A DNA stretch of 64,000 nt, from positions 1 to 64,000 of the forward strand of contig CANGLU010000009.1 of assembly GCA_947455025.1 (NCBI GenBank), given 5' to 3'. Below the pieces are notes generated by a model. It saw only the letters and a list, made by a program, of their open reading frames with translations. It ran no database searches and was not told the DNA's origin. How positions within the stretch are numbered: the first letter of the stretch is position 1; each line of letters begins with the position of its first letter. The translations under genes were made by a program, and so were the position numbers. The DNA is from Hyphomicrobiales bacterium. GTDB lineage: Bacteria; Pseudomonadota; Alphaproteobacteria; Rhizobiales; Beijerinckiaceae. Positions 1 through 64,000 of this stretch are shown piece by piece.

Positions 1-267
1 AGCATGGGTATCATTAGGGGTTGCGATGTCGATCAAGTCGATATCTTTACGCTCGATCAATTTTCTCCAATCTGTTTCATAAGACTCATAACCCCATTGA
101 TCAGCGAATGCTTTTGCATTGGTCTCGTTGCGACCGCAGACAGCTTTCAAAATGGGCTTATGTTCAAGGCTAAAAAATTGACTAACCTGTTTGAAGGCAT
201 TTGAATGCGTGCGGCCCATAAATCCATAGCCGACGACGGCGACATTTAGTGGCTTCTTGTTGCTCAT
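1..267 (-). CDS. Gfo/Idh/MocA-family oxidoreductase, N-terminal part (cut by window edge)
   Basis: Reading leftward from the ATG at 267, 89 codons are visible before the window edge. The product begins with a Rossmann NAD(P)-binding fold: the glycine-rich segment [15 protein letters not shown] lies near residue 10 and the IATPNDTHA strand that closes the nucleotide site is near residue 82. This is typical of NAD(P)-dependent sugar dehydrogenases of the Gfo/Idh/MocA family. The spacing resembles levoglucosan- and glycoside-dehydrogenase members, but that is recalled and not tested. It starts 18 bp after the stop of the TIM-barrel gene at 286-1332 and should be the most distal visible gene of that leftward operon. 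AGAGGAT precedes the ATG. The catalytic EKP lysine and the C-terminal domain are outside the window, so the substrate is unknown. Confidence 0.85.
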
Positions 268-285
268 AATCCTCTAGTCCTTTCC

Positions 286-1332
286 TTAAGCCTGCCAACC
301 ATGGGCGTCGCGCACCTTAATCATCGCGCCTAAAATATCGTTCCATGTTTGTTGTTGCATCATGACGGCATTGGGGAACATGCAGCCATCCCAACACATA
401 TGTTGGAACGCTTTGGTTAGATTCCCGGATCCGTCGCGAAGCCATAAACCCGCATGCTTGGTTACATCGAGCTTTCCATTCGGATCTTTCACTTGGCAGT
501 GACGACCGGTCTTATCATGCGAGCCTGAGCCAAATACTGAGCCATCATTTTGCGCTACGTGAAAATCGAAAGTCCATGGACGAAGCTTGTCGGTCATTTG
601 TTTTAAAGCCGCGTCAAGAACAGCCTGGTCCTTCCAATCAAAGTTTTCCGGTAGAAGCCTTGATTCAGGTGCGTTGTAGCCCATCGTATAAAGGAGCGTA
701 TGGGCCATATCCGCCTGGAATCCGAGGGTTTTTGGGCGCCCGACGGCTTCGAGCGTATCGATCATAGCCTTCCAGCTATGCATTCCGCCCCAACAGATTT
801 CACCTTCGGCCGCCAGCCTTTCGCCATAGGATTCGGCTACGTCACAGGCCTCGCGGAAGGTTTGCGCAATCAGCTTTGTGTTAGCAACGGGATCTTTTGC
901 CCAATCCTCGACGCTCGCGGCTGAATCGATGCGAACAACGCCATATTTTCTGACGCCATGGTCTTTGAGCTGTTTGCCGATCGCACATGCCTTGCGCACC
1001 ATTTCAACAAATTGCTTACGATCGGTAGCGTTGCCCATTGCCGAGCCGCCACCGACAGGTGGCCAGACCGGCGCGATTACGGTTCCTACGGCCAAGCCTA
1101 AATTAGAAATTTTATCGCCCAGCTTTTTTATCTCGTCCGGCGACGAATCGATGCTTGTGTGAGGATCAGCGAGGAATAGATCAACGCCGTCAAATTTCAC
1201 ACCGTTGACTTCGGCCTTCGCAGTCATGGATAACATCGTATCTAGATCAATAGGTGGTTCTGAGTCACCGCCTTTGCCGACGAGGCCGGGCCACATGGCA
1301 TTATGCAATTTAGGATAGATATTGGCAGCCAT
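286..1332 (-). CDS. Sugar phosphate isomerase/epimerase-like TIM-barrel protein
   Basis: A protein of 348 residues with the xylose-isomerase-like TIM-barrel pattern: an early [12 protein letters not shown] strand, a central [11 protein letters not shown] segment that would supply a metal-binding Glu/His, [11 protein letters not shown] with an Asp/His pair near residue 210, and [11 protein letters not shown] near residue 255 supplying a further His. Such proteins bind a divalent metal and act as isomerases, epimerases, dehydratases or eliminases on keto-sugars. A G-rich ribosome-binding site (AGGGGGAAAT) precedes the ATG. It lies between two Gfo/Idh/MocA dehydrogenases. The dehydrogenase/TIM-barrel pairing occurs twice in this operon, as in systems that oxidise a sugar to a 3-keto form and then eliminate or hydrate. 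The exact reaction cannot be read from the sequence. Confidence 0.85.
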
Positions 1333-1418
1333 TTTATTTCCCCCTATTTTTGAATTCTTTCATTTGTATCAGACGATGCGGTAGTTTCTTTGACATGCTC
1401 GTCACCGTCGAATTTCCC

Positions 1419-2591
1419 TTATAGTTTTGTCCACCGCCCCGCTTTTTCTGATGAGGCAACAGCCGCCTCTATGAAGGCTAGCCCTTTGACACCATCATGA
1501 ATCGTCGGAAAAAGAACGGCGGCATCAGGATGTGTGCCGCTTCGTGATGCGCGGATCGCGTGGGCAATTTCGCTATAAATATTAGCAAAACCTTCGAGAT
1601 ATCCTTCCGGATGTCCCGGAGGGATGCGCGTCATACGACCTGCTTCTGCGCCAGAACCTGCGCCACCGCGTGTAATCGTATAGGTCGGCTTGCCGATGGG
1701 CGAAAACTGAAGATAGTTTGGATTTTCTTGCGACCACGACAATCCACCCTTGGTGCCATAGACGCGAATGCGCAACGCATTCTCGTTGCCTACAGCGACT
1801 TGGCTCGCCCAGAGCGTGCCCTTTGCACCATTGGCGTAATGCATACGAACATGCGTATCATCATCTAGACGACGGCCTTGCACGAAGGTTGTTAATTCGG
1901 CTGATACTTCCACAACGGGTATATTGGTTATAAATTCGGCAAGGTTAAAGGCATGCGTGCCGATGTCGCCGATACATCCTCCGGCACCAGAGCGCAATGG
2001 ATCAGTCCGCCAATCCGCTTGCTTTTGTCCCGTTTGCTCAAGCGGTTCAGCTAACCAATCTTGAGGGTATTCCACCTGCACCACGCGAATTTCGCCGAGC
2101 TCTCCGGCAGCAATCATCGCGCGGGCCTGCCGCACCATCGGATAGCCTGTATAATTATGGGTAACGGCGAAAATCTTGCCGGACTTTTCTGCTGCCGTTT
2201 GTAGTTTCCACGCTTCTTTGAGGGAGGTTGTTAAGGGCTTATCGCAAATGACATGGATGCCGGCTTTTAAAAACGCTAGCGCGGGACCAGCATGCATATG
2301 GTTTGGCGTAACGATGGCAACTGCCTCAATCCCATCTTTCCGACGCCCTTCTTTCTTCGCCATCTCTTCATAAGAGCCATAGACGCGCTTTGGGTCGAGG
2401 CCGAGGGAGGCGCCGGAGCGCAATGATTTTTCGGGTGTCGAACTTAGGGCGCCAGCGACAAAGCTATACTGATCATCCATTCTGGCCGCTAAACGGTGAA
2501 CGGCACCGATAAAGGCGCCTTCACCGCCACCGACCATACCGAGGCGAATGCGACCGCCGATGCTACCGTCATCTTTTCCTGTAATCGCCAT
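1419..2591 (-). CDS. Gfo/Idh/MocA-family NAD(P)-dependent dehydrogenase
   Basis: 390 residues. The N-terminal Rossmann motif GMVGGGEGAFIGAVHR is followed by AIVTPNHMHAGPAL and by CDKPLTTSL, where the Lys of the EKP-type motif (here DKP) is the family's catalytic lysine. GDIGTHAFNLAEF in the C-terminal alpha/beta domain carries the usual active-site His. The family oxidises hydroxyl groups of sugars, inositols or glycosides with NAD(P)+. GAGGAA is 8 bases before the ATG. The gene lies 26 bp downstream of the TIM-barrel gene at 2618-3676 and 86 bp before the next one, so all four leftward genes can form one transcript. Its length and the GGEGAFIGAVHR motif place it in a different subfamily from the partial gene at 1-267, suggesting an oxidising step and a reducing step on different intermediates. 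Confidence 0.9.
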   Translation of the reverse strand: MAITGKDDGSIGGRIRLGMVGGGEGAFIGAVHRLAARMDDQYSFVAGALSSTPEKSLRSGASLGLDPKRVYGSYEEMAKKEGRRKDGIEAVAIVTPNHMHAGPALAFLKAGIHVICDKPLTTSLKEAWKLQTAAEKSGKIFAVTHNYTGYPMVRQARAMIAAGELGEIRVVQVEYPQDWLAEPLEQTGQKQADWRTDPLRSGAGGCIGDIGTHAFNLAEFITNIPVVEVSAELTTFVQGRRLDDDTHVRMHYANGAKGTLWASQVAVGNENALRIRVYGTKGGLSWSQENPNYLQFSPIGKPTYTITRGGAGSGAEAGRMTRIPPGHPEGYLEGFANIYSEIAHAIRASRSGTHPDAAVLFPTIHDGVKGLAFIEAAVASSEKAGRWTKL

Positions 2592-2617
2592 AAAAAAGTT
2601 CCTCGTTGTCGCGGCTT

Positions 2618-3676
2618 TTATCGAATGCCGAGCATTCGTTTGATCTGCTTTTTATCCGTTTCACCGCCCGCGAAATCGTCAAATGCCTTTTCAGTTACAT
2701 GGATCAAATGGCTTTTAATAAATTCAGCCCCTTCGCGTGCACCATCCTCGGGATGTTTCAGGCAACATTCCCATTCGAGAACCGCCCAGCTGTCATAGCC
2801 ATATTGTGCCATTTTTGAGAAAATTCCGGCAAAGTCGACTTGCCCATCGCCCAAGGACCGGAAGCGTCCGGCACGATCAACCCAATTCGCATAGCCGGAG
2901 TAAACACCCTGCCTGCCGGTCGGGTTAAACTCTGCATCTTTTACGTGGAAGGCTTTGATGCGTTCGTGATAAATATCGATGAAATCGAGATAGTCGAGCT
3001 GTTGCAGCACAAAATGCGATGGGTCATAATTAATGCAGGCGCGCTTGTGCCCCTTTAGCGCTTCAACAAACCTTTCAAAGGTTGCACCGTCGAACAAATC
3101 TTCGCCCGGGTGGATCTCGTAGCAGACATCACAACCCACCTCATCATAGGCATTAAGAATCGGCTTCCAGCGTTTTGCGAGTTCGGCAAATGCTGTTTCA
3201 ACCATGTCCGCCGGACGTTGCGGCCAAGGATATACAAAGGGCCATGCAAGTGCGCCGGAAAAAGTGACAGTTGCATGGAGGTCAAGATGTTTGGACGCCT
3301 GCGCCGCAAGCATAAGTTGATCAACCGCCCAAGCCTGTCGTGCTTTTGGCTTGCCGTGCACTTCGGCAGGAGCGAATGCGTCAAAGGCTTCATCAAATGC
3401 CGGATTAACGGCGATAAGCTGGCCTTGTAAATGGGTCGATAATTCAGTGATAGCGAGCCCATGCTTTTGAGCAATACCTGCAATCTCGTCACAATAGGTT
3501 TTGGACGATGCAGCCTTTTTTAGGTCAAACAGGCGCCCATCCCAAGTTGGAATTTGCACGCCTTTATACCCTAAGCTTGCTGCCCATTTACAAATCGAAT
3601 CGAATGAATTGAAGGGTGCTGCGTCTCCGGCAAATTGCGCCAAAAAAAGAGCCGGTCCTTTGACGTTACTCGCCAT
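2618..3676 (-). CDS. Sugar phosphate isomerase/epimerase-like TIM-barrel protein, first gene of leftward operon
   Basis: The chosen start at 3676 gives 352 residues beginning MASNVKGPALFLAQF. A longer frame starts at 3739, but GGGGGAG stands 7 bases before the 3676 ATG. Metal-site signatures of the xylose-isomerase-like superfamily are visible: CYEIHPGEDLFD near residue 200, NYDPSHFVLQQLDY near 232, AFHVKDAEF near 257 and WAVLEWECCLKHPEDG near 310. These would give the Glu/Asp/His/Glu metal ligands. Related proteins sit beside Gfo/Idh/MocA dehydrogenases and act on keto-sugar or keto-glycoside intermediates. That role is inferred here from context. It is the promoter-proximal gene of the leftward operon and diverges from the ABC transporter operon beginning at 3992. 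Confidence 0.87.
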   Translation of the reverse strand: MASNVKGPALFLAQFAGDAAPFNSFDSICKWAASLGYKGVQIPTWDGRLFDLKKAASSKTYCDEIAGIAQKHGLAITELSTHLQGQLIAVNPAFDEAFDAFAPAEVHGKPKARQAWAVDQLMLAAQASKHLDLHATVTFSGALAWPFVYPWPQRPADMVETAFAELAKRWKPILNAYDEVGCDVCYEIHPGEDLFDGATFERFVEALKGHKRACINYDPSHFVLQQLDYLDFIDIYHERIKAFHVKDAEFNPTGRQGVYSGYANWVDRAGRFRSLGDGQVDFAGIFSKMAQYGYDSWAVLEWECCLKHPEDGAREGAEFIKSHLIHVTEKAFDDFAGGETDKKQIKRMLGIR

Positions 3677-3835
3677 TTTTTTCTCCCCCATAGTAGTTTT
3701 TTGCCTGTCGGCTTTATGAATTAGCGCCAATTCAGCCACTCAAATCTGACTGAATCAAGTCCCGAAATTTCTCCGTCTGGCCATGGCGGGCCATTGAAAG
3801 ATTTTTCTGCAATTATTAAAATAGCTACTTGTTTA

Positions 3836-3861
3836 GTTTAGTAAACTATAATTTACTAAAC
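3836..3861. promoter_or_regulatory. Perfect 10-bp inverted repeat overlapping a TATAAT box (putative operator)
   Basis: GTTTAGTAAA (3836-3845) and TTTACTAAAC (3852-3861) are perfect inverted repeats separated by six bases. A second, overlapping palindrome (AGTTTA-G-TAAACT, 3835-3847) shares the left arm. The spacer contains TATAAT (3847-3852), a good -10 hexamer for the rightward operon, although no convincing -35 is seen. A dimeric repressor here would block both divergent operons. The A/T-rich TTTAGTAAAC form recalls operators of ROK-family sugar repressors, and no ROK gene is in the window, so the regulator is unknown. Confidence 0.6.
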
Positions 3862-3908
3862 AAACCTGTGGACGGATCGGGTAGCAAAATTCGAGCGTCT
3901 TTCGGGCG

Positions 3909-3920
3909 GGAAACGTTTTT
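3909..3920. promoter_or_regulatory. Possible LacI-family half-site palindrome (AAACGTTT core)
   Basis: The sequence GGAAACGTTTTT contains the 8-bp palindrome AAACGTTT (3911-3918) with a central CG, as is typical of LacI/PurR-family operators. The same core occurs at 15447-15454 beside the first lacI gene. It lies between the TATAAT box and the binding-protein start, where a bound repressor would block elongation. An 8-mer can occur by chance, so confidence is low. Confidence 0.3.
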
Positions 3921-3991
3921 GCGCGCGGATAAAAAAGACTTCCGGTTGTCAAATCGGGGGCGGCCGCGTCTACCGAAGGGAGATAAACTTT

Positions 3992-5317
3992 ATGAGAAAG
4001 CTCGTTGCTAGTGCGATTGCGCTCGCAGCTTCTGCCTTTGTGGCAGTGGCTCCGACGGCGTCATCGGCCAAGACTATTACGCTTTGCTGGGCTGCATGGG
4101 ATCCTGCAAATGCGCTCGTAGAATTATCAAAGGACTTCACCGCTAAGAGCGGTGTGGATATGAAATTTGAGTTTGTTCCTTGGCCGAATTTCGCCGACCG
4201 TATGCTCAACGAATTGAATTCGAAGGGTAAGCTCTGCGATCTTCTCATCGGCGATTCGCAGTGGATCGGTGGTGCGGCTGAGAACGGCCACTACGTCAAG
4301 TTGAACGACTTCTTCGGCAAAGAAGGCATCAAAATGGATGACTTCATGCCAGCAACCGTGCTCGGCTATTCCGAATGGCCAAAGGGCACGCCTAACTACT
4401 GGGCGCTCCCAGCAATGGGTGACGCGTTGGGTTGGACCTACCGTAAAGACTGGTTTGCAAAGCCAGAACTGCGCGCCGAATTCAAGAAGCAATATAACCG
4501 TGAGCTCGAAGTGCCTAAGACGCTCGACGAGTTGACAGATATTGCGAAATTCTTCCAAGGCCGTGATGTGGATGGTAAGAAAGTTTACGGCGCCGCCATC
4601 TTCACCGAGCGTGGTTCTGAAGGCATCACCATGGGTGTCTCGAATTTCCTCTATCCAAATGGCTTCAAATATGATGACCCGAAGAAGCCATACGCAATGG
4701 AAGGTTTCGTAAACTCTGCCGGCGCGGTTAAGGGCCTTGAAGCCTATAAGGCGCTTTATAAGTGCTGCACACCTCCCGGCTATACCGACGCCTATATGGG
4801 TGAAGGTCTCGATGCGTTCAAATCGGGTCAGGTTGCACTTCAGATGAACTGGTTCGCCTTCTTCCCTGGTCTTTACAAAGACGAGAAGGTTGGTGGCGAC
4901 AAGATTGGCTTCTTCGTCAATCCTAAGGGCCCAGCTGGCTCTGGTTCGCAGCTTGGCGGACAGGGCTTGTCTGTGGTGTCTTATTCACCAAACCAGGCTG
5001 AAGCGCTTGCCTACATCAAGTGGTTTGCCAATCCAGAAATCCAAAAGAAGTGGTGGTCGCTTGGTGGATATTCAGCACATAAAGCCGTGTTGAATGACCC
5101 AGGCTTCGCCAAGACGGCTCCATTCGCTGCAGACTTCCTTGTGGCAATGGGTCAGGTTGTCGACTTCTGGGCAGAGCCTTCCTACGCTCAGTTGCTGCTC
5201 GCTGAACAGAAGCGTATCCATGACTATGTTGTTGCTGATAAGGGCACCGCAAAGGAAGCTCTTGATGGCATCATCAAGGATTGGACCAAGGTGTTTAAGG
5301 ACGACGGCAAGCTCTAA
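3992..5317 (+). CDS. ABC transporter solute-binding protein, family 1 (carbohydrate/polyol)
   Basis: 441 residues with a Sec signal peptide (MRKLVASAIALAASAFVAV, cleavage probably after ...ASSA near residue 26). The mature protein begins KTITLCWAAWDPANALVELS, a family 1 extracellular binding-protein start, with the usual DLLIGDSQWIGG strand and an aromatic-rich ligand region (PNYWALPAMGDALGWTYR). It should bind a sugar, polyol or glycoside in the periplasm and deliver it to the permeases encoded at 5404-7319. GAAGGGAGAT precedes the ATG. The gene is first in a rightward operon of at least twelve genes. The downstream transporter with two ATPases and a small membrane protein resembles rhizobial glycerol-type transporters (GlpSTPQUV), and dihydroxyacetone kinase subunits follow, so a short polyol or a compound yielding dihydroxyacetone is plausible. 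Confidence 0.9.
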   Translation: MRKLVASAIALAASAFVAVAPTASSAKTITLCWAAWDPANALVELSKDFTAKSGVDMKFEFVPWPNFADRMLNELNSKGKLCDLLIGDSQWIGGAAENGHYVKLNDFFGKEGIKMDDFMPATVLGYSEWPKGTPNYWALPAMGDALGWTYRKDWFAKPELRAEFKKQYNRELEVPKTLDELTDIAKFFQGRDVDGKKVYGAAIFTERGSEGITMGVSNFLYPNGFKYDDPKKPYAMEGFVNSAGAVKGLEAYKALYKCCTPPGYTDAYMGEGLDAFKSGQVALQMNWFAFFPGLYKDEKVGGDKIGFFVNPKGPAGSGSQLGGQGLSVVSYSPNQAEALAYIKWFANPEIQKKWWSLGGYSAHKAVLNDPGFAKTAPFAADFLVAMGQVVDFWAEPSYAQLLLAEQKRIHDYVVADKGTAKEALDGIIKDWTKVFKDDGKL

Positions 5318-5337
5318 GTCGATCTCCATTCGCTCAG

Positions 5338-5365
5338 AGACGGGGCGGCACTGTTCGCCCCGTCT
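5338..5365 (+). other. Stem-loop between binding-protein and permease genes
   Basis: AGACGGGGCG (5338-5347) pairs perfectly with CGCCCCGTCT (5356-5365) across an 8-base loop, 20 bases after the binding-protein stop. No T-run follows, so it more likely stabilises the upstream message or attenuates than terminates fully. Confidence 0.7.
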
Positions 5366-5403
5366 TCCTCAAGCTTTCGCCCTGCGATTTCTGGGATCCG
5401 ACA

Positions 5404-6366
5404 ATGACCGGCAACCATATTCCCGATGCATTAGCAAACCGTCTTGCGACCGCTACACCTCCTAAGCTTGCTGCACGCGTGCGCGGACTTTCGGATAAGG
5501 CGATTGCGTGGCTATTTATTACTCCCACGATGATTTTGCTGCTTGCAATCAATATTTTTCCATTGATTTGGACGATTAGGCTTTCGTTCACCGATTTTCG
5601 AGCCAACCGGACTAATGCTGTCGTCAAGGGTATTGGACTCGATAATTACACCTCTATTTTGACGGATCCCGATATTTGGGCCGCGATGCAATCAACCGCG
5701 CATTTCGTCTTCTGGACAATTACAATGCAAACCTTGATTGGTTTTACCTTGGCCTATTTGCTTGACCGGAAATTTCGTGGACATGGATTTTGGACGACCA
5801 TTATCCTTATTCCGATGATGTTGTCTCCTGCTGTAGTGGGTAATTTTTGGCGGTTTCTATATCAACCGCAAATTGGCCTGTTTAATTATATCATCTCCTT
5901 TTTCACGGGCGTTGATCCCTCCTCCTTTGAGATGATTGGTTCCGTTACATTAGCGCCTTGGTCCATCATCATTGTCGATACCTGGATGTGGACACCCTAT
6001 GTGATGCTGATCTGCTTGGCGGGACTTCGCTCTATTCCAGATTACATCTATGAAGCAGCAGAGGTTGATCGTGCATCAACCTGGCGGCAATTCTGGTCCA
6101 TCACTATTCCCATGGCTTTGCCGTTCATCATGTTAGCGGTGCTTTTCCGTGGCATCGAAAACTTCAAAATGTTCGATATGGTGAATTTGCTGACGTCGGG
6201 TGGTCCTGGTTCCACTACAGAAGTGGCCTCGATCACGCTGAAGCGAGAAGCTTTCGAAAAATGGCGTACCGGTTTTTCTTCCGCATTCGCCATAATTCTA
6301 TTCGTCACCGTGTTTGGCCTTGCCAACATCTATGTTAAAGCCCTCAACCAGGTGAAAAGCCGATGA
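5404..6366 (+). CDS. ABC transporter permease (MalF type)
   Basis: 320 residues with about six hydrophobic membrane segments. The first follows a short N-terminal tail (AIAWLFITPTMILLLAINIF near residue 35). The EAA loop that docks the ATPase is visible as YEAAEVDRASTWRQFWSITI near residues 218-237, with the conserved EAA...G-type spacing (here A in place of the usual G). It forms the inner-membrane channel together with the product of 6363-7319. The 3' end overlaps the next start (ATGA). The 86-bp gap from the binding-protein gene holds only the stem-loop. No strong ribosome-binding site is seen. Confidence 0.92.
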   Translation: MTGNHIPDALANRLATATPPKLAARVRGLSDKAIAWLFITPTMILLLAINIFPLIWTIRLSFTDFRANRTNAVVKGIGLDNYTSILTDPDIWAAMQSTAHFVFWTITMQTLIGFTLAYLLDRKFRGHGFWTTIILIPMMLSPAVVGNFWRFLYQPQIGLFNYIISFFTGVDPSSFEMIGSVTLAPWSIIIVDTWMWTPYVMLICLAGLRSIPDYIYEAAEVDRASTWRQFWSITIPMALPFIMLAVLFRGIENFKMFDMVNLLTSGGPGSTTEVASITLKREAFEKWRTGFSSAFAIILFVTVFGLANIYVKALNQVKSR

Positions 6367-7319
6367 GCGCGCGTAGTTCAACCGCCCACTCCGTTGTCGA
6401 GCCGAGCAGCACATCTAAGCTCGTCGCATCCGTCTTGGTTGTGGTTTATGCCCTTGTCACCATGATCCCACTGTTTTGGATCGTGGTTACCAGCCTTAAA
6501 TCGCCGCCTGACTCGATCAGCTATCCGCCGAAGATTGTGTTCACCCCAACCATTGAGGGGTATTGCAATCTGTTTACCAATCAGACGCGTCAGACGCCTG
6601 AATTTTTGGCAACATTGCCGCCGGCAACGACGGCGTGTGAAAAAGTGACGCGTGAACGTAATATGGTGATTGTTGGTCCATCTAATTTTACCAAACGTTT
6701 CTTTAATTCACTCGTTATCGCTTTTGGTTCTACAGCGTTGTCGGTATTTTTGGGAACAATCGCTGCATATGGATTTTCTCGATTTAAAGTGCCGCTCAAA
6801 GACGATCTTTTATTCTTTATTCTATCAACCCGAATGATGCCGCCTATTGCGGTCGCAATTCCAATTTACCTTATGTATCGCGAGCTTGGTCTATCTGACA
6901 CCAAAATCGGTATGATCTTGCTCTACACGGCGGTTAACGTGTCGCTGGCCGTATGGTTGCTCAAAGGATTCATCGACGAAATTCCGCGCGAATATGAAGA
7001 AGCCGCGATGATTGATGGCTACACTCGGTTGCAGGCTTTCAGAAAAGTTGTTCTACCGCAAGCTACAACAGGTATTGTCGCCACAGCCATTTTTTGCATG
7101 ATTTTTGCGTGGAATGAATATGCCTTTGCGGTCTTGTTGACCTCGGGTGATGCGCAACCGGCGCCACCCTTCATTCCAACCATTATCGGAGAAGGCGGCA
7201 TGGATTGGCCCGCCGTGGGAGCAGGTACTACTCTGTTCCTTATTCCAATTCTTGTGTTCACGATTTTGCTACGTAAGCACCTCTTGCGAGGTATTACGTT
7301 TGGAGCAGTACGCAAATGA
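6363..7319 (+). CDS. ABC transporter permease (MalG type)
   Basis: 318 residues, six predicted membrane helices. The EAA loop is EEAAMIDGYTRLQAFRKVVL near residues 217-236, including the canonical Gly. A long hydrophilic loop after the first helix (roughly residues 60-105, with two Cys separated by loop sequence) is larger than in MalG-type permeases of ordinary sugar systems and probably lies in the periplasm. It pairs with the permease encoded at 5404-6366. Its start overlaps the upstream stop, and its stop overlaps the start of the 65-residue membrane protein, so translation is probably coupled throughout. Confidence 0.92.
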   Translation: MSARSSTAHSVVEPSSTSKLVASVLVVVYALVTMIPLFWIVVTSLKSPPDSISYPPKIVFTPTIEGYCNLFTNQTRQTPEFLATLPPATTACEKVTRERNMVIVGPSNFTKRFFNSLVIAFGSTALSVFLGTIAAYGFSRFKVPLKDDLLFFILSTRMMPPIAVAIPIYLMYRELGLSDTKIGMILLYTAVNVSLAVWLLKGFIDEIPREYEEAAMIDGYTRLQAFRKVVLPQATTGIVATAIFCMIFAWNEYAFAVLLTSGDAQPAPPFIPTIIGEGGMDWPAVGAGTTLFLIPILVFTILLRKHLLRGITFGAVRK

Positions 7320-7513
7320 CCGAGATGTCTCAAAAAAGTCTTATAGGGCGAATCTTTCGCCGCGGCCCCTGGGAAACCGCTGCAACCGCGTTTATCGGTG
7401 CTGGCGTTCTTATGCTCATGCAGCCTTTTGCGTTGGCCCTTTATACTTGGTCGTTCCTTACAACATTAACGGGTGTTGTGATGTTCGTCATTGTCTCGAA
7501 ATTTCCGGAGTGA
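7316..7513 (+). CDS. Small two-helix membrane protein in the transporter operon
   Basis: 65 residues. A basic N-terminus (LIGRIFRRGPWE) is followed by two hydrophobic stretches, about residues 24-43 and 46-61, with few charges. The start codon overlaps the permease stop (ATGA), and its stop codon abuts the ATG of the ATPase gene at 7514, so it is locked into the operon and is very unlikely to be a chance frame. I do not recognise a family with certainty. A small unassigned membrane protein occupies a comparable position in rhizobial glycerol ABC transporter operons (the GlpU position), which may be an equivalent. Possible roles are stabilising the permease dimer or modulating activity. No catalytic motif is present. 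Confidence 0.75.
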   Translation: MTEMSQKSLIGRIFRRGPWETAATAFIGAGVLMLMQPFALALYTWSFLTTLTGVVMFVIVSKFPE

Positions 7514-8614
7514 ATGATGGCGGAGATTAGGGTCAATCATCTTAAAAAGAATTTTGGCGATTTTGTTGCTGTCCGCGATTCAAGCTTTACCGTTAAGGAC
7601 GGCGAATTCTTTTGCCTTTTGGGTCCGTCGGGTTGTGGTAAAACGACCACCTTGCGCATGATTGCTGGGCTGGAATTGCCTACAGATGGCGAAATTCTTC
7701 TTGGCGGAGATGATGTTACGTTCCGTCGTGCATCCGAACGTGATATCGCATTCGTGTTCCAACTTTTTGCACTTTACCCTCATATGAATGTGCGTGCCAA
7801 TATTGGTTTTCCACTCAAATGTGATGGATTATCAAGTTCTGAAATCCGTCGGCGGGTAGAGGAAACGGCACAAATTCTTCGGATTACCGATCTCCTTGAT
7901 AAGCCTGTTTCCGGACTTTCGGGGGGCGACCGCCAACGTGTCGCCTTGGGTCGGGCGATCGTGCGGAAGCCGAAGGCGTTCTTAATGGACGAGCCGCTCG
8001 GTGCACTTGATTCAGAATTTCGCCATGTCATGTGCGGTGAGCTTCGTGCGCTTCATAATCGACTAAAGGCTACGACTGTCTATGTTACGCATGACCAGCT
8101 TGAAGCCATGTCGATGGCGGATACGATTGCCGTTATGAATAATGGTCTTATCGAGCAACTAGGTAGCCCACGGGAAATTTACGATCGTCCAGCTTCTTTG
8201 TTTGTGGCTGATTTTATTGGATCGCCATCAATGAATTTCTTGGATACCCATGCTGCGCTTGCTTCGGGCGCTTCGGAACTGGCCATTGATGGGACCAAGA
8301 TTGGCATTCCGGCGATGCGCGTATCGGTGAGTGAGAGCGATCTCGTTTTAGGCGTTCGGCCGGAGCATGTTTCACTGTCAGATCAATCGACACTTCGTGG
8401 TGAGGTGTTTGGTGTGGAATATCTAGGCACAACACAAATCGTGACGGTCACAACAAAACGCGGTATGGTTAGGGCGCGTATATCGGCCGATATGAAGGCC
8501 AGCTTGGGTGAACATGTTGGGTTAAGCTTCAGACCGGAAAAACTCTCTGTTTTTGACAAGTCGAGTGGTCGCGTATTGAAAAGCGCCTTGCATGAAGGAG
8601 GCGTTCATGGCTGA
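7514..8614 (+). CDS. ABC transporter ATP-binding protein with atypical signature motif
   Basis: 366 residues of the MalK/UgpC type: Walker A GPSGCGKTT near residue 38, Q-loop VFQLFALYPHM near 85, Walker B FLMDEPLGALD near 158, H-loop VYVTHDQLEAM near 192, and a C-terminal TOBE/OB region containing VRPEHVSLSD. The signature motif reads LSGGD (not LSGGQ) followed by RQRVALG, and the Q-loop has LF in place of the usual SY, so this copy is diverged from ordinary MalK proteins. It overlaps the next ATPase gene by eight bases. Two non-identical ATPases in one operon suggest a heterodimeric motor, as in rhizobial glycerol transporters. ATG at 7517 is an alternative start. Confidence 0.92.
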   Translation: MMAEIRVNHLKKNFGDFVAVRDSSFTVKDGEFFCLLGPSGCGKTTTLRMIAGLELPTDGEILLGGDDVTFRRASERDIAFVFQLFALYPHMNVRANIGFPLKCDGLSSSEIRRRVEETAQILRITDLLDKPVSGLSGGDRQRVALGRAIVRKPKAFLMDEPLGALDSEFRHVMCGELRALHNRLKATTVYVTHDQLEAMSMADTIAVMNNGLIEQLGSPREIYDRPASLFVADFIGSPSMNFLDTHAALASGASELAIDGTKIGIPAMRVSVSESDLVLGVRPEHVSLSDQSTLRGEVFGVEYLGTTQIVTVTTKRGMVRARISADMKASLGEHVGLSFRPEKLSVFDKSSGRVLKSALHEGGVHG

Positions 8615-9623
8615 AGTTATTCTATCGGGGCTTCATAAAGCCTTCGGTCAAACTAAGGCCATTCAAGATGTTTCATTAACTATCGGTGATGGCGAATTCA
8701 TTGTTTTGCTGGGCCCAACGGGTGCTGGAAAAACAACCTTGCTCCGACTTGTAGCAGGGCTTGAGCAGCCCGATGCAGGAACTGTGGCGATCGGGGGATG
8801 GGATGCCACGACAACGCCACCTTCCGATCGGGATGTTGCCTTTGTCTTTCAGCAATATTCGCTCTATCCGCATTTAACGGTTTACGAAAATTTGGCGTTT
8901 CCGCTACGCTCGCCGATCCGCGCCATGAAAGAGGCTGATATTGATGCGAAGGTTCGCGAGATTGCGGCCTTGGTGCGCATCGATGATAAGTTGAACAATC
9001 AGGCGACCCGTCTGTCGGGTGGTCAAATGCAACGCGTGGCGATTGCGCGTGCCCTTGTGCGTTCACCGTCGATCTATCTGATGGATGAGCCTCTGTCGTC
9101 GCTTGATGCCAAATTGCGGGGCGACCTTCGGGTTGAGCTTAAACGCATTCAAACGGTTTTGGGAGCAACCATACTCTATGTGACCCATGATCAAATTGAA
9201 GCTATGACGCTCGCAACGCGCATCGGCGTTATGGATCGCGGCCAACTGGTGCAAGTGGGAACGCCACGCGAAATTTATACTGATCCCGTCAATATGTATG
9301 TTGCGTCTCGTCTTGGTATGCCAGCAATCAATTTTCTGCCGCTTTCGGTGTTTCCAGGTTTAAGTGCGCCCTCAGCGGCCAAGACCATTGGCTTGCGTAC
9401 CGAGCATTTAAAAATTGCGCGGTCCGATTCCGCTTCTGCGATGGGTAAGGTGACGTGGGTCGAGCATCTGGGTGATCAAGATTATCTCCATATCGATGTT
9501 CAAAATCACGATGTCGTGACATTGAGCGACCCCGATTCTGGTTTGAAGACGGGTGATATGGTCCGGCTCACGCCGGCGTTGCCTTTGTACTTTGACGGTG
9601 CTGGCAATCGCGTCCGAGCATAG
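8607..9623 (+). CDS. Second ABC transporter ATP-binding protein
   Basis: The start at 8607 (MAEVILSGLHKAFG) is preferred over an upstream in-frame ATG at 8592 because AAGGAGG lies between them, 7-8 bases before 8607. This gives 338 residues. Motifs are canonical: Walker A GPTGAGKTT near residue 36, Q-loop VFQQYSLYPHL, signature LSGGQMQRVAIARAL near 138, Walker B YLMDEPLSSLDAKL, H-loop YVTHDQIEAM, then a shortened C-terminal regulatory region. It probably pairs with the LSGGD-type ATPase encoded just upstream. The pair would then combine one consensus and one altered signature, as in asymmetric ABC exporters, but this is an inference. dhaL follows after 11 bp. Confidence 0.92.
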   Translation: MAEVILSGLHKAFGQTKAIQDVSLTIGDGEFIVLLGPTGAGKTTLLRLVAGLEQPDAGTVAIGGWDATTTPPSDRDVAFVFQQYSLYPHLTVYENLAFPLRSPIRAMKEADIDAKVREIAALVRIDDKLNNQATRLSGGQMQRVAIARALVRSPSIYLMDEPLSSLDAKLRGDLRVELKRIQTVLGATILYVTHDQIEAMTLATRIGVMDRGQLVQVGTPREIYTDPVNMYVASRLGMPAINFLPLSVFPGLSAPSAAKTIGLRTEHLKIARSDSASAMGKVTWVEHLGDQDYLHIDVQNHDVVTLSDPDSGLKTGDMVRLTPALPLYFDGAGNRVRA

Positions 9624-9634
9624 GATAAGGGGCT

Positions 9635-10228
9635 ATGGATAAGGAAACTAAGCTAAAACTCATTACGGCCTGCGCGGAGTGTATGATCCGCCATGCCGAG
9701 GAGTTGACCGCACTCGATCAAGCGATTGGGGATGGCGATCACGGACTTAACATGAAGCGCGGCTTTGAAGCTTTATTGGCGGATGCTACGGTGCTTTCTG
9801 ATAAACCTTTGCCGGATATGCTGAAAGCAATAGGCACTCAACTTGTTATGAAAGTTGGAGGCGCGTCTGGTCCCCTCTATGGTACACTGTTTATGGCGCT
9901 TGCCAAAGAAATAGACGATACGCCGAGTTTGCTTTCAGCCTCTGCTGCTTTTGCTTCGGCGATAGAGGCTGTCAAAGCCCGTGGCAAATCCGAGCTGGGC
10001 CAGAAGACGATGCTCGATGTCCTTATCCCTGTCCATCGCGTGTGGGTTACCGGTGGTGGTACCGGACTGGCATTGGCTGCTCAGGCTGCGGCCGAAGCAA
10101 CGGTTCCGATGAAAGCTATTCGCGGACGTGCTTCATTTTTAGGCGATCGGTCCATTGGTCATATGGATCCGGGTGCGCGTTCATCACAGCTTTTAATTGA
10201 AACGATTACGACGGTCCTAGGAGCATAA
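9635..10228 (+). CDS. dhaL: Dihydroxyacetone kinase, ADP-binding subunit DhaL
   Basis: 197 residues, all-alpha DhaL domain. The Mg-ADP-coordinating cluster DQAIGDGDHGLNMKRG is at residues 28-43, with Asp28, Asp33 and Asp35 as likely metal ligands. GGASGPLYGTL near residue 74 and the C-terminal GRASFLGDRSIGHMDPGA are typical. In PEP-dependent dihydroxyacetone kinases DhaL keeps a tightly bound ADP that is rephosphorylated by DhaM, and it passes phosphate to the substrate on DhaK. Partner genes follow in the same operon, but DhaK is five genes downstream, an unusual order. Substrates other than dihydroxyacetone, such as erythrulose, cannot be excluded. Confidence 0.93.
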   Translation: MDKETKLKLITACAECMIRHAEELTALDQAIGDGDHGLNMKRGFEALLADATVLSDKPLPDMLKAIGTQLVMKVGGASGPLYGTLFMALAKEIDDTPSLLSASAAFASAIEAVKARGKSELGQKTMLDVLIPVHRVWVTGGGTGLALAAQAAAEATVPMKAIRGRASFLGDRSIGHMDPGARSSQLLIETITTVLGA

Positions 10229-10229
10229 A

Positions 10230-10619
10230 TTGGCTAATGTTGGTATCGTAATCGTATCCCACTCCGCCAAGGTTGCAGAAGGTGCGGCGGATATGGTGCG
10301 GCAAATGGTGGGTGATGAAGTGCCTCTTGCGTGGGCAGGGGGCAATAGCGATGGCGGGCTTGGTACCGATGTAGGACATATCCTCGCCGCGATTGATGCC
10401 GCTTGGTCTGAGGCTGGTGTTGCGATTTTGGTGGATCTGGGTGGCGCGGAAACGAATAGTGAAATGGCCATTGAGATGCTAGATGAGGCTCGCCAAAAGC
10501 GGATTGCGATATGCAATGCACCGATTGTCGAGGGTGCCGTCATTGCTGCGACTGAGGCGTCGGGTGGGTCTCCACTCGATATCGTAAAACAGACAGCCGA
10601 GGAATTATATCCCCAATGA
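10230..10619 (+). CDS. dhaM: DhaM EIIA-type phosphotransferase domain (stand-alone), TTG start
   Basis: 129 residues corresponding to only the first domain of enterobacterial DhaM. The active-site histidine is His11 in GIVIVSHSAKVAEG, and GNSDGGLGTDVG and VLVDLGGAE-type (here ILVDLGGAE) strands are conserved. It would receive phosphate from the HPr-like protein encoded next and transfer it to ADP bound on DhaL. The only sensible start is TTG at 10230, with AGGAG about seven bases upstream, one base after the dhaL stop. Its end overlaps the HPr gene (ATGA). The fused HPr and enzyme I portions found in E. coli DhaM are separate genes here. Confidence 0.9.
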   Translation: MANVGIVIVSHSAKVAEGAADMVRQMVGDEVPLAWAGGNSDGGLGTDVGHILAAIDAAWSEAGVAILVDLGGAETNSEMAIEMLDEARQKRIAICNAPIVEGAVIAATEASGGSPLDIVKQTAEELYPQ

Positions 10620-10942
10620 CCGCTCACAAAGCTTCTGCTTCGCATGAGGAAACAACGCGCGGCTCGGCCTTGCTAACCAATGCGGTGGGCTTGCATGCTC
10701 GCCCGTCCGTCAAACTAACGCAATTGGCGAAAACCTATCAGGCGATTGTTTCTGTTGCCACAGAACCGACGGGTCCTTGGATTGATGCGAAAAGCCCGGT
10801 TAAAATCATGCGCGTAAAGGCGCCTAAAGGAACCACGCTCTATTTTGAAGCGTCTGGCGAAGATGCCGTTTCCGCCGTTGCCGCCCTTGTTGATCTTGTC
10901 GAGCGTCGCTTTGATGAAGCCGAGGAAGAAGGCCATGGCTGA
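10616..10942 (+). CDS. HPr-like phosphocarrier protein of the DHA kinase system
   Basis: 108 residues, about 20 longer than ordinary HPr because of an N-terminal extension. The phosphorylation site GLHARPSVKL is intact, with His27. The regulatory Ser46 region reads IDAKSPVKIMRVKAPKG, and the helix-breaking regulatory pattern of Firmicutes HPr is absent. It should carry phosphate from the enzyme I encoded at 10935 to the DhaM EIIA domain. Overlaps at both ends (ATGA upstream, 8 bases downstream) imply coupled synthesis of the three relay components. Confidence 0.9.
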   Translation: MTAHKASASHEETTRGSALLTNAVGLHARPSVKLTQLAKTYQAIVSVATEPTGPWIDAKSPVKIMRVKAPKGTTLYFEASGEDAVSAVAALVDLVERRFDEAEEEGHG

Positions 10943-12548
10943 GATTCGCCTCTCGGGACGTCCTGCATCGTCGGGCTTCGCCGAGGGCCAGCTTTATGTG
11001 CTTCCGGATAAACGTGTAAGCCGCGCATCGACGGGGGACCCAGCTCTTGAAGCGAAAGCATTAAGAGATGCCATTACATCTGCAAGCGAAGCTTTAGCGA
11101 ATATGGCCGCGTCGGCAGATGGCGATGCTGTGGATATATTGGGCTTTCAAGTTGCGATGCTTGAGGATGATGCGCTTTCCGAAATGGCGTTTGCTGATAT
11201 AGCAGAAGGAAAGGCAGCGGACGTTGCCTGGCGTTATTCGATGGATCAGGAAATTGAAACCTATCGATCGGCTGATGACGAGTATTTTCGAGCACGCTCA
11301 GCTGATTTAGAAGATATTCGCGATACCGTATTAGACATGTTGTCAGGTGGTTTGTCATTCGCAGCGACGCCACCGGGCGCGATCCTTATGGCGCGTGATC
11401 TACAACCTTCTCGGTTTCTGGGCATGGATTGGTCAAAGGGCGGTGCAATTTTGCTTTCCGAGGGCAGCCCGACAAGTCATGTTGCTATGCTTGCGCGCGC
11501 GCGTGGTGTGCCCATGATTGTTGGATTAGGCGATTTGCCTCGTTCAATCCATGGTATTGCTCTCATTGACGGTGGCGCTGGCCAAGCCATCTTGTCGCCG
11601 GATCAGCAATCGCTTGATCAATTCATCGCCCGACGCGCGGAAGAAGATACCGTATCGGCGCGGGCAGCAAAGCTTCTTCTAGACGATGCTAAGACAAAGA
11701 CGGGTGAAGCGGTAACGATATTGATTAATGTTGCTGATCCCGTTGAACTCGATGCGATCTCGCCGGCGCTGTGCGATGGAATTGGCCTCGTTCGTACTGA
11801 GTTTTTATTCAATGATGACAAAAATTTTCCGGATGAAGATGCGCAATATCGGGTTTATCGACGTCTTGTAGAATGGGCTTCCGGAAGACCGGTTACGATT
11901 CGTACCTTAGATGCGGGTGGCGACAAGCCGATTAAGAATTTGACGTTTGATGGTGAGAGCAATCCCTTTTTAGGAGTGCGCGGTATTCGTTTATCCCTTC
12001 TTCGGCCAGATCTGTTCCGTGTTCAATTGCGCGCACTGGCGCGCGCGGCTTCGCATGGTCCGATTAAAGTTATGGCGCCCATGGTCACTATTCCGTCGGA
12101 GCTTGCGACGGTTAGGCATATGATGGCTGAAGAAGTCGATAGCCTGAAAGCGCGAGGGGTTGCTGCCGCATTGCCGCCAATAGGAATGATGGTTGAGGTT
12201 CCTGCCGCTGCGCTCGCGATGGATTTGTTTGATGCGGATTTCTTTTCCATCGGTTCAAACGATCTCACTCAATATGTAACGGCCGCCGGGCGTGATATTG
12301 GTGCTGTTGCCGATCTCGCCGATCCGAAACATCCCGCAGTCTTACGGCTGATAGCGATGATTGCGGCCCAGGGTAAAGACATGCAACGCGAGGTCAGTCT
12401 TTGCGGTGATGCAGGAGGTGATCCTGCTCTGATACCCTTATTGTTAAATGCGGGTATTCGGTGCCTCTCTATGGCCCCCAGCATGGTGGCACGCGCCAAG
12501 CTTATCATCTCTGAGACGTCACTATCGGGTGACGTGGTTACGCCATGA
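10935..12548 (+). CDS. Enzyme I (PEP-protein phosphotransferase) dedicated to the DHA kinase operon
   Basis: The start at 10935 (MAEIRLSGRPASSGFAEG) follows GAGGAAGAAGG and gives 537 residues. A frame extended to 10845 would overlap the whole HPr C-terminus. The phosphohistidine domain has GSPTSHVAMLARARGVP with His182, where most enzyme I proteins have GGRTSH. The C-terminal PEP-binding barrel shows GLVRTEFLF, IRTLDAGGDK, GVRGIRLSL, MVEVPAAA, SIGSNDLTQY and the catalytic-Cys region LCGDAGGDP. It is thus a full-length enzyme I, unlike the truncated domain at the end of E. coli DhaM. It shares an ATGA overlap with the next gene. Confidence 0.9.
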   Translation: MAEIRLSGRPASSGFAEGQLYVLPDKRVSRASTGDPALEAKALRDAITSASEALANMAASADGDAVDILGFQVAMLEDDALSEMAFADIAEGKAADVAWRYSMDQEIETYRSADDEYFRARSADLEDIRDTVLDMLSGGLSFAATPPGAILMARDLQPSRFLGMDWSKGGAILLSEGSPTSHVAMLARARGVPMIVGLGDLPRSIHGIALIDGGAGQAILSPDQQSLDQFIARRAEEDTVSARAAKLLLDDAKTKTGEAVTILINVADPVELDAISPALCDGIGLVRTEFLFNDDKNFPDEDAQYRVYRRLVEWASGRPVTIRTLDAGGDKPIKNLTFDGESNPFLGVRGIRLSLLRPDLFRVQLRALARAASHGPIKVMAPMVTIPSELATVRHMMAEEVDSLKARGVAAALPPIGMMVEVPAAALAMDLFDADFFSIGSNDLTQYVTAAGRDIGAVADLADPKHPAVLRLIAMIAAQGKDMQREVSLCGDAGGDPALIPLLLNAGIRCLSMAPSMVARAKLIISETSLSGDVVTP

Positions 12549-12976
12549 ATGCCGCGATAGCCCAAAGAGGGGATTCGTCCGCTATTCCGGAATACAAACT
12601 CCTATTAAAAAAGGTTCTCGATCTCAGGCCATCCGGCACACGACAACGCCTATCCGCAGCGCTTGGTAAAAACCGTTCGTTCGTTTCTCAGATTGCTAAC
12701 CCTGCCTATCCGATGCCCATACCGGCTCAACATCTCGATATATTGTTCGAGGTTTGCCATTTTTCAGATTCACAGAAGCGATCTTTTTTGGAATTATATC
12801 GTCGCGCACATCCGGGCCGAATCCGCCTTGTGAGTTCCAAGCCCGCAACCCGTCGCATCAGCCTTGAGGTTCCGGACCTTGGCGAAGGCGAAAAAAATGC
12901 AGCTATCGATACGATGTTTGAAACCATAGCCCGCAATCTATTTCGCGTTACCGATGAAACGGGCAATAAACGTTAA
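12545..12976 (+). CDS. Small helix-turn-helix protein embedded in the dha operon
   Basis: 143 residues with no family I can name. Residues about 30-85 look like an Xre/lambda-repressor-type helix-turn-helix: TRQRLSAALGKNRSFVSQIA gives the two helices, followed by PIPAQHLDILFEVCHFSD, a packing helix typical of such domains. The remainder is basic (RRAHPGRIRLVSSKPATRR) and ends in an acidic helix. The ATG overlaps the enzyme I stop, and dhaK follows after 26 bp with its own ribosome-binding site, so this is a true operon member. It may be an operon autoregulator or a partner of the phosphorelay. No kinase or metal motifs are seen. Confidence 0.7.
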   Translation: MNAAIAQRGDSSAIPEYKLLLKKVLDLRPSGTRQRLSAALGKNRSFVSQIANPAYPMPIPAQHLDILFEVCHFSDSQKRSFLELYRRAHPGRIRLVSSKPATRRISLEVPDLGEGEKNAAIDTMFETIARNLFRVTDETGNKR

Positions 12977-13002
12977 AAGAAAATATATAAGGGAGGCTAA
13001 TC

Positions 13003-13986
13003 ATGAAAAAGCTCATCAACTCAATCGATACGGTACTAACCGAAGCCCTTGATGGATTCGTAGCATCCCATTCCGATCTTGTTTCTCTTGGCGAGGAGCA
13101 TAAATTTATTCGCCGCAAAACTTTGAAACAAGGCAAGGTTGCGTTGATCTCCGGCGGCGGCGCAGGTCACGAGCCTTTGCACGCTGGCTTTGTTGGTCAT
13201 GGTATGCTGGATGCGGCTTGTCCGGGCCAAGTATTTACCTCGCCAACACCCGACCAAATGCTCGCTGCTGCTCAGGCTGTCGATACCGGGGCAGGTGTAC
13301 TCTACATCGTCAAGAATTATGAAGGCGATGTTATGAATTTTGAGATGGCGGCTGAAATGGCGTCCGGAGCCGTGAAGACCGTCATTACCGATGATGATGT
13401 GGCAGTTGAGACCTCCACCTATTCAACCGGGCGGCGTGGCGTGGCAGGTACGCTGATTGTCGAAAAGCTTGTCGGAGCGGCCGCAGAAGAAGGGCGCGAT
13501 CTTGAGGCGTTACAAAGCTTCGGGAGCTCTGTGAATAGCCGAACTCGCTCGATGGGCGTGGCGTTAACCTCTTGCACAGTGCCGGCGGCAGGAAAGCCTA
13601 CCTTTACGCTGTCTGATGATGAGATGGAGATGGGCGTCGGAATCCATGGCGAGCCAGGACGTCGCCGTGTGAAACTCGCCAGTGCTGACGATATCGCTGC
13701 CGAGCTTACGGGCGCTATACTCGGCGATTTGGAAATCAAAAGCGGCTCACCAGTCTTGCTGCTCGTTAACGGGTTTGGTGGAACGCCCTCGATGGAGCTG
13801 TATCTGATGGCCAATGCTGTTCGGCGAATCCTGTCCGGGCGAGGGCTTGTGGTCGCCCGTAGCCTCACGGGCTCCTATGTCACCTCGCTCGAAATGGCGG
13901 GTTGTTCGGTCACGCTCACGGCATTAGACGATGAAACGATCAAGTTATGGGATGCGCCGGTTCATACGGCCGCGTTGAATTGGTAG
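13003..13986 (+). CDS. dhaK: Dihydroxyacetone kinase, substrate-binding subunit DhaK
   Basis: 327 residues, slightly shorter than the approximately 350 usual for DhaK. GGGAGHEPLHAGFVGHGMLD at residues 51-70 is the substrate pocket, with His56. VGIHGEPGRRR places His215 as the residue that forms the covalent hemiaminal with the ketone substrate. NYEGDVMNFEMA and the Asp-rich DDDVAVE loop are conserved. It binds dihydroxyacetone (or a related short ketose) and receives phosphate from DhaL. GGGAGGCTAATC precedes the ATG. It is the last recognised gene of the operon starting at 3992. No clear terminator follows. Confidence 0.93.
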   Translation: MKKLINSIDTVLTEALDGFVASHSDLVSLGEEHKFIRRKTLKQGKVALISGGGAGHEPLHAGFVGHGMLDAACPGQVFTSPTPDQMLAAAQAVDTGAGVLYIVKNYEGDVMNFEMAAEMASGAVKTVITDDDVAVETSTYSTGRRGVAGTLIVEKLVGAAAEEGRDLEALQSFGSSVNSRTRSMGVALTSCTVPAAGKPTFTLSDDEMEMGVGIHGEPGRRRVKLASADDIAAELTGAILGDLEIKSGSPVLLLVNGFGGTPSMELYLMANAVRRILSGRGLVVARSLTGSYVTSLEMAGCSVTLTALDDETIKLWDAPVHTAALNW

Positions 13987-14398
13987 GCGGAACAATTTAC
14001 GCAAGGCTCTGCTATTGTGATTGTTATGGAGTGAGTTGTTTTTGCGCATAACGATCGACGACGATTGGTATTTTTATTATGACAAAACGACCAGCATTTG
14101 GCCTGCGCTAATATACTGCAGAGTTAGGGATTGTGTGCCGGGTTAACAGAATGCAGGCGAATTCATAGGGCTGTTGATTGAGGGGAATTTAATTTAGATA
14201 TTTTTTATTTTTATTATTTTTCAATAATTTAATAGGAAAATCTAGCATTATTACAATATAATCCAAAAGGTGCTGTATAGACCGTAGCCTCCCTCCGCTA
14301 CCAAAAAATCTCTACCACTCTTGCATCTGAAGTATTACGCCTGTGCGTTAATACAGTTGCTCAACTGTGTCGGCAGGCTATAGCAATTGTCTGCCTAT
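13987..14398. other. AT-rich intergenic region, no gene seen
   Basis: 412 bp between the convergent ends of dhaK and the lacI-type gene. The stretch 14185-14275 is strongly A/T-rich. I see no coding frame with family features and no convincing bidirectional hairpin. A short string resembling a tRNA 3' end (14288-14303) has no tRNA body. Confidence 0.6.
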
Positions 14399-15427
14399 TC
14401 AGATGTTCTCTCGCGTAAAAATATCGAATGGCAGGATCGTTGTTTGCACCGTGGAGGCTGCGCCTTCCAATTTGGCATTCGTCATTGCCTCAATGGTCAT
14501 TTCAGCGAGCCTTTGCAGGGGATGGGCAATCACCATTGATAATGTGCCATCCAGCAAGCCTTCTCGCGTCGACTCCATCAACTCATAGCCGACACAATCG
14601 ATAAGGCCTGATTTTCCGCTAGCCCTTAGCGCTGCGAGTGCGCCAGATATTCCGCCACCCGATATAAACAGACCGCTGAGATCTGGGTTTTGGGCGAGTA
14701 ACCGTTCGGTCACCTCTTCAGCAACCGAGCGTGTCTCGAAGGTAGGGATTGATTCAATCAATTGAAACTCAGGCGCGAATTCGCGGAAATAGGAACGGAA
14801 GCCCGCTTCGTTCATTTCCTGGCATCGGAACCGATGATTGCCGACCAAAATGCCGATTTTACCGGGAGCCTTGCTAAACTTATGGAAGGCCCAAGCGGAC
14901 ATTCGGCCGACCTTCCAATTGTCGAGGCCGATATAGTTGAAGCTTCCTGTCGCCGATAATTGCGAGATTAAAGCAAAAATCGGTGTCCCGTTGGATGTCA
15001 GCGTATCAATCGTCCGATTAATCTGCGGATGAACGGGTGCTACGACGCCAATAGCATCGCAGGTCTCGCCAAGTTCGAGCAATTTGGCGGCAAAAATATC
15101 GGGCGATAAATCCTCCGCAAATACAATGTGGGGCTCGATGTGGTGCGTTTCGACCTTAGCCGATGCGGCCTGCAACGCAGCGCCTAGCATTTTGTAAAAT
15201 GTCCTCGTCGGCTGCAGGAGTAAAAAACCGAACTTGAATTTGGGCTTTTGCGCCGAGATTCGATGGTCAATCGTCCGCACCCCGTGATAGCCGAGCCGGT
15301 TCGCAGCATCCTTCACGGCTTGTGCTGTAGCTGCCTTAACGCCTTCGTCGCCGCCCAGGATCCGGTTCACCGTTGAAACCGATACGCCAGCCTCAAGGGC
15401 CAAATCCTTGATCGTAATTCGTGTCAT
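14399..15427 (-). CDS. LacI-family transcriptional regulator (module 1)
   Basis: The start at 15427 (MTRITIKDLALEAGVSVSTV) is preferred over one at 15457 because GGGAG lies six bases upstream, giving 342 residues. The LacI headpiece helix-turn-helix covers residues 4-27, the hinge helix follows near residue 50, and the rest is a periplasmic-binding-protein-like effector domain, suggesting a sugar-type effector. It ends in ILPFDIFTRENI, nearly the same C-terminus as the regulator at 31996-33027, so the two are paralogues. It diverges from the membrane hydroxylase at 15575 and probably controls that gene and the transporter operon behind it. Confidence 0.9.
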   Translation of the reverse strand: MTRITIKDLALEAGVSVSTVNRILGGDEGVKAATAQAVKDAANRLGYHGVRTIDHRISAQKPKFKFGFLLLQPTRTFYKMLGAALQAASAKVETHHIEPHIVFAEDLSPDIFAAKLLELGETCDAIGVVAPVHPQINRTIDTLTSNGTPIFALISQLSATGSFNYIGLDNWKVGRMSAWAFHKFSKAPGKIGILVGNHRFRCQEMNEAGFRSYFREFAPEFQLIESIPTFETRSVAEEVTERLLAQNPDLSGLFISGGGISGALAALRASGKSGLIDCVGYELMESTREGLLDGTLSMVIAHPLQRLAEMTIEAMTNAKLEGAASTVQTTILPFDIFTRENI

Positions 15428-15446
15428 TTTGACTCCCGAATAGTTC

Positions 15447-15454
15447 AAACGTTT
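15447..15454. promoter_or_regulatory. LacI-type operator core (AAACGTTT)
   Basis: TTCAAACGTTTCAA is nearly palindromic around a central CG, with a perfect AAACGTTT core, 20 bp upstream of the lacI start. Location and symmetry fit autoregulation by a LacI-family protein. Confidence 0.5.
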
Positions 15455-15521
15455 CAATTTGCAGCGTCAAAAATAATATAAATGAGATAAAATGAGTGCT
15501 GTTTCGTATCTCAGATTGAAT

Positions 15522-15532
15522 TGAAAGTTTCA
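15522..15532. promoter_or_regulatory. Palindrome TGAAA-G-TTTCA upstream of hydroxylase gene
   Basis: A perfect 5-bp inverted repeat with a single central base lies 43 bp before the hydroxylase ATG. The half-site TGAAA recurs upstream of the Rieske ferredoxin gene (26343-26387), so one regulator may recognise both. The motif is short and the inference is tentative. Confidence 0.4.
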
Positions 15533-15574
15533 TTATGTCAATTTTTTAGAAACAACGAAGTGGGTGGATATATC

Positions 15575-16576
15575 ATGGACGATCTCAGATCAGGGACCCG
15601 CAACAAGCGTGGAGATTGGTCCCCGTCGCATCACCCTGAGATCGCATTTTATTGGAAGACGCCCTTCGACCTTCGCAAATGGGGCAAGTTTCTCATCGAT
15701 TATGTCTGGCCATGGAACGCATTTCATATGGCCATTACGCTGCTCTATTGGCATTTCATTCTTCCCGATTGGGAGGTGATGAAAACGCTGAGCTGGGATT
15801 GGGCGCTGTGGCTTTATGCTGTCAATGGGCTCGGCATTTTCTTGCTCTATGGCAGTATCGAACTCGTTTATTATGTGAAACGCAGACAGGGTACGCGTTT
15901 TAAGTACAACGCCAAGTTTCCGTCCGAGCAACCATCCGACGTTTTTTGGTTCAAAAGCCAAAATATTGATAATTTCCTTCGCAGCTATCTTTCCGGAATC
16001 GTCTTCTGGACGCTTGTCGAAGTGCTGATGCTGTGGTGCTACGCCAATCATTATGTCTATTGGCTCAATTGGTCGGAGCACCCTGTTTGGTTGACGCTGC
16101 TGCTCTTTGCGACGCCCTTGATTCACGAAGTCAATTTCTTCGTCATTCACCGCGTAATCCATATTCCATTCTTCTATAAATGGATTCATTCCGTTCATCA
16201 TAATTCGATCAACCCGTCACCGTGGTCGTCGCTGTCGATGCATCCGGTCGAGACCTTTTTGTATCATGGCGTTATTTGGTGGCACCTTGTTTTGCCTTCC
16301 AATCCGCTCATCGCGCTTTTTCAATTGCATATGGCAGGCTATGGCGCGCTGAATGGCCATATAGGCTTTGATAAGCTTGAGCTTTCAGATGAAACCGCTC
16401 TCGATAGCCATGCCTATCTGCATTACCTTCACCATAAATATTTCGAGGTAAATTATGGTGCTGATGGCCTGATACCTTTGGATTACTGGTTCGGTACTTG
16501 GCATGACGGCTCGAAAGAAGCCCAAGCCAAAATGGACGAGCGCTACGAAAAGAAGGTGGCGCGACTTAATTCATGA
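15575..16576 (+). CDS. Membrane di-iron hydroxylase, fatty acid hydroxylase/sterol desaturase superfamily (paralogue 1)
   Basis: The start at 15575 (MDDLRSGTRNKRGDW) is supported by GGGTGGA and by alignment with the paralogue at 33066. It gives 333 residues. Several hydrophobic helices precede three histidine clusters that would hold a non-haem di-iron centre: His192-x3-His196, His205-x2-His208-His209 and His283-x2-His286-His287. The superfamily hydroxylates or desaturates lipids, sterols and some small molecules using O2 and reduced ferredoxin or cytochrome b5. The setting between a LacI regulator and a sugar transporter argues against lipid metabolism. I infer oxidation or O-demethylation of the transported compound, with electrons from the Rieske ferredoxin encoded at 25992. 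Confidence 0.88.
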   Translation: MDDLRSGTRNKRGDWSPSHHPEIAFYWKTPFDLRKWGKFLIDYVWPWNAFHMAITLLYWHFILPDWEVMKTLSWDWALWLYAVNGLGIFLLYGSIELVYYVKRRQGTRFKYNAKFPSEQPSDVFWFKSQNIDNFLRSYLSGIVFWTLVEVLMLWCYANHYVYWLNWSEHPVWLTLLLFATPLIHEVNFFVIHRVIHIPFFYKWIHSVHHNSINPSPWSSLSMHPVETFLYHGVIWWHLVLPSNPLIALFQLHMAGYGALNGHIGFDKLELSDETALDSHAYLHYLHHKYFEVNYGADGLIPLDYWFGTWHDGSKEAQAKMDERYEKKVARLNS

Positions 16577-16631
16577 AATTCATGACGACATGAATCCGTC
16601 AATATAGACGGTAACTTTGGGAGGAAGTGAA

Positions 16632-17609
16632 ATGAAGAAGAGCATTATTGCTGCAGTTGCAGGGATCACCTTGGCTGCAATCGGAATGGGCACCGCAGCA
16701 GAAGCCGCTGGTGCTAAGATTTTTGTGATCGGTGGTAAACCCGATGATCCTTTCTGGGGCATTGTGAAGCGCGGCGCAGAAGATGCTGCAAAAGTTGTTG
16801 AAGCCCAAGGTGGCAGCGTCACTTGGCTCGGACCACAGAACTACGACAACCTCGGCGTTGATGCGGCCGAATTGATCCGTCAGGCCATTGCGCAAGGCGC
16901 AACGGGCGTTGTCGGCCCTGATTGGGTGCCGGATGCCATGGATCCAGCCTTCAAGGCGGTTGTCGACAAGAAGATTCCACTCGTTGTTTACAATGCGGGC
17001 GGCATTCAGGCGGCCGATCGGCTTGGCGCGCTTAACTATGTTGGCGCTATTGATTACAATGCCGGCGTTGCAGGTGGTGAATATGTTTCCAAGGCTGGCG
17101 CAAAGCACGGCGTTTGCATCAACTCGCTACCTGGCGCGAAGAACATTGAAGACTATTGCAGCGGCTTCAAAGAGGGCCTTGCAAAAAATGGCGCGAGCTA
17201 TGATGTGATCCCTCTGCCGGCAACGGCAGAAGGCAATGTTGCGGCCGTTGCTGAAGCCTTTAAGGCCTATCTCACGACCCATCCGAACACGGATGCTGCC
17301 TTCACAACGGCCAATCTTGACGCAATCGGTGCGGCTCAAGGTATCGCTGCTGCAAAGATGGATGGCAAAGTTAAGCTTTGCGGCATCAACTTTGACGAAG
17401 GCATTCTGAACCAGATCAAGTCTGGCAAACAAGCCTGCGCCATTGATCAGCAGGGCTATCAGCAGGGCTTCTATGCGGTATCGATCCTCAACGGCTATAT
17501 TAATTACGGCCTGACGATCGCCACACGCGAAATCCTGACGGGTCCGGGTGTTGTCGATTCAAAGACGATCGACGCGACGATGGCCGGTGCCAAGCAGGGC
17601 ACTCGCTAA
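16632..17609 (+). CDS. Sugar ABC transporter solute-binding protein (RbsB type, module 1)
   Basis: The start at 16632 (MKKSIIAAVAGITLAAIG) follows GGGAGGAAG and gives 325 residues with a Sec signal peptide cleaved near residue 25 (...AEAAGA). The mature protein has the type I sugar-binding fold of the ribose-binding family: KIFVIGGKPDDPFWGIVKRG, AIAQGATGVVGPDWVPDAM, LVVYNAGG and a C-terminal CAIDQQGYQQGFYAV segment. It is related to the inositol/rhizopine-binding MocB type, though specificity cannot be read. It is followed by a stem-loop and two permease genes, and stands 55 bp behind the hydroxylase gene, so co-transcription is likely. Confidence 0.92.
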   Translation: MKKSIIAAVAGITLAAIGMGTAAEAAGAKIFVIGGKPDDPFWGIVKRGAEDAAKVVEAQGGSVTWLGPQNYDNLGVDAAELIRQAIAQGATGVVGPDWVPDAMDPAFKAVVDKKIPLVVYNAGGIQAADRLGALNYVGAIDYNAGVAGGEYVSKAGAKHGVCINSLPGAKNIEDYCSGFKEGLAKNGASYDVIPLPATAEGNVAAVAEAFKAYLTTHPNTDAAFTTANLDAIGAAQGIAAAKMDGKVKLCGINFDEGILNQIKSGKQACAIDQQGYQQGFYAVSILNGYINYGLTIATREILTGPGVVDSKTIDATMAGAKQGTR

Positions 17610-17623
17610 TCTATGTAAAAGAG

Positions 17624-17653
17624 GTGGCCGTCCAACCTGTGTTGGGCGGCCAC
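17624..17653 (+). other. Stem-loop after binding-protein gene
   Basis: GTGGCCGTCCAAC (17624-17636) pairs with GTTGGGCGGCCAC (17641-17653) over a four-base loop, with one G-T pair in a 13-bp stem. It starts 15 bases after the stop codon. No T-run follows, suggesting mRNA protection or attenuation between binding protein and permeases. Confidence 0.75.
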
Positions 17654-17737
17654 AGCTGTCTGAAATTCGCTTGCCAATCGATCCCGATTGATAAGTCTTA
17701 GACGATGGCATTCGCCAAGGCGGCGCGGAGTTCAGCA

Positions 17738-18721
17738 ATGGCACAATTCTTGAGACATCCGGAAGCAGGAACCCTGTTTGGGTTGCTTGTGGCCTATGCG
17801 GCCTTTGCTGTTCTTGGCGGCCAGAATTTTGTTGGTGCGCAGGGCTGGTCGAGCTGGCTAAATGTTGCAGCGGAAGTAGGAATTATTGCGCTGCCTGTCG
17901 GCTTGCTGATGATTGCAGGCTTTCTCGATATCTCGGTCGGTTCGGTTGTGCCAGCTTCGAGCCTGACCGTTGCGCTCATTTCTAACCATTATCAATTGCC
18001 GATCCCTGTAGGGATCGCGGGCGGTCTGGCTGTTGGCCTCTTAATCGGCTTCATCAATGGCATGTTGGTGACGCGCACGACCGTTCCCTCGCTTATCATT
18101 ACCATCGGCACGATGTTCGGGACGATGGGGCTTGCTTTGGGTTTGACCGTTTTGATCAAGGGATCAACAGGTGTCTTCCTAGTTGCCGATCCGCTGACAA
18201 AATCAATCCTCGGCGAAGCGCTAGGTGGCATGTTCCGTGTTGGGATTTTCTGGTGGATTGGCGGTATCGCGCTTTTCTATTACCTGCTCCATGTTAGTCC
18301 TTGGGGAAATGGCGTGTTTGCAATGGGCGGCGACGCTGAGAGCGCCCGCAATGCGGGAATTTCGACCAAACGTTTGACCGTTCAGCTCTATATGCTGTCA
18401 GGTGTTGTTTCAGCCTTTGTCGGTGTCATTCAAATCATCGCCAATAGCAATGCGCAGGTCGCGGCCGGCAGTTCGTTCATTTTCAACTCGATTATGTGTG
18501 TCGCAATTGGCGGCGTATCGCTAACCGGTGGTGCCGGGTCAGTGATCGGGATTGCTCTCGGCACGACGATTTTTTCGGTTGTTACTCAGGGCGTTTTTTA
18601 TTCAGGCCTCGACACCAATCTGGTTTCCATCGTGATCGGAGGGATGTTTCTGATCGCGGTTCTCACGAACGACAGCTTCCGTAACTTTGCTCAAAGTTTC
18701 AGCTCAATGGCAAAAAAGTGA
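17738..18721 (+). CDS. Sugar ABC transporter permease (RbsC type, module 1)
   Basis: The start at 17738 (MAQFLRHPEAGTLFGLL) has GGAG seven bases upstream. An in-frame ATG at 17705 lacks a ribosome-binding site. This gives 327 residues with eight to ten hydrophobic helices. BPD_transp_2 hallmarks are visible: LPVGLLMIAGFLDISVGSV near residue 60, a FINGMLVTRTTVPSLIITIG stretch near 117-136, and the cytoplasmic FAMGGDAESARNAGISTKRL loop that contacts the ATPase. A second permease follows after 10 bp, so the channel is probably a heterodimer. Confidence 0.92.
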   Translation: MAQFLRHPEAGTLFGLLVAYAAFAVLGGQNFVGAQGWSSWLNVAAEVGIIALPVGLLMIAGFLDISVGSVVPASSLTVALISNHYQLPIPVGIAGGLAVGLLIGFINGMLVTRTTVPSLIITIGTMFGTMGLALGLTVLIKGSTGVFLVADPLTKSILGEALGGMFRVGIFWWIGGIALFYYLLHVSPWGNGVFAMGGDAESARNAGISTKRLTVQLYMLSGVVSAFVGVIQIIANSNAQVAAGSSFIFNSIMCVAIGGVSLTGGAGSVIGIALGTTIFSVVTQGVFYSGLDTNLVSIVIGGMFLIAVLTNDSFRNFAQSFSSMAKK

Positions 18722-18731
18722 GGACGCGGTG

Positions 18732-19721
18732 ATGGTATTGATCCGAAATCTTTTTAGGAGCCCGGCCGCGGCATCGGTCTTGAGCCTCGTTGCAACCGTC
18801 GCCTTTTATGTTCTTGTCGGCCGCGCGGACGTCTTAGCATTGGTATCGGCGGCGAGTTGGCTCAACTTCGCAGCCAATCTTGGTATCGTTGCGCTTCCTG
18901 TCGGACTTTTGATGGTGGCGGGCGAAATTGATATTTCGTTTGGTGCGATGATCCCGGCGGGCGCCATTACCACGGCACTTTTATCAGGCACCTACGGTTT
19001 ACCCATTGAAATCGGCATGCTCGGCGCTTTGTCTCTCGGTGTCATTGTAGGCCTTGTTAATGGCATTTTATCCACCAGCACCAAAGTGCCGTCTCTCCTG
19101 ATTACCCTTGGAACGTTAACCGTAATGCAGGGTATCGTCCTGTGGGCTGCGATGCACTTGGCCGGTAATGCCAGCATCCCATTGCAGGCACCGGCTTGGG
19201 CCAAATTCCTCTTTGGCCAGCTCATTAACAACAGCCATCAGGTCATCATCGCATGGTGGATTATTCTGGTGGGTGTATTCGGCCTTCTTCTCCACAAGAC
19301 AAGCTTCGGGAATTGGATTTACGCCATGGGCGGCGATAAAACATCGGCGCGCAATGCTGGTGTGCCGACGGAACGCGTAACCATAATGCTCTTTGTCTTT
19401 TCGGCGGTTTCCGCCTGTTTTGTCGGCATGTGTGGTGCAATTCTCTTTAACACCACGCAAGTGTCCGGCGGCATGAGCTATATCTTCAATGTGATTGCCA
19501 GCATCGTTGTTGGCGGTGTCCTATTGAGCGGTGGCTTTGGCTCGGTAATGGGCATTTTTATTGGCACATTGACCTTTTCCATCGTGAACAAAGGCATTTC
19601 ATTTACCAAAATCAATCCGAATTGGGCCAACCTTGTTATCGGCGTCGTTTTGGTGCTGGCCATGGTTATGAATGAATATTTCCGGAAGAGAGCCTTCCAT
19701 TACGGCTCTGCGTCGAAGTGA
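18732..19721 (+). CDS. Sugar ABC transporter permease (second RbsC-type subunit, module 1)
   Basis: The start at 18732 (MVLIRNLFRSPAAASVLSL) has TGAGG about eight bases upstream. This gives 329 residues. The same landmarks as the preceding permease are present (LPVGLLMVAGEIDISFGAM, GILSTSTKVPSLLITLGT and YAMGGDKTSARNAGVPTERV), so the two genes probably arose by duplication. Eight to ten membrane helices are predicted. The stop overlaps the beginning of the ATPase gene region. Module 2 (27350-30347) has only one permease gene. Confidence 0.92.
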   Translation: MVLIRNLFRSPAAASVLSLVATVAFYVLVGRADVLALVSAASWLNFAANLGIVALPVGLLMVAGEIDISFGAMIPAGAITTALLSGTYGLPIEIGMLGALSLGVIVGLVNGILSTSTKVPSLLITLGTLTVMQGIVLWAAMHLAGNASIPLQAPAWAKFLFGQLINNSHQVIIAWWIILVGVFGLLLHKTSFGNWIYAMGGDKTSARNAGVPTERVTIMLFVFSAVSACFVGMCGAILFNTTQVSGGMSYIFNVIASIVVGGVLLSGGFGSVMGIFIGTLTFSIVNKGISFTKINPNWANLVIGVVLVLAMVMNEYFRKRAFHYGSASK

Positions 19722-19729
19722 GACATGCA

Positions 19730-20530
19730 ATGACACATCCAATCCTCGCTCTGAACCACATCAATAAATCCTTCGGTCCGATTGATGTCTTGCATGATAT
19801 TTCGCTCACTGTACGGGCCGGTGAAGTGCTGTGTCTGTTAGGTGATAATGGCGCTGGAAAATCGACGCTGATCAAAATTTTATCCGGCGTGCATATTCCC
19901 ACATCCGGCACCATCGAGATGGATGGCGCGCCCGTTTCGTTTCAATCGCCGCGTGACGCGAGTGGACGCGGGATTGCGACCGTTCACCAATTTGGCGGAA
20001 CATTCCCGCTGATGAGCATCGGGCGTAGTTTTTTTGTTGGTGCCGAGCCGACAAAAGGCTGGGGCCCATTCAAAATATTCGACCGAAAAAAGGCAAACGA
20101 AATTGCCATCAAATCTATTCGCGATTTCGGGATTACCCGTATCGATGATGGCGAAAGGCTTGTCGGCGGATTATCAGGCGGGGAGCGACAATCGCTTGCC
20201 ATTGCACGCGCGGTCTATTTTGGGGCCCGCGTTCTCATCCTTGACGAGCCAACGGCGGCGCTGGGTATTAAACAGGCGGCACACGTGTTGCGCATTGTTA
20301 ATCAAGCAAAGAAAAAGGGGTTGGCTGTCGTCTTCATCACCCATCAAGTAACCCACGCAATGGCCGTAGGCGATCACTTCGCGGTGCTGATCCGCGGGTC
20401 AATCGCAGCTGATTTCAAGAAGGGTGACAAGACGCGCGAAGAGATTACAGATTTGATGGCGGGCGGCAGTGCGATGGCCGAGCTTGAGGCGGAAATTGAG
20501 AGCGACGCTCATCATGCTCATGTTGCGTAA
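19730..20530 (+). CDS. Sugar ABC transporter ATP-binding protein, single NBD (module 1)
   Basis: 266 residues from ATG 19730. A GTG at 19718 would overlap the permease stop and is less likely. Motifs are Walker A GDNGAGKST near residue 41, signature LSGGERQSLAIARAV near 142, Walker B VLILDEPTAALG near 165 and H-loop VVFITHQVTHAM. It has one nucleotide-binding domain, like FrcA-type proteins and unlike the double-domain RbsA or MglA. The C-terminus is His/Glu-rich. It energises the permeases encoded at 17738-19721. The same architecture is present in module 2. Confidence 0.92.
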   Translation: MTHPILALNHINKSFGPIDVLHDISLTVRAGEVLCLLGDNGAGKSTLIKILSGVHIPTSGTIEMDGAPVSFQSPRDASGRGIATVHQFGGTFPLMSIGRSFFVGAEPTKGWGPFKIFDRKKANEIAIKSIRDFGITRIDDGERLVGGLSGGERQSLAIARAVYFGARVLILDEPTAALGIKQAAHVLRIVNQAKKKGLAVVFITHQVTHAMAVGDHFAVLIRGSIAADFKKGDKTREEITDLMAGGSAMAELEAEIESDAHHAHVA

Positions 20531-20572
20531 CGCAGATCCCATTCTACGGATTCGAGGGATAAAGAGGATCTA

Positions 20573-21355
20573 ATGATGTCATCATCATTTTCTTTGGCCG
20601 CGTGTGCCGAAATGCTTTGGCGCGAACGACCAATTGAATGGCGTGCAAGCAAGCTCAAAGAAATGGGCTTTGGGGTTGGCCTTTGGAATTGGCCGGATCA
20701 TGATCTGAAGAAACTTGAAAAGACTGGCGCTGATTTTACCATTATGAATGGATATCTCGAAGGGCGCCTCGCGGACGATGACGGCGCAGAGATGCTCCTA
20801 AAGTCAGCGAGGGAAACGGCGCAGATTGGTAAACGCCTCGGTGTTAAGCGTCTCAATCTCCATGGTACCGGACTGGGGGACGGCGGTATTCCTATTTGGC
20901 AACATGATATCGTTACTGGTGCCATGTGGCTAAAAGCCCGCGAAACCTTAAGCCGCATCTGTGACATGGCGGAAGAAGAGGGCGTTGTTTACACGCTTGA
21001 AAATCTAAATTTACTCGACCATCCCGGATGCCCCTTTGGATCTACCACAGATGTTTTATCCTTAGTCTCGTCTATTAATCGCCCTCAGCTACGGATCAAT
21101 CTTGACCTTTATCATACTCAAATTGGCGAAGGTGATTTGGTTCGCTGGTGTGAGAAATGTTTGCCATGGATTGGCGAGATACAGGTGGCCGACAATCCAG
21201 GTCGCTGCGAACCCGGTACAGGCGAGATTAATTTTATAGGCATTGCAAAGGCCCTTAAGAAAATGAGTTACCATGGCCCAATTGGCATGGAAGCGTTTGC
21301 AGCGGGCGATGCTGAAGTAGCGCTTGAAGCATTCCGCTCAGCGTTTTCTATTTAA
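20573..21355 (+). CDS. Hydroxypyruvate-isomerase-like TIM-barrel protein
   Basis: 260 residues. Landmarks of the Hyi/OtnI branch of xylose-isomerase-like TIM barrels are clear: LNLHGTG near residue 97, YTLENLNLLDHPGCP near 139, INLDLYHTQIGEGDLVRW near 177 and IGEIQVADNPGRCEPGTGEI near 197-217. Those supply the Glu/Asp/His/Glu metal ligands. Family members interconvert hydroxypyruvate with tartronate semialdehyde or act on 2-oxo-tetronates. A glycerate 2-kinase that could use the downstream product is encoded at 40891. Start choice: ATG 20573 with AGAGGATC upstream (ATG 20576 is equally possible). It lies 42 bp after the ATPase and 14 bp before the PanB-like gene. Confidence 0.85.
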   Translation: MMSSSFSLAACAEMLWRERPIEWRASKLKEMGFGVGLWNWPDHDLKKLEKTGADFTIMNGYLEGRLADDDGAEMLLKSARETAQIGKRLGVKRLNLHGTGLGDGGIPIWQHDIVTGAMWLKARETLSRICDMAEEEGVVYTLENLNLLDHPGCPFGSTTDVLSLVSSINRPQLRINLDLYHTQIGEGDLVRWCEKCLPWIGEIQVADNPGRCEPGTGEINFIGIAKALKKMSYHGPIGMEAFAAGDAEVALEAFRSAFSI

Positions 21356-21369
21356 AGTGAGGCCTTAAA

Positions 21370-22191
21370 ATGAGTATGTATCATAATCGTCCCCATGTAT
21401 CCGACATTCGGTCCATGAAGAAGCGGCGCGAAAAAATTTCGATGCTCTATGTCACAACTCCCGATGAAGCCGCTGCTGCAAGCGCTGCGGGTATTCATAT
21501 GTTGTCGATTGAGGGCCGCTTCTTTAATGCGGCCATGCGCGAGGCAGCTGGAGATTGCTTCGTTCAGATTGGCCTTCCCTACGGCGGTTGGGGGAGTTTT
21601 AACGGACAGGCACTCGCAACAGCAGAAGACTACTTGCGTGCCGCATATCACTATGCCGCATTGGGTGGAGATGCCTACTACTGTGCCGCATCCTATGATA
21701 TTCAAAAGACATTGGTTGATAACCACATCCCCGTTGTGGCCCATATCGGTCTTATACCATCTTATATAAGTTGGACGGGCTGGCGAGCCGTCGGAAAAAC
21801 GAGTGAAGAGGCGGTTCAACTTTGGAAGCACGCCAAGAGGCTCGAAGAGATTGGCGTCTTTGCAGCCGAATTAGAAGTCGTACCGGATCGGGTTGCTAAA
21901 TTTTTAACCGAAAACACCTCGCTCGTGATGCTAGGTATGGGTGCCGGCCAATATGCGGATGCGCAATATCTTTTTACCGAAGATGTGTGTGGCTACGGCA
22001 AAAATCACAAGCCACGCCATGGAAAGATTTATCGCCATCTAGGGCCTGAACTAGAGCGCCTCCAAAATGAGAGGATCGAGGCATTTAAGGAATTTAAGGC
22101 CGAAGTAAATTCTGGCATCTATCCCGCGCCGGAACACAGTGTATCCATCAAAGATGACGAATTTGATGCCTTCCTTGCAGCAGTGAAATAA
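21370..22191 (+). CDS. PanB-like (ketopantoate hydroxymethyltransferase family) TIM-barrel protein, paralogue 1
   Basis: 273 residues, close to the 264 of PanB. The PanB fold is recognised from the order SMLYVTTPDEAAAASAAGI, IPVVAHIGLIP (PanB: VPVCGHLGLTP), the LEVVPDRVAKFLTE segment with the conserved catalytic-type Glu169, LGMGAGQYADAQYLFTED (PanB: IGIGAGNVTDGQ) and EVNSGIYPAPEHS at the C-terminus. By eye, the Mg-binding Asp/Asp/Glu set of true PanB (VGDS, ADLPF, KIEGG) is replaced by SIEG, QIGLPYG and CAASYD, so ordinary ketopantoate synthesis is unlikely. The family uses or makes 5,10-methylene-THF, and a related one-carbon or retro-aldol reaction on a sugar-derived acid is my inference. 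It is located in the module 1 catabolic operon. Confidence 0.82.
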   Translation: MSMYHNRPHVSDIRSMKKRREKISMLYVTTPDEAAAASAAGIHMLSIEGRFFNAAMREAAGDCFVQIGLPYGGWGSFNGQALATAEDYLRAAYHYAALGGDAYYCAASYDIQKTLVDNHIPVVAHIGLIPSYISWTGWRAVGKTSEEAVQLWKHAKRLEEIGVFAAELEVVPDRVAKFLTENTSLVMLGMGAGQYADAQYLFTEDVCGYGKNHKPRHGKIYRHLGPELERLQNERIEAFKEFKAEVNSGIYPAPEHSVSIKDDEFDAFLAAVK

Positions 22192-22237
22192 TAAGCGATT
22201 TCAATTTAAAATCATTAATTCGATAAAAATGGAGTCT

Positions 22238-23257
22238 ATGGTGAGTGTACGGATCGGAATTATTGGCGCGGGGATTATGGGTACGGATCACGCCCGAATT
22301 TTCGCCGAAAGACTTTCAAATGTCGAAATACGCGTGATCTGTGATGCAGATACAGCACGTGCGAAGAAAGTTGCCGATCAATTCGGCATTATCGACGTTT
22401 CGACAGATCCTGAAAGCGTCATCCAACGATCGGATATCGATGCGGTAGTTATCGCGAGCCCTGATTCCACCCACGCGCCATTATCCCTCGCGTGTATTCA
22501 ACATCGTAAGCCTGTATTGTGCGAAAAGCCGCTTTCTCAATCATCCAACCAATGTATCGACGTGATGAACGCCGAGATCGCCGCAGGTCGTCCATTCGTT
22601 CAATTGGGCTTTATGCGCCGTTTTGATCAGGCCTATGCGGAAATGAAAACCGCGCTTCAGAATGGGGTTCTAGGTCGGCCATTGATGATGCATAATTTTC
22701 ATCGCAATGTTGAGACGCCTTCGGCTGAGTTTACCGGTGCAATGGCCATTACAAATTCGGCGCCTCATGAATTTGATGTGGTCCGCTACGTCTTGGGTGT
22801 CGAATATCGGAGTATTTCCGTTTTTCAACCGAAGCGTTCTGACGCTGTCGTTGCTCCTGTCATGATGGTTTTGGAGACGGAGGACGATCAGCTCGTCAAT
22901 ATTGAGATCAATAATAACGCGTCCTATGGCTATGATGTTCGTGCCGAGCTCATCGGCGAGGCAGGCTCTCTCTCGCTTAACGCGCCTCTGTATTCGGCGC
23001 TTGATGCAAAGCTGACCCACAGAACGGAATATGCGGCCGATTGGCGCGCGCGGTTCGCCGAAGCCTACTGGCGGCAAAATCGAGCCTTTTTACAATTTGT
23101 GACGACCGGAACATTTCCCGAGATCGCCTCCCATAGCTGGGATGGTTATGCCGCCGCGATGGTGGGAGAGGCCGGCGTTCGGGCGCTAAAGGACGGTTCC
23201 CGCACAGCCATCAGGCTTATTGAAAAGCCGTTATTTTATTCGAAATTGGGAGTGTGA
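22238..23257 (+). CDS. Inositol 2-dehydrogenase-like Gfo/Idh/MocA oxidoreductase
   Basis: The start is uncertain. ATG 22238 or GTG 22241 follow GGAG at 22231-22234, while an ATG at 22229 precedes it. From 22238 the product has 339 residues. IolG-type features: GIIGAGIMGTDHARIF, VIASPDSTHAPLSLACI, CEKPLSQSS with catalytic Lys, VQLGFMRRFDQAY near residue 127 and SAPHEFDVVRYVLG with the active-site His. The GFMRRFD segment is characteristic of myo-inositol or scyllo-inositol dehydrogenases, including rhizopine MocA. It probably oxidises the demethylated inositol-type or sugar intermediate in module 1. Confidence 0.88.
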   Translation: MVSVRIGIIGAGIMGTDHARIFAERLSNVEIRVICDADTARAKKVADQFGIIDVSTDPESVIQRSDIDAVVIASPDSTHAPLSLACIQHRKPVLCEKPLSQSSNQCIDVMNAEIAAGRPFVQLGFMRRFDQAYAEMKTALQNGVLGRPLMMHNFHRNVETPSAEFTGAMAITNSAPHEFDVVRYVLGVEYRSISVFQPKRSDAVVAPVMMVLETEDDQLVNIEINNNASYGYDVRAELIGEAGSLSLNAPLYSALDAKLTHRTEYAADWRARFAEAYWRQNRAFLQFVTTGTFPEIASHSWDGYAAAMVGEAGVRALKDGSRTAIRLIEKPLFYSKLGV

Positions 23258-23261
23258 AAAT

Positions 23262-24221
23262 ATGAAACTTGGTTTTGTCTCCGACAGCCTCGGCGGAATG
23301 AAATTTGATGAATTGCTCGATCATGCCGCCCGAATGGGTGTGGATGGTGTGGAAGTGAACACAGGCGGGTGGTCTACGGCGCCGCATTTCAATCTGAAAG
23401 ACATGAAAGCGAGCGCTCAGGCCCGCAAGAGTTTTCAGAAAAGTTTTTCCGATCGCGGGCTGGAAATCATCTCCCTTAATGCAAACGGAAATCCACTTCA
23501 CCCAACCCAAACAGAGCAGGGTGAATGTCTAAAGGACACGATCCGTGTGGCGGGTGAATTGGGCATTAAGACGGTTTGTACGATGTCAGGTCTTCCGGCC
23601 GGTAGCGATGGCGATCTGATGCCAAACTGGGTTGTTTCTTCATGGCCACCTGAAACGCAGGCCATCTTGAATTATCAGTGGGAAAAGAAACTGCTTCCGT
23701 TTTGGACGGAGATGGCAGCGCTAGCAAAGTCGTGTGGTGTCGAGCGCATTGCGCTTGAGCTCCACGGTAATCAATGCGTCTATAACGTACCCTCTCTTTT
23801 GAAATTGCGAGACATGGTAGGCCCGACAATCGGAGCCAATCTCGATCCGAGCCATCTCTTTTGGATGGGGGCCGATCCGCTGATTGCGGCGGAACGTTTG
23901 GGGCAGGCGATTTATCACGTGCACGCCAAGGATACGTTTTTGAACGCGCCCGTTCAGGCGACAACGTCACTGCTTGAGAATGGCAGCCTTACCGATATTC
24001 CTGCCCGTTCTTGGTCGTATATCACGCTTGGATTTGGCCATGGTGAAGAGTGGTGGCGGCAATTTTGCTATCGCTTGAAAATGGGTGGTTATGACGGCTG
24101 GCTTTCGATTGAGCATGAAGATGTCTTGCTCAATTCGCTCGAAGGCCTTGAAAAGTCGGTTACGCTTTTGAAAAGTGTCATGCCGACGGCCGCCCCGGAT
24201 TTCAAGCTGCAAGCGATCTGA
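23262..24221 (+). CDS. Sugar phosphate isomerase/epimerase-like TIM-barrel protein (IolE/MocC-like)
   Basis: The start at 23262 (MKLGFVSDSLGGMKFDELL) follows GGGAG. The frame extended to 23220 overlaps the dehydrogenase stop and is rejected. 319 residues. Metal-site segments: IALELHGNQCVYN near residue 165, IGANLDPSHLFWMGADP near 190, IYHVHAKDTFLN near 218 and WLSIEHEDVLLN near 280. Proteins of this kind accompany IolG-like dehydrogenases in inositol and rhizopine clusters, where they isomerise or dehydrate keto-inositols. Four bases separate it from the dehydrogenase gene. It is the last intact gene of the module 1 operon and is followed by a strong terminator. Confidence 0.87.
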   Translation: MKLGFVSDSLGGMKFDELLDHAARMGVDGVEVNTGGWSTAPHFNLKDMKASAQARKSFQKSFSDRGLEIISLNANGNPLHPTQTEQGECLKDTIRVAGELGIKTVCTMSGLPAGSDGDLMPNWVVSSWPPETQAILNYQWEKKLLPFWTEMAALAKSCGVERIALELHGNQCVYNVPSLLKLRDMVGPTIGANLDPSHLFWMGADPLIAAERLGQAIYHVHAKDTFLNAPVQATTSLLENGSLTDIPARSWSYITLGFGHGEEWWRQFCYRLKMGGYDGWLSIEHEDVLLNSLEGLEKSVTLLKSVMPTAAPDFKLQAI

Positions 24222-24281
24222 TTTTTCCGGATGAATTGCGAGCGCGGTTCGTTCATCGATTTTCCCTAGGAAGCCAACTAA

Positions 24282-24314
24282 AGCCTCTCTCTAACGAGAG
24301 AGGCTCTTTTTTTC
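24282..24314 (+). terminator. Rho-independent terminator of module 1 operon
   Basis: AGCCTCTCTC (24282-24291) pairs perfectly with GAGAGAGGCT (24296-24305) over loop TAAC, followed by C and eight T residues. It lies 60 bases after the TIM-barrel gene stop. This is the clearest intrinsic terminator in the window. Confidence 0.93.
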
Positions 24315-24345
24315 TGCTCTCTTAACGCTGTAAAAGGGAGTATAC

Positions 24346-24584
24346 ATATCAAAATCATTTGAGCTTCGCGTGACATGCAAATCATCGCATGGGATTGTTG
24401 CTGCCATCTCGACCTATCTTGCGCATAATGGTTGCAATATCATCGATTTCTCCCAATTTGACGATCTGCACACAGATCGCGGGCACTTTATGCGCATATC
24501 CATGGCCGTGTTTTTGTTAACGGAAACAAGACGGTCGTGTTTCCGGCGTCGCCCGGCTCGTTTGCATCCGAGCGAATGGGATAG
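24346..24584 (+). pseudogene. purU: Remnant of purU (formyltetrahydrofolate deformylase): both ends kept, middle deleted
   Basis: The frame beginning at 24346 reads SKSFELRVTCKSSHGIVAAI and continues STYLAHNGCNIIDFSQFDDL, closely matching the N-terminal ACT domain of PurU up to HFMRIS (about 24500). From about 24507 another frame reads RVFVNGNKTVVF, matching the PurU C-terminus, then a stop at 24582. Roughly 220 central codons, including the catalytic domain, are missing and the frame shifts at the junction. AAGGGAG stands at the right distance from codon 24346, which is ATA where ATG is expected, so the start may also be lost. A functional purU would hydrolyse 10-formyl-THF to formate, a natural partner of O-demethylation. 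It probably once followed the module 1 operon. Confidence 0.8.
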
Positions 24585-24609
24585 CGAGATTTTTTGGATT
24601 GATATTGGG

Positions 24610-25827
24610 CTAAACGGCGCTTGATAGCAGAGATTTGAGCTTGAAGGCCGGATCAGCCAAGAACGTTTTATCGGGCTTGGCCCGCTTCGCGATGAGCATT
24701 TCGGCAAATCGAATATCGCGCGCGATGCTGTTGCCGATACCTAAGCCGCTCGCTGCGAGCAATCGACCGTCGGCTGCGAGATGGAACAGGATAGAGGCCT
24801 GCTCATCGATCTTGCGTTCAATCTCTTCGGTTGCATCCATCGCAAGGCCTGCAATTTGCAGCGTGAGATCGTATTGATCCGACCAAAACCATGGAACGGC
24901 CTGATAGGCATCTGTTGATCCGAGCATCGCCTTTGCAGCGTGATCGCCTTGTTCCTGTGCCGCGCGCCAGCTCTCGATACGGATGTGCTTATTGTCGTAA
25001 AGCGGATGCGGGAACGAACAGCAATCGCCTGCCGCATAAATGGCGGGATCGGAAGTTTGAAGCATCCCGTTGACCGCAATTCCATTACCAATTGTAAGCT
25101 CCGCCTTTTGCGCGAGTTCAATATTCGGTAATGACCCGATGCCGGCAAGAACCACGTCGCTCGGGATTTCGGTTCCGTCTTCCAGCGTAATCATGCGGGC
25201 AGCACTGACGGAGGCGATCGCTTTACCGATGTGAAAGGTTACGCCCGCCATCCGATGCCGCGCCTCTATCTTGGCAGCAAGCGATGCTGGAACGGCCCGA
25301 CCGAGAATACGCGGCGCTGATTCGATTAGCGTAACGATGGCGCCGTATTTCCGAGCTTCCGCGGCAATTTCAAGGCCGATGAAACCGCCACCAAGGATGG
25401 TTAGGCGGAAATCCGGCGAGATTACATCATAGAGAGCCTTGGCATCGTCATAGCTACGGAGATACCGGGCTTGCGGAACGTCATTTCCATTGAGGACGAG
25501 CGGGCGAGGACGCGCGCCCGTAGCGATCAGGAGCTTGTCATAGGGTAGGCGTTCATGATTCGAGAGCGCAACTTCTCGTGCATCCCGGTCAATCGAAAGC
25601 GCGATGCTATCACTGTGCAGGGCGATACGATCTTCGAGCAGTCTATCCGTGCCGCCGATCGGCTTTAAGGCGACGCCGTCCGCACTGGGCTTTGATAGCG
25701 GCGGGCGCTCATAGGGAATATGAGCTTCGCCATTTACGAGATCGATAGCGCCATCAAATCCCTGCTCGCGCAATGCTAATGACGCTCTGACCCCGCATTC
25801 TCCCGCGCCGATGATGACGATCCGCAT
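24610..25827 (-). CDS. FAD-dependent ferredoxin reductase (MocF-like)
   Basis: 405 residues from ATG 25827 (MRIVIIGAGECGVRASLALR), with an in-frame ATG nine bases upstream. The fold is that of BphA4/putidaredoxin-reductase proteins: FAD-binding GAGECG at the N-terminus, YERPPLSK near residue 44, ATGARPRPL near 108, a second Rossmann motif ILGGGFIGLEIAAEA for NAD(P)H near 150, and IYAAGDCCSFPHPL contacting FAD near 265. It passes electrons from NAD(P)H to a [2Fe-2S] ferredoxin, most likely the Rieske protein encoded at 25992. In rhizopine catabolism MocF has this role for the MocD oxygenase. A terminator between the two genes on this strand suggests partly separate transcription. Confidence 0.9.
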   Translation of the reverse strand: MRIVIIGAGECGVRASLALREQGFDGAIDLVNGEAHIPYERPPLSKPSADGVALKPIGGTDRLLEDRIALHSDSIALSIDRDAREVALSNHERLPYDKLLIATGARPRPLVLNGNDVPQARYLRSYDDAKALYDVISPDFRLTILGGGFIGLEIAAEARKYGAIVTLIESAPRILGRAVPASLAAKIEARHRMAGVTFHIGKAIASVSAARMITLEDGTEIPSDVVLAGIGSLPNIELAQKAELTIGNGIAVNGMLQTSDPAIYAAGDCCSFPHPLYDNKHIRIESWRAAQEQGDHAAKAMLGSTDAYQAVPWFWSDQYDLTLQIAGLAMDATEEIERKIDEQASILFHLAADGRLLAASGLGIGNSIARDIRFAEMLIAKRAKPDKTFLADPAFKLKSLLSSAV

Positions 25828-25844
25828 AAGCCTCATCCAATTTT

Positions 25845-25868
25845 AAAAAAAGCAGGCGCAATGCCTGC
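25845..25868 (-). terminator. Intrinsic terminator (leftward) after the Rieske gene
   Basis: On the minus strand GCAGGC pairs with GCCTGC over loop ATTGC, followed immediately by seven T residues. It lies between the Rieske ferredoxin gene and the reductase gene, so reductase expression probably depends on read-through or its own promoter. Confidence 0.8.
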
Positions 25869-25991
25869 CATTTCAACGCTATGGCAATCTTCCTTGATCA
25901 GGCAATGCCTTTTATCTCTTGCCCCTCTAAAGCCACCTTTGTAGCCGCATCGACTTATGGGCCGATAAGGAAACAAATTTGTCGGATGCCG

Positions 25992-26303
25992 TTAGGCGAG
26001 TTCGATAAATAAATCGTCGTTTTCAATTTTTGTTGGATAGGTCTTTAGATTAATGCACACGGGTGCACCCTTAGCGGCACCTGTGCGGTAATCGAAACGG
26101 CCATTGTGCTTCGGACACTCTATCGTGTAGTCCATCACCAACCCATCGGCGAGATGAACGGATTCATGGGTGCATAATCCATCGGTCGCAAAAAATTGGT
26201 CATCTTTGCGATAGAGCGCATAGGTTTTGTTGTCATGGTCAAACCGAATAACATCTTCGTCCGGAATATCATCGGTTTTGCAGGCTTTAATCCATTGCGT
26301 CAT
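25992..26303 (-). CDS. Rieske [2Fe-2S] ferredoxin (MocE-like)
   Basis: 103 residues, the usual size for a Rieske-type ferredoxin. The cluster-binding motifs are complete: C-x-H at Cys44/His46 (GLCTHESVHL) and C-x2-H at Cys63/His66 (ECPKHNGRFDYRTG). No signal peptide or membrane anchor is present, so it is cytoplasmic. It would carry electrons from the reductase encoded at 24610 to oxygenases. Candidates are the desaturase-type oxygenase at 30719 and the two hydroxylases at 15575 and 33066. In rhizopine clusters the equivalent is MocE. A 227-bp upstream gap holding repeated TGAAACA motifs suggests a regulated promoter of its own. Confidence 0.92.
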   Translation of the reverse strand: MTQWIKACKTDDIPDEDVIRFDHDNKTYALYRKDDQFFATDGLCTHESVHLADGLVMDYTIECPKHNGRFDYRTGAAKGAPVCINLKTYPTKIENDDLFIELA

Positions 26304-26338
26304 TGTGAAGGTCCTACGGGCACGAAGTTGAAAATTAC

Positions 26339-26391
26339 GAAATGAAACAGATGAAACAATATAGTTTGACTTGAAATATTTGTTTCATTTC
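26339..26391. promoter_or_regulatory. Inverted and direct TGAAACA repeats upstream of the Rieske gene
   Basis: GAAATGAAACA (26339-26349) and TGTTTCATTTC (26381-26391) are perfect 11-bp inverted repeats, and a further ATGAAACA lies at 26351-26358. On the minus strand a TATATT hexamer between the arms could be a -10 element. Three copies of TGAAACA within 50 bp, 36 to 90 bp upstream of the gene, fit an operator array for one of the LacI-type regulators. The half-site TGAAA also occurs at 15522. Confidence 0.6.
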
Positions 26392-26530
26392 ATAATTCTG
26401 AAAGATGAGCCCGTTTAATATACAAATTTATGCTTCTCAAGATAATTTTTGAACCGTGAAATTTACAGACTTGGCTTTCACATGCGCAGCATTGTCGAAT
26501 GCGGTAAATTCGTCATCTTTTAAATTGTTT

Positions 26531-27328
26531 TCACTTTGGCAATTGCGCGATGAAGGCTTTCAGTTCCTGATCGTCAATCGGGACAAGATGCTTGTCTTCG
26601 GGATAGGCGCCCGTCTCGACATCTTGGCGAAATTCATTGAAGGCTGCGATCCGCTCGAGTTGAAGGCGGTCATATTCCGCACGAAAATTGCGATACACTT
26701 TCGCATGGCGGGGACGATGGGTCCGCGTGTAGCCTAAAACGTCTTCAGAGAAGAGATATTGGGCATCCCCGCCTGTTCCAGCGCCCATCGACAAGAGGAC
26801 GAGGGATGTACGCTTCGCGATTTCTTCGGTCACACGTCCGGGAACAACTTCGATTTCAGCGCCGATGGCGCCCGCTGCTTCGAGAGCCTTGCACTGGTTG
26901 TAGACATACATCGCGGTATCGGCCGTTTTACCAACTGCCTTAAAGCCGCCTGTCCATGTGGCGCGGGCGGGGCAGAGGCCCACATGGCCGACTACCGGAA
27001 TACCTTCCGCCGATAATTTCGAAATTGTGTTAAAGCTACCGGCGCAATAGAAAGCATCGCCACCAATTTTCATTCCGGCAAAGGCTGAGCGCAGATAATC
27101 TTCATAAGTCGCATTGTCGCCATACAGCAGCCCAACCTGAACAAAACAGTCTCCGGCCGCCTCGCGCATTTCGGGTGTCCAAATTGGCGCGATGATGGAG
27201 AGTAGGTCAATGCCTGCCGCCGCTGCCGCCGCTGCCTCTTCCGGCGTCTCAACAAACAGCATTGTCATTTGGCGCTTGCCCTTTTGGGCCCGCAAATCCG
27301 CAACGGTCATACGATTATTTTTTTTCAT
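26531..27328 (-). CDS. PanB-like TIM-barrel protein, paralogue 2 (module 2)
   Basis: 265 residues. It shares the PanB order with the protein encoded at 21370: MTMLFVETPEEAAAAAAAGI, IPVVGHVGLCP, IEVVPGRVTEEIAKRTSLVL with the conserved Glu160, SMGAGTGGDAQYLFSEDVLG and a C-terminal TGAYPEDKH. As in paralogue 1, PanB metal-site positions appear changed (SIIAP, QVGLLYG, CAGSFN), so pantothenate synthesis is unlikely. By eye the two paralogues are well under half identical, so they may act on different compounds. The gene sits directly upstream of the Rieske gene and 21 bp downstream of a sugar-transporter ATPase gene, making it part of module 2. Confidence 0.82.
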   Translation of the reverse strand: MKKNNRMTVADLRAQKGKRQMTMLFVETPEEAAAAAAAGIDLLSIIAPIWTPEMREAAGDCFVQVGLLYGDNATYEDYLRSAFAGMKIGGDAFYCAGSFNTISKLSAEGIPVVGHVGLCPARATWTGGFKAVGKTADTAMYVYNQCKALEAAGAIGAEIEVVPGRVTEEIAKRTSLVLLSMGAGTGGDAQYLFSEDVLGYTRTHRPRHAKVYRNFRAEYDRLQLERIAAFNEFRQDVETGAYPEDKHLVPIDDQELKAFIAQLPK

Positions 27329-27349
27329 GATAAAACTCTCAATGGCAAA

Positions 27350-28162
27350 TTAGGTGCGGATCACGTGATCTGTTAGTTCTTCGATCGTCGTATCTTTCTT
27401 CTCGGCTTCAAAGACTTTCGTGCCGTGGCTCATGACCACAAAGCGGTCGCATACCATATAGGCATGATAAAGGTTGTGGGTGACGAGAACGCTCGACGTG
27501 CCTTCTTGCTTGAGGTTGCGAACATAACCAAGCAAATGCTCTGTTTCGCGCACGGAGAGGGCCGATGTCGGTTCATCAAGTAGAAGAATGTTGCGTTTAA
27601 AATGGACGGCGCGGGCGATGGCGACGGCCTGCTTTTGGCCGCCTGATAAAAAGCCCACTTCCTTGCGCGGGTCATCAATGCCGGAAATCTGGACAGCGCT
27701 GCCTAGAATATCGGCCGCTGTTTCCTCCATTTTCTGGTGATCCATGAAGCCCCATTTATTTACGATCTCGCGGCCCATAAAAATATTCCGCGTGATCGAC
27801 ATGGAGTCGACCAGAGCGATATCTTGATAGATCGTTTCGATGCCCGCGGCTTCGGAATCGCTACGGCGGCGAAATTCAGTTCTTTTTCCATTGACATAAA
27901 TCTCACCCGATGTGGGCGGATTGATGCCGGAAATCATTTTGACAAGCGTTGATTTCCCGGCGCCATTGTCACCGAGCAGTCCTATGACTTCGTTTCGGTT
28001 GATGTAAAAATCCATATCCTTTAGCGCGACAAAAGATCCATACCGTTTTTGAATATTGCGCAATTCAAAAAGGGGCGTTTCTTTTGGCGCAGATCCACGG
28101 ATTGGCGCATCAACAGGAAGATGATCGCCGGCGGAAGGATGCCGAAGTTGATCGTTGGTCAT
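27350..28162 (-). CDS. Sugar ABC transporter ATP-binding protein, single NBD (module 2)
   Basis: 270 residues. Motifs are Walker A GDNGAGKST near residue 61, signature LSGGQKQAVAIARAV near 170, Walker B ILLLDEPTSALS near 190 and H-loop VLVTHNLYHAY. About 30 extra residues precede the first strand, with proline and histidine. It is a single-domain FrcA/XylG-like ATPase that drives the permease encoded at 28173, ten bases upstream in this operon. GTAAGGAT precedes the ATG. Confidence 0.92.
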   Translation of the reverse strand: MTNDQLRHPSAGDHLPVDAPIRGSAPKETPLFELRNIQKRYGSFVALKDMDFYINRNEVIGLLGDNGAGKSTLVKMISGINPPTSGEIYVNGKRTEFRRRSDSEAAGIETIYQDIALVDSMSITRNIFMGREIVNKWGFMDHQKMEETAADILGSAVQISGIDDPRKEVGFLSGGQKQAVAIARAVHFKRNILLLDEPTSALSVRETEHLLGYVRNLKQEGTSSVLVTHNLYHAYMVCDRFVVMSHGTKVFEAEKKDTTIEELTDHVIRT

Positions 28163-28172
28163 AGCTTTATCC

Positions 28173-29240
28173 TTACGCTTTGCTGCGGCGAACGGCGGTG
28201 TTCATGATGACAGCGAGGACAATGAGAAGCCCAACAAACCCGTCAAAATAATAGGCCGGTGCGCGAATGAGGAGAAGGACATCCTGGATCGTGAAGACAA
28301 GGGCAGTACCCAGAACGATACCGAGGATCGATCCTCGCCCTCCGGTTAGGGCTGCGCCGCCAATAACAGATGCCGCAATGGCCTGAAGCTCCATCCCCGC
28401 TCCGCCGCCCGGTTGGATCGATCCGACACGGGTAGCCGCCAGCACACCGGAGAAGGCCGCCATTGTGCCCGCAATGGCGAAGGCAATCGTCTTGGTCCGA
28501 GCCGGATCAATACCAATGGCGATGGCCGCGTTCTTGTTGCCGCCGACAGCATAGAAATGGTTCCCGAGCCGATGGTGATGCAGCAGGAAATAAAACAGCA
28601 CTGACATAATAGCGAGCCAAATGATGGATGAACTAAAGAGATCCAAAAATACGCCGCCGAACATCGAGAAAAAGGGCTCACTGGGCTTATACCGTAAAGC
28701 CACGGCACCATGATAGAACAGGGTGGCGCTGCGCCAAAACAACATGGCGCCAAGCGTTGTGATGAAGGATGGAATTGAGAAGCGCAACGTAATAAAAGCG
28801 TGGGCGCTGCCGATGAGTGCGCCGAGAACCAAGACGATGAGAAGTGCAACGAAGGGCACAATGGCGCTCGCATTTTCTGCGCCAATATCGCCGCCCCAAT
28901 CATTTGTCAGTGTCGCACAGACAATCGATAAAAACGAAAACAGCATCCCAACCGACAGATCATATTCACCGGCGATCATTAAGGTACCAACGCCAAGCGC
29001 CATAATACCCAACGGGGCCATTGCCTTGAAAAACACGGCGATATTGGGCTGGCTCAAATACCGAAACTGGTCTGGCATCGCGAGGGCCGCGATAACACAA
29101 ACGACCTGTGCCACGATAAACATAACGGCGATGCCGCCTTCGGGCCGATCACGCGTCCAATCTGCCATCTTTTTCCACAGCGAGCGGTTGTTGCGTTCGG
29201 AAATTGCTTTTTTGATGTGATCAGACTGGTAGCCGGACAT
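28173..29240 (-). CDS. Sugar ABC transporter permease (RbsC type, module 2)
   Basis: 355 residues with a hydrophilic N-terminal tail of about 35 residues and then eight to ten membrane helices. Landmarks: LGVGTLMIAGEYDLSVGML near residue 110, ITLRFSIPSFITTLGAMLFW near 178, a YAVGGNKNAAIAIGIDPART cytoplasmic loop near 244 and AAGVIGGAALTGGRGS-type (here AASVIGGAALTGGRGS) near 295. It is predicted to form a homodimer because no second permease is encoded nearby. GGAGAAATT precedes the ATG. It lies 123 bp from the binding-protein gene, a gap containing a strong hairpin. Confidence 0.92.
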   Translation of the reverse strand: MSGYQSDHIKKAISERNNRSLWKKMADWTRDRPEGGIAVMFIVAQVVCVIAALAMPDQFRYLSQPNIAVFFKAMAPLGIMALGVGTLMIAGEYDLSVGMLFSFLSIVCATLTNDWGGDIGAENASAIVPFVALLIVLVLGALIGSAHAFITLRFSIPSFITTLGAMLFWRSATLFYHGAVALRYKPSEPFFSMFGGVFLDLFSSSIIWLAIMSVLFYFLLHHHRLGNHFYAVGGNKNAAIAIGIDPARTKTIAFAIAGTMAAFSGVLAATRVGSIQPGGGAGMELQAIAASVIGGAALTGGRGSILGIVLGTALVFTIQDVLLLIRAPAYYFDGFVGLLIVLAVIMNTAVRRSKA

Positions 29241-29322
29241 AATTTCTCCAATCGAAGAAAGCGGCGGCGAGCATTGTGCCCGCTACGTTCTACAATGAAT
29301 ATGTGGTCGGATGAGAAAGCAA

Positions 29323-29354
29323 TTCCCGGCACGATCTGGAGCTCGTGCCGGGAA
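29323..29354 (-). other. Stem-loop between binding-protein and permease genes (module 2)
   Basis: TTCCCGGCACGA (29323-29334) pairs perfectly with TCGTGCCGGGAA (29343-29354) across eight bases, a 12-bp stem. It begins 9 bases after the stop of the leftward binding-protein gene. No T-run follows on that strand, so it probably protects the upstream mRNA or attenuates transcription. Confidence 0.75.
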
Positions 29355-29363
29355 CTCAGGAGC

Positions 29364-30347
29364 TTAGCGAACGGGGCCAGCCCACTTTTGAGCGAACTGG
29401 AAGTTCGTCTTGTCAACGAGGCCCGCGCCACCCGTATCCATTTCAGATGGGTAGAGGCCGTATTTCAGGTAGAGTGCGAGTTGCGTCACAGCATAGAAGC
29501 CCTGCGAATAGGGTTGCTGATCGACGGCGGCGATCAAATCACCTGTCTTGATGTTATCAAGAATTTCCTTCGAAATATCGAAGCCGCCTGCTGGAATCTT
29601 CAGCTTGGCATCCTTGATGGCCTGCACGGCCTGCGAGGTTGGCGTTTGACCAAGGCCTACAACGGCCGCTGTCTTCGGGTGACCGATGAGATATTGCGTC
29701 ATCAAGTCGAGGGCCTTTGCATGGTCATTGCCCGTGCCGAGGACTTCGCTGGTTGCACCGATTTCAGCCAATGCCTTCTGGACACCTTCGTGGCGTTGAA
29801 CGGCATAGGTAGCTTCTGGTGCCTCAACTGGCGTGAATACAACGTCACCCTTCTTGAGCTTACCTTCTGCAATCATGCGCTTGCCGAGGACGTAGCCGGC
29901 TGCAACAAAGTTCTGGCCCATGAACGCCATACGGCATGTCGAACCTGGTGCACCATGACGCGAATCGTCAATGTTGAAGGTGACGATCGGCGTGCCAGCC
30001 TTCATCGCGTCGCAAGCGAGCTTCACATAGGCATCGTCGTTAGCGATATTGACTGCAATGCCGCTGACCTTGTTGGCAAGTCCGGTTTCGAGAATTGTCT
30101 TTTGCTTGTTGGCATCTTCTTCGCCGAACTGCACGTCAATATTGACGCCCTGTTGAGCGGCTGCATCCTTTGCGCCGTTGACGACAGCTTCAAAGAAGGC
30201 GTTGGATGATTGTGACCAAGGAACGAATAGAATGTTGATCTTTGACCATTCAGCCTTGTGATCTGCATCGGAAGCAATGGATGGTGCAGCCGCAACAAGC
30301 GCGCTGGCTAAACCCAATGCCATTAAAGATTTATTGAGCACTGACAT
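29364..30347 (-). CDS. Sugar ABC transporter solute-binding protein (RbsB/MocB type, module 2)
   Basis: 327 residues with a Sec signal peptide (MSVLNKSLMALGLASALVAA, cleavage near residue 25 at SIAS). The mature fold is type I sugar-binding: INILFVPWSQSSNAFFEAVV, VSGIAVNIANDDAYVKLACD, IVTFNIDDSRHGAPG, and a C-terminal IAAVDQQPYSQGFYAVTQL. The ATG follows GGGAGGAT. It feeds the permease at 28173. A 371-bp upstream gap with several inverted repeats separates it from the desaturase-type gene, so it probably has its own regulated promoter. Confidence 0.92.
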   Translation of the reverse strand: MSVLNKSLMALGLASALVAAAPSIASDADHKAEWSKINILFVPWSQSSNAFFEAVVNGAKDAAAQQGVNIDVQFGEEDANKQKTILETGLANKVSGIAVNIANDDAYVKLACDAMKAGTPIVTFNIDDSRHGAPGSTCRMAFMGQNFVAAGYVLGKRMIAEGKLKKGDVVFTPVEAPEATYAVQRHEGVQKALAEIGATSEVLGTGNDHAKALDLMTQYLIGHPKTAAVVGLGQTPTSQAVQAIKDAKLKIPAGGFDISKEILDNIKTGDLIAAVDQQPYSQGFYAVTQLALYLKYGLYPSEMDTGGAGLVDKTNFQFAQKWAGPVR

Positions 30348-30375
30348 ATAATCCTCCCATATCGGCTTTTGAATA

Positions 30376-30404
30376 ATTCAATTGGTTGCCGTGTCCAATT
30401 GAAT
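30376..30404. promoter_or_regulatory. Perfect 10-bp inverted repeat upstream of binding-protein gene
   Basis: ATTCAATTGG (30376-30385) and CCAATTGAAT (30395-30404) are separated by nine bases. The site is 29 to 57 bp upstream of the binding-protein start, within the likely promoter or leader, and suits a dimeric repressor or a leader hairpin. Confidence 0.55.
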
Positions 30405-30437
30405 AGGCGTTTTATTTTCACTTTGTGCGTTAGAACT

Positions 30438-30472
30438 ATCGTGCTGGTTAAACTATATTTTAACAGCACGAT
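30438..30472. promoter_or_regulatory. Long imperfect palindrome upstream of binding-protein gene
   Basis: ATCGTGCTG (30438-30446) and CAGCACGAT (30464-30472) are perfect arms, and the inner TTAAA/TTTTAA bases extend the pairing with one bulged G. It lies about 90 to 125 bp upstream of the gene. No T-run follows on either strand, so an operator is more likely than a terminator. Confidence 0.5.
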
Positions 30473-30619
30473 AAATTTAAGATACCAACGCAGTACATCT
30501 ATGCTCACGTGTCTTGAAATAAAAATCAACTAGAATTTATAATTTTTTTTGAAATTAAAAATGATATCAAAATCAATTAATCATTGCAGCACAGTAACAT
30601 TATAAAACGTCAAAAGTCC

Positions 30620-30644
30620 CGTTAAGAGTCATTAGCTCTTAACG
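30620..30644. other. Hairpin with 9-bp stem downstream of oxygenase gene
   Basis: CGTTAAGAG (30620-30628) pairs with CTCTTAACG (30636-30644) over seven bases. Together with the next hairpin it lies within 100 bp of the oxygenase stop on the minus strand and may end that transcript, though no strong T-run follows. Confidence 0.45.
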
Positions 30645-30677
30645 CGAAACAACAATTTAGTGCATTTCAAATCGCAT

Positions 30678-30700
30678 TGGGAGAGCTTTATTTTCTCCCA
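30678..30700 (-). other. Hairpin directly after oxygenase gene
   Basis: TGGGAGA (30678-30684) pairs with TCTCCCA (30694-30700), 19 bases beyond the stop of the leftward oxygenase gene. It is terminator-like in position but lacks a T-run. Confidence 0.45.
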
Positions 30701-30718
30701 GCACCTATTCGAAATTCT

Positions 30719-31816
30719 TTATTGTTCAGCAACCGGCGCTGGCTTAAAGGGGCGCGCTGTTGGTGGCAAAGTACGCCGAATAAAATAATCAGGATCTCTT
30801 AGTTGCCGAATAAGCGTAGGGATAATTTCACGATAGGCGTCGTAAAAGCTTGAATAGGGCTTCGGGCAATCTGGAAGCATTTCCTTGTGAAGTTCAGGCA
30901 AGCGATAATAAGGAACCATCGGGAACATGTGATGCTCCACGTGATAATTCATGTTCCAATAAATGAAGCGGCTGAATGGATTCATATAAACCGTGCGGCA
31001 ATTCTGACGATGATCGAGAACGTCTTCGGCAAGCCCGATATGTTGTGTCACGCCGGTGAGGATATGATGCCAAGCGCCATACATCCGTGGAAGGCCGATG
31101 ACCATTAGCGGCAAGATCGAGCCCATATAGACAGCGGCGGCGAGGGTTGCTGCATAGATAATCGTCCAAACTCGTGCGACATTATAGGCTTTGGATTGTT
31201 CACTCTCAGGGATGAAATCCTTTTCCTGATCGTTCAAAGTGCCGGACGCATGACGCAGCATGGTGAGCAGTGATTGGGGAACGTCCAGAATACCAAATAC
31301 ATTCAGAATGAGTTTGATCAGTTCCGGTGGACGCATGGTAATAATCTCGGGATCGCGCCCGACCACAATGGTATCGGTGTGATGCCGCGAATGGCTCCAG
31401 CGCCAAACAACCGGATTTCGGATCATTAAGAAACAGGCGAGCTGATATACGGCATCGTTTTTCCAAGGCGTCTTGAAGGCCGTGCCATGGCCGCATTCAT
31501 GCCAGCGGCTATCGCCTCCTGATCCATATAAAACGCCATAGATCAGAAAAAATGGCACCGCCCATACACTCGGCCAAAGCCAGACACCCAAGCCCGCCGT
31601 CACGATCATTCCGCCGATCCAGAGGATTGTGTCACGTGTCGCAGGCCCGTCGGACCGCTGCATCAATTCTTTCATGCGGGCGCGTGGAATATCCGTCCGA
31701 TACCATTCGGCATTGGCGAGGCCAATGTCGACCGCCTGCTTATTCAGCGCGCCCGTTAAGCTGTAATCGCGTGGATGATTCTTGTGATGCTGCTCGGTAG
31801 TGATTGCGACCGTCAT
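30719..31816 (-). CDS. Fatty-acid-desaturase-type di-iron oxygenase (MocD-like)
   Basis: 365 residues with two pairs of membrane helices. The three histidine boxes are complete: HECGH at 106-110, HSRHH at 142-146 and NYHVEHHMFPMVPYYRLPEL towards the C-terminus. The second box is followed by TDTIVVGRDPE, a pattern I associate with MocD/rhizopine-type oxygenases and not with lipid desaturases, although this is recalled. MocD with MocE and MocF is implicated in oxygenative demethylation of 3-O-methyl-scyllo-inosamine. The ferredoxin and reductase counterparts are encoded at 25992 and 24610. The gene diverges from the LacI-type regulator at 31996. Confidence 0.88.
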   Translation of the reverse strand: MTVAITTEQHHKNHPRDYSLTGALNKQAVDIGLANAEWYRTDIPRARMKELMQRSDGPATRDTILWIGGMIVTAGLGVWLWPSVWAVPFFLIYGVLYGSGGDSRWHECGHGTAFKTPWKNDAVYQLACFLMIRNPVVWRWSHSRHHTDTIVVGRDPEIITMRPPELIKLILNVFGILDVPQSLLTMLRHASGTLNDQEKDFIPESEQSKAYNVARVWTIIYAATLAAAVYMGSILPLMVIGLPRMYGAWHHILTGVTQHIGLAEDVLDHRQNCRTVYMNPFSRFIYWNMNYHVEHHMFPMVPYYRLPELHKEMLPDCPKPYSSFYDAYREIIPTLIRQLRDPDYFIRRTLPPTARPFKPAPVAEQ

Positions 31817-31995
31817 GATCCCCGCCCATTGTCTATTGCCGATAAAGCATTGTAATCACTGTATTTTTTATTATATGCCCTAGCTTGCTATCGTGCGTCA
31901 GGAATTGCAACGAATTTTGCGAGCTTCGAAACAAATGATTGCAAAACTATCAAATCGATGGTCAAGTGCCGGTACTTATTGAGGGATTTTGTTGC

Positions 31996-33027
31996 ATGAC
32001 TGGCCGTCCAACCATAAAAGATGTTGCAAGACTTGCAGGCGTTAGTGTTGCAACCGTCGATCGCGTCGTGAATGGGCGTCATCCCGTGCGAACGGAAAGG
32101 GCGCAAAAGGTCTTTGAAGCAGCGGAATCGCTTGGATTTTACGCCACGGGCCTGATTCAGAGCCGAATAAGTGCCAAATTACCGCAGCATTCCATTGGCG
32201 TCTTGTTGCAGCAACCAAAGCAACAATTCTATCAAAATTTTGCAAAAGGGGTCGTTGAAGCCTCGGCAAAGCTTTCTCACCTGGGCCTCCATGTGATTGT
32301 CGACTTTTTGCCGTCTCAGCGACATGCGGATGTGGTTGAGGCATTGCGGGCGATGGCTCAACGGGTGGAAGCTGTTGCAATGGTTGCCATTGATCACCCC
32401 ATTATCAATGAGGCGGTTGCCGAGTTAAGGCAGAGCGGAATACCCGTTTTTACCCTGCTGTCTGATTTCGCCATCAATACACGTGAGGTCTATTTGGGTA
32501 CAAACAATTTGCAAGCCGGACGCACGAGTGCATGGTTTGTTAACCGCGGCGCAAAGCAATCCGGCAAAATTGCACTATGCGTCGGGAGCCATCGATTTCA
32601 CGGGCACGAATTGCGCGAGTCGGGTTTTCGTTCCTATTTTCGAGAACACGCTCCGGATATGTCTCTGCTGGAAACATTGGTTAATCTTGAAGACGATGCG
32701 ATCATGTATGATGCAACGTTCAATCTCTTGAAACGACATCCTGATCTGACGGGTCTCTATATTGCAGGCGGTGGCATGGAGGGCGCCATTGCTGCGCTTC
32801 GCGAAGAAAGACAGCCCGGTGAGGTGGCCATGGTTTGCAGTGAATTAACAACCGATACGCGGCTCGGTCTGGCTCAAAATATAATAACGGCGGTTCTTGG
32901 TACACCACTCACAGCTCTATGTGAATCATTGCTTGATATCATTCACCAAACGCTAACAAGCAAGAATAGAACGCATTCTGGACAAGTCTTTTTACCCTTT
33001 GATATTTTCCTTTCAGAAAACATTTAG
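31996..33027 (+). CDS. LacI-family transcriptional regulator (module 2)
   Basis: The start at 31996 (MTGRPTIKDVARLAGVSVAT) is chosen because the headpiece begins there, with GAGGGA ten bases upstream. 343 residues. The helix-turn-helix covers residues 5-27, with VDRVVNGRHPVRTERAQKVF continuing into the hinge region. The effector domain contains IGVLLQQPKQQFYQNFAKGV and ends LPFDIFLSENI, closely matching the tail of the regulator at 14399-15427. Both have Phe/Tyr-rich ligand segments at equal positions, so their effectors may be related. It sits between the divergent oxygenase gene and the hydroxylase gene 38 bp downstream. Confidence 0.9.
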   Translation: MTGRPTIKDVARLAGVSVATVDRVVNGRHPVRTERAQKVFEAAESLGFYATGLIQSRISAKLPQHSIGVLLQQPKQQFYQNFAKGVVEASAKLSHLGLHVIVDFLPSQRHADVVEALRAMAQRVEAVAMVAIDHPIINEAVAELRQSGIPVFTLLSDFAINTREVYLGTNNLQAGRTSAWFVNRGAKQSGKIALCVGSHRFHGHELRESGFRSYFREHAPDMSLLETLVNLEDDAIMYDATFNLLKRHPDLTGLYIAGGGMEGAIAALREERQPGEVAMVCSELTTDTRLGLAQNIITAVLGTPLTALCESLLDIIHQTLTSKNRTHSGQVFLPFDIFLSENI

Positions 33028-33065
33028 TTGGCTATATAGTTGAGCGAAAAATAGGGAGGTGGCAT

Positions 33066-34064
33066 ATGGACGATTTAGCTTATGGCAAGCGTAATAAGCG
33101 CGGCGATTGGGCACCGAATGAGCCCGCTGGCACCGCACCTTTGTTTTTTTTTCCGCCCCAGCCGCTGACCTTCTTAAAATGGCTACCGCATTATTTCTTG
33201 CCTTATAATCTGCTCTTCGCAGTGTCGACTCTTGTCTGGTGGAATTATGTTCTGCCCGATGTCGAAACCATGAAAACGCTCGGCGTCGCATGGATCGCAA
33301 AGCTGTATATTGTCAATCTCTTTGCTGTGCTTTTGTTTTTTGGTATCTTTGAATATCGCCTTTACATCCAACGCGCGCAGGCCAATCGTTTCAAGTATAA
33401 TGGCAAATGGCCATCGGATAATAAAAGCGATGTCTTCTGGTTCAAGAATCAGAATACAGACAGCCTCTTGCGTACCGTTTTTCATGCGATCCCAATCTGG
33501 ACGGCACTCGAAGTTGGCATTCTATATGCGTATGCCCACGGCTATGTGCCATGGCTGAGCTTTGCATCGAACCCTTGGTATCTCGCCCTTATCGCTTTGC
33601 TCGTACCCGTCATCCACGAGGTTCATTTCTACCTGCTGCACCGTTTGATACACACGCCGTTTCTTTATAAGCATGTTCACTCAGTGCACCACAATTCGGT
33701 GAATCCATCACCCTATTCATCGCTGTCGATGCATCCGGTTGAACTGCTCGGCTATCTTGGTGTTGCGCTTTGGCATCTTGTTATTCCGTCCAATACAATG
33801 CTCGCATTATACCAGCTCCATTTTGCGGGCTTTGGTGCAATTCCCGGTCATATCGGATTCGATAAAATTGAGACGGGCGAAAACAGCACCATGGATACGC
33901 ACGCCTATATCCACTATCTGCACCACAAAAATTTTGAAGTGAATTACGGCGATGGCCTAATTCCATTCGATAAATGGTTTGGCACGTTCCATGACGGCTC
34001 GCCTGAAGGGGAAGCACGGATGGAAGCCCGTTTTGAAAAGCGCCGCGCCAAGTTAAATTCGTGA
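33066..34064 (+). CDS. Membrane di-iron hydroxylase, fatty acid hydroxylase superfamily (paralogue 2)
   Basis: 332 residues, colinear with the protein encoded at 15575: both start MDDL-x2-G-x-RNKRGDW and keep all histidine clusters at the same positions (His192-x3-His196, His205-x2-His208-His209 and a C-terminal HYLHHKNFEVNYG). Five or so hydrophobic segments indicate an integral membrane enzyme. The ATG follows GGGAGGTGGC. It is transcribed together with lacI 2. A reduced ferredoxin is expected as electron donor. The context of sugar transporters makes hydroxylation or O-demethylation of an imported small molecule more likely than lipid hydroxylation, but that is inferred. Confidence 0.88.
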   Translation: MDDLAYGKRNKRGDWAPNEPAGTAPLFFFPPQPLTFLKWLPHYFLPYNLLFAVSTLVWWNYVLPDVETMKTLGVAWIAKLYIVNLFAVLLFFGIFEYRLYIQRAQANRFKYNGKWPSDNKSDVFWFKNQNTDSLLRTVFHAIPIWTALEVGILYAYAHGYVPWLSFASNPWYLALIALLVPVIHEVHFYLLHRLIHTPFLYKHVHSVHHNSVNPSPYSSLSMHPVELLGYLGVALWHLVIPSNTMLALYQLHFAGFGAIPGHIGFDKIETGENSTMDTHAYIHYLHHKNFEVNYGDGLIPFDKWFGTFHDGSPEGEARMEARFEKRRAKLNS

Positions 34065-34100
34065 GATGCCCGCCGAGGTCATCAACGTCATTCAAAAAGG

Positions 34101-34907
34101 CTAGGCCATGATAAAGGATCGCATGGAAATGGATCCAAGGTCGAACGAATTATTGAAGAAGTGTAGGGGCTCATCGTGTGCAACGCCGGCAACATAAAGC
34201 AGGGGCAAGTAATGCTCCGCTGTCGGATGGGCGAGGCGGGTAATTTGTCCGAGAGCACCAACCGCTGAGAGTGCACCAAAATCGCGGGCCTCAAGACGGC
34301 TGGCGATGTGCTGATCGAAAGTTTCGGCCCAATCATAAGGTGCGGCACCCGGGTTCAATGCGCTCAAATTATGAACGATGTTGCCGCTGCCGATAATCAT
34401 CACGCCTTTTTCACGCAACGCGCGCAGTTCTTGTGCGAGTTCAAAATGCTGATTGAGCGATTTTGATAGATCAAGCGAGAGCTGGTAGACGGGTATGTCC
34501 GCTTTTGGGAACATTTTGATCAGAACTGACCAGGCGCCGTGATCAAGTCCCCATTCCTCATCGGCTTCGAGATGATGGTTGCGGACAAGATCGATTGTCG
34601 CATGAGCCATTTCGGGCGCACCCGGTGCGGGATAGTGTTGCTCGAACAGTTTCCGTGGAAACCCGCCGAAATCATGAATGGTTTGCGGTTTGCTCTTAAC
34701 ATTCACTAGCGTTGTGCCACGCGTCATCCAGTGGGCTGAAACAACCAGAATAGCATTTGGAACAGGGAGGCTGTCGCCGATGGTCCGCCATGTGCGGCTA
34801 TATTCATTGTCTTCGATGGCATTCATCGGATTGCCATGGCCGACAAATAAAGTTGGCATGCGGGGTGTTGCTTTCAGCTCCGAGAATGCAGTCTTCAGCG
34901 AGGTCAT
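34101..34907 (-). CDS. DODA-type extradiol ring-cleavage dioxygenase (YgiD-like)
   Basis: 268 residues. Features of the LigB/DODA family: PTLFVGHGNPMNAI near residue 18 with the metal-binding His, ILVVSAHWMTRGTTLV near 53 with the second His, LDHGAWSVLIKMFPKADIPV near 120, and GSGNIVHNLSALN near 172. These proteins bind Fe or Zn and cleave catechols such as DOPA at the 4,5 position. GGAAG precedes the ATG. Neighbours do not suggest an aromatic pathway, and many bacterial members have no known physiological substrate. Confidence 0.88.
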   Translation of the reverse strand: MTSLKTAFSELKATPRMPTLFVGHGNPMNAIEDNEYSRTWRTIGDSLPVPNAILVVSAHWMTRGTTLVNVKSKPQTIHDFGGFPRKLFEQHYPAPGAPEMAHATIDLVRNHHLEADEEWGLDHGAWSVLIKMFPKADIPVYQLSLDLSKSLNQHFELAQELRALREKGVMIIGSGNIVHNLSALNPGAAPYDWAETFDQHIASRLEARDFGALSAVGALGQITRLAHPTAEHYLPLLYVAGVAHDEPLHFFNNSFDLGSISMRSFIMA

Positions 34908-34933
34908 GCGTATCTTCCACTGTTACAGGTGAG

Positions 34934-34957
34934 AGGGGCGGCATGAGAGCCGCCCCT
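34934..34957 (-). other. Stem-loop between SnoaL-like and dioxygenase genes
   Basis: AGGGGCGGC (34934-34942) pairs perfectly with GCCGCCCCT (34949-34957) over loop ATGAGA, just after the stop of the leftward SnoaL-like gene. It lacks a T-run on that strand. Confidence 0.6.
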
Positions 34958-34967
34958 TGAGTTCGTG

Positions 34968-35534
34968 TTACTGGGCCAATCCGATTTGCTTCATGAAGTC
35001 GTTATTATCCCAGAATAACCATTCATGGTCCATCGTGCCATTTTTCCAGTGTCCGACGGTAGCCATGCCGATAGCGAAGCGCTTGCCAGTTGGTTGGATA
35101 AATTTGCCTTCGCCAATTGGCATCGGCTTTGAGAAGGTCCCTGTCATGACGCCTGTAGCCGTGGTCCAGCTGCCCGAACCGAAGCGGATCGGATGCTCCT
35201 TGATCTTAATATCCGGCGCATAAACAAAGAGAGCCTTCAAATCTTCCGTATGCTTGTCGAGACCCTTGGTTTCATGGCCGTCCGGCCATGTCACCACGAT
35301 ATCTTTGGAATGACTTTCTTTGAGCCGATCCCATTTCTGGTTCGAGAATACATCGAAATCGAGGATGTCGAAAATTTTAAGGTTCTTTTCAACAGCAGGT
35401 GCCTGTTGTTCAGGAGGCGGAGGCGGCGTTTCAGGATTTTCTGCCAAAGTGCCAGCATGCACCGAGTAGGAAACAAGAGTCGTTGCAGCGAGTGTTAAAA
35501 GAAAACGCTTTGTGTTTAAGCTACGCATCATCAT
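34968..35534 (-). CDS. Exported SnoaL/NTF2-like protein
   Basis: 188 residues. The N-terminus has a signal peptide (basic LNTKR then FLLTLAATTLVSYSVHAG, cleavage near residue 27). A proline-rich linker follows (PETPPPPPEQQAP), and then an NTF2-like ester-cyclase domain from about residue 50, with DILDFDVFSNQKWDRL, WPDGHETKGLDKHTEDLKAL, a GTMTGTF-like core (TGVMTGTFSKPMP) and a C-terminal HEWLFWDNNDFMKQIG. Secreted SnoaL-like proteins are common, and their substrates are rarely known. AGGACAA precedes a run of three ATG codons. The dioxygenase gene follows at 60 bp. Confidence 0.82.
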   Translation of the reverse strand: MMMRSLNTKRFLLTLAATTLVSYSVHAGTLAENPETPPPPPEQQAPAVEKNLKIFDILDFDVFSNQKWDRLKESHSKDIVVTWPDGHETKGLDKHTEDLKALFVYAPDIKIKEHPIRFGSGSWTTATGVMTGTFSKPMPIGEGKFIQPTGKRFAIGMATVGHWKNGTMDHEWLFWDNNDFMKQIGLAQ

Positions 35535-35570
35535 TTGTCCTTTTTAGGGTGGGTAGTAATCGTGTCGGGG

Positions 35571-36197
35571 TTAAGCGGCTGCGACCCATGTCGGGGAGAT
35601 GGCGGTGCCGAGGCCCGCGCCATAGCCAAAATAGATATTCAATCCCGCAAGCGGTTCGAGATAGCGGGCGTTTTTCAACGGGCCCGCATCGGTCACGACA
35701 AAGCCCATCGACTGCGCGAGCGCGGTGACTTGCGCTTTGGCATCGGCATCATCGGATGCGACGAACACGGTGACCTTGCCGCCATTGGCAAGTGCGGAAC
35801 CGGCGGCGAGCAATTGCGCGAAGACGGTATTAAAGCCTTTGACGAGACGAATGCCGGGAATGGCTTTCACAATCTCTTCCGCCGATGACGTCGAGTGGCC
35901 AATGGTCAGGCCCATATAATCGGCGGTGAGCGGGTTGGTGATATCGACCACGATTTTGCCGGACAGATCGCCTGCGCTTTTCAAGGCTGCCACCGCGTCA
36001 GCGGCACCCGTTGCGACAATGATAATGTCGGATGCGCGAACCTCGGTGGGCTCGACAACCGTTGCACCATGCGCCTTTGCGGCGGCTTCGGCGGAGGCGC
36101 GGTCGGCGCTTGCGATGGTGACGCTATGGCCGGCTTTGGTCAGTTGCTTGACGAAAGACGAGCCCATATTGCCGGAACCAATGACAGAAACTTTCAT
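35571..36197 (-). CDS. F420-dependent-reductase-like NAD(P)-binding protein
   Basis: 208 residues. A single Rossmann domain begins at the N-terminus (VSVIGSGNMGSSFVKQLTKA). DIIIVATGAADAVAAL, KIVVDITNPLTADYMGL and RLVKGFNTVFAQLLAAG are typical of proteins annotated as NADPH:F420 reductase-like or 'NADP oxidoreductase coenzyme F420-dependent'. Such proteins in proteobacteria lack F420 and use other acceptors or substrates. It diverges from the LysR gene at 36336, the standard arrangement for a LysR target gene. AGGTGC precedes the ATG. Confidence 0.85.
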   Translation of the reverse strand: MKVSVIGSGNMGSSFVKQLTKAGHSVTIASADRASAEAAAKAHGATVVEPTEVRASDIIIVATGAADAVAALKSAGDLSGKIVVDITNPLTADYMGLTIGHSTSSAEEIVKAIPGIRLVKGFNTVFAQLLAAGSALANGGKVTVFVASDDADAKAQVTALAQSMGFVVTDAGPLKNARYLEPLAGLNIYFGYGAGLGTAISPTWVAAA

Positions 36198-36335
36198 AAT
36201 TGCACCTTTTAAGTTGTTGGTTTCAAAAACCGACGTCGATAGCGGCGCCGTTGATGCAAGGGATATTCAGTTTGCTTTCCGAGATAAACGGGTGTAAATG
36301 ATTTAGATAATTTTAATTTCTGCAATAATCAGATC

Positions 36336-37226
36336 ATGGACCTCTTCAAATCCATTCAGGCCTATGTGGCCACGGTCGAGGCGGGCAGCCTTGTTGACGC
36401 TGCCGAGCAGCTCGGCACCTCGAATGCGGCTGTCTCGCGCTACCTTGCGGCGTTAGAGGAGCATCTTGGCGCGCGGCTTTTAAACCGCACCACTCGCCGC
36501 CTTTCCATGACGGCGGCGGGGCAGGATTTTTATAACCGCGCCCAGACGATCCTCGCCGATGTCGCGGAAGCCGAAGCGGTGGCGGGTGCTACAACCTCAT
36601 CGCCTTCAGGGCTTTTGCGGATCAGCGCGCCACTGTCTTTCGGGATCGGAACCCTATCGCAGATCATGCCGGGATTTCTCGCGCGCTATCCCGATCTCCG
36701 GATTGATATCGATCTCACTGATCGCGTGACGGATCTCACCAACGATGGCGTTGATGTCGCGGTTCGCATTGCGCGCGAACCAGCAACCACCAATGTGATC
36801 GCTCGAAAAATCGCGCCGGTAAAAATGATCATATGCGCCGCGCCGTCTTACCTTGAGAAGCGTGGAGTTCCTCATGTGCCGGATGATCTCCACCAATGCG
36901 AGACGCTTAATTATTCCTATCTGTCGTCAGGCGATAATTGGACGCTGACCCATGCTGACGGTCGCCAATCAGTAGTGCGGATCAAGCCGCGCGTGCACGC
37001 GACGAATGGCGATATTTTAAGGGAATTGGCTATCGCGGGTCACGGTGTGATCATGCAGCCAGATTTCATTGTTGGTGCTGCGCTGGAAGCAGGCGCGCTT
37101 AAAAGCATTCTGAATGAATGGTCGATCGACGGCTATCATCTCTATGCGATTTATTTGAGCCGTAAGTTTTTATCGGCGAAGGTGAGGGCGTTTATCGATT
37201 ATCTCGCCGACGCGATGACGAGTTGA
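36336..37226 (+). CDS. LysR-family transcriptional regulator
   Basis: 296 residues. The winged helix-turn-helix covers residues 1-60 (VDAAEQLGTSNAAVSRYLAA is the recognition region, followed by LLNRTTRRLSMTAAGQDFY). The effector domain belongs to the CrgA/DhcR-like PBP2 subgroup (GLLRISAPLSFGIGTL, DVAVRIA). It probably controls the divergent F420-reductase-like gene. The 138-bp intergenic segment between the two starts must contain the operator, but I cannot pick a single T-N11-A box with confidence. Confidence 0.92.
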   Translation: MDLFKSIQAYVATVEAGSLVDAAEQLGTSNAAVSRYLAALEEHLGARLLNRTTRRLSMTAAGQDFYNRAQTILADVAEAEAVAGATTSSPSGLLRISAPLSFGIGTLSQIMPGFLARYPDLRIDIDLTDRVTDLTNDGVDVAVRIAREPATTNVIARKIAPVKMIICAAPSYLEKRGVPHVPDDLHQCETLNYSYLSSGDNWTLTHADGRQSVVRIKPRVHATNGDILRELAIAGHGVIMQPDFIVGAALEAGALKSILNEWSIDGYHLYAIYLSRKFLSAKVRAFIDYLADAMTS

Positions 37227-37286
37227 TTATAGTCGTGTGATATTTTACGAATTTCCGAGCTGCCCTTTGAATCAGGCCTTTGTTCT

Positions 37287-37883
37287 CTATATGGTTAACT
37301 CTAGCCTTGCGGCTGGTGCTTCAATAGGCAAGATCAAATCACGCTCGATCTCCCACGGATGACCCGCCCAACCTTCGAAAGTAAAACCTTCGACGGTGAG
37401 GTGATCATTCGGTTTAAGCTTTCGCAACAGCCAGTCATAGGCAATCATACCCGTGCTCGGCATCGCGGCCTGTGGCATACCCAATCGAAGCATTTGATAT
37501 TCCAGCCGCACGGATGAAAGAAGCGAAACACTTTCGATTGGCCATTGCTTTGCAAGCATCCGCCATGACTGGGTTAATTGATAGTCGTCCAGCGATGTGC
37601 CCCCGCCTTTTGTCTGAAGATAGGCTCGCTTTGACGTGTAAAAAACCGGATTTCGACCCCGGATAATGGTAGCTTCGCCCAATAGGGCGCCTCGTTCTTT
37701 AATCGCCTGACACAACGGGGCAGAAACGGTTTCTCCCATATTGGCAATAAAAACATGTTGCGTTTTTTCCGCGCTCATCTGCTCGGCGTGCCGACAACTA
37801 TTGATTTGCACGATCGAATCGGCAGCGCTCGACGCGCGCGCGAGATCCTTTGTTGGCCCATTGCCCACAAGCAAATAATGCAT
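37287..37883 (-). CDS. Sialyltransferase-like (GT29-like) protein of unknown function
   Basis: 198 residues. The start LLVGNGPTKDLARASSAADS and the segment AAMPSTGMIAYDWLLRKLKP followed by HLTVEGFTFEGWAGHPWEIE resemble the GT29 sialyltransferase-like proteins of alphaproteobacteria, sometimes annotated as 'urease operon accessory protein'. These have an S-motif-like NGP start and a late TGM motif. Catalytic activity is not established for that group. No urease genes are in this window, although the urea transporter is 11 kb away. It is isolated, with 60 bp to the LysR gene and 168 bp to the photolyase gene. Identification is tentative. Confidence 0.6.
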   Translation of the reverse strand: MHYLLVGNGPTKDLARASSAADSIVQINSCRHAEQMSAEKTQHVFIANMGETVSAPLCQAIKERGALLGEATIIRGRNPVFYTSKRAYLQTKGGGTSLDDYQLTQSWRMLAKQWPIESVSLLSSVRLEYQMLRLGMPQAAMPSTGMIAYDWLLRKLKPNDHLTVEGFTFEGWAGHPWEIERDLILPIEAPAARLELTI

Positions 37884-38051
37884 ACTACCATCCGTCAGCG
37901 CAAAGAAGCTTTAGCGCACGCGGTGGCTTTCAGCATCAATCAAAATGTCCAGCATAGGCTGTACGCGTACTCTTAAGAGATGCGGAAATCTAATCAAGTA
38001 CTTTCTTATAATCGAACAGCAGGGGTATAAAATTTGCAGCATTAAAGGCAT

Positions 38052-39593
38052 TTATGACAAGTCGAATGTGAGTTGTGAATCGTCATTTGTTTTGATCTTT
38101 CCTTTCGATGGTCGCCCCGTCATGGGGATACCGGCCTTCCGGCTGCCATGTTTGACTGCAATCGCCTTTGCGGCTTGTTTATGCCCGCGATCGTTCCGGA
38201 GCGTATAGAGCGTTTCCCGTGCGGCTTTTGCAGCCGATGCATGATCGACAATTGGCGGCGGATAGGGCAGGGACGCCGCGCCCGACCAAAGCCATGGCTC
38301 ATGGATAAAGGCGTCCGGCACCGCCTCTAGTTCAGGCACAAAGGCGCGCACAAAGGCACCGGTGGGGTCCTGATCCATGCCCTGTTTAACCGGGTTATAG
38401 ATGCGCATGGTGTTAATGCCGGTGGTGCCCGATTGCATCTGTACTTGAGACCAATGAATGCCCGGCTCGTAATCGACAAATTGCCGCGCGAGATGCAATC
38501 CGCTGGCGCGCCATGGCAGCCATAAATGATAGCTGGCGAACGACATCAGCATCGCCCGCATCCGGAAATTGATCCAGCCGTGCTGATCGAGTGCCCGCAT
38601 GCAGGCATCAATGAAGGGAAATCCAGTTTCACCCTTGCTCCAGGCCGTCAACCGGTCCGCATCCGCGATATCGGGGCGAACGCCATCATAAGCCCGATGA
38701 AGATTTTCAAATTCAAGACGCGGTTCATCCTCGAGCTTTTGCATGAAGTGGCAGTGCCAATGTTGGCGGCCGGCGAAGGAGGAAAGCGAAGCGCGCCAGT
38801 TCTTTGATGCAGCATCATTGAGAGGTCGGATCGTGGCGAGTCGCTTGGCTGTTGCCTGCGCTACTTCCCGCATCGAAATCGTGCCCCATGTGATGTGCGG
38901 CGATAGGCGCGAACAGGCATCGAAGGCGGTAACCGGGCTGGACATTTGAAAGCGATAGTCGCGTCCCCGCTCATTGAGAAAACTAGCAAGTGTGGAAAGA
39001 GCAGCGGTGCGGCCGCCAGCCTGTCGATAAGGGCAAGGGTCGGGCGCAAGGCCCAACTCGTCAAAGGTCGGAATAGTGTTTGGCCAATCCCCCATGATGG
39101 GTTGCAAGGCTGCAGGTGGAACCGTCAAGGGTTCAGCCATCCTACGATCCCAGGCATTGGCCCAGCCATTTCGTGATTTTAGCCGCCGGATGACTCCAAA
39201 TTGCTCTGGCTCATGCCAAACCACGCCCTGTTCTTTTGCCCATGCCGCAACCGCCTTATCGCGATTAAACGTCCAGCCATTGCCTGTTTCCTCATGGCTC
39301 CACAGTGATGTGATCGGGGTTCGCTGATGAATTGCATTGAAGATCGATACGGCATCGCCCACCATAACACAGAGCGGTTGGCCAAGGCCTGCAAGTTCGC
39401 TTGAAAGTTCGGCGACGCTCTCGGCGGCAAAGGCCCATTGTCGTGCGGACGCGTCGGGCTGGGCCCAAAATTCTGGCTCGACAATGTAGAGTGGCAGCAT
39501 AGGACCAAGCCTTGCCGCCATAGCCAGCGGCCGGTGATCGGCCACGCGCAAATCGCGCTTGAACCAAACGATGTTGAGAGGCTGGTTCATCAA
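38052..39593 (-). CDS. Cryptochrome/deoxyribodipyrimidine photolyase family protein
   Basis: 513 residues. The N-terminal antenna-type alpha/beta domain (NIVWFKRDLRVADHRPLAMA, then SLWSHEETGNGWTFNRDKAV) is followed by the all-helical FAD-binding domain from about residue 200: FAGRQHWHCHFMQKLEDEP, KGETGFPFIDACMRALDQHG and WINFRMRAMLMSFASYHLWL, then SGTTGINTMRIYNPVKQG with the FAD-contacting Asn region. It probably repairs UV photoproducts with light or serves as a photoreceptor. No Fe-S cysteine cluster is seen near the C-terminus, which ends in a basic tail. It overlaps the 3' end of the second photolyase-like gene by four bases, so the two are co-translated. Confidence 0.88.
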   Translation of the reverse strand: MMNQPLNIVWFKRDLRVADHRPLAMAARLGPMLPLYIVEPEFWAQPDASARQWAFAAESVAELSSELAGLGQPLCVMVGDAVSIFNAIHQRTPITSLWSHEETGNGWTFNRDKAVAAWAKEQGVVWHEPEQFGVIRRLKSRNGWANAWDRRMAEPLTVPPAALQPIMGDWPNTIPTFDELGLAPDPCPYRQAGGRTAALSTLASFLNERGRDYRFQMSSPVTAFDACSRLSPHITWGTISMREVAQATAKRLATIRPLNDAASKNWRASLSSFAGRQHWHCHFMQKLEDEPRLEFENLHRAYDGVRPDIADADRLTAWSKGETGFPFIDACMRALDQHGWINFRMRAMLMSFASYHLWLPWRASGLHLARQFVDYEPGIHWSQVQMQSGTTGINTMRIYNPVKQGMDQDPTGAFVRAFVPELEAVPDAFIHEPWLWSGAASLPYPPPIVDHASAAKAARETLYTLRNDRGHKQAAKAIAVKHGSRKAGIPMTGRPSKGKIKTNDDSQLTFDLS

Positions 39594-40801
39594 AGTCCAC
39601 TCTCGCTAAGCAGTTGGGGCATTCGTTCCTTGAAATTAAAGAAGCCCTTTTTAGCGTTCGGCCAGAATCGACTGTCCCACTCGCGCCGAATGGTAACCAC
39701 GGTAATACCTTGCTGTGCCAGCACCAGCGCAAGGTCGGCTATGGCATCGGCCACGGGCCCTACGGGGGCATAAGGAGCGATGATTTGCCGCACACCCGCC
39801 GCATGGGCTGATGTCACCAATGTCTCTGCGTCCAACGCTGTAATCGAGTGGGTGGGGCAATCAAAATGCGCGGCGGCGCGCGTTGTCATTTCTGTCGCAC
39901 CCTTCGTTGCAAATTGGCGGGCACGATCGCCCCAGAGCAATGCGTCGTCGGCAGCAACCAGCACCGAGCGGAAATCATAGGCGCTGCTAAAAATCGATTC
40001 AGGGTGCATGTCTTCATGGGTTACCAATAGAAGGGAAGGTTGTGAAGGGTCATGCCGCGTCGGCTGACGTAAGTCGCCTGCCGGTTCGACCGCGGGCTCC
40101 GTCAGCGAGATCGCTTCGGTCGCGAGCCCCTTTGGAGCAAAGCGGCCATTTGTAAACTTTGCGATATTCTCAGTCGTGGCGAGATAGGTTTTCCCCACCG
40201 TCTGTAATCCCGCAACCCAGCGCCATGAGAGCGTGTTGCTGGCAGCATCCGCATCCAAAAGATGGCGCAGGAAAAAATCAGCACCAAGCGCCCAAGGCAA
40301 ACGAAGGGTGAAGATCCAGATTGAGGCAAACCACATCCGCGCATGATTGTGGAGATATCCCGTTTCGACCAACTCCCTGGCCCAGTCGTCAAACCCTTCA
40401 ATCCCCGTTTGGCCTTTCTCGGCGCAAGCGATGGCGTGATGATCGTGGAACGTAGTACGATGCCTGTCGCGCTCGTTTAGAAAGCGGCGCCAGACCGAGG
40501 GGCGCATCTCCATCCAGCCTTTCCAATAGGTCCGCCACAGGACTTCCTGCACAAATTTTTCAGCGACCGGCAGACGATGATGACGAAGCACTTCGGCAAT
40601 GATCTCATGCTCAGTGATGATGCGGTGGCGCACATAGGGAGAGAGATAGGAAACGCTGTTCGCATGATCCGGTCCCGCATCCGTGTTGCGTCCCGTTTCA
40701 TAATGCCGACCGGCCAAGGGCGCGAAATGGGTTAGCCGATCAAGGGCCATGGTGCGTGAGGGGGTAAAGTTTAAGCCTATCATTGGTACAGGATTATCCA
40801 T
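39590..40801 (-). CDS. Photolyase-like protein with apparently reversed domain order
   Basis: 403 residues. The first half looks like a photolyase FAD-binding domain: SYLSPYVRHRIITEHEIIAE near residue 52, FVQEVLWRTYWKGWMEMRP near 82, VETGYLHNHARMWFASIWIF near 146 and the SWRWVAGLQTVGKTYLAT region near 192. The second half, from about residue 255, is alpha/beta (SLLLVTHEDMHPESIF, RQIIAPYAPVGPVADAIADL, GITVVTIRREWDSRFWPNAK) and resembles the Rossmann-like antenna domain that normally comes first. This is seen as a motif order only. Domain permutation is my inference. It is upstream of and overlaps the ordinary photolyase, suggesting a paired function. Confidence 0.75.
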   Translation of the reverse strand: MDNPVPMIGLNFTPSRTMALDRLTHFAPLAGRHYETGRNTDAGPDHANSVSYLSPYVRHRIITEHEIIAEVLRHHRLPVAEKFVQEVLWRTYWKGWMEMRPSVWRRFLNERDRHRTTFHDHHAIACAEKGQTGIEGFDDWARELVETGYLHNHARMWFASIWIFTLRLPWALGADFFLRHLLDADAASNTLSWRWVAGLQTVGKTYLATTENIAKFTNGRFAPKGLATEAISLTEPAVEPAGDLRQPTRHDPSQPSLLLVTHEDMHPESIFSSAYDFRSVLVAADDALLWGDRARQFATKGATEMTTRAAAHFDCPTHSITALDAETLVTSAHAAGVRQIIAPYAPVGPVADAIADLALVLAQQGITVVTIRREWDSRFWPNAKKGFFNFKERMPQLLSESGL

Positions 40802-40890
40802 TGTGCGTTATAGTGCCATTAGCATTGTAAAGTGAGCCGCCGCCAGGCTATTCTCGTTGATGATTTATAAATCCCAGGACGTTTCTTGAT

Positions 40891-42153
40891 ATGGAACACC
40901 CGCGCCAACTCCTCGCTGATCTGTTTACCGAGGCTGTAAAGGCGGCTGATCCCTATCAATCGATCTTCCGATATCTACCCGAGCGCCCCAAGGGCCGTAC
41001 GGTTGTGGTCGGTGCCGGCAAAGCCGCCAGCCAGATGGCATGGGCCTTTGAGCGGGCTTGGAAAGCCCCCCTTGAGGGCGTCGTCGTGGCGCGTCACGGC
41101 CCCGTCGAGCCATGCCATTCGATTACCGTGCTGCAAGCGGCCCATCCCGTACCCGATGACGCAGGCATTCGCGGGGCAGATGCGTTGTTGCAAAAAGTCC
41201 AAGGCCTAACGGAAGATGATTTGGTTGTTGCGTTGATATCCGGCGGCGGATCCTCTTTGCTTCCCGCACCGCCTTTGGGGTTTAGTCTGGCCGATGAAGC
41301 ACTTCTGAACAAAACACTCTTGGCGTCCGGCGCGCCAATTTCGGCGATGAATGTGGTGCGCGCACATTTCTCGCGCATCAAAGCCGGGCGCTTAGCTGCA
41401 GCGGCCTATCCAGCGCGCGTTGTTAGCCTGATCGTGTCCGATATTCCCGGCGACCATGCCTCTCTTGTCGCATCGGGCCCCACAGTGCCCGATCAGATGC
41501 AGGCGGAAGATGCGATGCGGATCATCCGCGATTACCGAATGGAACTGCCCGAGGCCATCATCGCAGAAATTGCAAGCGCTCGCGTACCTGAACCGAACGC
41601 AGCTGAATTTAAACGAGCCAGCGCTCATATCATTGCATCGGCGGCGGTCTCTTTAAAAGCCGCGGCCGAGGTCGCAAGAGCACAGGGGATTGAGACTCAC
41701 ATTTTATCGGATGCGATTGAGGGTGAGGCAAAAGATATAGGCCTCATGCATGCGGCGATGGCACGAGAAATCGCTTGGCATGACCAACCCTTTGCCAAGC
41801 CGGTGCTTCTTCTCTCGGGCGGTGAAACAACGGTTACCATCGGTGCCCAAGGCGCAGGCAAAGGCGGTCGCAACACCGAATTCCTGCTGTCCTTTGCGCT
41901 CGCCATTGAAGGTATGCAGGGCATCTATGCGCTCGCCGCCGATACCGACGGCATTGACGGCTCGGAGAACAATGCCGGCGCGTTTTGTGACGGGACAACA
42001 GCGGCGCGCTTACGCGAGGCGGGCGCGGATGGCCGGGATTATTTGATGCGGCATGACGCCTATTCCGCTTTCGAGCGGATCGGCGATCTGTTTGTGCCCG
42101 GGCCTACAGGTACCAATGTGAATGATTTTAGGGCGATTTTAATTCAGGCCTAG
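40891..42153 (+). CDS. Glycerate 2-kinase (GckA/TtuD, MOFRL family)
   Basis: 420 residues, typical length. TVVVGAGKAASQMAWAFERA near residue 34, VALISGGGSSLLPAPP near 113, LIVSDIPGDHASLVASGPTV near 184 and LLLSGGETTVTIGAQGAGKGG near 305, followed by ALAADTDGIDGSENNAGAF, are the family's glycine-rich nucleotide and substrate loops. It phosphorylates D-glycerate at C2 to 2-phosphoglycerate. Some relatives are annotated hydroxypyruvate reductase by history. It could drain glycerate made from hydroxypyruvate/tartronate semialdehyde (Hyi-like protein at 20573) or from sugar-acid breakdown. It is followed by the lactonase of the apionate-like cluster after 159 bp. Confidence 0.9.
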   Translation: MEHPRQLLADLFTEAVKAADPYQSIFRYLPERPKGRTVVVGAGKAASQMAWAFERAWKAPLEGVVVARHGPVEPCHSITVLQAAHPVPDDAGIRGADALLQKVQGLTEDDLVVALISGGGSSLLPAPPLGFSLADEALLNKTLLASGAPISAMNVVRAHFSRIKAGRLAAAAYPARVVSLIVSDIPGDHASLVASGPTVPDQMQAEDAMRIIRDYRMELPEAIIAEIASARVPEPNAAEFKRASAHIIASAAVSLKAAAEVARAQGIETHILSDAIEGEAKDIGLMHAAMAREIAWHDQPFAKPVLLLSGGETTVTIGAQGAGKGGRNTEFLLSFALAIEGMQGIYALAADTDGIDGSENNAGAFCDGTTAARLREAGADGRDYLMRHDAYSAFERIGDLFVPGPTGTNVNDFRAILIQA

Positions 42154-42312
42154 CCACTGTTCGGATTGAATATGCCGTATTCGTCGGGCAAACTGCATTT
42201 CCATGTGGAAAATCGACATGAACGATAAAGGCGCCTATCGTTCGACAGAAGCCATGACGGCAAAATTCGGTTTATGGTATCCGGCATAAACGATAATAAC
42301 GGGAGGGATAGA

Positions 42313-43203
42313 ATGGCCAAGCGATTGTTTGCAACGGAAGTAGGGGCGCCGGAAGGTCCGGTTTGTCTCGCTGATGGCGCGATGTATGTCACGGAGATGT
42401 CGGGGGCAAAGCTTTGCATTACGGCCATCGACAAAGCGGGCCATAAACAGGTGATCCGCAAGACCAATGGTCGCCCGAACGGATTAACAACAGATGGCCA
42501 TGGTCGCCTCTGGATCGCGGAAGCGGGCTTGCGCGCGCTCATTTGCATGGATGACAAGGGCAACGAAATTCGCCGCCTCGAGGGCAGTGCAGAATTTCCA
42601 TTCTATTTCCCGAATGATCTTTGCTTTGGTCCGAACGGGCTTTTGTATATGACCGATTCCGGCATGCGCGTTGAAGACTTCCTCAATGGTCAGGAATTTT
42701 ATGACGGCTACCGCCAATTCGATTGGGATGGTCGTGTGTATGAAATCGATCCCGTCGCGATGAAGATATTGCGTGTCATTGATCGCAAAATATTATTTAC
42801 GAACGGCATCGCTTTCGGTCCCGACAATATGCTTTACGCCAATGCCTCGTTTACGGGCGAAGTTTATCGCTACGATGTACTCGGCCAGAAGGAGCCGAAG
42901 CGCGAAGTGTTTGGCAATGTACTTCAGCCCTTTGAAGGCGATGATTTCCGTGGCCCGGATGGCATGGCTTTTGGCACCGATGGTCGTTTATATTGCACGG
43001 TCTATGGGCAACAAAATGTCACGGTGCTTGATAGCAAGGGTAACGTCGCCGAGCGCTTACCACTCGACGGACCAAACCCGACAAATTGCGCCTTTACCTT
43101 GACCGGCCATAAACTGCGCGTGACGGAAGTCGGCAAGGGACAGGTTGAAGAGCTTGATGTGCCATGTGATGGCCTTCCTTTGCATCAACCGAAATTTGCG
43201 TAA
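42313..43203 (+). CDS. SMP-30/gluconolactonase-family sugar lactonase
   Basis: The start at 42313 (MAKRLFATEVGAPEGPVCLA) follows GGGAGGGAT. A frame from 42274 lacks such a site. 296 residues forming a six-bladed beta-propeller. Metal-ligand positions of the family are visible: GAPEGPVC (Glu), GRPNGLTTDGHGRLWIAEAG (Asn), FTNGIAFGPDNMLYANASFT (Asn/Asp) and FRGPDGMAFGTDGRLYC (Asp). It hydrolyses sugar lactones in the presence of Ca or Zn. As the first gene of the cluster with ApnO-, RuBisCO-like- and OiaK-type genes it may open D-apionolactone, replacing the usual lactonase ApnL. That assignment is inferred from neighbours. Confidence 0.85.
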   Translation: MAKRLFATEVGAPEGPVCLADGAMYVTEMSGAKLCITAIDKAGHKQVIRKTNGRPNGLTTDGHGRLWIAEAGLRALICMDDKGNEIRRLEGSAEFPFYFPNDLCFGPNGLLYMTDSGMRVEDFLNGQEFYDGYRQFDWDGRVYEIDPVAMKILRVIDRKILFTNGIAFGPDNMLYANASFTGEVYRYDVLGQKEPKREVFGNVLQPFEGDDFRGPDGMAFGTDGRLYCTVYGQQNVTVLDSKGNVAERLPLDGPNPTNCAFTLTGHKLRVTEVGKGQVEELDVPCDGLPLHQPKFA

Positions 43204-43254
43204 TCTAGTCAAATAGAGCAATCTGCCATTTCATTCACTGCTCATTACAAAATG

Positions 43255-43277
43255 TCTCCGCTCGGTATGGGCGGAGA
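43255..43277 (+). other. Stem-loop between lactonase and oxidoisomerase genes
   Basis: TCTCCGC (43255-43261) pairs with GCGGAGA (43271-43277) over nine bases, 52 bases after the lactonase stop and 25 before the next ATG. No T-run follows. Confidence 0.5.
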
Positions 43278-43301
43278 TCTCACTTTGACAAGGAAGTTAA
43301 G

Positions 43302-44129
43302 ATGTCAGTTATCGCATTGTTCGGCGCCGGTGGAAAAATGGGCATTCGCCTTGGCACGAATTTAAAAAAGGCGGGCGCGGATGTCCGTCCTGTTGAAGTG
43401 AGTGATGCAGGACGCGAGCGTTTAAAGTCGCTTCTTGGTTGGGACGCGATTGACGCATCTGCTGCCATTCGTGAAGCCGATACGGTCATTCTTGCTGTCC
43501 CCGATACGCTGATTGGCCGTGTCGCAACAGGCATGATCAAGGATTTGAAGCCCGGCACGATGGTCATCATTCTGGATGCGGCGGCGCCCTATGCCGGACA
43601 TTTGCCAAAGCGCGATGATATTACTTATTTCGTAACCCATCCCTGCCATCCGCCGATTTTCAATGATGAAACGGATATGGCCGCAAAGCGTGACTTTTTT
43701 GGTGGCATTGCAGCCAAGCAGCATATTGTCTGCGCGCTGATGCAGGGGCCAGAAAGCGATTACGCGAAAGGCGAGGAGATTTCGCGTATGATTTGGGCGC
43801 CCGTTATGCGCTCGCATCGCGTGACAACAGAACAAATGGCTATTCTTGAGCCGGGCTTATCAGAAACGCTGTGTGCATCGCTATTGGATGTCATGCGCGA
43901 AGCGCTTGATGAAGTGGTTCGCCGTGGCGTGCCGCGCGAAGCCGCGCGTGATTTCTTGCTGGGCCATATGAATGTCCTCGGAGCGGTTATCTTCAAGGAA
44001 GTGGACGGTGTCTTTTCGGACGCCTGCAACAAGGCCATCGAATTTGGCAAGCCGGTTTTGATGCGCGACGATTGGAAGCGTATTTTCGAGCCGCAAGAAA
44101 TTCTCGATAGCGTTAAACGTATCACGTAA
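43302..44129 (+). CDS. apnO: D-apionate oxidoisomerase-like protein (ApnO)
   Basis: 275 residues. The Rossmann start VIALFGAGGKMGIRLGTNLK, DTVILAVPDTLIGRVATGMI near residue 65 and VIILDAAAPYAGHLPKRDDI near 86 are followed by a PCHPPIFNDE loop and a helical C-terminal domain resembling phosphogluconate-dehydrogenase-like proteins. This matches my recollection of ApnO, which oxidises and rearranges D-apionate to 3-oxo-isoapionate with NAD+. The match of neighbours (RuBisCO-like protein and DUF1537 kinase directly downstream) strongly supports the assignment. AAGGAAG precedes the ATG. Confidence 0.82.
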   Translation: MSVIALFGAGGKMGIRLGTNLKKAGADVRPVEVSDAGRERLKSLLGWDAIDASAAIREADTVILAVPDTLIGRVATGMIKDLKPGTMVIILDAAAPYAGHLPKRDDITYFVTHPCHPPIFNDETDMAAKRDFFGGIAAKQHIVCALMQGPESDYAKGEEISRMIWAPVMRSHRVTTEQMAILEPGLSETLCASLLDVMREALDEVVRRGVPREAARDFLLGHMNVLGAVIFKEVDGVFSDACNKAIEFGKPVLMRDDWKRIFEPQEILDSVKRIT

Positions 44130-44186
44130 ACGAGGCGATGATTTCCCGAGTGGCTAATCCAAAGCCAGCCTTGTCGCGCCTGTTGA

Positions 44187-45464
44187 ATGAGCAATAACCG
44201 TATGACCGTCGAACGTCTTGAAGCAGACTATATCATTGAAACCGCTTTTGATCCGATGCAAGCGGCTGAGGCCATGGCGGGTGAGCAATCAAGCGGCACC
44301 TTTATTGCGCTACCCGGTGAATCGCCTGAATTGAAAGAGCGCTCGGCGGCTCGGGTCGAACGGCTTGAGGTGATCGGCGAGGTTGATGCGCCATCGCTGC
44401 CGGGGTCCGGTATGCCAAAAGCAGGGCAGCCTAAAAAGCGCGTGCAAGCGCGCGTGACGCTTTCTTGGCCAAAGGCCAATGTAAACGGTTCGCTCACCAA
44501 TCTTCTCGCCACCGTTGCGGGTAATCTGTTTGAACTCAAACAATTTTCCGGTCTTCGCCTTACCGATATCCGCCTGACATCGGATTTCAAATCGCGCTAT
44601 GCGGGCCCGAAATTCGGCATATCGGGAACGCTTGAAAAAGCAGGCATGGCCAGCGGGCCCCTCATCGGCACCATCATCAAGCCCAGCATTGGATTTACGC
44701 CGGATGAAACGGCAGCGCTTGTGCAGGAATTATGCGACGCCGAGATTGATTTTATCAAAGACGATGAATTGCAAGGCGATGCGTCGCATTGTCCGTTTGA
44801 TGACCGCGTGCGGGCCGTGATGCGGGTTATCCGCACGCATCACGACCGTACCGGCAAGACGGTGATGTATGCGTTCAATCTCACAGGCGAATTGGATGAG
44901 ATGCGGCGACGCCATGATCTTGTGAAAAGCGAAGGCGGCACCTGCATCATGGCGAGCCTGAATTCCGTCGGTCTCGTCGGTATGATTGAACTGGCCCGCC
45001 ACACGGCCTTGCCGATTCATGGGCATCGCAACGGGTGGGGTTATTTGAGCCGTCATCCTTCGCTTGGTTGGGAGTATAAGGCTTGGCAAAAAATCTGGCG
45101 TCTTGCCGGTGTTGATCATCTGCATGTGAATGGGATCGGCAATAAATTTTCCGAAAGCGATGAAAGCGTCATAAGGTCGGCACGCGCTGTCCTTACACCG
45201 TTGTTCAAGGATCTCCCGGCGCTAGCCATGCCAGTCTTTTCATCCGGCCAGACGATCCGGCAGGCGCATCCAACCTATCAAGCCTTGCAACGCGCCGATC
45301 TCATCTTTGCGGCGGGCGGTGGTATTATGGCGCATCCGGGTGGGCCGGGCGATGGGGTCAGAAGCTTGCGCGAAGCATGGCAGGCCGCCATGAGCGGTGT
45401 AACGCTTGAAGGGGCAGCTCGATCGAGCCGCATTCTCCGCGAAGCGATGGAAACATTTGCATGA
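44187..45464 (+). CDS. RuBisCO-like protein, probable 3-oxo-isoapionate-4-phosphate-processing enzyme (OiaX/XiaX type)
   Basis: 425 residues. RuBisCO large-subunit fold with active-site Lys165 (GTIIKPSIGF) and the metal-site loop FIKDDELQGD with Lys191, Asp193 and Glu194, the residues that hold Mg through a carbamylated Lys. PIHGHRNGWGYLSR near residue 275 and the C-terminal AAGGGIMAHPGGPGDGVRSL phosphate-binding region are conserved. The photosynthetic-type loop-6 residues are not evident, so CO2 fixation is not expected. In apiose catabolism such proteins decarboxylate or cleave 3-oxo-isoapionate 4-phosphate. Which of the two cannot be told here. It ends by overlapping the kinase gene (ATGA). 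Confidence 0.85.
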   Translation: MSNNRMTVERLEADYIIETAFDPMQAAEAMAGEQSSGTFIALPGESPELKERSAARVERLEVIGEVDAPSLPGSGMPKAGQPKKRVQARVTLSWPKANVNGSLTNLLATVAGNLFELKQFSGLRLTDIRLTSDFKSRYAGPKFGISGTLEKAGMASGPLIGTIIKPSIGFTPDETAALVQELCDAEIDFIKDDELQGDASHCPFDDRVRAVMRVIRTHHDRTGKTVMYAFNLTGELDEMRRRHDLVKSEGGTCIMASLNSVGLVGMIELARHTALPIHGHRNGWGYLSRHPSLGWEYKAWQKIWRLAGVDHLHVNGIGNKFSESDESVIRSARAVLTPLFKDLPALAMPVFSSGQTIRQAHPTYQALQRADLIFAAGGGIMAHPGGPGDGVRSLREAWQAAMSGVTLEGAARSSRILREAMETFA

Positions 45465-46858
45465 GTGATGGTTTGCCAAAAGGGCCATTGCTCGCCTTTT
45501 ACGGCGATGATTTTACGGGCTCGACGGCGGTTCTGGAAGCGCTGGCCTTTGCGGGCTTAAAGACCATTTTGTTTTTCGATACGCCGACCGAAGATATGGT
45601 GAAGCGCGCAGGCGATTGCGCGGCGATTGGCGTTGCAGGGCTCTCGCGTGCAAAATCTCCGCATTGGATGGAACAGCATTTACCAGCAGCCTTTCACAGC
45701 ATCGAACAATTTGGCGCGCCACTTTACCATTATAAGATCTGCTCGACCTTTGATTCAGCTCCTCATACCGGCTCGATTGGTAAGGCGGTTGATATTGGCC
45801 GCGCGCATTTCAAATCCGAGGCGGTTCCGGTGTTCACGGCGGCGCCCATTATTGGTCGGTGGCAGATCTTCGGAAACCTTTTCGCGCGAATGGGGCAAGA
45901 GGTTTTCCGGATCGATCGTCATCCCGTCATGATGCGCCATCCCGTAACGCCGATGGATGAAGCGGATCTCGTGAGTCATTTGTCAAAGCAAACAGACGCA
46001 ACCATTGGTCTTGTAAATTGGATTGAGCTGACATCCGGTCAAGGCGAGACCTGTTATCGGAAACTCGTCGAGCACAATTCACGCATCATTCTGCTGGATG
46101 GCCTCGATGACGAAACCTTGATCCGCGCGGGTGAATTAATGTGGGAGCGTCGGTCGCACGATCGCTTTGTTGCCGGTTCGCAAGGCGTCAATTACGCGCT
46201 TATCGCCTATTGGCGGAGCAAAGGGATGATCGAACAGCATTTTGAGGCGCCAAAGCTCACGCGCGTTGAAAGGATCGCTGCGGTATCTGGTTCGTGCTCC
46301 ATCATCACAGCCAAGCAAATTCAACACGCGGCTAACAATGGTTTTGTTGCCATTCGCGCGCAATCGCTTGCGGTGCTGGATGAGCAAAATTGGGCGCAGG
46401 AAATTTCGCGCTGTACGGATCTTGCGGTGCGGGCGCTGGCCGATGGCAAAGATGCCTTGATCTTCACGGCGGAAGGACCTGATGATCCAGAGGTGAAGCA
46501 GCTTGAAGATGTTATGGCTCGCAATAAACTTGACCGCGAAGCCATTAGCCATCGACTAGGCTCTGGCTTGGGCCAGATGCTGGATCGGATTGTCGAGCGT
46601 GCTCACTTAACCCGTGCGGTGGTATCGGGCGGTGACAGTTCGGGACAGGCCTGTCTGGCCATGGGTTTAACGGGCGTGACAGCTGCGGCTACATTGGAGC
46701 CGAGTGCGCCGCTCTGCCGTGCACTATCTGATAAATCCCATTTGAACGGGCTCGAAATTGCGCTCAAGGGCGGGCAGATGGGTTCCATTGATTTCTTCAC
46801 GAAGGCGAAGGGCGTTTCGGTGTCTCGCGAAAGCGAGGCGCTAACTTTATTGCCATAG
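45461..46858 (+). CDS. oiaK: Four-carbon acid sugar kinase family (DUF1537), probable 3-oxo-isoapionate kinase (OiaK)
   Basis: 465 residues. The N-terminal substrate domain has LLAFYGDDFTGSTAVLEALA (GDDxTG motif, residues about 13-24) and HYKICSTFDSAPHTGSIGKA near residue 93. The C-terminal nucleotide domain contains AAVSGSCSIITAKQI near 270 and VVSGGDSSGQACLAMGLTGV near 387. DUF1537 proteins phosphorylate four-carbon acid sugars and 3-oxo-isoapionate. Coupling to the RuBisCO-like gene by a 4-base overlap supports the OiaK role. Tight overlap implies stoichiometric production of kinase and downstream enzyme. Confidence 0.82.
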   Translation: MSDGLPKGPLLAFYGDDFTGSTAVLEALAFAGLKTILFFDTPTEDMVKRAGDCAAIGVAGLSRAKSPHWMEQHLPAAFHSIEQFGAPLYHYKICSTFDSAPHTGSIGKAVDIGRAHFKSEAVPVFTAAPIIGRWQIFGNLFARMGQEVFRIDRHPVMMRHPVTPMDEADLVSHLSKQTDATIGLVNWIELTSGQGETCYRKLVEHNSRIILLDGLDDETLIRAGELMWERRSHDRFVAGSQGVNYALIAYWRSKGMIEQHFEAPKLTRVERIAAVSGSCSIITAKQIQHAANNGFVAIRAQSLAVLDEQNWAQEISRCTDLAVRALADGKDALIFTAEGPDDPEVKQLEDVMARNKLDREAISHRLGSGLGQMLDRIVERAHLTRAVVSGGDSSGQACLAMGLTGVTAAATLEPSAPLCRALSDKSHLNGLEIALKGGQMGSIDFFTKAKGVSVSRESEALTLLP

Positions 46859-46901
46859 GGTGCATACGGGAGAAGTGTTACTTCTCCGAAAGGGTAGTGG
46901 G

Positions 46902-48044
46902 ATGACACATGCTAAACTGGGCCAGTCTGTGGTTGCGCCGCTGCGCATTGATAGCGCGGAATTGCGTGTTGTTCGGCTGCCTCTCGTCACGCCATTCACA
47001 ATAGCCACCGGCACTATGGTCGATAAAGTTTTCCCCCTACTGGTTTTGAAATCTGATGGGTTGGAGGGATATGGCGAAGGCGTAATGGACCCTTGGCCTG
47101 ATTATCTCGATGAATCCCTTCTTGGTGGTATGGCGTTTGTGCGAGACGTGCTGTTGCCAAACATTGTGGGCGCTTCGTTTGAGCATCCCGCAGCGTTGGA
47201 GAAGGTGCTAGCGCCGTGGCGAGGCCATTATATGGCCAAGGCGATGGTCGAAATGGCGTTCTGGGATCTTTGGGCCAAGTCGTTCAATTTACCGCTCAAG
47301 ACCGTGCTGGGTGGTTTGAAATCCGCCATCGACGTTGGCGTATCGCTCGGTATCACTCCGCTTGAAGAAACGGTACAACGGGCTTTGGCGCATGATGAAT
47401 TGGGCTATAAGCGGATCAAGTTAAAGATCATGCCCGGACATGATGTCGAGATCGTCAAGGCGGTAAGAGAAGCCCTGCCGCACGCCCATCTGACGGTGGA
47501 TGCCAACACATCCTATTCCCTGTCGGACACATCGCTGTTTCGGGCCCTTGATGCTTTCGATCTCGATTATATTGAGCAACCTTTGGCGTGGGATGATATT
47601 CATGACCATGCGGTGTTACAAAGCCGCATCCTGACGCCGATTTGTCTTGATGAATCGATCCGCTCGGCAGCAGATGCGCGCAAGGCGCTACAAACCGATG
47701 CTGCCCGTGTCATCAATATTAAAGTGGGGCGCGTTGGCGGCCATCTCGAAGCCAAACGGTTGCATGATGTGTGCGAGGCATGGGATGTTCCGGTGTGGTG
47801 TGGCGGTATGCTGGAAGCCGGCATCGGTCGCGCCCATAATATTCATCTCTCAACCCTCGCCAATTTTCGTAAGCCGGGCGATACGTCCAGTTCAAGCCGT
47901 TACTTTATCAAAGACATTGTCAATGAACCTTTGACCGCGGAGGGCGGGGTGATGCCCGTGCCGCACGGTGCAGGCATTGGCGTGACGCTCGATTGGGCTT
48001 TCCTTGAAACGGTAACGGCGAGTACCGAGACATTTAAAAGATGA
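46902..48044 (+). CDS. Enolase-superfamily N-acylamino acid racemase / o-succinylbenzoate synthase-like protein
   Basis: The start at 46902 (MTHAKLGQSVVAPLRIDSAE) is chosen over a GTG at 46860. 380 residues. MLE-subgroup features: capping domain to about residue 130, KRIKLKIMPG with Lys173/Lys175 as acid-base pair, LTVDANTSYSLSD (metal Asp near 200), YIEQPLAWDDI (metal Glu), CLDESIRSAADA (metal Asp) and INIKVGRVGG (opposing Lys). The pattern is close to N-succinylamino acid racemase. The next gene is a GNAT acyltransferase, as in known pathways converting D- to L-amino acids through N-succinyl intermediates. It lies 43 bp after the kinase gene, so it may be co-transcribed with the apionate-like genes. 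Confidence 0.82.
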   Translation: MTHAKLGQSVVAPLRIDSAELRVVRLPLVTPFTIATGTMVDKVFPLLVLKSDGLEGYGEGVMDPWPDYLDESLLGGMAFVRDVLLPNIVGASFEHPAALEKVLAPWRGHYMAKAMVEMAFWDLWAKSFNLPLKTVLGGLKSAIDVGVSLGITPLEETVQRALAHDELGYKRIKLKIMPGHDVEIVKAVREALPHAHLTVDANTSYSLSDTSLFRALDAFDLDYIEQPLAWDDIHDHAVLQSRILTPICLDESIRSAADARKALQTDAARVINIKVGRVGGHLEAKRLHDVCEAWDVPVWCGGMLEAGIGRAHNIHLSTLANFRKPGDTSSSSRYFIKDIVNEPLTAEGGVMPVPHGAGIGVTLDWAFLETVTASTETFKR

Positions 48045-48775
48045 ACGCGTTGACGCTGCGCGATCTGTCCGGCATGCCTGAGTTTGTGCAAGCTGAGGCA
48101 TTGCAACATCTCGTATGGGGGGAGGATGACTCCGCCGATCCCGCCGATTTAATGATGGTCATTCAGCATGAAGGCGGGCTTGTGGCCGGAGCATTCGAGC
48201 AGGATGAGTTGATCGGATATGTTTTCGGATTTCCGACGCGCGATAGGTCAATCCAGCATTCGCATCGTTTGGCGGTAAGTCCGTCTTGGCGCGGACGTGG
48301 CTTGGCGCTTCAGTTAAAACATTATCAACGACGCTGGTGCCTTGAACGCGGCATTGAGTTGGTACGTTGGACCTTTGATCCCCTGCGGCATATCAATGCA
48401 CATCTGAATGTCTGCCGGCTTGGCGTGACCGCGTCGACCTATCTTACGGATTACTACGGGGCCATGAAGGGGATTAATGCCGGGCTTTCTTCTGACCGGC
48501 TTTTGGCCGAGTGGCATTTGAATAGCCCTCGCGTAATAGCCTTGGCGCAAGGATCACATGTGCCTCTATCAACGCGTGAGGCTAGTGACTCACCTTCCTT
48601 CACAATCAAAATACCGGCTGATCTTGATGCGCTGATTGCGCATGATCAAGTCGGAGCAATGGCAATGAGGATGCAGGTCCGGGAAGAACTTATCCGTCAT
48701 TTTACAGCGGGTTTTTGTATCACGGATTATGATCCCCTCCGTTTTGAATATCATTTGACGAAGTCAGTCCGCTAG
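48041..48775 (+). CDS. GNAT-superfamily N-acyltransferase (COG3375-like)
   Basis: 244 residues. The acyl-CoA-binding loop RLAVSPSWRGRGLALQLKHY near residue 70 is the GNAT A motif, preceded by AGAFEQDELIGYVFGFPTRD and followed by GIELVRWTFDPLRHINAHLN near 105, which characterises the group often found beside MenC/N-succinylamino acid racemase genes. In that setting the enzyme succinylates an amino acid before racemisation. Its ATG overlaps the racemase stop. The C-terminal 50 residues are less conserved. A deacylase, needed to complete the cycle, is not seen in the window. Confidence 0.82.
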   Translation: MNALTLRDLSGMPEFVQAEALQHLVWGEDDSADPADLMMVIQHEGGLVAGAFEQDELIGYVFGFPTRDRSIQHSHRLAVSPSWRGRGLALQLKHYQRRWCLERGIELVRWTFDPLRHINAHLNVCRLGVTASTYLTDYYGAMKGINAGLSSDRLLAEWHLNSPRVIALAQGSHVPLSTREASDSPSFTIKIPADLDALIAHDQVGAMAMRMQVREELIRHFTAGFCITDYDPLRFEYHLTKSVR

Positions 48776-49003
48776 CCATTATTCGTATTTTTTAATCCCT
48801 GCGGATTGGCTGGATAACATATGTCGAAGCTAGCGTAATCCGACCATGTAAACAGGCCGCTATGAAGCGCCAGCCCAGACCACGGCGTCGGAACGGCTTA
48901 CGGGTTAGTGTTGTCGCTGGTCGCTCCGCGCAGCCCAATCTTCTATCGTGGTCCGATGGCTATATTTTCTACAGTATCGAGTAAAACTGCATAATATTGC
49001 GGC
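48776..49003. other. Intergenic region upstream of urea transporter promoter
   Basis: No gene is recognised. A 40-codon ATG frame (48862-48984) lacks a ribosome-binding site and family features. No hairpin terminator for the acyltransferase gene stands out. Confidence 0.5.
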
Positions 49004-49018
49004 GCACAAATTTTGTGC
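49004..49018. promoter_or_regulatory. NtrC-type binding site
   Basis: GCACAAA-T-TTTGTGC is a perfect palindrome fitting the NtrC enhancer pattern GCAC-N7-GTGC. It lies about 40 bp upstream of the sigma54 promoter and about 95 bp before urtA. Nitrogen control of a urea transporter is expected from other bacteria. Confidence 0.7.
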
Positions 49019-49055
49019 AAAGCGATAATTCATTGATTTTATTGAATAAAATTTC

Positions 49056-49071
49056 TGGCACACCCGTTGCT
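49056..49071 (+). promoter_or_regulatory. Sigma54 (RpoN) promoter of the urt operon
   Basis: TGGCACACCCGTTGCT contains GG (49057-49058) and GC (49069-49070) separated by exactly ten bases, matching the -24/-12 consensus TGGCAC-N5-TTGC. Transcription should start about 12 bases downstream of the GC, near 49082, leaving a leader of about 30 bases before urtA. Confidence 0.85.
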
Positions 49072-49111
49072 TTACCTCTCCCGTTCGTAATTTTTCTCGA
49101 AGGGGACTTCA

Positions 49112-50398
49112 ATGAAGAGACTCATCTCAACCATGGCCACGACGGCATTGGTCGCAGGCAGCCTGGTCGCGTCCATCGCGGCGAAGGCGGAAGACACGAT
49201 CAAGATCGGCATTCTACATTCGCTTTCGGGCACAATGGCGATTTCCGAGACCACGCTTAAGGATACGATGCTCTATCTGATCGATGAGCAAAATAAAAAG
49301 GGCGGCGTTCTCGGCAAGAAGCTCGAAGCCGTTGTTGTTGATCCGGCCTCCAACTGGCCACTCTTCGCCGAAAAAGCACGCGAATTGATTACCAAAGACA
49401 AGGTTGTCGCCACCTTCGGATGCTGGACCTCTGTGTCGCGCAAATCGGTACTTCCGGTGTTTGAAGAGTTGAATTCGATTCTCTTCTATCCGGTGCAATA
49501 TGAGGGCGAAGAATCCTCGAAGAACATTTTCTATACGGGTGCGGCTCCCAACCAGCAGGCCATTCCTGCTGTTGATTATCTGATGGAAAATGAAAAGGTG
49601 CAGCGTTGGGTGCTTGCTGGTACCGACTATGTTTATCCGCGCACAACAAACAAGATTCTCGAAGCCTATTTAAAGGCCAAGGGCGTTAAGGCCGAAGATA
49701 TCATGATCAATTACACGCCATTCGGTCATTCCGATTGGCAGACGATTGTGGCCGATATCAAGAAGTTTGGTTCAACGGGTAAAAAGACGGCCGTTGTCTC
49801 CACCATCAACGGTGACGCGAATGTGCCGTTCTATAAGGAGCTTGGCAACCAGGGCATCAAGGCAACCGATATTCCGGTTGTTGCTTTCTCCGTGGGTGAA
49901 GAAGAACTCGCAGGCCTTGATACAAAGCCGCTCGTTGGTCACTTAGCCGCTTGGAACTATTTTGAATCGGTTGATACGCCTGAGAACAAAGAGTTCATTG
50001 CCAAATGGCAAGCTTATACGAAGAACCCGAAGCGCACGACCAATGATCCGATGGAAGCCCATGTTATTGGATTCAATATGTGGGTGAAGGCGGTTGAAAA
50101 GGCCGGTAGCACCGATCCATCCAAGGTGATTGATGCAATGATCGGCGTTGCCGTGCCAAACCTCACGGGCGGTCTATCCACCATGATGCCGAACCACCAC
50201 ATCACCAAGCCGGTATTGATTGGCGAAATCAAGGCGGACGGTCAGTTTAACACCGTTTGGCAGACGCCAGGCACGGTCGTTGCTAATGAATGGTCGCCTT
50301 ATCTCGAAGGTTCAAAAGACCTGATTGCCGATTGGCGCGCTCCACTCTCATGCGGCAATTTCAATGTGAAGACGGGTAAGTGCGGCGGTAAAAGCTGA
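49112..50398 (+). CDS. urtA: Urea ABC transporter substrate-binding protein UrtA
   Basis: 428 residues with a signal peptide cleaved near residue 27 (...ASIAAKAEDTI). The mature sequence starts IKIGILHSLSGTMAISETTL, a hallmark of UrtA/FmdD proteins. GCWTSVSRKSVLPVFEELNS, FYPVQYEGEESSKNIFYTGA and a late PNHHITKPVLIGEI region are diagnostic. The protein binds urea (or short amides) in the periplasm. The gene is first behind an NtrC/sigma54 promoter and is followed by urtBCDE in the canonical order, so the assignment is strong. No urease genes are in this window. Confidence 0.95.
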   Translation: MKRLISTMATTALVAGSLVASIAAKAEDTIKIGILHSLSGTMAISETTLKDTMLYLIDEQNKKGGVLGKKLEAVVVDPASNWPLFAEKARELITKDKVVATFGCWTSVSRKSVLPVFEELNSILFYPVQYEGEESSKNIFYTGAAPNQQAIPAVDYLMENEKVQRWVLAGTDYVYPRTTNKILEAYLKAKGVKAEDIMINYTPFGHSDWQTIVADIKKFGSTGKKTAVVSTINGDANVPFYKELGNQGIKATDIPVVAFSVGEEELAGLDTKPLVGHLAAWNYFESVDTPENKEFIAKWQAYTKNPKRTTNDPMEAHVIGFNMWVKAVEKAGSTDPSKVIDAMIGVAVPNLTGGLSTMMPNHHITKPVLIGEIKADGQFNTVWQTPGTVVANEWSPYLEGSKDLIADWRAPLSCGNFNVKTGKCGGKS

Positions 50399-50416
50399 GC
50401 TTCGTTTCAAAGCTAA

Positions 50417-50438
50417 GGGGTGGCCTAAGGGCCGCCCC
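50417..50438 (+). terminator. Stem-loop with T-rich tail between urtA and urtB
   Basis: GGGGTGGCC (50417-50425) pairs with GGCCGCCCC (50430-region to 50438) over a short TAA loop, with one G-T pair, followed by GTTTTCTTCC. It starts 18 bases after urtA and would partly terminate, giving more UrtA than membrane components. Confidence 0.7.
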
Positions 50439-50482
50439 GTTTTCTTCCTTTTCAATGCGCTGTCTTAGATTGGCTTCGTCTC

Positions 50483-52090
50483 ATGCTTCGTAGGCTTTTC
50501 GTCATTTTCGGACTTGTTGTCCTGCTTGCGGGTGGTGCCGTTAGGGCTTCTTATGCCGATGATGCCACGCTAACTCTAAAGCGCCTCGCGACCGACAATT
50601 ATGCCGATATTGAATTAGGCATCGCCGCTGTTGCGGCAAGCGGCTTGCCCTCCGCCGAAGCGGTATTGAATGCGCTTGCTGACTCGCGGCTTAGTTACCG
50701 CTCAGCCGATAAAGCGCTCTTTTTTAAAGATGCCTCCGGCAGCTGGATCGACGCTGCAACAAATACAATGCCGGCTGAACAACCCTCTGGCCTTAAGCCT
50801 GTAAAAGTGAACAACCGGGTTCGCCGTGCACTTGAAGCTGCTCTGGGCTCGATGACGCTCATGGCAGCTGATCCACAAAAGCGCATTGCCGCCGCTGAGG
50901 CTGTTTTTAAATCGCGTGATGTGAACACGCTCGCAGCCCTTGAAAGCGTTATTGCCAAAGAACAAGACGCCGTGGTCAAACGTCATTTCGAGGAGGCGCG
51001 CGCCGCCGTTCTTCTTTTGAAAGTGGATGCGCCTGAATCGGATCGCGTGGCAGCAGCAGAGCGATTAGGCGAACGGGGAGATCAAGATTCACTCGCGCTC
51101 TTAGGGGCCGTGTCGGAGGCGAATGCCTCGGCCAATACTGTTGTTGCGGCTAAACTTGCGGCAAAGGGTATTTCCCGCCGTCTGGCCTTGCTCTCCACGG
51201 TGCAAAATGCCTGGTACGGCTTGTCCCTCGGCTCCGTTCTGCTGCTTGCGGCGATTGGCTTGGCGATCACTTTCGGCGTGATGGGCATTATCAATATGGC
51301 GCATGGTGAAATGGTAATGCTTGGTGCCTACACAACCTTTGTGGTGCAAGAGATCATCCGAACGAAAGCGCCGGGGCTTTTTGACTGGTCGCTTCCTATC
51401 GCCATACCGCTTGCCTTTTGTGTCTCGGCGTTGGTGGGACTTTTGATCGAGAGAACGATTATTCGTTATCTCTATGGCCGTCCGCTTGAAACCTTGCTGG
51501 CGACATGGGGTGTGAGCCTGATGTTGCAACAGGCCGTGCGTTCGGCTTTTGGAGCCAATAACCGCGAAGTGGGCGCGCCCTCTTATATGAGCGGCGTCTG
51601 GGATTTGAACGGATTTCAAATCACCTATGGCCGTCTCTGGATCATTCTGTTTGGACTAGCCGTCTTTGTCGCGCTGCTTGGCGTGATAAAAGGCACATCG
51701 CTGGGGCTTAAAATGCGCGCGGTCATTCAAAACCGCCGCATGGCTGCCGCAATGGGTATTCGGACGCCGCTTGTCGACGCGCTCACTTTTGCGCTTGGTT
51801 CAGGTGTTGCGGGCATTGCCGGTGTCGCTCTCTCGCAAATTGATAATGTGTCCCCCAATCTCGGGCAGTCTTATATCATTGATAGTTTTTTGGTGGTCGT
51901 CTTTGGCGGCGTTGGAAATCTATGGGGCACGCTGCTCGGCGCCTTAAGCCTTGGCCTTGCCAATAAATTTCTGGAGCCAATTGCGGGTGCGGTATTGGGA
52001 AAAATCATTTTGCTCGCTGTGATTATTCTTTTTATTCAGCGCCGTCCGCGTGGTCTCTTTGCGCTTAAGGGAAGGGCGGTGGAACAATGA
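50483..52090 (+). CDS. urtB: Urea ABC transporter permease UrtB
   Basis: 535 residues. After a signal-like first segment, about 220 residues form an extracytoplasmic helical-repeat extension (VLNALADSRLSYRSADKALF and following) that is normal for UrtB. From residue 250 a LivH-type permease follows (LGSVLLLAAIGLAITFGVMG, INMAHGEMVMLGAYTTFV) with about eight helices, ending in a FLVVVFGGVGNLWGTLLGAL loop that contacts the ATPases. It forms the urea channel with UrtC. The stop overlaps the urtC start (ATGA). Confidence 0.95.
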   Translation: MLRRLFVIFGLVVLLAGGAVRASYADDATLTLKRLATDNYADIELGIAAVAASGLPSAEAVLNALADSRLSYRSADKALFFKDASGSWIDAATNTMPAEQPSGLKPVKVNNRVRRALEAALGSMTLMAADPQKRIAAAEAVFKSRDVNTLAALESVIAKEQDAVVKRHFEEARAAVLLLKVDAPESDRVAAAERLGERGDQDSLALLGAVSEANASANTVVAAKLAAKGISRRLALLSTVQNAWYGLSLGSVLLLAAIGLAITFGVMGIINMAHGEMVMLGAYTTFVVQEIIRTKAPGLFDWSLPIAIPLAFCVSALVGLLIERTIIRYLYGRPLETLLATWGVSLMLQQAVRSAFGANNREVGAPSYMSGVWDLNGFQITYGRLWIILFGLAVFVALLGVIKGTSLGLKMRAVIQNRRMAAAMGIRTPLVDALTFALGSGVAGIAGVALSQIDNVSPNLGQSYIIDSFLVVVFGGVGNLWGTLLGALSLGLANKFLEPIAGAVLGKIILLAVIILFIQRRPRGLFALKGRAVEQ

Positions 52091-53193
52091 TCACGTTTTT
52101 CATCCGCCATTTTGATCGAACGGCGATTGGATTTGTAACAACGCTATTGCTGATTGCGGTTGTCGTTCCTCTCCTTAACCTCGCGGTGCCGGAAAGTTCA
52201 GCCTTTCATATTCCGACCTATCTTGTTTCCCTTTGGGGTAAATATCTCGCTTATGCCTTACTCGCTTTGGCGCTTGATCTGGTGTGGGGTTATTGCGGCA
52301 TTCTCTCGCTCGGCCATGGTGCCTTCTTTGCCCTTGGCGGCTATGCGATGGGCATGTATCTGATGCGCCAAATCGGCGCGCGTGGTGTCTATGCCGATCC
52401 GGTCTTGCCGGATTTCATGGTGTTTTTGAATTGGAAGGAATTGCCGATCACTTGGTATTTCTTCGATCATATCGGCTACACGCTTTTAATGATCGTCCTC
52501 GTGCCTTCTGTCATCGCCTTTGTTTTTGGCTGGTTTGCATTTCGCTCCCGCGTTACAGGCGTTTATCTCTCGATCATTACGCAATCTTTGACCTATGCTT
52601 TGCTGCTCGCTTTCTTCCGCAATGATATGGGTTTTGGCGGCAATAATGGCCTGACCGATTTCAAATATATAATCGGCTTTCCGGTTCAGGCCGCGAGCAC
52701 GCGTGCAACATTATTCGCCTTAACGGCACTCTTTCTGGCGCTCGGCTTTCTGCTCGCGCGCGCAATGGTCGTCTCGCGGTTCGGGCAAATATTGGCGTCT
52801 ATTCGCGATGCCGAATCCCGTACGCGGTTTTTAGGCTATCGGGTCGAGCATTATAAAGTATTGGTCTTCGTGGTCTCTGCTGCCATGGCTGGAATTGCGG
52901 GTGCGCTTTATGTGCCACAAGTCGGCATTATTAATCCGTCGGAATTCTCGCCGTCAAATTCAATCGAAGCCGTCATCTGGGTTGCGGTCGGTGGGCGCGG
53001 AACATTGGTTGGTGCCGCCATTGGCGCGGTGCTGGTGAATTTTGCCAAAACATGGCTAACCGGCAGCTTTCCTGAATTATGGCTCTATGGTCTGGGCGCG
53101 TTGTTTATTCTCGTCACGCTCTTTTTGCCCAAAGGCATTGTGGGAAGCCTTGCAGTCGTCGTTCAGCGCATGAAGGGAGGGTCTGCGGCATGA
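52087..53193 (+). CDS. urtC: Urea ABC transporter permease UrtC
   Basis: 368 residues, LivM-type permease with about ten helices. LDLVWGYCGILSLGHGAFFA near residue 60 is the family signature. ITQSLTYALLLAFFRNDMGF and GGNNGLTDFKYIIG near 165-195 are UrtC-typical, and IWVAVGGRGTLVGAAIGAVL near 298 is the coupling region. It pairs with UrtB. The start overlaps urtB and the stop overlaps urtD. Confidence 0.95.
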   Translation: MITFFIRHFDRTAIGFVTTLLLIAVVVPLLNLAVPESSAFHIPTYLVSLWGKYLAYALLALALDLVWGYCGILSLGHGAFFALGGYAMGMYLMRQIGARGVYADPVLPDFMVFLNWKELPITWYFFDHIGYTLLMIVLVPSVIAFVFGWFAFRSRVTGVYLSIITQSLTYALLLAFFRNDMGFGGNNGLTDFKYIIGFPVQAASTRATLFALTALFLALGFLLARAMVVSRFGQILASIRDAESRTRFLGYRVEHYKVLVFVVSAAMAGIAGALYVPQVGIINPSEFSPSNSIEAVIWVAVGGRGTLVGAAIGAVLVNFAKTWLTGSFPELWLYGLGALFILVTLFLPKGIVGSLAVVVQRMKGGSAA

Positions 53194-53942
53194 ACCTCGA
53201 TCTCACCGATTCAATACTCTATGTCGATGCTGTGAGCGTAAGCTTTGACGGTTTCAAAGCGCTCAATGATCTCTCCTTTGTGGTCGGGCGCGGCGAATTA
53301 CGCGCGATCATCGGGCCCAATGGCGCGGGCAAGACCACGATGATGGATATCGTCACGGGCAAGACACGGCCGGATAACGGCATGGTGATATTCGATGGTT
53401 CAATTGATCTCACCACGCGGGACGAAAGCGCGATTGCTGCTCTTGGCATCGGGCGCAAATTTCAAAAGCCCACCGTGTTCGAAGGACAAACGGTTGAGGA
53501 TAATCTTCTGCTCGCGGTGGAAGGTCCGCGCTCGGCATGGTCATCGCTGTTTGGCTGGCGCAGCCGCGTCACGGTTGATCAAGTGCTTGAAACACTCTCC
53601 ACCATTCGGCTTGGTGATTTGAAACACAGGCTCGCGGGCAGTCTCTCGCATGGTCAAAAGCAATGGCTCGAAATCGGCATGCTACTGGCGCAAAATCCCA
53701 AGCTTCTGCTGGTCGATGAGCCAGTCGCCGGTATGACGGATGCGGAAACAGAAGAAACGGCAAGGCTGCTCACTTCCATTGCGGGCGAGCATGCCGTTGT
53801 GGTGGTGGAGCACGATATGAGTTTTGTCCGCGCGCTTCAGTGCAAGGTGACGTGTCTGCATGAAGGATCGGTATTGGCGGAAGGCAGCATTGATGCTGTC
53901 TCGGCCAATGACCGTGTCATTGACGTCTATCTGGGGCGGTGA
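53190..53942 (+). CDS. urtD: Urea ABC transporter ATP-binding protein UrtD
   Basis: The start at 53190 overlaps the urtC stop, with AAGGGAGGG upstream. A frame running back to 53079 is a shadow inside urtC. 250 residues of LivG type: Walker A GPNGAGKTT near residue 42, a variant signature LSHGQKQWLEIGMLL near 152 (His in place of Gly, normal for UrtD), Walker B LLLVDEPVAGMT and H-loop VVVEHDMSFVR. It energises UrtBC together with UrtE. Confidence 0.95.
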   Translation: MNLDLTDSILYVDAVSVSFDGFKALNDLSFVVGRGELRAIIGPNGAGKTTMMDIVTGKTRPDNGMVIFDGSIDLTTRDESAIAALGIGRKFQKPTVFEGQTVEDNLLLAVEGPRSAWSSLFGWRSRVTVDQVLETLSTIRLGDLKHRLAGSLSHGQKQWLEIGMLLAQNPKLLLVDEPVAGMTDAETEETARLLTSIAGEHAVVVVEHDMSFVRALQCKVTCLHEGSVLAEGSIDAVSANDRVIDVYLGR

Positions 53943-53945
53943 AGC

Positions 53946-54647
53946 ATGTTGCAGCTTGACGTACAATCGATTGATTTGTTTTACGGCGCAGCACAGGCCC
54001 TCAGAGGTGTGTCACTGCAAGCGCAACGCGGCAAGGTAACTGCCGTTTTAGGCCGCAACGGTGTAGGCAAAACATCACTCATGCGAGCCATCACGGGTCA
54101 GCAGGCGATTAGCGCGGGTTCTATTTGGTTGGGTGATCAGCCGATTGAAGCAAAACAATCCTTTGAGCGGGCCCGTATGGGCATCGGCTTTGTACCGCAG
54201 GGGCGCGAGATATTTCCGCTTCTAACGGTGCGCGAAAATCTCGAAACGGGCTTTGCTGCTTTAGCCCGACAAGAGCATAGCGTTCCGGATTTCATTTTTG
54301 ATCTGTTTCCGGTGCTCGCCGATATGAAACAACGCCGCGGGGGTGATCTGTCAGGTGGCCAGCAACAACAATTGGCGATTGCTCGCGCGCTCGTAATGCG
54401 ACCTAAGCTTTTAATTCTCGATGAGCCGACAGAAGGCATTCAACCGTCCGTCATCAAGGATATCGGCCGCGCTATTTCCTTCCTCCGCGAAAAACAGACA
54501 ATGGCGATCGTGCTTGTCGAACAATATTTCGATTTCGCTCGTGAACTCTGCGACAGCTATGTCGTCATGGACCGGGGCCACATTGTTTTGGCGGGAGAGA
54601 AATCAGCCATGGTCGAGGCGGATGTTAGAAAGCATCTTTCCGTTTAA
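53946..54647 (+). CDS. urtE: Urea ABC transporter ATP-binding protein UrtE
   Basis: 233 residues of LivF type: Walker A GRNGVGKTS near residue 37, Q-loop region GFVPQGREIFPLLTVRENLE, signature LSGGQQQQLAIARAL near 136, Walker B LLILDEPTEGIQPSVI and H-loop VLVEQYFDFAREL. The GIQPSVI segment after Walker B is diagnostic of UrtE. It begins three bases after the urtD stop and is the last gene of the urt operon. The next gene is on the other strand. Confidence 0.95.
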   Translation: MLQLDVQSIDLFYGAAQALRGVSLQAQRGKVTAVLGRNGVGKTSLMRAITGQQAISAGSIWLGDQPIEAKQSFERARMGIGFVPQGREIFPLLTVRENLETGFAALARQEHSVPDFIFDLFPVLADMKQRRGGDLSGGQQQQLAIARALVMRPKLLILDEPTEGIQPSVIKDIGRAISFLREKQTMAIVLVEQYFDFARELCDSYVVMDRGHIVLAGEKSAMVEADVRKHLSV

Positions 54648-54669
54648 AAAATACGTCTCTTGAGCAACG

Positions 54670-55065
54670 CTACGGTTTGGAAAACTGCGCCTCTAAACTT
54701 GCTTTGTCGATCAGCGAATGCACATTTTTTATTTTTCCGTCGAGAAACTCATAAATCACATTTTCAGAAAATACCGCGCGTCGTCCGTTAATTGGAAGAC
54801 CCATAAAGGACGCTTTTGGATGGCAATCAAACAAAAGCCGGCATGAAACATAAGGCGGGTCGCAGATCAGAAGATCGATTGTGAATTGTAAGTCCGGAAT
54901 GGTGTCGTAATCATTTTCCAGCATGGCTCGATAGCCGGGGAGGCCGATCAAGCGGCCATTATGTACAGCCTCGTCATGGACAAACTGGCCTAATTTGTTC
55001 CAATCTTGCCTATTCAGGCAATCGATATAAGCGCGATAGGCCTCCGCGATCTCTTGTCTCGTCAT
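54670..55065 (-). CDS. SnoaL-like (NTF2-fold) protein
   Basis: 131 residues from ATG 55065 (MTRQEIAEAYRAYIDCLNRQ), with TGAGGA upstream. A TTG frame five codons longer is less likely. The NTF2-like cone is indicated by WNKLGQFVHDEAVHNGRLIG, LPGYRAMLENDYDTIPDLQF, a LLFDCHPKASFMGLPINGRR strand pair and a late FLDGKIKNVHSLIDKA. This resembles ester cyclases or polyketide cyclases acting on small acids, but the substrate is unknown. It lies 36 bp after the SDR gene in the leftward operon, so a role in the same polyol or sugar pathway is possible. Confidence 0.8.
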   Translation of the reverse strand: MTRQEIAEAYRAYIDCLNRQDWNKLGQFVHDEAVHNGRLIGLPGYRAMLENDYDTIPDLQFTIDLLICDPPYVSCRLLFDCHPKASFMGLPINGRRAVFSENVIYEFLDGKIKNVHSLIDKASLEAQFSKP

Positions 55066-55101
55066 TTCATTTTTCCTCAATGAAGGCCTATCGCACGCAT
55101 C

Positions 55102-55875
55102 TCACCAACAGGTATATCCACCATCGGCCTGCACAATAGAGCCAGTCAACAGGCTTGAGGCATCGGAGGCTAAAAAGAGAACGACCGAGGCGATTTCATC
55201 CACTTCACCCATGCGGCCCATCGGCGTCATTTCCATCCAGGTGTTGAACATGGTGGCATTGGTTTTAGCAAAAGCGGTCAGTGGCGTATTGATATAGGTC
55301 GGTGCAACGGCATTCACGCGCACACCACGGCTTGCCCATTCGGTTGCTAATGATTTGGTCAAATGATGCACGGCTGCTTTTGATGCATTGTAATAGCTTT
55401 GCTCTTGCGGCTTGTTCACAATAAAGCCGGACATCGAGCCGATATTAACGATCGATCCCGATTTGTGCTCTAACATGTGGCGGCCAAAGGCGCGGCAGCA
55501 CCAAAAAAGTCCGTTTAAATTGACATCGATGACATTGAGCCAATGCTCATCCGTTACCGTTTCCGCCGGTGTTTCAGAGCGTGCAATGCCGGCATTGTTC
55601 ACAATAATGTCGACATGGCCATGACGGGCAACCAATTCATCGGCCACCTCCGTTACCCTTGATGAATTCGTGACATCCATGATGACGATCTCGGGCGTGT
55701 AGCCTTTGGCCGCCATGGCAGCCTTGCCTTTTTCGGCGACGGCCTGATCAAAATCCGCGATGACGACATGCGCCCCTGCTTCACATAAGGCTTCGACACA
55801 GGCTAAACCAATGCCCTGTCCACCACCGGTCACAACCGCCACGCGTGACGTCAGATCAAATTTTTTAAGATACAT
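55102..55875 (-). CDS. Short-chain dehydrogenase/reductase (polyol dehydrogenase type)
   Basis: 257 residues, classical SDR. The cofactor motif TGGGQGIG is near residue 16, followed by an acidic residue after the second strand (VVIADFDQAVAEKG) that indicates NAD(H) preference. NNAG is near 92, the catalytic Ser in VNIGSMSG near 142 and YYNASK with catalytic Tyr and Lys near 158. The MGRMGEVDEIASVVLFLASD tail is typical. Related SDRs oxidise sorbitol, xylitol, ribitol or galactitol. GAGGAGACA precedes the ATG. Located in the operon divergent from the SorC regulator with a GMC oxidoreductase, it probably acts on the polyol imported by the transporter encoded at 59064-63239. Confidence 0.9.
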   Translation of the reverse strand: MYLKKFDLTSRVAVVTGGGQGIGLACVEALCEAGAHVVIADFDQAVAEKGKAAMAAKGYTPEIVIMDVTNSSRVTEVADELVARHGHVDIIVNNAGIARSETPAETVTDEHWLNVIDVNLNGLFWCCRAFGRHMLEHKSGSIVNIGSMSGFIVNKPQEQSYYNASKAAVHHLTKSLATEWASRGVRVNAVAPTYINTPLTAFAKTNATMFNTWMEMTPMGRMGEVDEIASVVLFLASDASSLLTGSIVQADGGYTCW

Positions 55876-55928
55876 TTTTGTCTCCTCTTCGTTTCAATCG
55901 CCATGTGACGGTTCGAAATTGGAAAAAT

Positions 55929-57539
55929 TTACGCCGGAATGAAATCAACGCCACGGCTTGCCACAGCCATAGTTGGCGCATTTGTATTGCCCGATGGAAT
56001 AAAAGGCATAACCGAGGCATCCAAGATCCGAAGCCCTTTAATGCCATTGACCCGAAGCTGCGTATCAACGACCGCTAAGGGGTCATTGTCGGGGCCCATG
56101 CGGCACGTCCCCACCGGATGCCAATTTGTTTTGACGGTCCGACGGCAATGGGTGGCGAGATCGCTATCCGATGTCACATCCTTGCCCGGAATGAGTTCGT
56201 GCTTAATGCGGCTTGAAAGCGGTTGAGACGCCAGAATATCGCGTGCATAGCGCAATCCTAAAATTTCAAGGCGGAGATCATCGGGCTCTGACAGGTAATG
56301 ATTATCGATGACCGGCCTGTCATAGGGGTTCGTGCTTCTTAATTGGACCGTGCCTCGCGATTTAGGCCTGAGCAAACAGGCATTCAAGGTTACGCCATCT
56401 TGATCGGGTACATCGGCATTGTCGCTGTCGAGATAAACCGACGGGACACAATACATTTTAATTGTTGGGCGCGAGCCACCCTCTGGATCGAAATAGGCGC
56501 ATGCCTCGACACCATTGCTGGTCACAGGTCCAGTTTTAAACAACAAATATTGCAGGCCATTTTTAATCGCCCGCATACCGCGATCTTCGTGGAAATAGCC
56601 ATAATGTCCATTGGTGGCAGCAACGACAGGAACCTCATGATGATCTTGTAAATTTTGCCCGACACCTTGCACATCAAGTTTCGGTGTAATCCCAATTTTC
56701 TTCAAATGATCCGCTGGTCCTAGGCCAGACAACATCATGATTTTAGGCGTGTTGAATGATCCGGCCGCCAATATGACTTCATGATTGCATGAAACCTTAT
56801 GTTCCTTGCCTTGATGAAGATAGGTAACACCTTCGCAAATGGTGCCGTTGAAATTTAGTTTTGCTACCGTAGCGTCCGTTACAATGGTTAGTCGGCCCGT
56901 CGCATCGGCGGGATTTAAGAAGGCCTCTACGCCATTATAGCGACGTTTTTTAAACGTCGTATATTGCATGGTTCCAACGCCATATTGGGCTTCTCCATTA
57001 AAGTCAGGCGTGTAAGGAATACCAAGCCCTTGCACCGCGCGGATAAAATCTTCGGTGATCTGGCACGTTGTGCCGGTATCGGAGACGGGCTGTGGTCCCA
57101 AAATTCCGTGCCATTTATTATTGAAGCGTTGATTGTCTTCGAGCGCTTTAAAATGCTTCAGCAGAGTATCGGACGACCATAAAGCGTTGTTTCCTAAAAA
57201 CGCATCCCAATAATCGTAATCTTCCCTCTGGCCGCGGGTATACACCATGGCATTAACAGACGTGCCTCCGCCTAAAACATTGGCTTGGCCAACGGCGGGG
57301 GAGCGGCCGTTCAAATGGTGCTGCGGAACAGGCGTGTGCATTTCCACAACCGGATTGCCGCGAATGGCCATCATCCAGGCAGCCGGCATGGAGAGCAAAA
57401 ATTGGCGCATCAAGGAAGGGCGCCGCGGTCCGCGTTCGATCAACAGAACCCTTGCCTTACGCTCGGTCGTCAGTTTCCACGCGGCCACGCACGCGGCCGT
57501 GCCGCCGCCGACGAGGATGTAGTCATAGGAGTGCGTCAT
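55929..57539 (-). CDS. GMC-family FAD-dependent oxidoreductase (choline dehydrogenase-like)
   Basis: The start at 57539 (MTHSYDYILVGGGTAACVAA) places the FAD dinucleotide-binding loop at the N-terminus as usual. A TTG frame to 57611 adds an implausible hydrophilic tail. 536 residues. GMC signatures: NVLGGGTSVNAMVYTRGQRE near residue 80, VILAAGSFNTPKIMMLSGLG near 255 and NWHPVGTCRMGPDN near 475, with the catalytic His, plus the C-terminal SGNTNAPTMAVASRGVDFI with the second active-site position. It oxidises an alcohol or polyol using FAD, donor unknown. Gene order SnoaL-SDR-GMC diverges from the SorC regulator. Confidence 0.9.
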   Translation of the reverse strand: MTHSYDYILVGGGTAACVAAWKLTTERKARVLLIERGPRRPSLMRQFLLSMPAAWMMAIRGNPVVEMHTPVPQHHLNGRSPAVGQANVLGGGTSVNAMVYTRGQREDYDYWDAFLGNNALWSSDTLLKHFKALEDNQRFNNKWHGILGPQPVSDTGTTCQITEDFIRAVQGLGIPYTPDFNGEAQYGVGTMQYTTFKKRRYNGVEAFLNPADATGRLTIVTDATVAKLNFNGTICEGVTYLHQGKEHKVSCNHEVILAAGSFNTPKIMMLSGLGPADHLKKIGITPKLDVQGVGQNLQDHHEVPVVAATNGHYGYFHEDRGMRAIKNGLQYLLFKTGPVTSNGVEACAYFDPEGGSRPTIKMYCVPSVYLDSDNADVPDQDGVTLNACLLRPKSRGTVQLRSTNPYDRPVIDNHYLSEPDDLRLEILGLRYARDILASQPLSSRIKHELIPGKDVTSDSDLATHCRRTVKTNWHPVGTCRMGPDNDPLAVVDTQLRVNGIKGLRILDASVMPFIPSGNTNAPTMAVASRGVDFIPA

Positions 57540-57818
57540 TCCGAAGTCTCGTTTCTTAGCTCGTTTACCAGAGGGTCCTGTTTGGCCCGAGTGATTTGCA
57601 TGTGGCGTCAACGTGAAGCGCTATGTCGCCCGGGTCAATGGGCAGGTTGGGGTGGCGGTTTTTCCGCTTTCGGATTTGGCGGGCGTGGTTGGCGGGGCAA
57701 CTCCGAGCTTGCGGGCATCGCAAAAATCGGGTTTTGATGCCGTTAATTGTTGCGCAGACTGGCGGAATTGGTCGTTTCTTCGGCGTCAGATGTTAGTCTT
57801 TGGGTGGGAATAGGATCG

Positions 57819-58781
57819 ATGGCTCGGTTTCCTGAAAGTCAAACCTTGCGGCTGGATGATGCGGCCCGCGCGGGGTGGCTCTATTATGTGGCAGGGAACA
57901 CGCAGGACGAAATCGCGCGCAAAATGCAGATTTCGAGGCAATCGGCGCAGCGTTTGGTGGCCATTGCCATCACAGAGAAGCTGGTCAAAGTCCGGCTCGA
58001 CCATCCAATTGCCCGCTGCCTTGATTTATCCGAGGCGCTTAAAGATCGCTTTGGCTTGCGCTTTTGTGAGGTAACCCCCAGTGACCCTGAAAGCCAGTCG
58101 ACGACGCTTGGCATTGCCAATGCGGCGGCGGCAGAGCTCGAGCGCTATCTGATCCGCAAAGAGCCGACCATTGTGGCGATGGGAACGGGTGAGGAGCTCC
58201 GCGCAACCGCTGAGCAATTACGCTCTATGGAGTGCCCGCACCATAAGCTCGTGTCCTTGGTGGGCAATATTGCGCCGGATGGTTCGGCCTCGCTGCTCGA
58301 TGCCGTGAGCCGGGCGGCTGAAATTGTTCATGCCCCTTATTATCCCATGCCTTGTTCGGTGATCGCTGTTTCCAAAGCCGAACGCGATTCGATCAATGCC
58401 CAGCGTAACATTCGCCAAGTCATTGAATTGGCTCAATCAGCCGATGTGACCTTTGTCGGCATCGGATCAATGGTCGAGGATGCCCCGCTTGTGAAAGACG
58501 GGTTTGTGACGATTGCCGATATGCGCGCCATGATGGCCCTGGGCTCGGCGGGCGAGATCACCGGCTGGGCCTATGATGATGACGGCAATATGATCAAAGG
58601 CATTACCAATGACCGTGTGGTCGGCGTGCCGCCTCGGCGCAATTCCAAGACCAATATTATTGGCGTTTCCATGGAGCCTGGGCGTTTGCGCGCCATTCGG
58701 GCGGCTATGCGCGGGCATTTGATCAATGGTTTAATTACCAATGACGCGATGGCTGAAAATTTGTTAAAAGCGGGTCGTTAA
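57819..58781 (+). CDS. SorC/DeoR-family transcriptional regulator of polyol catabolism
   Basis: The start at 57819 (MARFPESQTLRLDDAARAGW) gives 320 residues. An upstream frame to 57747 lacks support. The helix-turn-helix lies near residues 25-45 (NTQDEIARKMQISRQSAQRL). The sugar-binding domain has the SorC pattern VAMGTGEELRATAEQL, LVSLVGNIAPDGSASLLDAV, ADVTFVGIGSMVEDAPLVKD and GVSMEPGRLRAIRAAMRGHL. SorC proteins sense phosphorylated or free sugars and polyols. It lies between the divergent GMC/SDR operon and the SmoEFGK-type transporter, as SmoC/MtlR-type regulators do in rhizobia, and probably controls both. Confidence 0.9.
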   Translation: MARFPESQTLRLDDAARAGWLYYVAGNTQDEIARKMQISRQSAQRLVAIAITEKLVKVRLDHPIARCLDLSEALKDRFGLRFCEVTPSDPESQSTTLGIANAAAAELERYLIRKEPTIVAMGTGEELRATAEQLRSMECPHHKLVSLVGNIAPDGSASLLDAVSRAAEIVHAPYYPMPCSVIAVSKAERDSINAQRNIRQVIELAQSADVTFVGIGSMVEDAPLVKDGFVTIADMRAMMALGSAGEITGWAYDDDGNMIKGITNDRVVGVPPRRNSKTNIIGVSMEPGRLRAIRAAMRGHLINGLITNDAMAENLLKAGR

Positions 58782-59063
58782 AAATTTAAATCTTTTCCTG
58801 CTAATTTATGGTAAACAAATATTTAATATCAATTTCAATGGGTTAGGGCGTTAAGCGCCGGGTTAAGCGCGGCCTGTGATTATTTGCCCAGCCGCTTGAC
58901 AATTGCCCGCAATATGCGACCATTCGGCCACTACAAGATCTGATCGGATGCGGGGGCCGGCAGATGAGCTGCGTAATCGTTATCGATGCGCACCAACCCT
59001 CGGGAGGAAACGAGTCGTCATTCCGTCTGCGGAGGGGAGGGCGCTCAATTATGGGGAATCATT
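58782..59063. promoter_or_regulatory. Promoter region of polyol transporter operon
   Basis: 282 bp without a gene. TTGACA at 58896-58901 is a good -35 element, with only a weak -10 17 bases downstream (ACCATT). An A/T-rich stretch precedes it. GGAGGAAA and GGAGGGGAGG at about 59003-59040 are purine-rich but too far from the ATG to be its ribosome-binding site. A SorC operator is expected here but I cannot define it. Confidence 0.45.
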
Positions 59064-60371
59064 ATGAAATCCTTACTGCTAAAGACTGGCTTAGGCGCTG
59101 GCGTTGCGATGATGCTGGCATCAGCCGCATTTGCTGACACGACATTGACGATTGCCACCGTGAACAATGGTGACATGATCCGTATGCAAAAGCTGACCGA
59201 CGATTTTACGGCAGCAAATCCAGGCATTAAATTGAACTGGGTGACGTTGGAAGAAAACGTTCTTCGCGAAAAAGTAACCGCTGATATTTCGACCAAAGGC
59301 GGCCAGTACGACGTATTGACGATCGGTACCTATGAAACCCCAATCTGGGGCAAAAAGGGCTGGCTCGTTCCGTTGACCGGCGTTGATAAGGTTGATGATC
59401 TTCTTCCTGCTATTCGTGGCGGCCTCTCGGTTGAAGGTAAGCTCTATGCTTCGCCTTTCTACGGCGAAAGCTCGTTCACGATGTATCGCAAGGACCTGAT
59501 GGAAAAGGCCGGGCTGAAAATGCCTGACGCACCGACCTGGGACTTCATTGCTGAAGCAGCTCGCAAGATGACCGATCGCGCCAATGGCGTGAATGGTATC
59601 TGCCTTCGCGGTAAAGCAGGCTGGGGTGAGAACATGGCGTTCCTTGGCGCCACTTCGAACTCGTTTGGCGCTCGTTGGTTTGACGAAAGCTGGAAGCCAC
59701 AATTCGATCAACCTGAATGGAAGAAGACCCTTCAGTTCTACATCGATTTGATGAAGGATGCTGGTCCAGCTGGCGCCTCCGGCAACGGCTTCTCGGAAAA
59801 CCTTGCCCTCTTCCAAACCGGCAAATGCGGTATGTGGATCGATGCGACCGCAGCTGCTTCGTTCGTGGTTGATCCAAAGGCCAGCCAAGTGGCTGCCAAT
59901 GTTGGCTTCACGCTCGCTCCGGACGCAGGTCTTGGCAAGCGTGGCAACTGGCTCTGGTCGTGGGCTCTCGCCATTCCGGCAGGCACGAAGCAGGCCGATG
60001 CGGCTCAGAAGTTCGTTGGATGGGCAACCAGCCAGCACTATCTCGAGCTCGTTGCTTCGAAAGAAGGCTGGGCTAACGTTCCTCCAGGCACGCGCACCTC
60101 GCTCTATGCTAACCCTGAATACCAGAAGGTTCCTTTCGCTAAGATGACGTTGGACTCCATCAATTCGGCAGACCCAACGAAGCCAACCGTGAAGCCAGTT
60201 CCTTATGTTGGTGTTCAGTTTGTTGCCATTCCTGAATTCCAGGGCATCGGCACCAAAGTCGGCGAAATCTTCTCGTCCGTTCTGGCTGGCCAGACCTCGG
60301 TTGACGATGGTCTGAAGCAAGCTCAGGCCTTCACGATGACGCAGATGACAAAGGCTGGTTACATCAAGTAA
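59064..60371 (+). CDS. smoE: Polyol (sorbitol/mannitol) ABC transporter solute-binding protein
   Basis: The start at 59064 (MKSLLLKTGLGAGVAMMLAS) follows GGGGAAT. A frame back to 58986 only adds a non-secretory tail. 435 residues with a signal peptide cleaved near residue 24 (...AAFAD). The mature part is a family 1 binding protein: TLTIATVNNGDMIRMQKLTD, YDVLTIGTYETPIWGKKGWL, YASPFYGESSFTMYRKDLME and WLWSWALAIPAGTKQADAAQ, as in SmoE/MtlE proteins. Downstream permease, ATPase and mannitol 2-dehydrogenase genes support sorbitol or mannitol as ligand. Codon choice is more biased than in neighbours, fitting strong expression. A stem-loop follows the stop. Confidence 0.9.
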   Translation: MKSLLLKTGLGAGVAMMLASAAFADTTLTIATVNNGDMIRMQKLTDDFTAANPGIKLNWVTLEENVLREKVTADISTKGGQYDVLTIGTYETPIWGKKGWLVPLTGVDKVDDLLPAIRGGLSVEGKLYASPFYGESSFTMYRKDLMEKAGLKMPDAPTWDFIAEAARKMTDRANGVNGICLRGKAGWGENMAFLGATSNSFGARWFDESWKPQFDQPEWKKTLQFYIDLMKDAGPAGASGNGFSENLALFQTGKCGMWIDATAAASFVVDPKASQVAANVGFTLAPDAGLGKRGNWLWSWALAIPAGTKQADAAQKFVGWATSQHYLELVASKEGWANVPPGTRTSLYANPEYQKVPFAKMTLDSINSADPTKPTVKPVPYVGVQFVAIPEFQGIGTKVGEIFSSVLAGQTSVDDGLKQAQAFTMTQMTKAGYIK

Positions 60372-60380
60372 TCTCCCGGA

Positions 60381-60415
60381 TAAGCCGCCTAACCTTTAGC
60401 GGGTTAGGCGGCTTA
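60381..60415 (+). terminator. Strong stem-loop after smoE
   Basis: TAAGCCGCCTAACC (60381-60394) pairs perfectly with GGTTAGGCGGCTTA (60402-60415) over seven bases, a 14-bp stem starting nine bases after the stop. A short T-rich stretch (TTGATTTTAT) follows. It probably attenuates transcription into the permease genes. Confidence 0.8.
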
Positions 60416-60525
60416 TTGATTTTATATAGTCATTGAAGTCGACATTGCGTCGATAAGGCCTTGCAAAAGGCTGATAAAGCGTAATCCTGTTGAGTTTGAA
60501 CATCGCAGGTTAGGGCATTTAAGAC

Positions 60526-61389
60526 ATGGCTACGCGTCATTCACAGGGTATCGCAAGATTGGCCGTTGCGCCCGCAGTGATCGTCCTCTTTTTATGGATG
60601 ATCGTGCCTTTGGTGATGACCATCTATTTTTCATTTTTGCGCTATAACCTGCTGAACCCCGATATGGATGGGTGGGCAGGCTTCTCCAATTTCTATTATT
60701 TTATAACGGATGAATCGTTTCCGGGTGCCGTCTTTAATACCCTCGCGCTCGTTGCCACCGTTATCGTTGCTTCTGTTGCCGGCGGCCTTGGTCTAGCGCT
60801 TTTATTGGATCAGCCCTTTTGGGGACGCGGTATTGTTCGCTTGCTCGTGATCTCGCCCTTTTTCATCATGCCAACGGTCAGTGCCTTGGTGTGGAAAAAT
60901 CTGCTGATGAATCCGATCTACGGATTGTTTGCCTTTCTTCAACAACTCGTCGGCATCACGCCGCTCGATTGGTTTGCCAAAGTACCGCTTCTTTCGGTGG
61001 CTATCATTGCCTCGTGGCAATGGCTGCCCTTTTCGGCGCTTATTATATTAACCGCCTTGCAATCGCTCGATGAAGAACAAAAAGACGCGTCCGCCATGGA
61101 TGGAGCGCGTGCTTTATCCTATTTCCGTTATATTGTTTTGCCCCATCTCGCGCGCCCGATTACTGTCGTCATTCTGATCGAAACCATTTTCCTTCTGAAT
61201 ATTTTTGCCGAAATCTATGTCACGAGCGTGGGCGGGTTGGCGGGCAATTTGACCTATCTGGTCTATTTCCAAGGCTTGCTCAATTTCGATATTGGCGAAG
61301 CCTCAGCCGGCGGATTGATCGCGGTTGTTCTGGCTAATCTCGTGTCGATTTTCCTCGTTCGGATTATCGGGCGGAATTTGGAGATTTGA
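60526..61389 (+). CDS. smoF: Polyol ABC transporter permease (SmoF/MtlF type)
   Basis: 287 residues with six predicted helices, the first at AVAPAVIVLFLWMIVPLVMT. The EAA loop reads EEQKDASAMDGARALSYFRY near residue 185, typical of the sorbitol/mannitol family, where the first residues deviate from EAA. Conserved LLVISPFFIMPTVSALVWKN near 105. It forms a heterodimer with the product of 61394-62221. It is separated from smoE by a 154-bp gap containing the stem-loop and from the next gene by four bases. Confidence 0.92.
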   Translation: MATRHSQGIARLAVAPAVIVLFLWMIVPLVMTIYFSFLRYNLLNPDMDGWAGFSNFYYFITDESFPGAVFNTLALVATVIVASVAGGLGLALLLDQPFWGRGIVRLLVISPFFIMPTVSALVWKNLLMNPIYGLFAFLQQLVGITPLDWFAKVPLLSVAIIASWQWLPFSALIILTALQSLDEEQKDASAMDGARALSYFRYIVLPHLARPITVVILIETIFLLNIFAEIYVTSVGGLAGNLTYLVYFQGLLNFDIGEASAGGLIAVVLANLVSIFLVRIIGRNLEI

Positions 61390-61393
61390 GAGC

Positions 61394-62221
61394 ATGGCGC
61401 GCCAAACGTCCCCACAACGCAAACTGATTGTCACCCTCATCGCATGGACGATCGGCATCTTGATGTTCTGGCCGATTTTATGGACGATTTTGACATCGTT
61501 CAAAACAGAGCAGGATGCGGTGTTGATGCCGCAATTGTTTTCAACCGGTTGGACCTTTGAGAATTTCGGGATTGTGCAAGAACGCTCCGATTATCTGCGG
61601 TTTGCGATGAACTCGATCATCCTTGCCTTTGGCTCCACGCTGCTTGGCCTTGTCTTTGCCATTCCGGCCGCTTGGTCGATGGCGTTCAGCCCTAGCAAAC
61701 GAACCAAAGATACATTGCTCTGGATGCTATCGACGAAAATGATGCCGCCGGTTGGCGCGCTCTTGCCGATTTATCTGATCTTCAAAGACTATCACTGGAT
61801 CGATCAGCACATCCCCGTTTTGGTGATCATGTTCATGCTGAATCTTCCGCTCGTGATCTGGATGTTGTTCACCTATTTCAAAGAAATTCCGGTCGATATT
61901 CTGGAAGCCTCGCGCATGGATGGTGCGGGCGTTTGGCAAGAATTAACGCGTGTTTTAGCGCCGATGGCATTGCCCGGTATCGCATCGACCTTTCTGCTCA
62001 ATGTCATATTGGCGTGGAATGAAGCGTTTTGGACCCTTAAGCTGACGGATGTCCATGCCGCGCCGCTAACCGTCTTTATTGCTTCCTATTCCAGTCCAGA
62101 AGGCCTTTTTTGGGCCAAACTTTCAGCTGCTTCCACAATGGCTATTGCGCCAATCCTTATTCTTGGATGGTTTTCGCAAAAGCAACTTGTGCGTGGCCTC
62201 ACTTTCGGCGCCGTGAAATAA
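61394..62221 (+). CDS. smoG: Polyol ABC transporter permease (SmoG/MtlG type)
   Basis: The start at 61394 ([20 protein letters not shown]) is four bases after the smoF stop. A frame back to 61325 lies inside smoF. 275 residues, six helices. [20 protein letters not shown] near residue 115 and an EAA-type loop [20 protein letters not shown] near 173 are typical of MalG-like polyol permeases. The C-terminus [11 protein letters not shown] is the usual ending. It is followed by the ATPase gene after 16 bp. Confidence 0.92.
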
Positions 62222-62237
62222 GATAGAGGTAGTCACC

Positions 62238-63239
62238 ATGAGCAGAATAGAGCTGAAAGCCGTACGAAAAGATTTCGGCAATCTTGGTGTTATCAATGGG
62301 GTCGATCTCGATATCCTTGATGGCGGCTTTACCGTTTTTGTCGGTCCAAGCGGTTGCGGTAAATCGACCCTATTGCGCTTGATTGCGGGGCTTGAAGATT
62401 TAACCTCGGGCCAAGTCCTGATTGATGGACGCGATGTAACCGAACTCGGACCGGCGCAACGCGAATTGGCCATGGTGTTTCAATCCTATGCGCTTTATCC
62501 GCATATGTCGGTCAGAAACAATATTGGCTTCCCGCTCAAAATGGCCAAGCAGCCCGAGGACATGATCGAGGCCAAGGTTCGCAAAGCCGCCGAGACACTT
62601 AACCTAACCGCCTATCTCGATCGTCGTCCGGGGCAATTATCAGGCGGTCAACGTCAGCGCGTTGCCATTGGGCGGGCGATCGTGCGGGAGCCGAAAGCCT
62701 TTTTGTTCGACGAGCCTTTGTCCAATCTCGACGCTGCCCTTCGCGTTCAAATGCGGTTGGAGATTATGCAGCTGCATAAATCGCTTGGCGCAACCATGGT
62801 CTATGTCACGCATGACCAAGTTGAAGCCATGACCATGGCTGATCGCATTGTCGTGCTCAATCAAGGTCGTATTGAACAAGTGGGCTCACCGCTTGAGTTG
62901 TATGATCATCCGAAAACACTTTTTGTTGCAGGCTTTATCGGATCGCCAAAGATGAATTTTATATCGGGAAGTGTTGCCGCGCGTTATGGAGCGGCAACCA
63001 TCGGCATCCGGCCCGAACATATTCAATTAGGCGCATCGGACGGTGGATTTACGGGCACGATCCGTATCGCCGAACATCTGGGCTCTGACACGTTTATTCA
63101 TGCTGAATCGCCGGAACTCGGATCTATCACCGTTCGCGCCACAGGCAATATCGAAGCCTCGCCTGGAACCGCTTTAGCGCTCGGTTTTGAGGCATCCCGG
63201 GTTCATCGGTTTGACGCGCAAGGTGTGGCACTTAAGTGA
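62238..63239 (+). CDS. smoK: Polyol ABC transporter ATP-binding protein (SmoK/MtlK-ATPase type)
   Basis: 333 residues. Canonical UgpC/MalK motifs: Walker [10 protein letters not shown] near residue 36, Q-loop [11 protein letters not shown] near 81, signature [15 protein letters not shown] near 134, Walker [15 protein letters not shown] near 154, H-loop [11 protein letters not shown], then a C-terminal TOBE domain with [19 protein letters not shown] precedes the ATG. Unlike the operon at 3992-9623, this system has one ATPase gene, so the motor is presumably a homodimer. Confidence 0.93.
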
Positions 63240-63350
63240 GCTTATGAAGCCCAATCGTCACGTTCAGGGGCTTTAATTGCCTCAACCAGAATAGCAATGG
63301 TTTTGGCGGGTTTGGCTTTCTCGTATTTGGTAATGAAGGATTGATGGATT

Positions 63351-64000
63351 ATGTCGAAGAGTGTTGAGCCATCACAGCATGGCGCTGGTGTAGAGCTTTC
63401 CCTTAAAAATCTTCATCAGCTTTCAGCCGATGTCGGTCGCCCTCAGTATCAACGCTCCGATATTTCGCCTGGTATTTTACACTTTGGCGTTGGTAATTTT
63501 CACCGCGCGCATTTGGCCGTTTATCTCGATGATCTGTTCAATCAGGGCCTCAATAAAGATTGGGGCATTATTGGTGCAGGCGTTATGGCTCATGATGCGG
63601 CCATGCGCGACCGGCTAAAAGGGCAGGATTATTTAACAACGATTGTTGAACAGGATTCCGGCCTCAGTCACGCGCGCGTCACAGGCGCGATGATTGATTT
63701 TGTCGCCCCCGATGATTGGGACGGACTTCTGCAATGGTTGTCGGATCCGCGTATCCGCATCGTATCCTTGACGATTACGGAAGGTGGATATTTTATTGAT
63801 CCCGTGTCGGGGAAATTTGATGCGGCCCATGCCTCAATTGCCTATGACGGGCAACATCCGGATCGGCCTAAAACGGTCTTTGGAATTTTAGTTGCCGGAT
63901 TAAAGCAGCGCAAAGCCAAGGGTCTGGCACCCTTCACCATTATGTCGTGTGACAATGTTCCGCATAATGGTGCGGTTACGCGCAATGCGGTTGTTGGTGT
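63351..64000 (+). CDS. mtlK: Mannitol 2-dehydrogenase, N-terminal part (cut by window end)
   Basis: 216 codons are visible from ATG 63351 (MSKSVEPSQHGAGVELSLKN). GILHFGVGNFHRAHLAVYLD near residue 41 is the NAD-binding signature of polyol-specific long-chain dehydrogenases. DWGIIGAGVMAHDAAMRDRL, VSLTITEGGYFI near 145 and APFTIMSCDNVPHNG near 200 are conserved. The enzyme oxidises D-mannitol (often also D-arabinitol or D-sorbitol) to the ketose with NAD+. Its position behind the polyol transporter genes (111-bp gap) matches rhizobial smo/mtl operons. The catalytic Lys region lies beyond the window edge. Confidence 0.9.
   Translation, partial: MSKSVEPSQHGAGVELSLKNLHQLSADVGRPQYQRSDISPGILHFGVGNFHRAHLAVYLDDLFNQGLNKDWGIIGAGVMAHDAAMRDRLKGQDYLTTIVEQDSGLSHARVTGAMIDFVAPDDWDGLLQWLSDPRIRIVSLTITEGGYFIDPVSGKFDAAHASIAYDGQHPDRPKTVFGILVAGLKQRKAKGLAPFTIMSCDNVPHNGAVTRNAVVG

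Follow-up and report, generated by a model that had tools for sequence, protein, structure and literature searches.

The window (the whole stretch of 64,000 nt that was analyzed, from a Hyphomicrobiales bacterium) contains a cluster of genes resembling rhizopine (moc) catabolic genes, and within it a pseudogene of purU, the gene for 10-formyl-THF deformylase, that spans 239 bp (Table 1). The relic stands between mocA-mocC on the plus strand and mocF-mocE on the minus strand. The cluster also holds two PanB-like genes, two inositol/rhizopine-like ABC transporters and flanking LacI-type regulators. The MocE ferredoxin scored above the curated cut-off for this moc (rhizopine) family. The binding protein, by contrast, reached 114.8 bits with the rhizopine-binding model NF052284, far below the cut-off of 420, and therefore "rhizopine-like" denotes the layout of the cluster, not its substrate. 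Local synteny with plasmid records was limited to mocA-mocC, about 30% of the query.

Table 1. Features of the moc cluster and of the purU relic, in window coordinates.
Feature	Position	Strand	Basis
Sterol-desaturase/fatty-acid-hydroxylase-like di-iron protein, first	15521–16576	+	
PanB-like protein, first	21370–22191	+	Pantoate_transf fold
mocA-like Gfo/Idh/MocA dehydrogenase	22229–23257	+	profile matches
mocC-like sugar phosphate isomerase/epimerase (TIM barrel), upstream neighbor	23262–24221	+	profile; 77–85% identity in other clusters
Intrinsic terminator separating mocC from the relic (10-bp stem followed by T run)	24282–24305	+	prediction, −18.3 kcal/mol, z −2.8
Ribosome-binding-site-like AGGGAG, 5 nt upstream of ATA	24335–24340	+	sequence only
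purU pseudogene, whole	24346–24584	+	
ATA at the purU start position	24346–24348	+	intact relatives begin no more than about one residue away
N-terminal (ACT) segment of PurU, frame 1	24346–24497	+	profile matches, tblastn, alignment
Deletion junction ATGCGCAT; the one copy left of a presumed pair of 8-bp direct repeats	24490–24497	+	spacing in 18 homologues
C-terminal segment of PurU, native TAG stop, frame 3	24490–24584	+	tblastn, alignment
mocF-like ferredoxin reductase, convergent downstream neighbor	24610–25836	−	profile matches
mocE Rieske ferredoxin	25992–26303	−	TIGR02377, 161 bits vs. cut-off 136.15
PanB-like protein, second	26531–27328	−	Pantoate_transf fold
mocD-like desaturase-fold oxygenase	30719–31816	−	PF00487; named by position with MocE/MocF
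Sterol-desaturase/fatty-acid-hydroxylase-like di-iron protein, second	33066–34064	+	

Two further pairs of genes accompany this layout. The PanB-like proteins scored 95–119 bits against KPHMT cut-offs of 207–272, and their genes adjoin MocDEF in many clusters of congeners and Rhodobacteraceae; PanB-like proteins accompany MocDEF in nearly every cluster. When they were aligned with E. coli PanB (1m3u), LADLPF was found to read QIGLPY and the KIEGGE stretch to be replaced, so that canonical ketopantoate chemistry is doubtful for these proteins; a role in one-carbon transfer is possible. The two di-iron proteins, which are related to each other, adjoin LacI-type regulators, one at either end of the moc region, and most moc clusters contain such proteins. 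They are possibly additional hydroxylases.

A preliminary description, made from the letters of the sequence, had proposed a purU relic with preserved termini and a deleted core, and the independent PurU matches of both ends confirm this. Frame 1 translates from the first position as ISKSFELRVTCKSSHGIVAAISTYLAHNGCNIIDFSQFDDLHTDRGHFMRIS, which is the start of PurU up to HFMRIS; some 50 codons of this N-terminal, ACT-bearing part survive, and the last 30 or so codons are kept in frame 3, which ends in AHIHGRVFVNGNKTVVFPASPGSFASERMG, the PurU C-terminus, followed by the native TAG stop at 24582–24584. Profile searches, which could have contradicted the identification, matched the N-terminal segment to PRK06027 (E 1e-9) and to PurU TIGR00655 (E 2e-7), and to the Pfam ACT domain just above the cut-off, with the domain cut at 45 of 66 positions. 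In tblastn searches of 72,556 plasmid records, each segment by itself recovered annotated purU genes: the best matches of the N-terminal segment were such genes at 72% identity (E 5e-14), and the C-terminal segment matched their C-termini at up to 85.7% (E 4e-14). The two segments match PurU on the same strand and in gene order.

As a functional PurU the relic falls short: the score with TIGR00655 was 29–31 bits over profile positions 2–53 only, against a curated cut-off of 285.95. The formyltransferase domain with the catalytic Asn, His and Asp is deleted, and PurU positions from about 50 to about 260 are gone. With a deletion, a frame shift and a lost start, the relic is a real, well-delimited purU pseudogene, and a new example of a familiar type. 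A search of the whole genome with the PurU model revealed no full-length purU; apart from the relic, it matched only PurN-like and Fmt-like proteins.

The C-terminal tail PASPGSYASERMG, which the relic possesses, marks a methyl-catabolic subgroup of PurU. In Rhizobium, Sulfitobacter, Shinella and Neorhizobium, members of this subgroup adjoin folD, glyA and the genes for dimethylamine monooxygenase and sarcosine oxidase; the association with demethylation genes was observed in most contexts, and one plasmid copy is without such neighbors. These neighbors are what would be expected for an enzyme converting methyl-derived 10-formyl-THF to formate. In Methylobacterium extorquens CM4, PurU together with FolD has been described as the oxidation route for the methyl groups of chloromethane (PMC3621897).

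Eighty loci with the same mocC (77–85% identity) were collected from named genomes. Of the 57 moc clusters whose sequence extends 8 kb or more downstream, 5 contain an intact purU of this subgroup a few kilobases downstream of mocC, and in none of these five did it follow mocC directly. Thus, purU is an optional part of the moc cluster. The five clusters belong to Rhodobacter amnigenus (L098), Tropicibacter naphthalenivorans (L133), an alphaproteobacterial MAG (L136), Vannielia litorea (L140) and Puniceibacterium confluentis (L148). In Rhodobacter amnigenus, folD directly precedes purU. In Puniceibacterium confluentis, purU is convergent with mocE/mocD, with a LacI gene beyond, an arrangement resembling that of the relic relative to mocF/mocE. 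The presence of the same purU subgroup, still intact, in moc clusters of other alphaproteobacteria supports the earlier proposal that a deformylase was once attached to this operon, and, together with the folD of Rhodobacter amnigenus, bears out the proposed link of the region to formyl-THF and formate. Directly after purU, the MAG (16029–17954 of its locus) and Vannielia litorea (18243–20183) encode IolC, 5-dehydro-2-deoxygluconokinase of the inositol pathway, a neighborhood that ties these two moc clusters to inositol breakdown.

In the literature, we found no paper linking purU to rhizopine clusters. The occurrence of PurU, sometimes with FolD, in a subset of moc/inositol clusters supports the release of formaldehyde by MocDEF and its disposal via tetrahydrofolate. 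The linkage of PurU, FolD, IolC and PanB-like proteins to Moc-type O-demethylase genes deserves mention, and is more useful than the relic itself. We also considered a broader hypothesis, which we regard as speculative and rather unlikely: that the Moc-type O-demethylase clusters could belong to a broader system acting on O-methylated inositol-like compounds and equipped with a built-in, interchangeable one-carbon outlet (folD-purU in certain lineages, Fhs in others and, possibly, PanB-like proteins), of which the relic would be a snapshot taken during an outlet swap.

An intact purU was sought in the genus and not found: none of its 12 genomes encodes PurU, and DNA searches of the 11 congeners for a remnant of purU returned chance-level matches only. 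At three congener loci (L164, L165 and L167, in genomes G010, G009 and G002), a PanB-like gene converges on mocF with scarcely a gap and no purU in between; the mocD-mocE-mocF genes of these loci are 56–84% identical to those of the window. The source genome encodes FolD, a full-length formate-THF ligase (Fhs) and the alpha subunit of formate dehydrogenase. Among 60 relatives, Fhs was present in 30 of the 32 genomes that lack PurU vs. 14 of the 28 that have it (Fisher p 2.5e-4); with one genome per genus, which is the extent of the phylogenetic correction, p was 0.005. Across the order, PurU and Fhs are complementary, in that 14 of the 16 genomes without clear Fhs have PurU.

These distributions bear on the suggestion of the preliminary description that the loss of PurU rewired one-carbon flow in the source organism. 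In its favor, purU stands together with folD in related clusters where it is retained, purU is essential for the growth of Methylobacterium on chloromethane (PMC3621897), and no glutathione (GSH)-dependent formaldehyde dehydrogenase scored over the cut-off in the source genome. However, the PurU-less state is the norm of the genus, and with Fhs, FolD and formate dehydrogenase all present, Fhs can carry out the same net step. There is a precedent in SAR11, for which methyl oxidation was predicted to proceed via metF-folD-fhs-fdh and oxidation of methyl groups to CO2 has been demonstrated (PMC3160333). Rewiring is not needed to account for the relic and appears improbable; redundancy with Fhs is the plain reading of the loss. 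The relic is therefore best read as the loss of a redundant, cluster-borne copy of purU. As a cluster-borne purU lost in a genus without PurU and with Fhs, the pseudogene itself is of little weight.

The junction suggests how the gene was lost. The sequence derived from the N-terminal part and that derived from the C-terminal part were placed about seven bases apart in the preliminary description; instead, they overlap in the 8 bp ATGCGCAT, common to both. The junction reads CAC TTT ATGCGCAT ATCCATGGCC, where TTT ATG CGC AT is the FMRI end of the N-terminal segment and AT GCG CAT ATC CAT GGC the (H)AHIHG start of the C-terminal one. In 18 of 18 intact homologues, a distance of exactly 652 bp separates the two matching sites, each of which agrees with ATGCGCAT at four to eight of the eight bases. 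Restoring this distance to the relic (239 + 652 = 891 nt, or 297 codons) yields a length within the range of the homologues as extracted (879–915 nt). As 652 = 3n + 1, the frame changes. Thus, one 652-bp deletion between short direct repeats, which took away the middle three-quarters of the gene, explains the loss of the core and the frame shift, that is, everything except the start codon. Both exact copies of the 8-bp repeat were found together in none of the 18 homologues; the ancestral gene would have carried both, and a repeat-mediated (slippage-type) mechanism presumably removed the sequence between them. Relatives reveal the length of this short-repeat deletion, which makes the relic a clean example of its kind.

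Could the junction instead be an assembly or sequencing artefact, with an intact purU in the real genome and a chimeric or collapsed contig? The assembly is indeed a draft of 87 contigs. However, the missing 652 bp occur nowhere else in an assembly that is 98.5% complete, as judged by the PurU-model search; assemblers do not normally join sequences on 8 bp; and a 652-bp gap that restores the exact family length is not a base-calling fault. Furthermore, the ATA start, substitutions of two otherwise invariant residues (R24H and G53D, in alignment numbering) and the insertion of a codon indicate real decay. An assembly error at the relic is unlikely, and we consider the artefact as a whole highly improbable.

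As proposed, the start position is occupied by ATA, with a ribosome-binding site before it, and no in-frame ATG, GTG or TTG occurs between the TAA at 24331 and the GTG at 24370. A change of ATG to ATA at 24346 is likely, as judged by alignment; the order of the events (deletion, start loss) is one that we infer. Neither of the remaining segments contains a stop codon. The C-terminal segment retains all residues that are invariant in 19 relatives save one at the junction, which is derived from the N-terminal part, whereas the N-terminal segment has 2 of its 15 invariant residues changed and a one-codon insertion near its end (TDRGHF vs. TG-FF). Because the segments are free of stops and so little altered, the sequence suggests that the decay was recent. 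The terminator predicted upstream of the relic would curtail transcription running on from the mocA-mocC operon. An expressed mini-protein with a role of its own, encoded by the ACT-like frame at 24346–24624 or from GTG 24370 (84 aa), is scarcely credible: frame 1 is open through the remnant and has the ribosome-binding site before ATA, but the ACT domain is truncated, from its midpoint on it reads the PurU C-terminus in the wrong frame and then mocF antisense sequence, none of the 11 congeners has a counterpart, the predicted terminator separates the frame from the mocC operon, and two otherwise invariant residues are changed.

Taken together, the results make it very probable that the relic is a purU pseudogene made by a single 652-bp, repeat-bounded deletion, with the start codon also changed to ATA. 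The account is anchored in the PurU homology at either end, in the junction and in lengths that add up exactly. Originally, a complete purU of some 296 codons, belonging to the subgroup of methyl-oxidizing operons, would have stood between mocC and mocF. Deletion of the 652 bp between the ATGCGCAT in the FMRI codons and that in the HAHI codons would have removed the end of the ACT domain together with the whole formyltransferase core and shifted the frame, and the start codon would have changed to ATA. Before its loss, the enzyme would have hydrolyzed 10-formyl-THF to formate, the substrate probably being formed by FolD from the formaldehyde of MocDEF-type O-demethylation. The loss may have been tolerated because the same carbon can pass through Fhs acting in reverse and then through formate dehydrogenase.

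Compared with known systems, the locus shares with the rhizopine (moc) catabolic clusters (mocA, mocC, mocDEF and a mocB-type binding protein) the mocA/C/D/E/F-like genes and two ABC transporters, and differs from them in its flanking LacI-type regulators (with counterparts at 32% to 86% in relatives), the two PanB-like genes and the sub-cut-off binding protein. In the folD-purU modules for THF-dependent C1 dissimilation, such as that of the cmu plasmid of Methylobacterium extorquens CM4, folD and purU are paired with a demethylating system; here, by contrast, purU is dead, and the single folD lies on another contig rather than locally. With respect to the intact PurU (TIGR00655/PRK06027) subgroup, the relic is out of frame, starts with ATA and is devoid of 652 bp of core and of the catalytic domain, yet it carries the same C-terminal tail and is up to 72% identical in its N-terminal part and up to 86% in its C-terminal part to annotated purU genes on plasmids of Rhizobium, Sinorhizobium, Sulfitobacter and Paracoccus.
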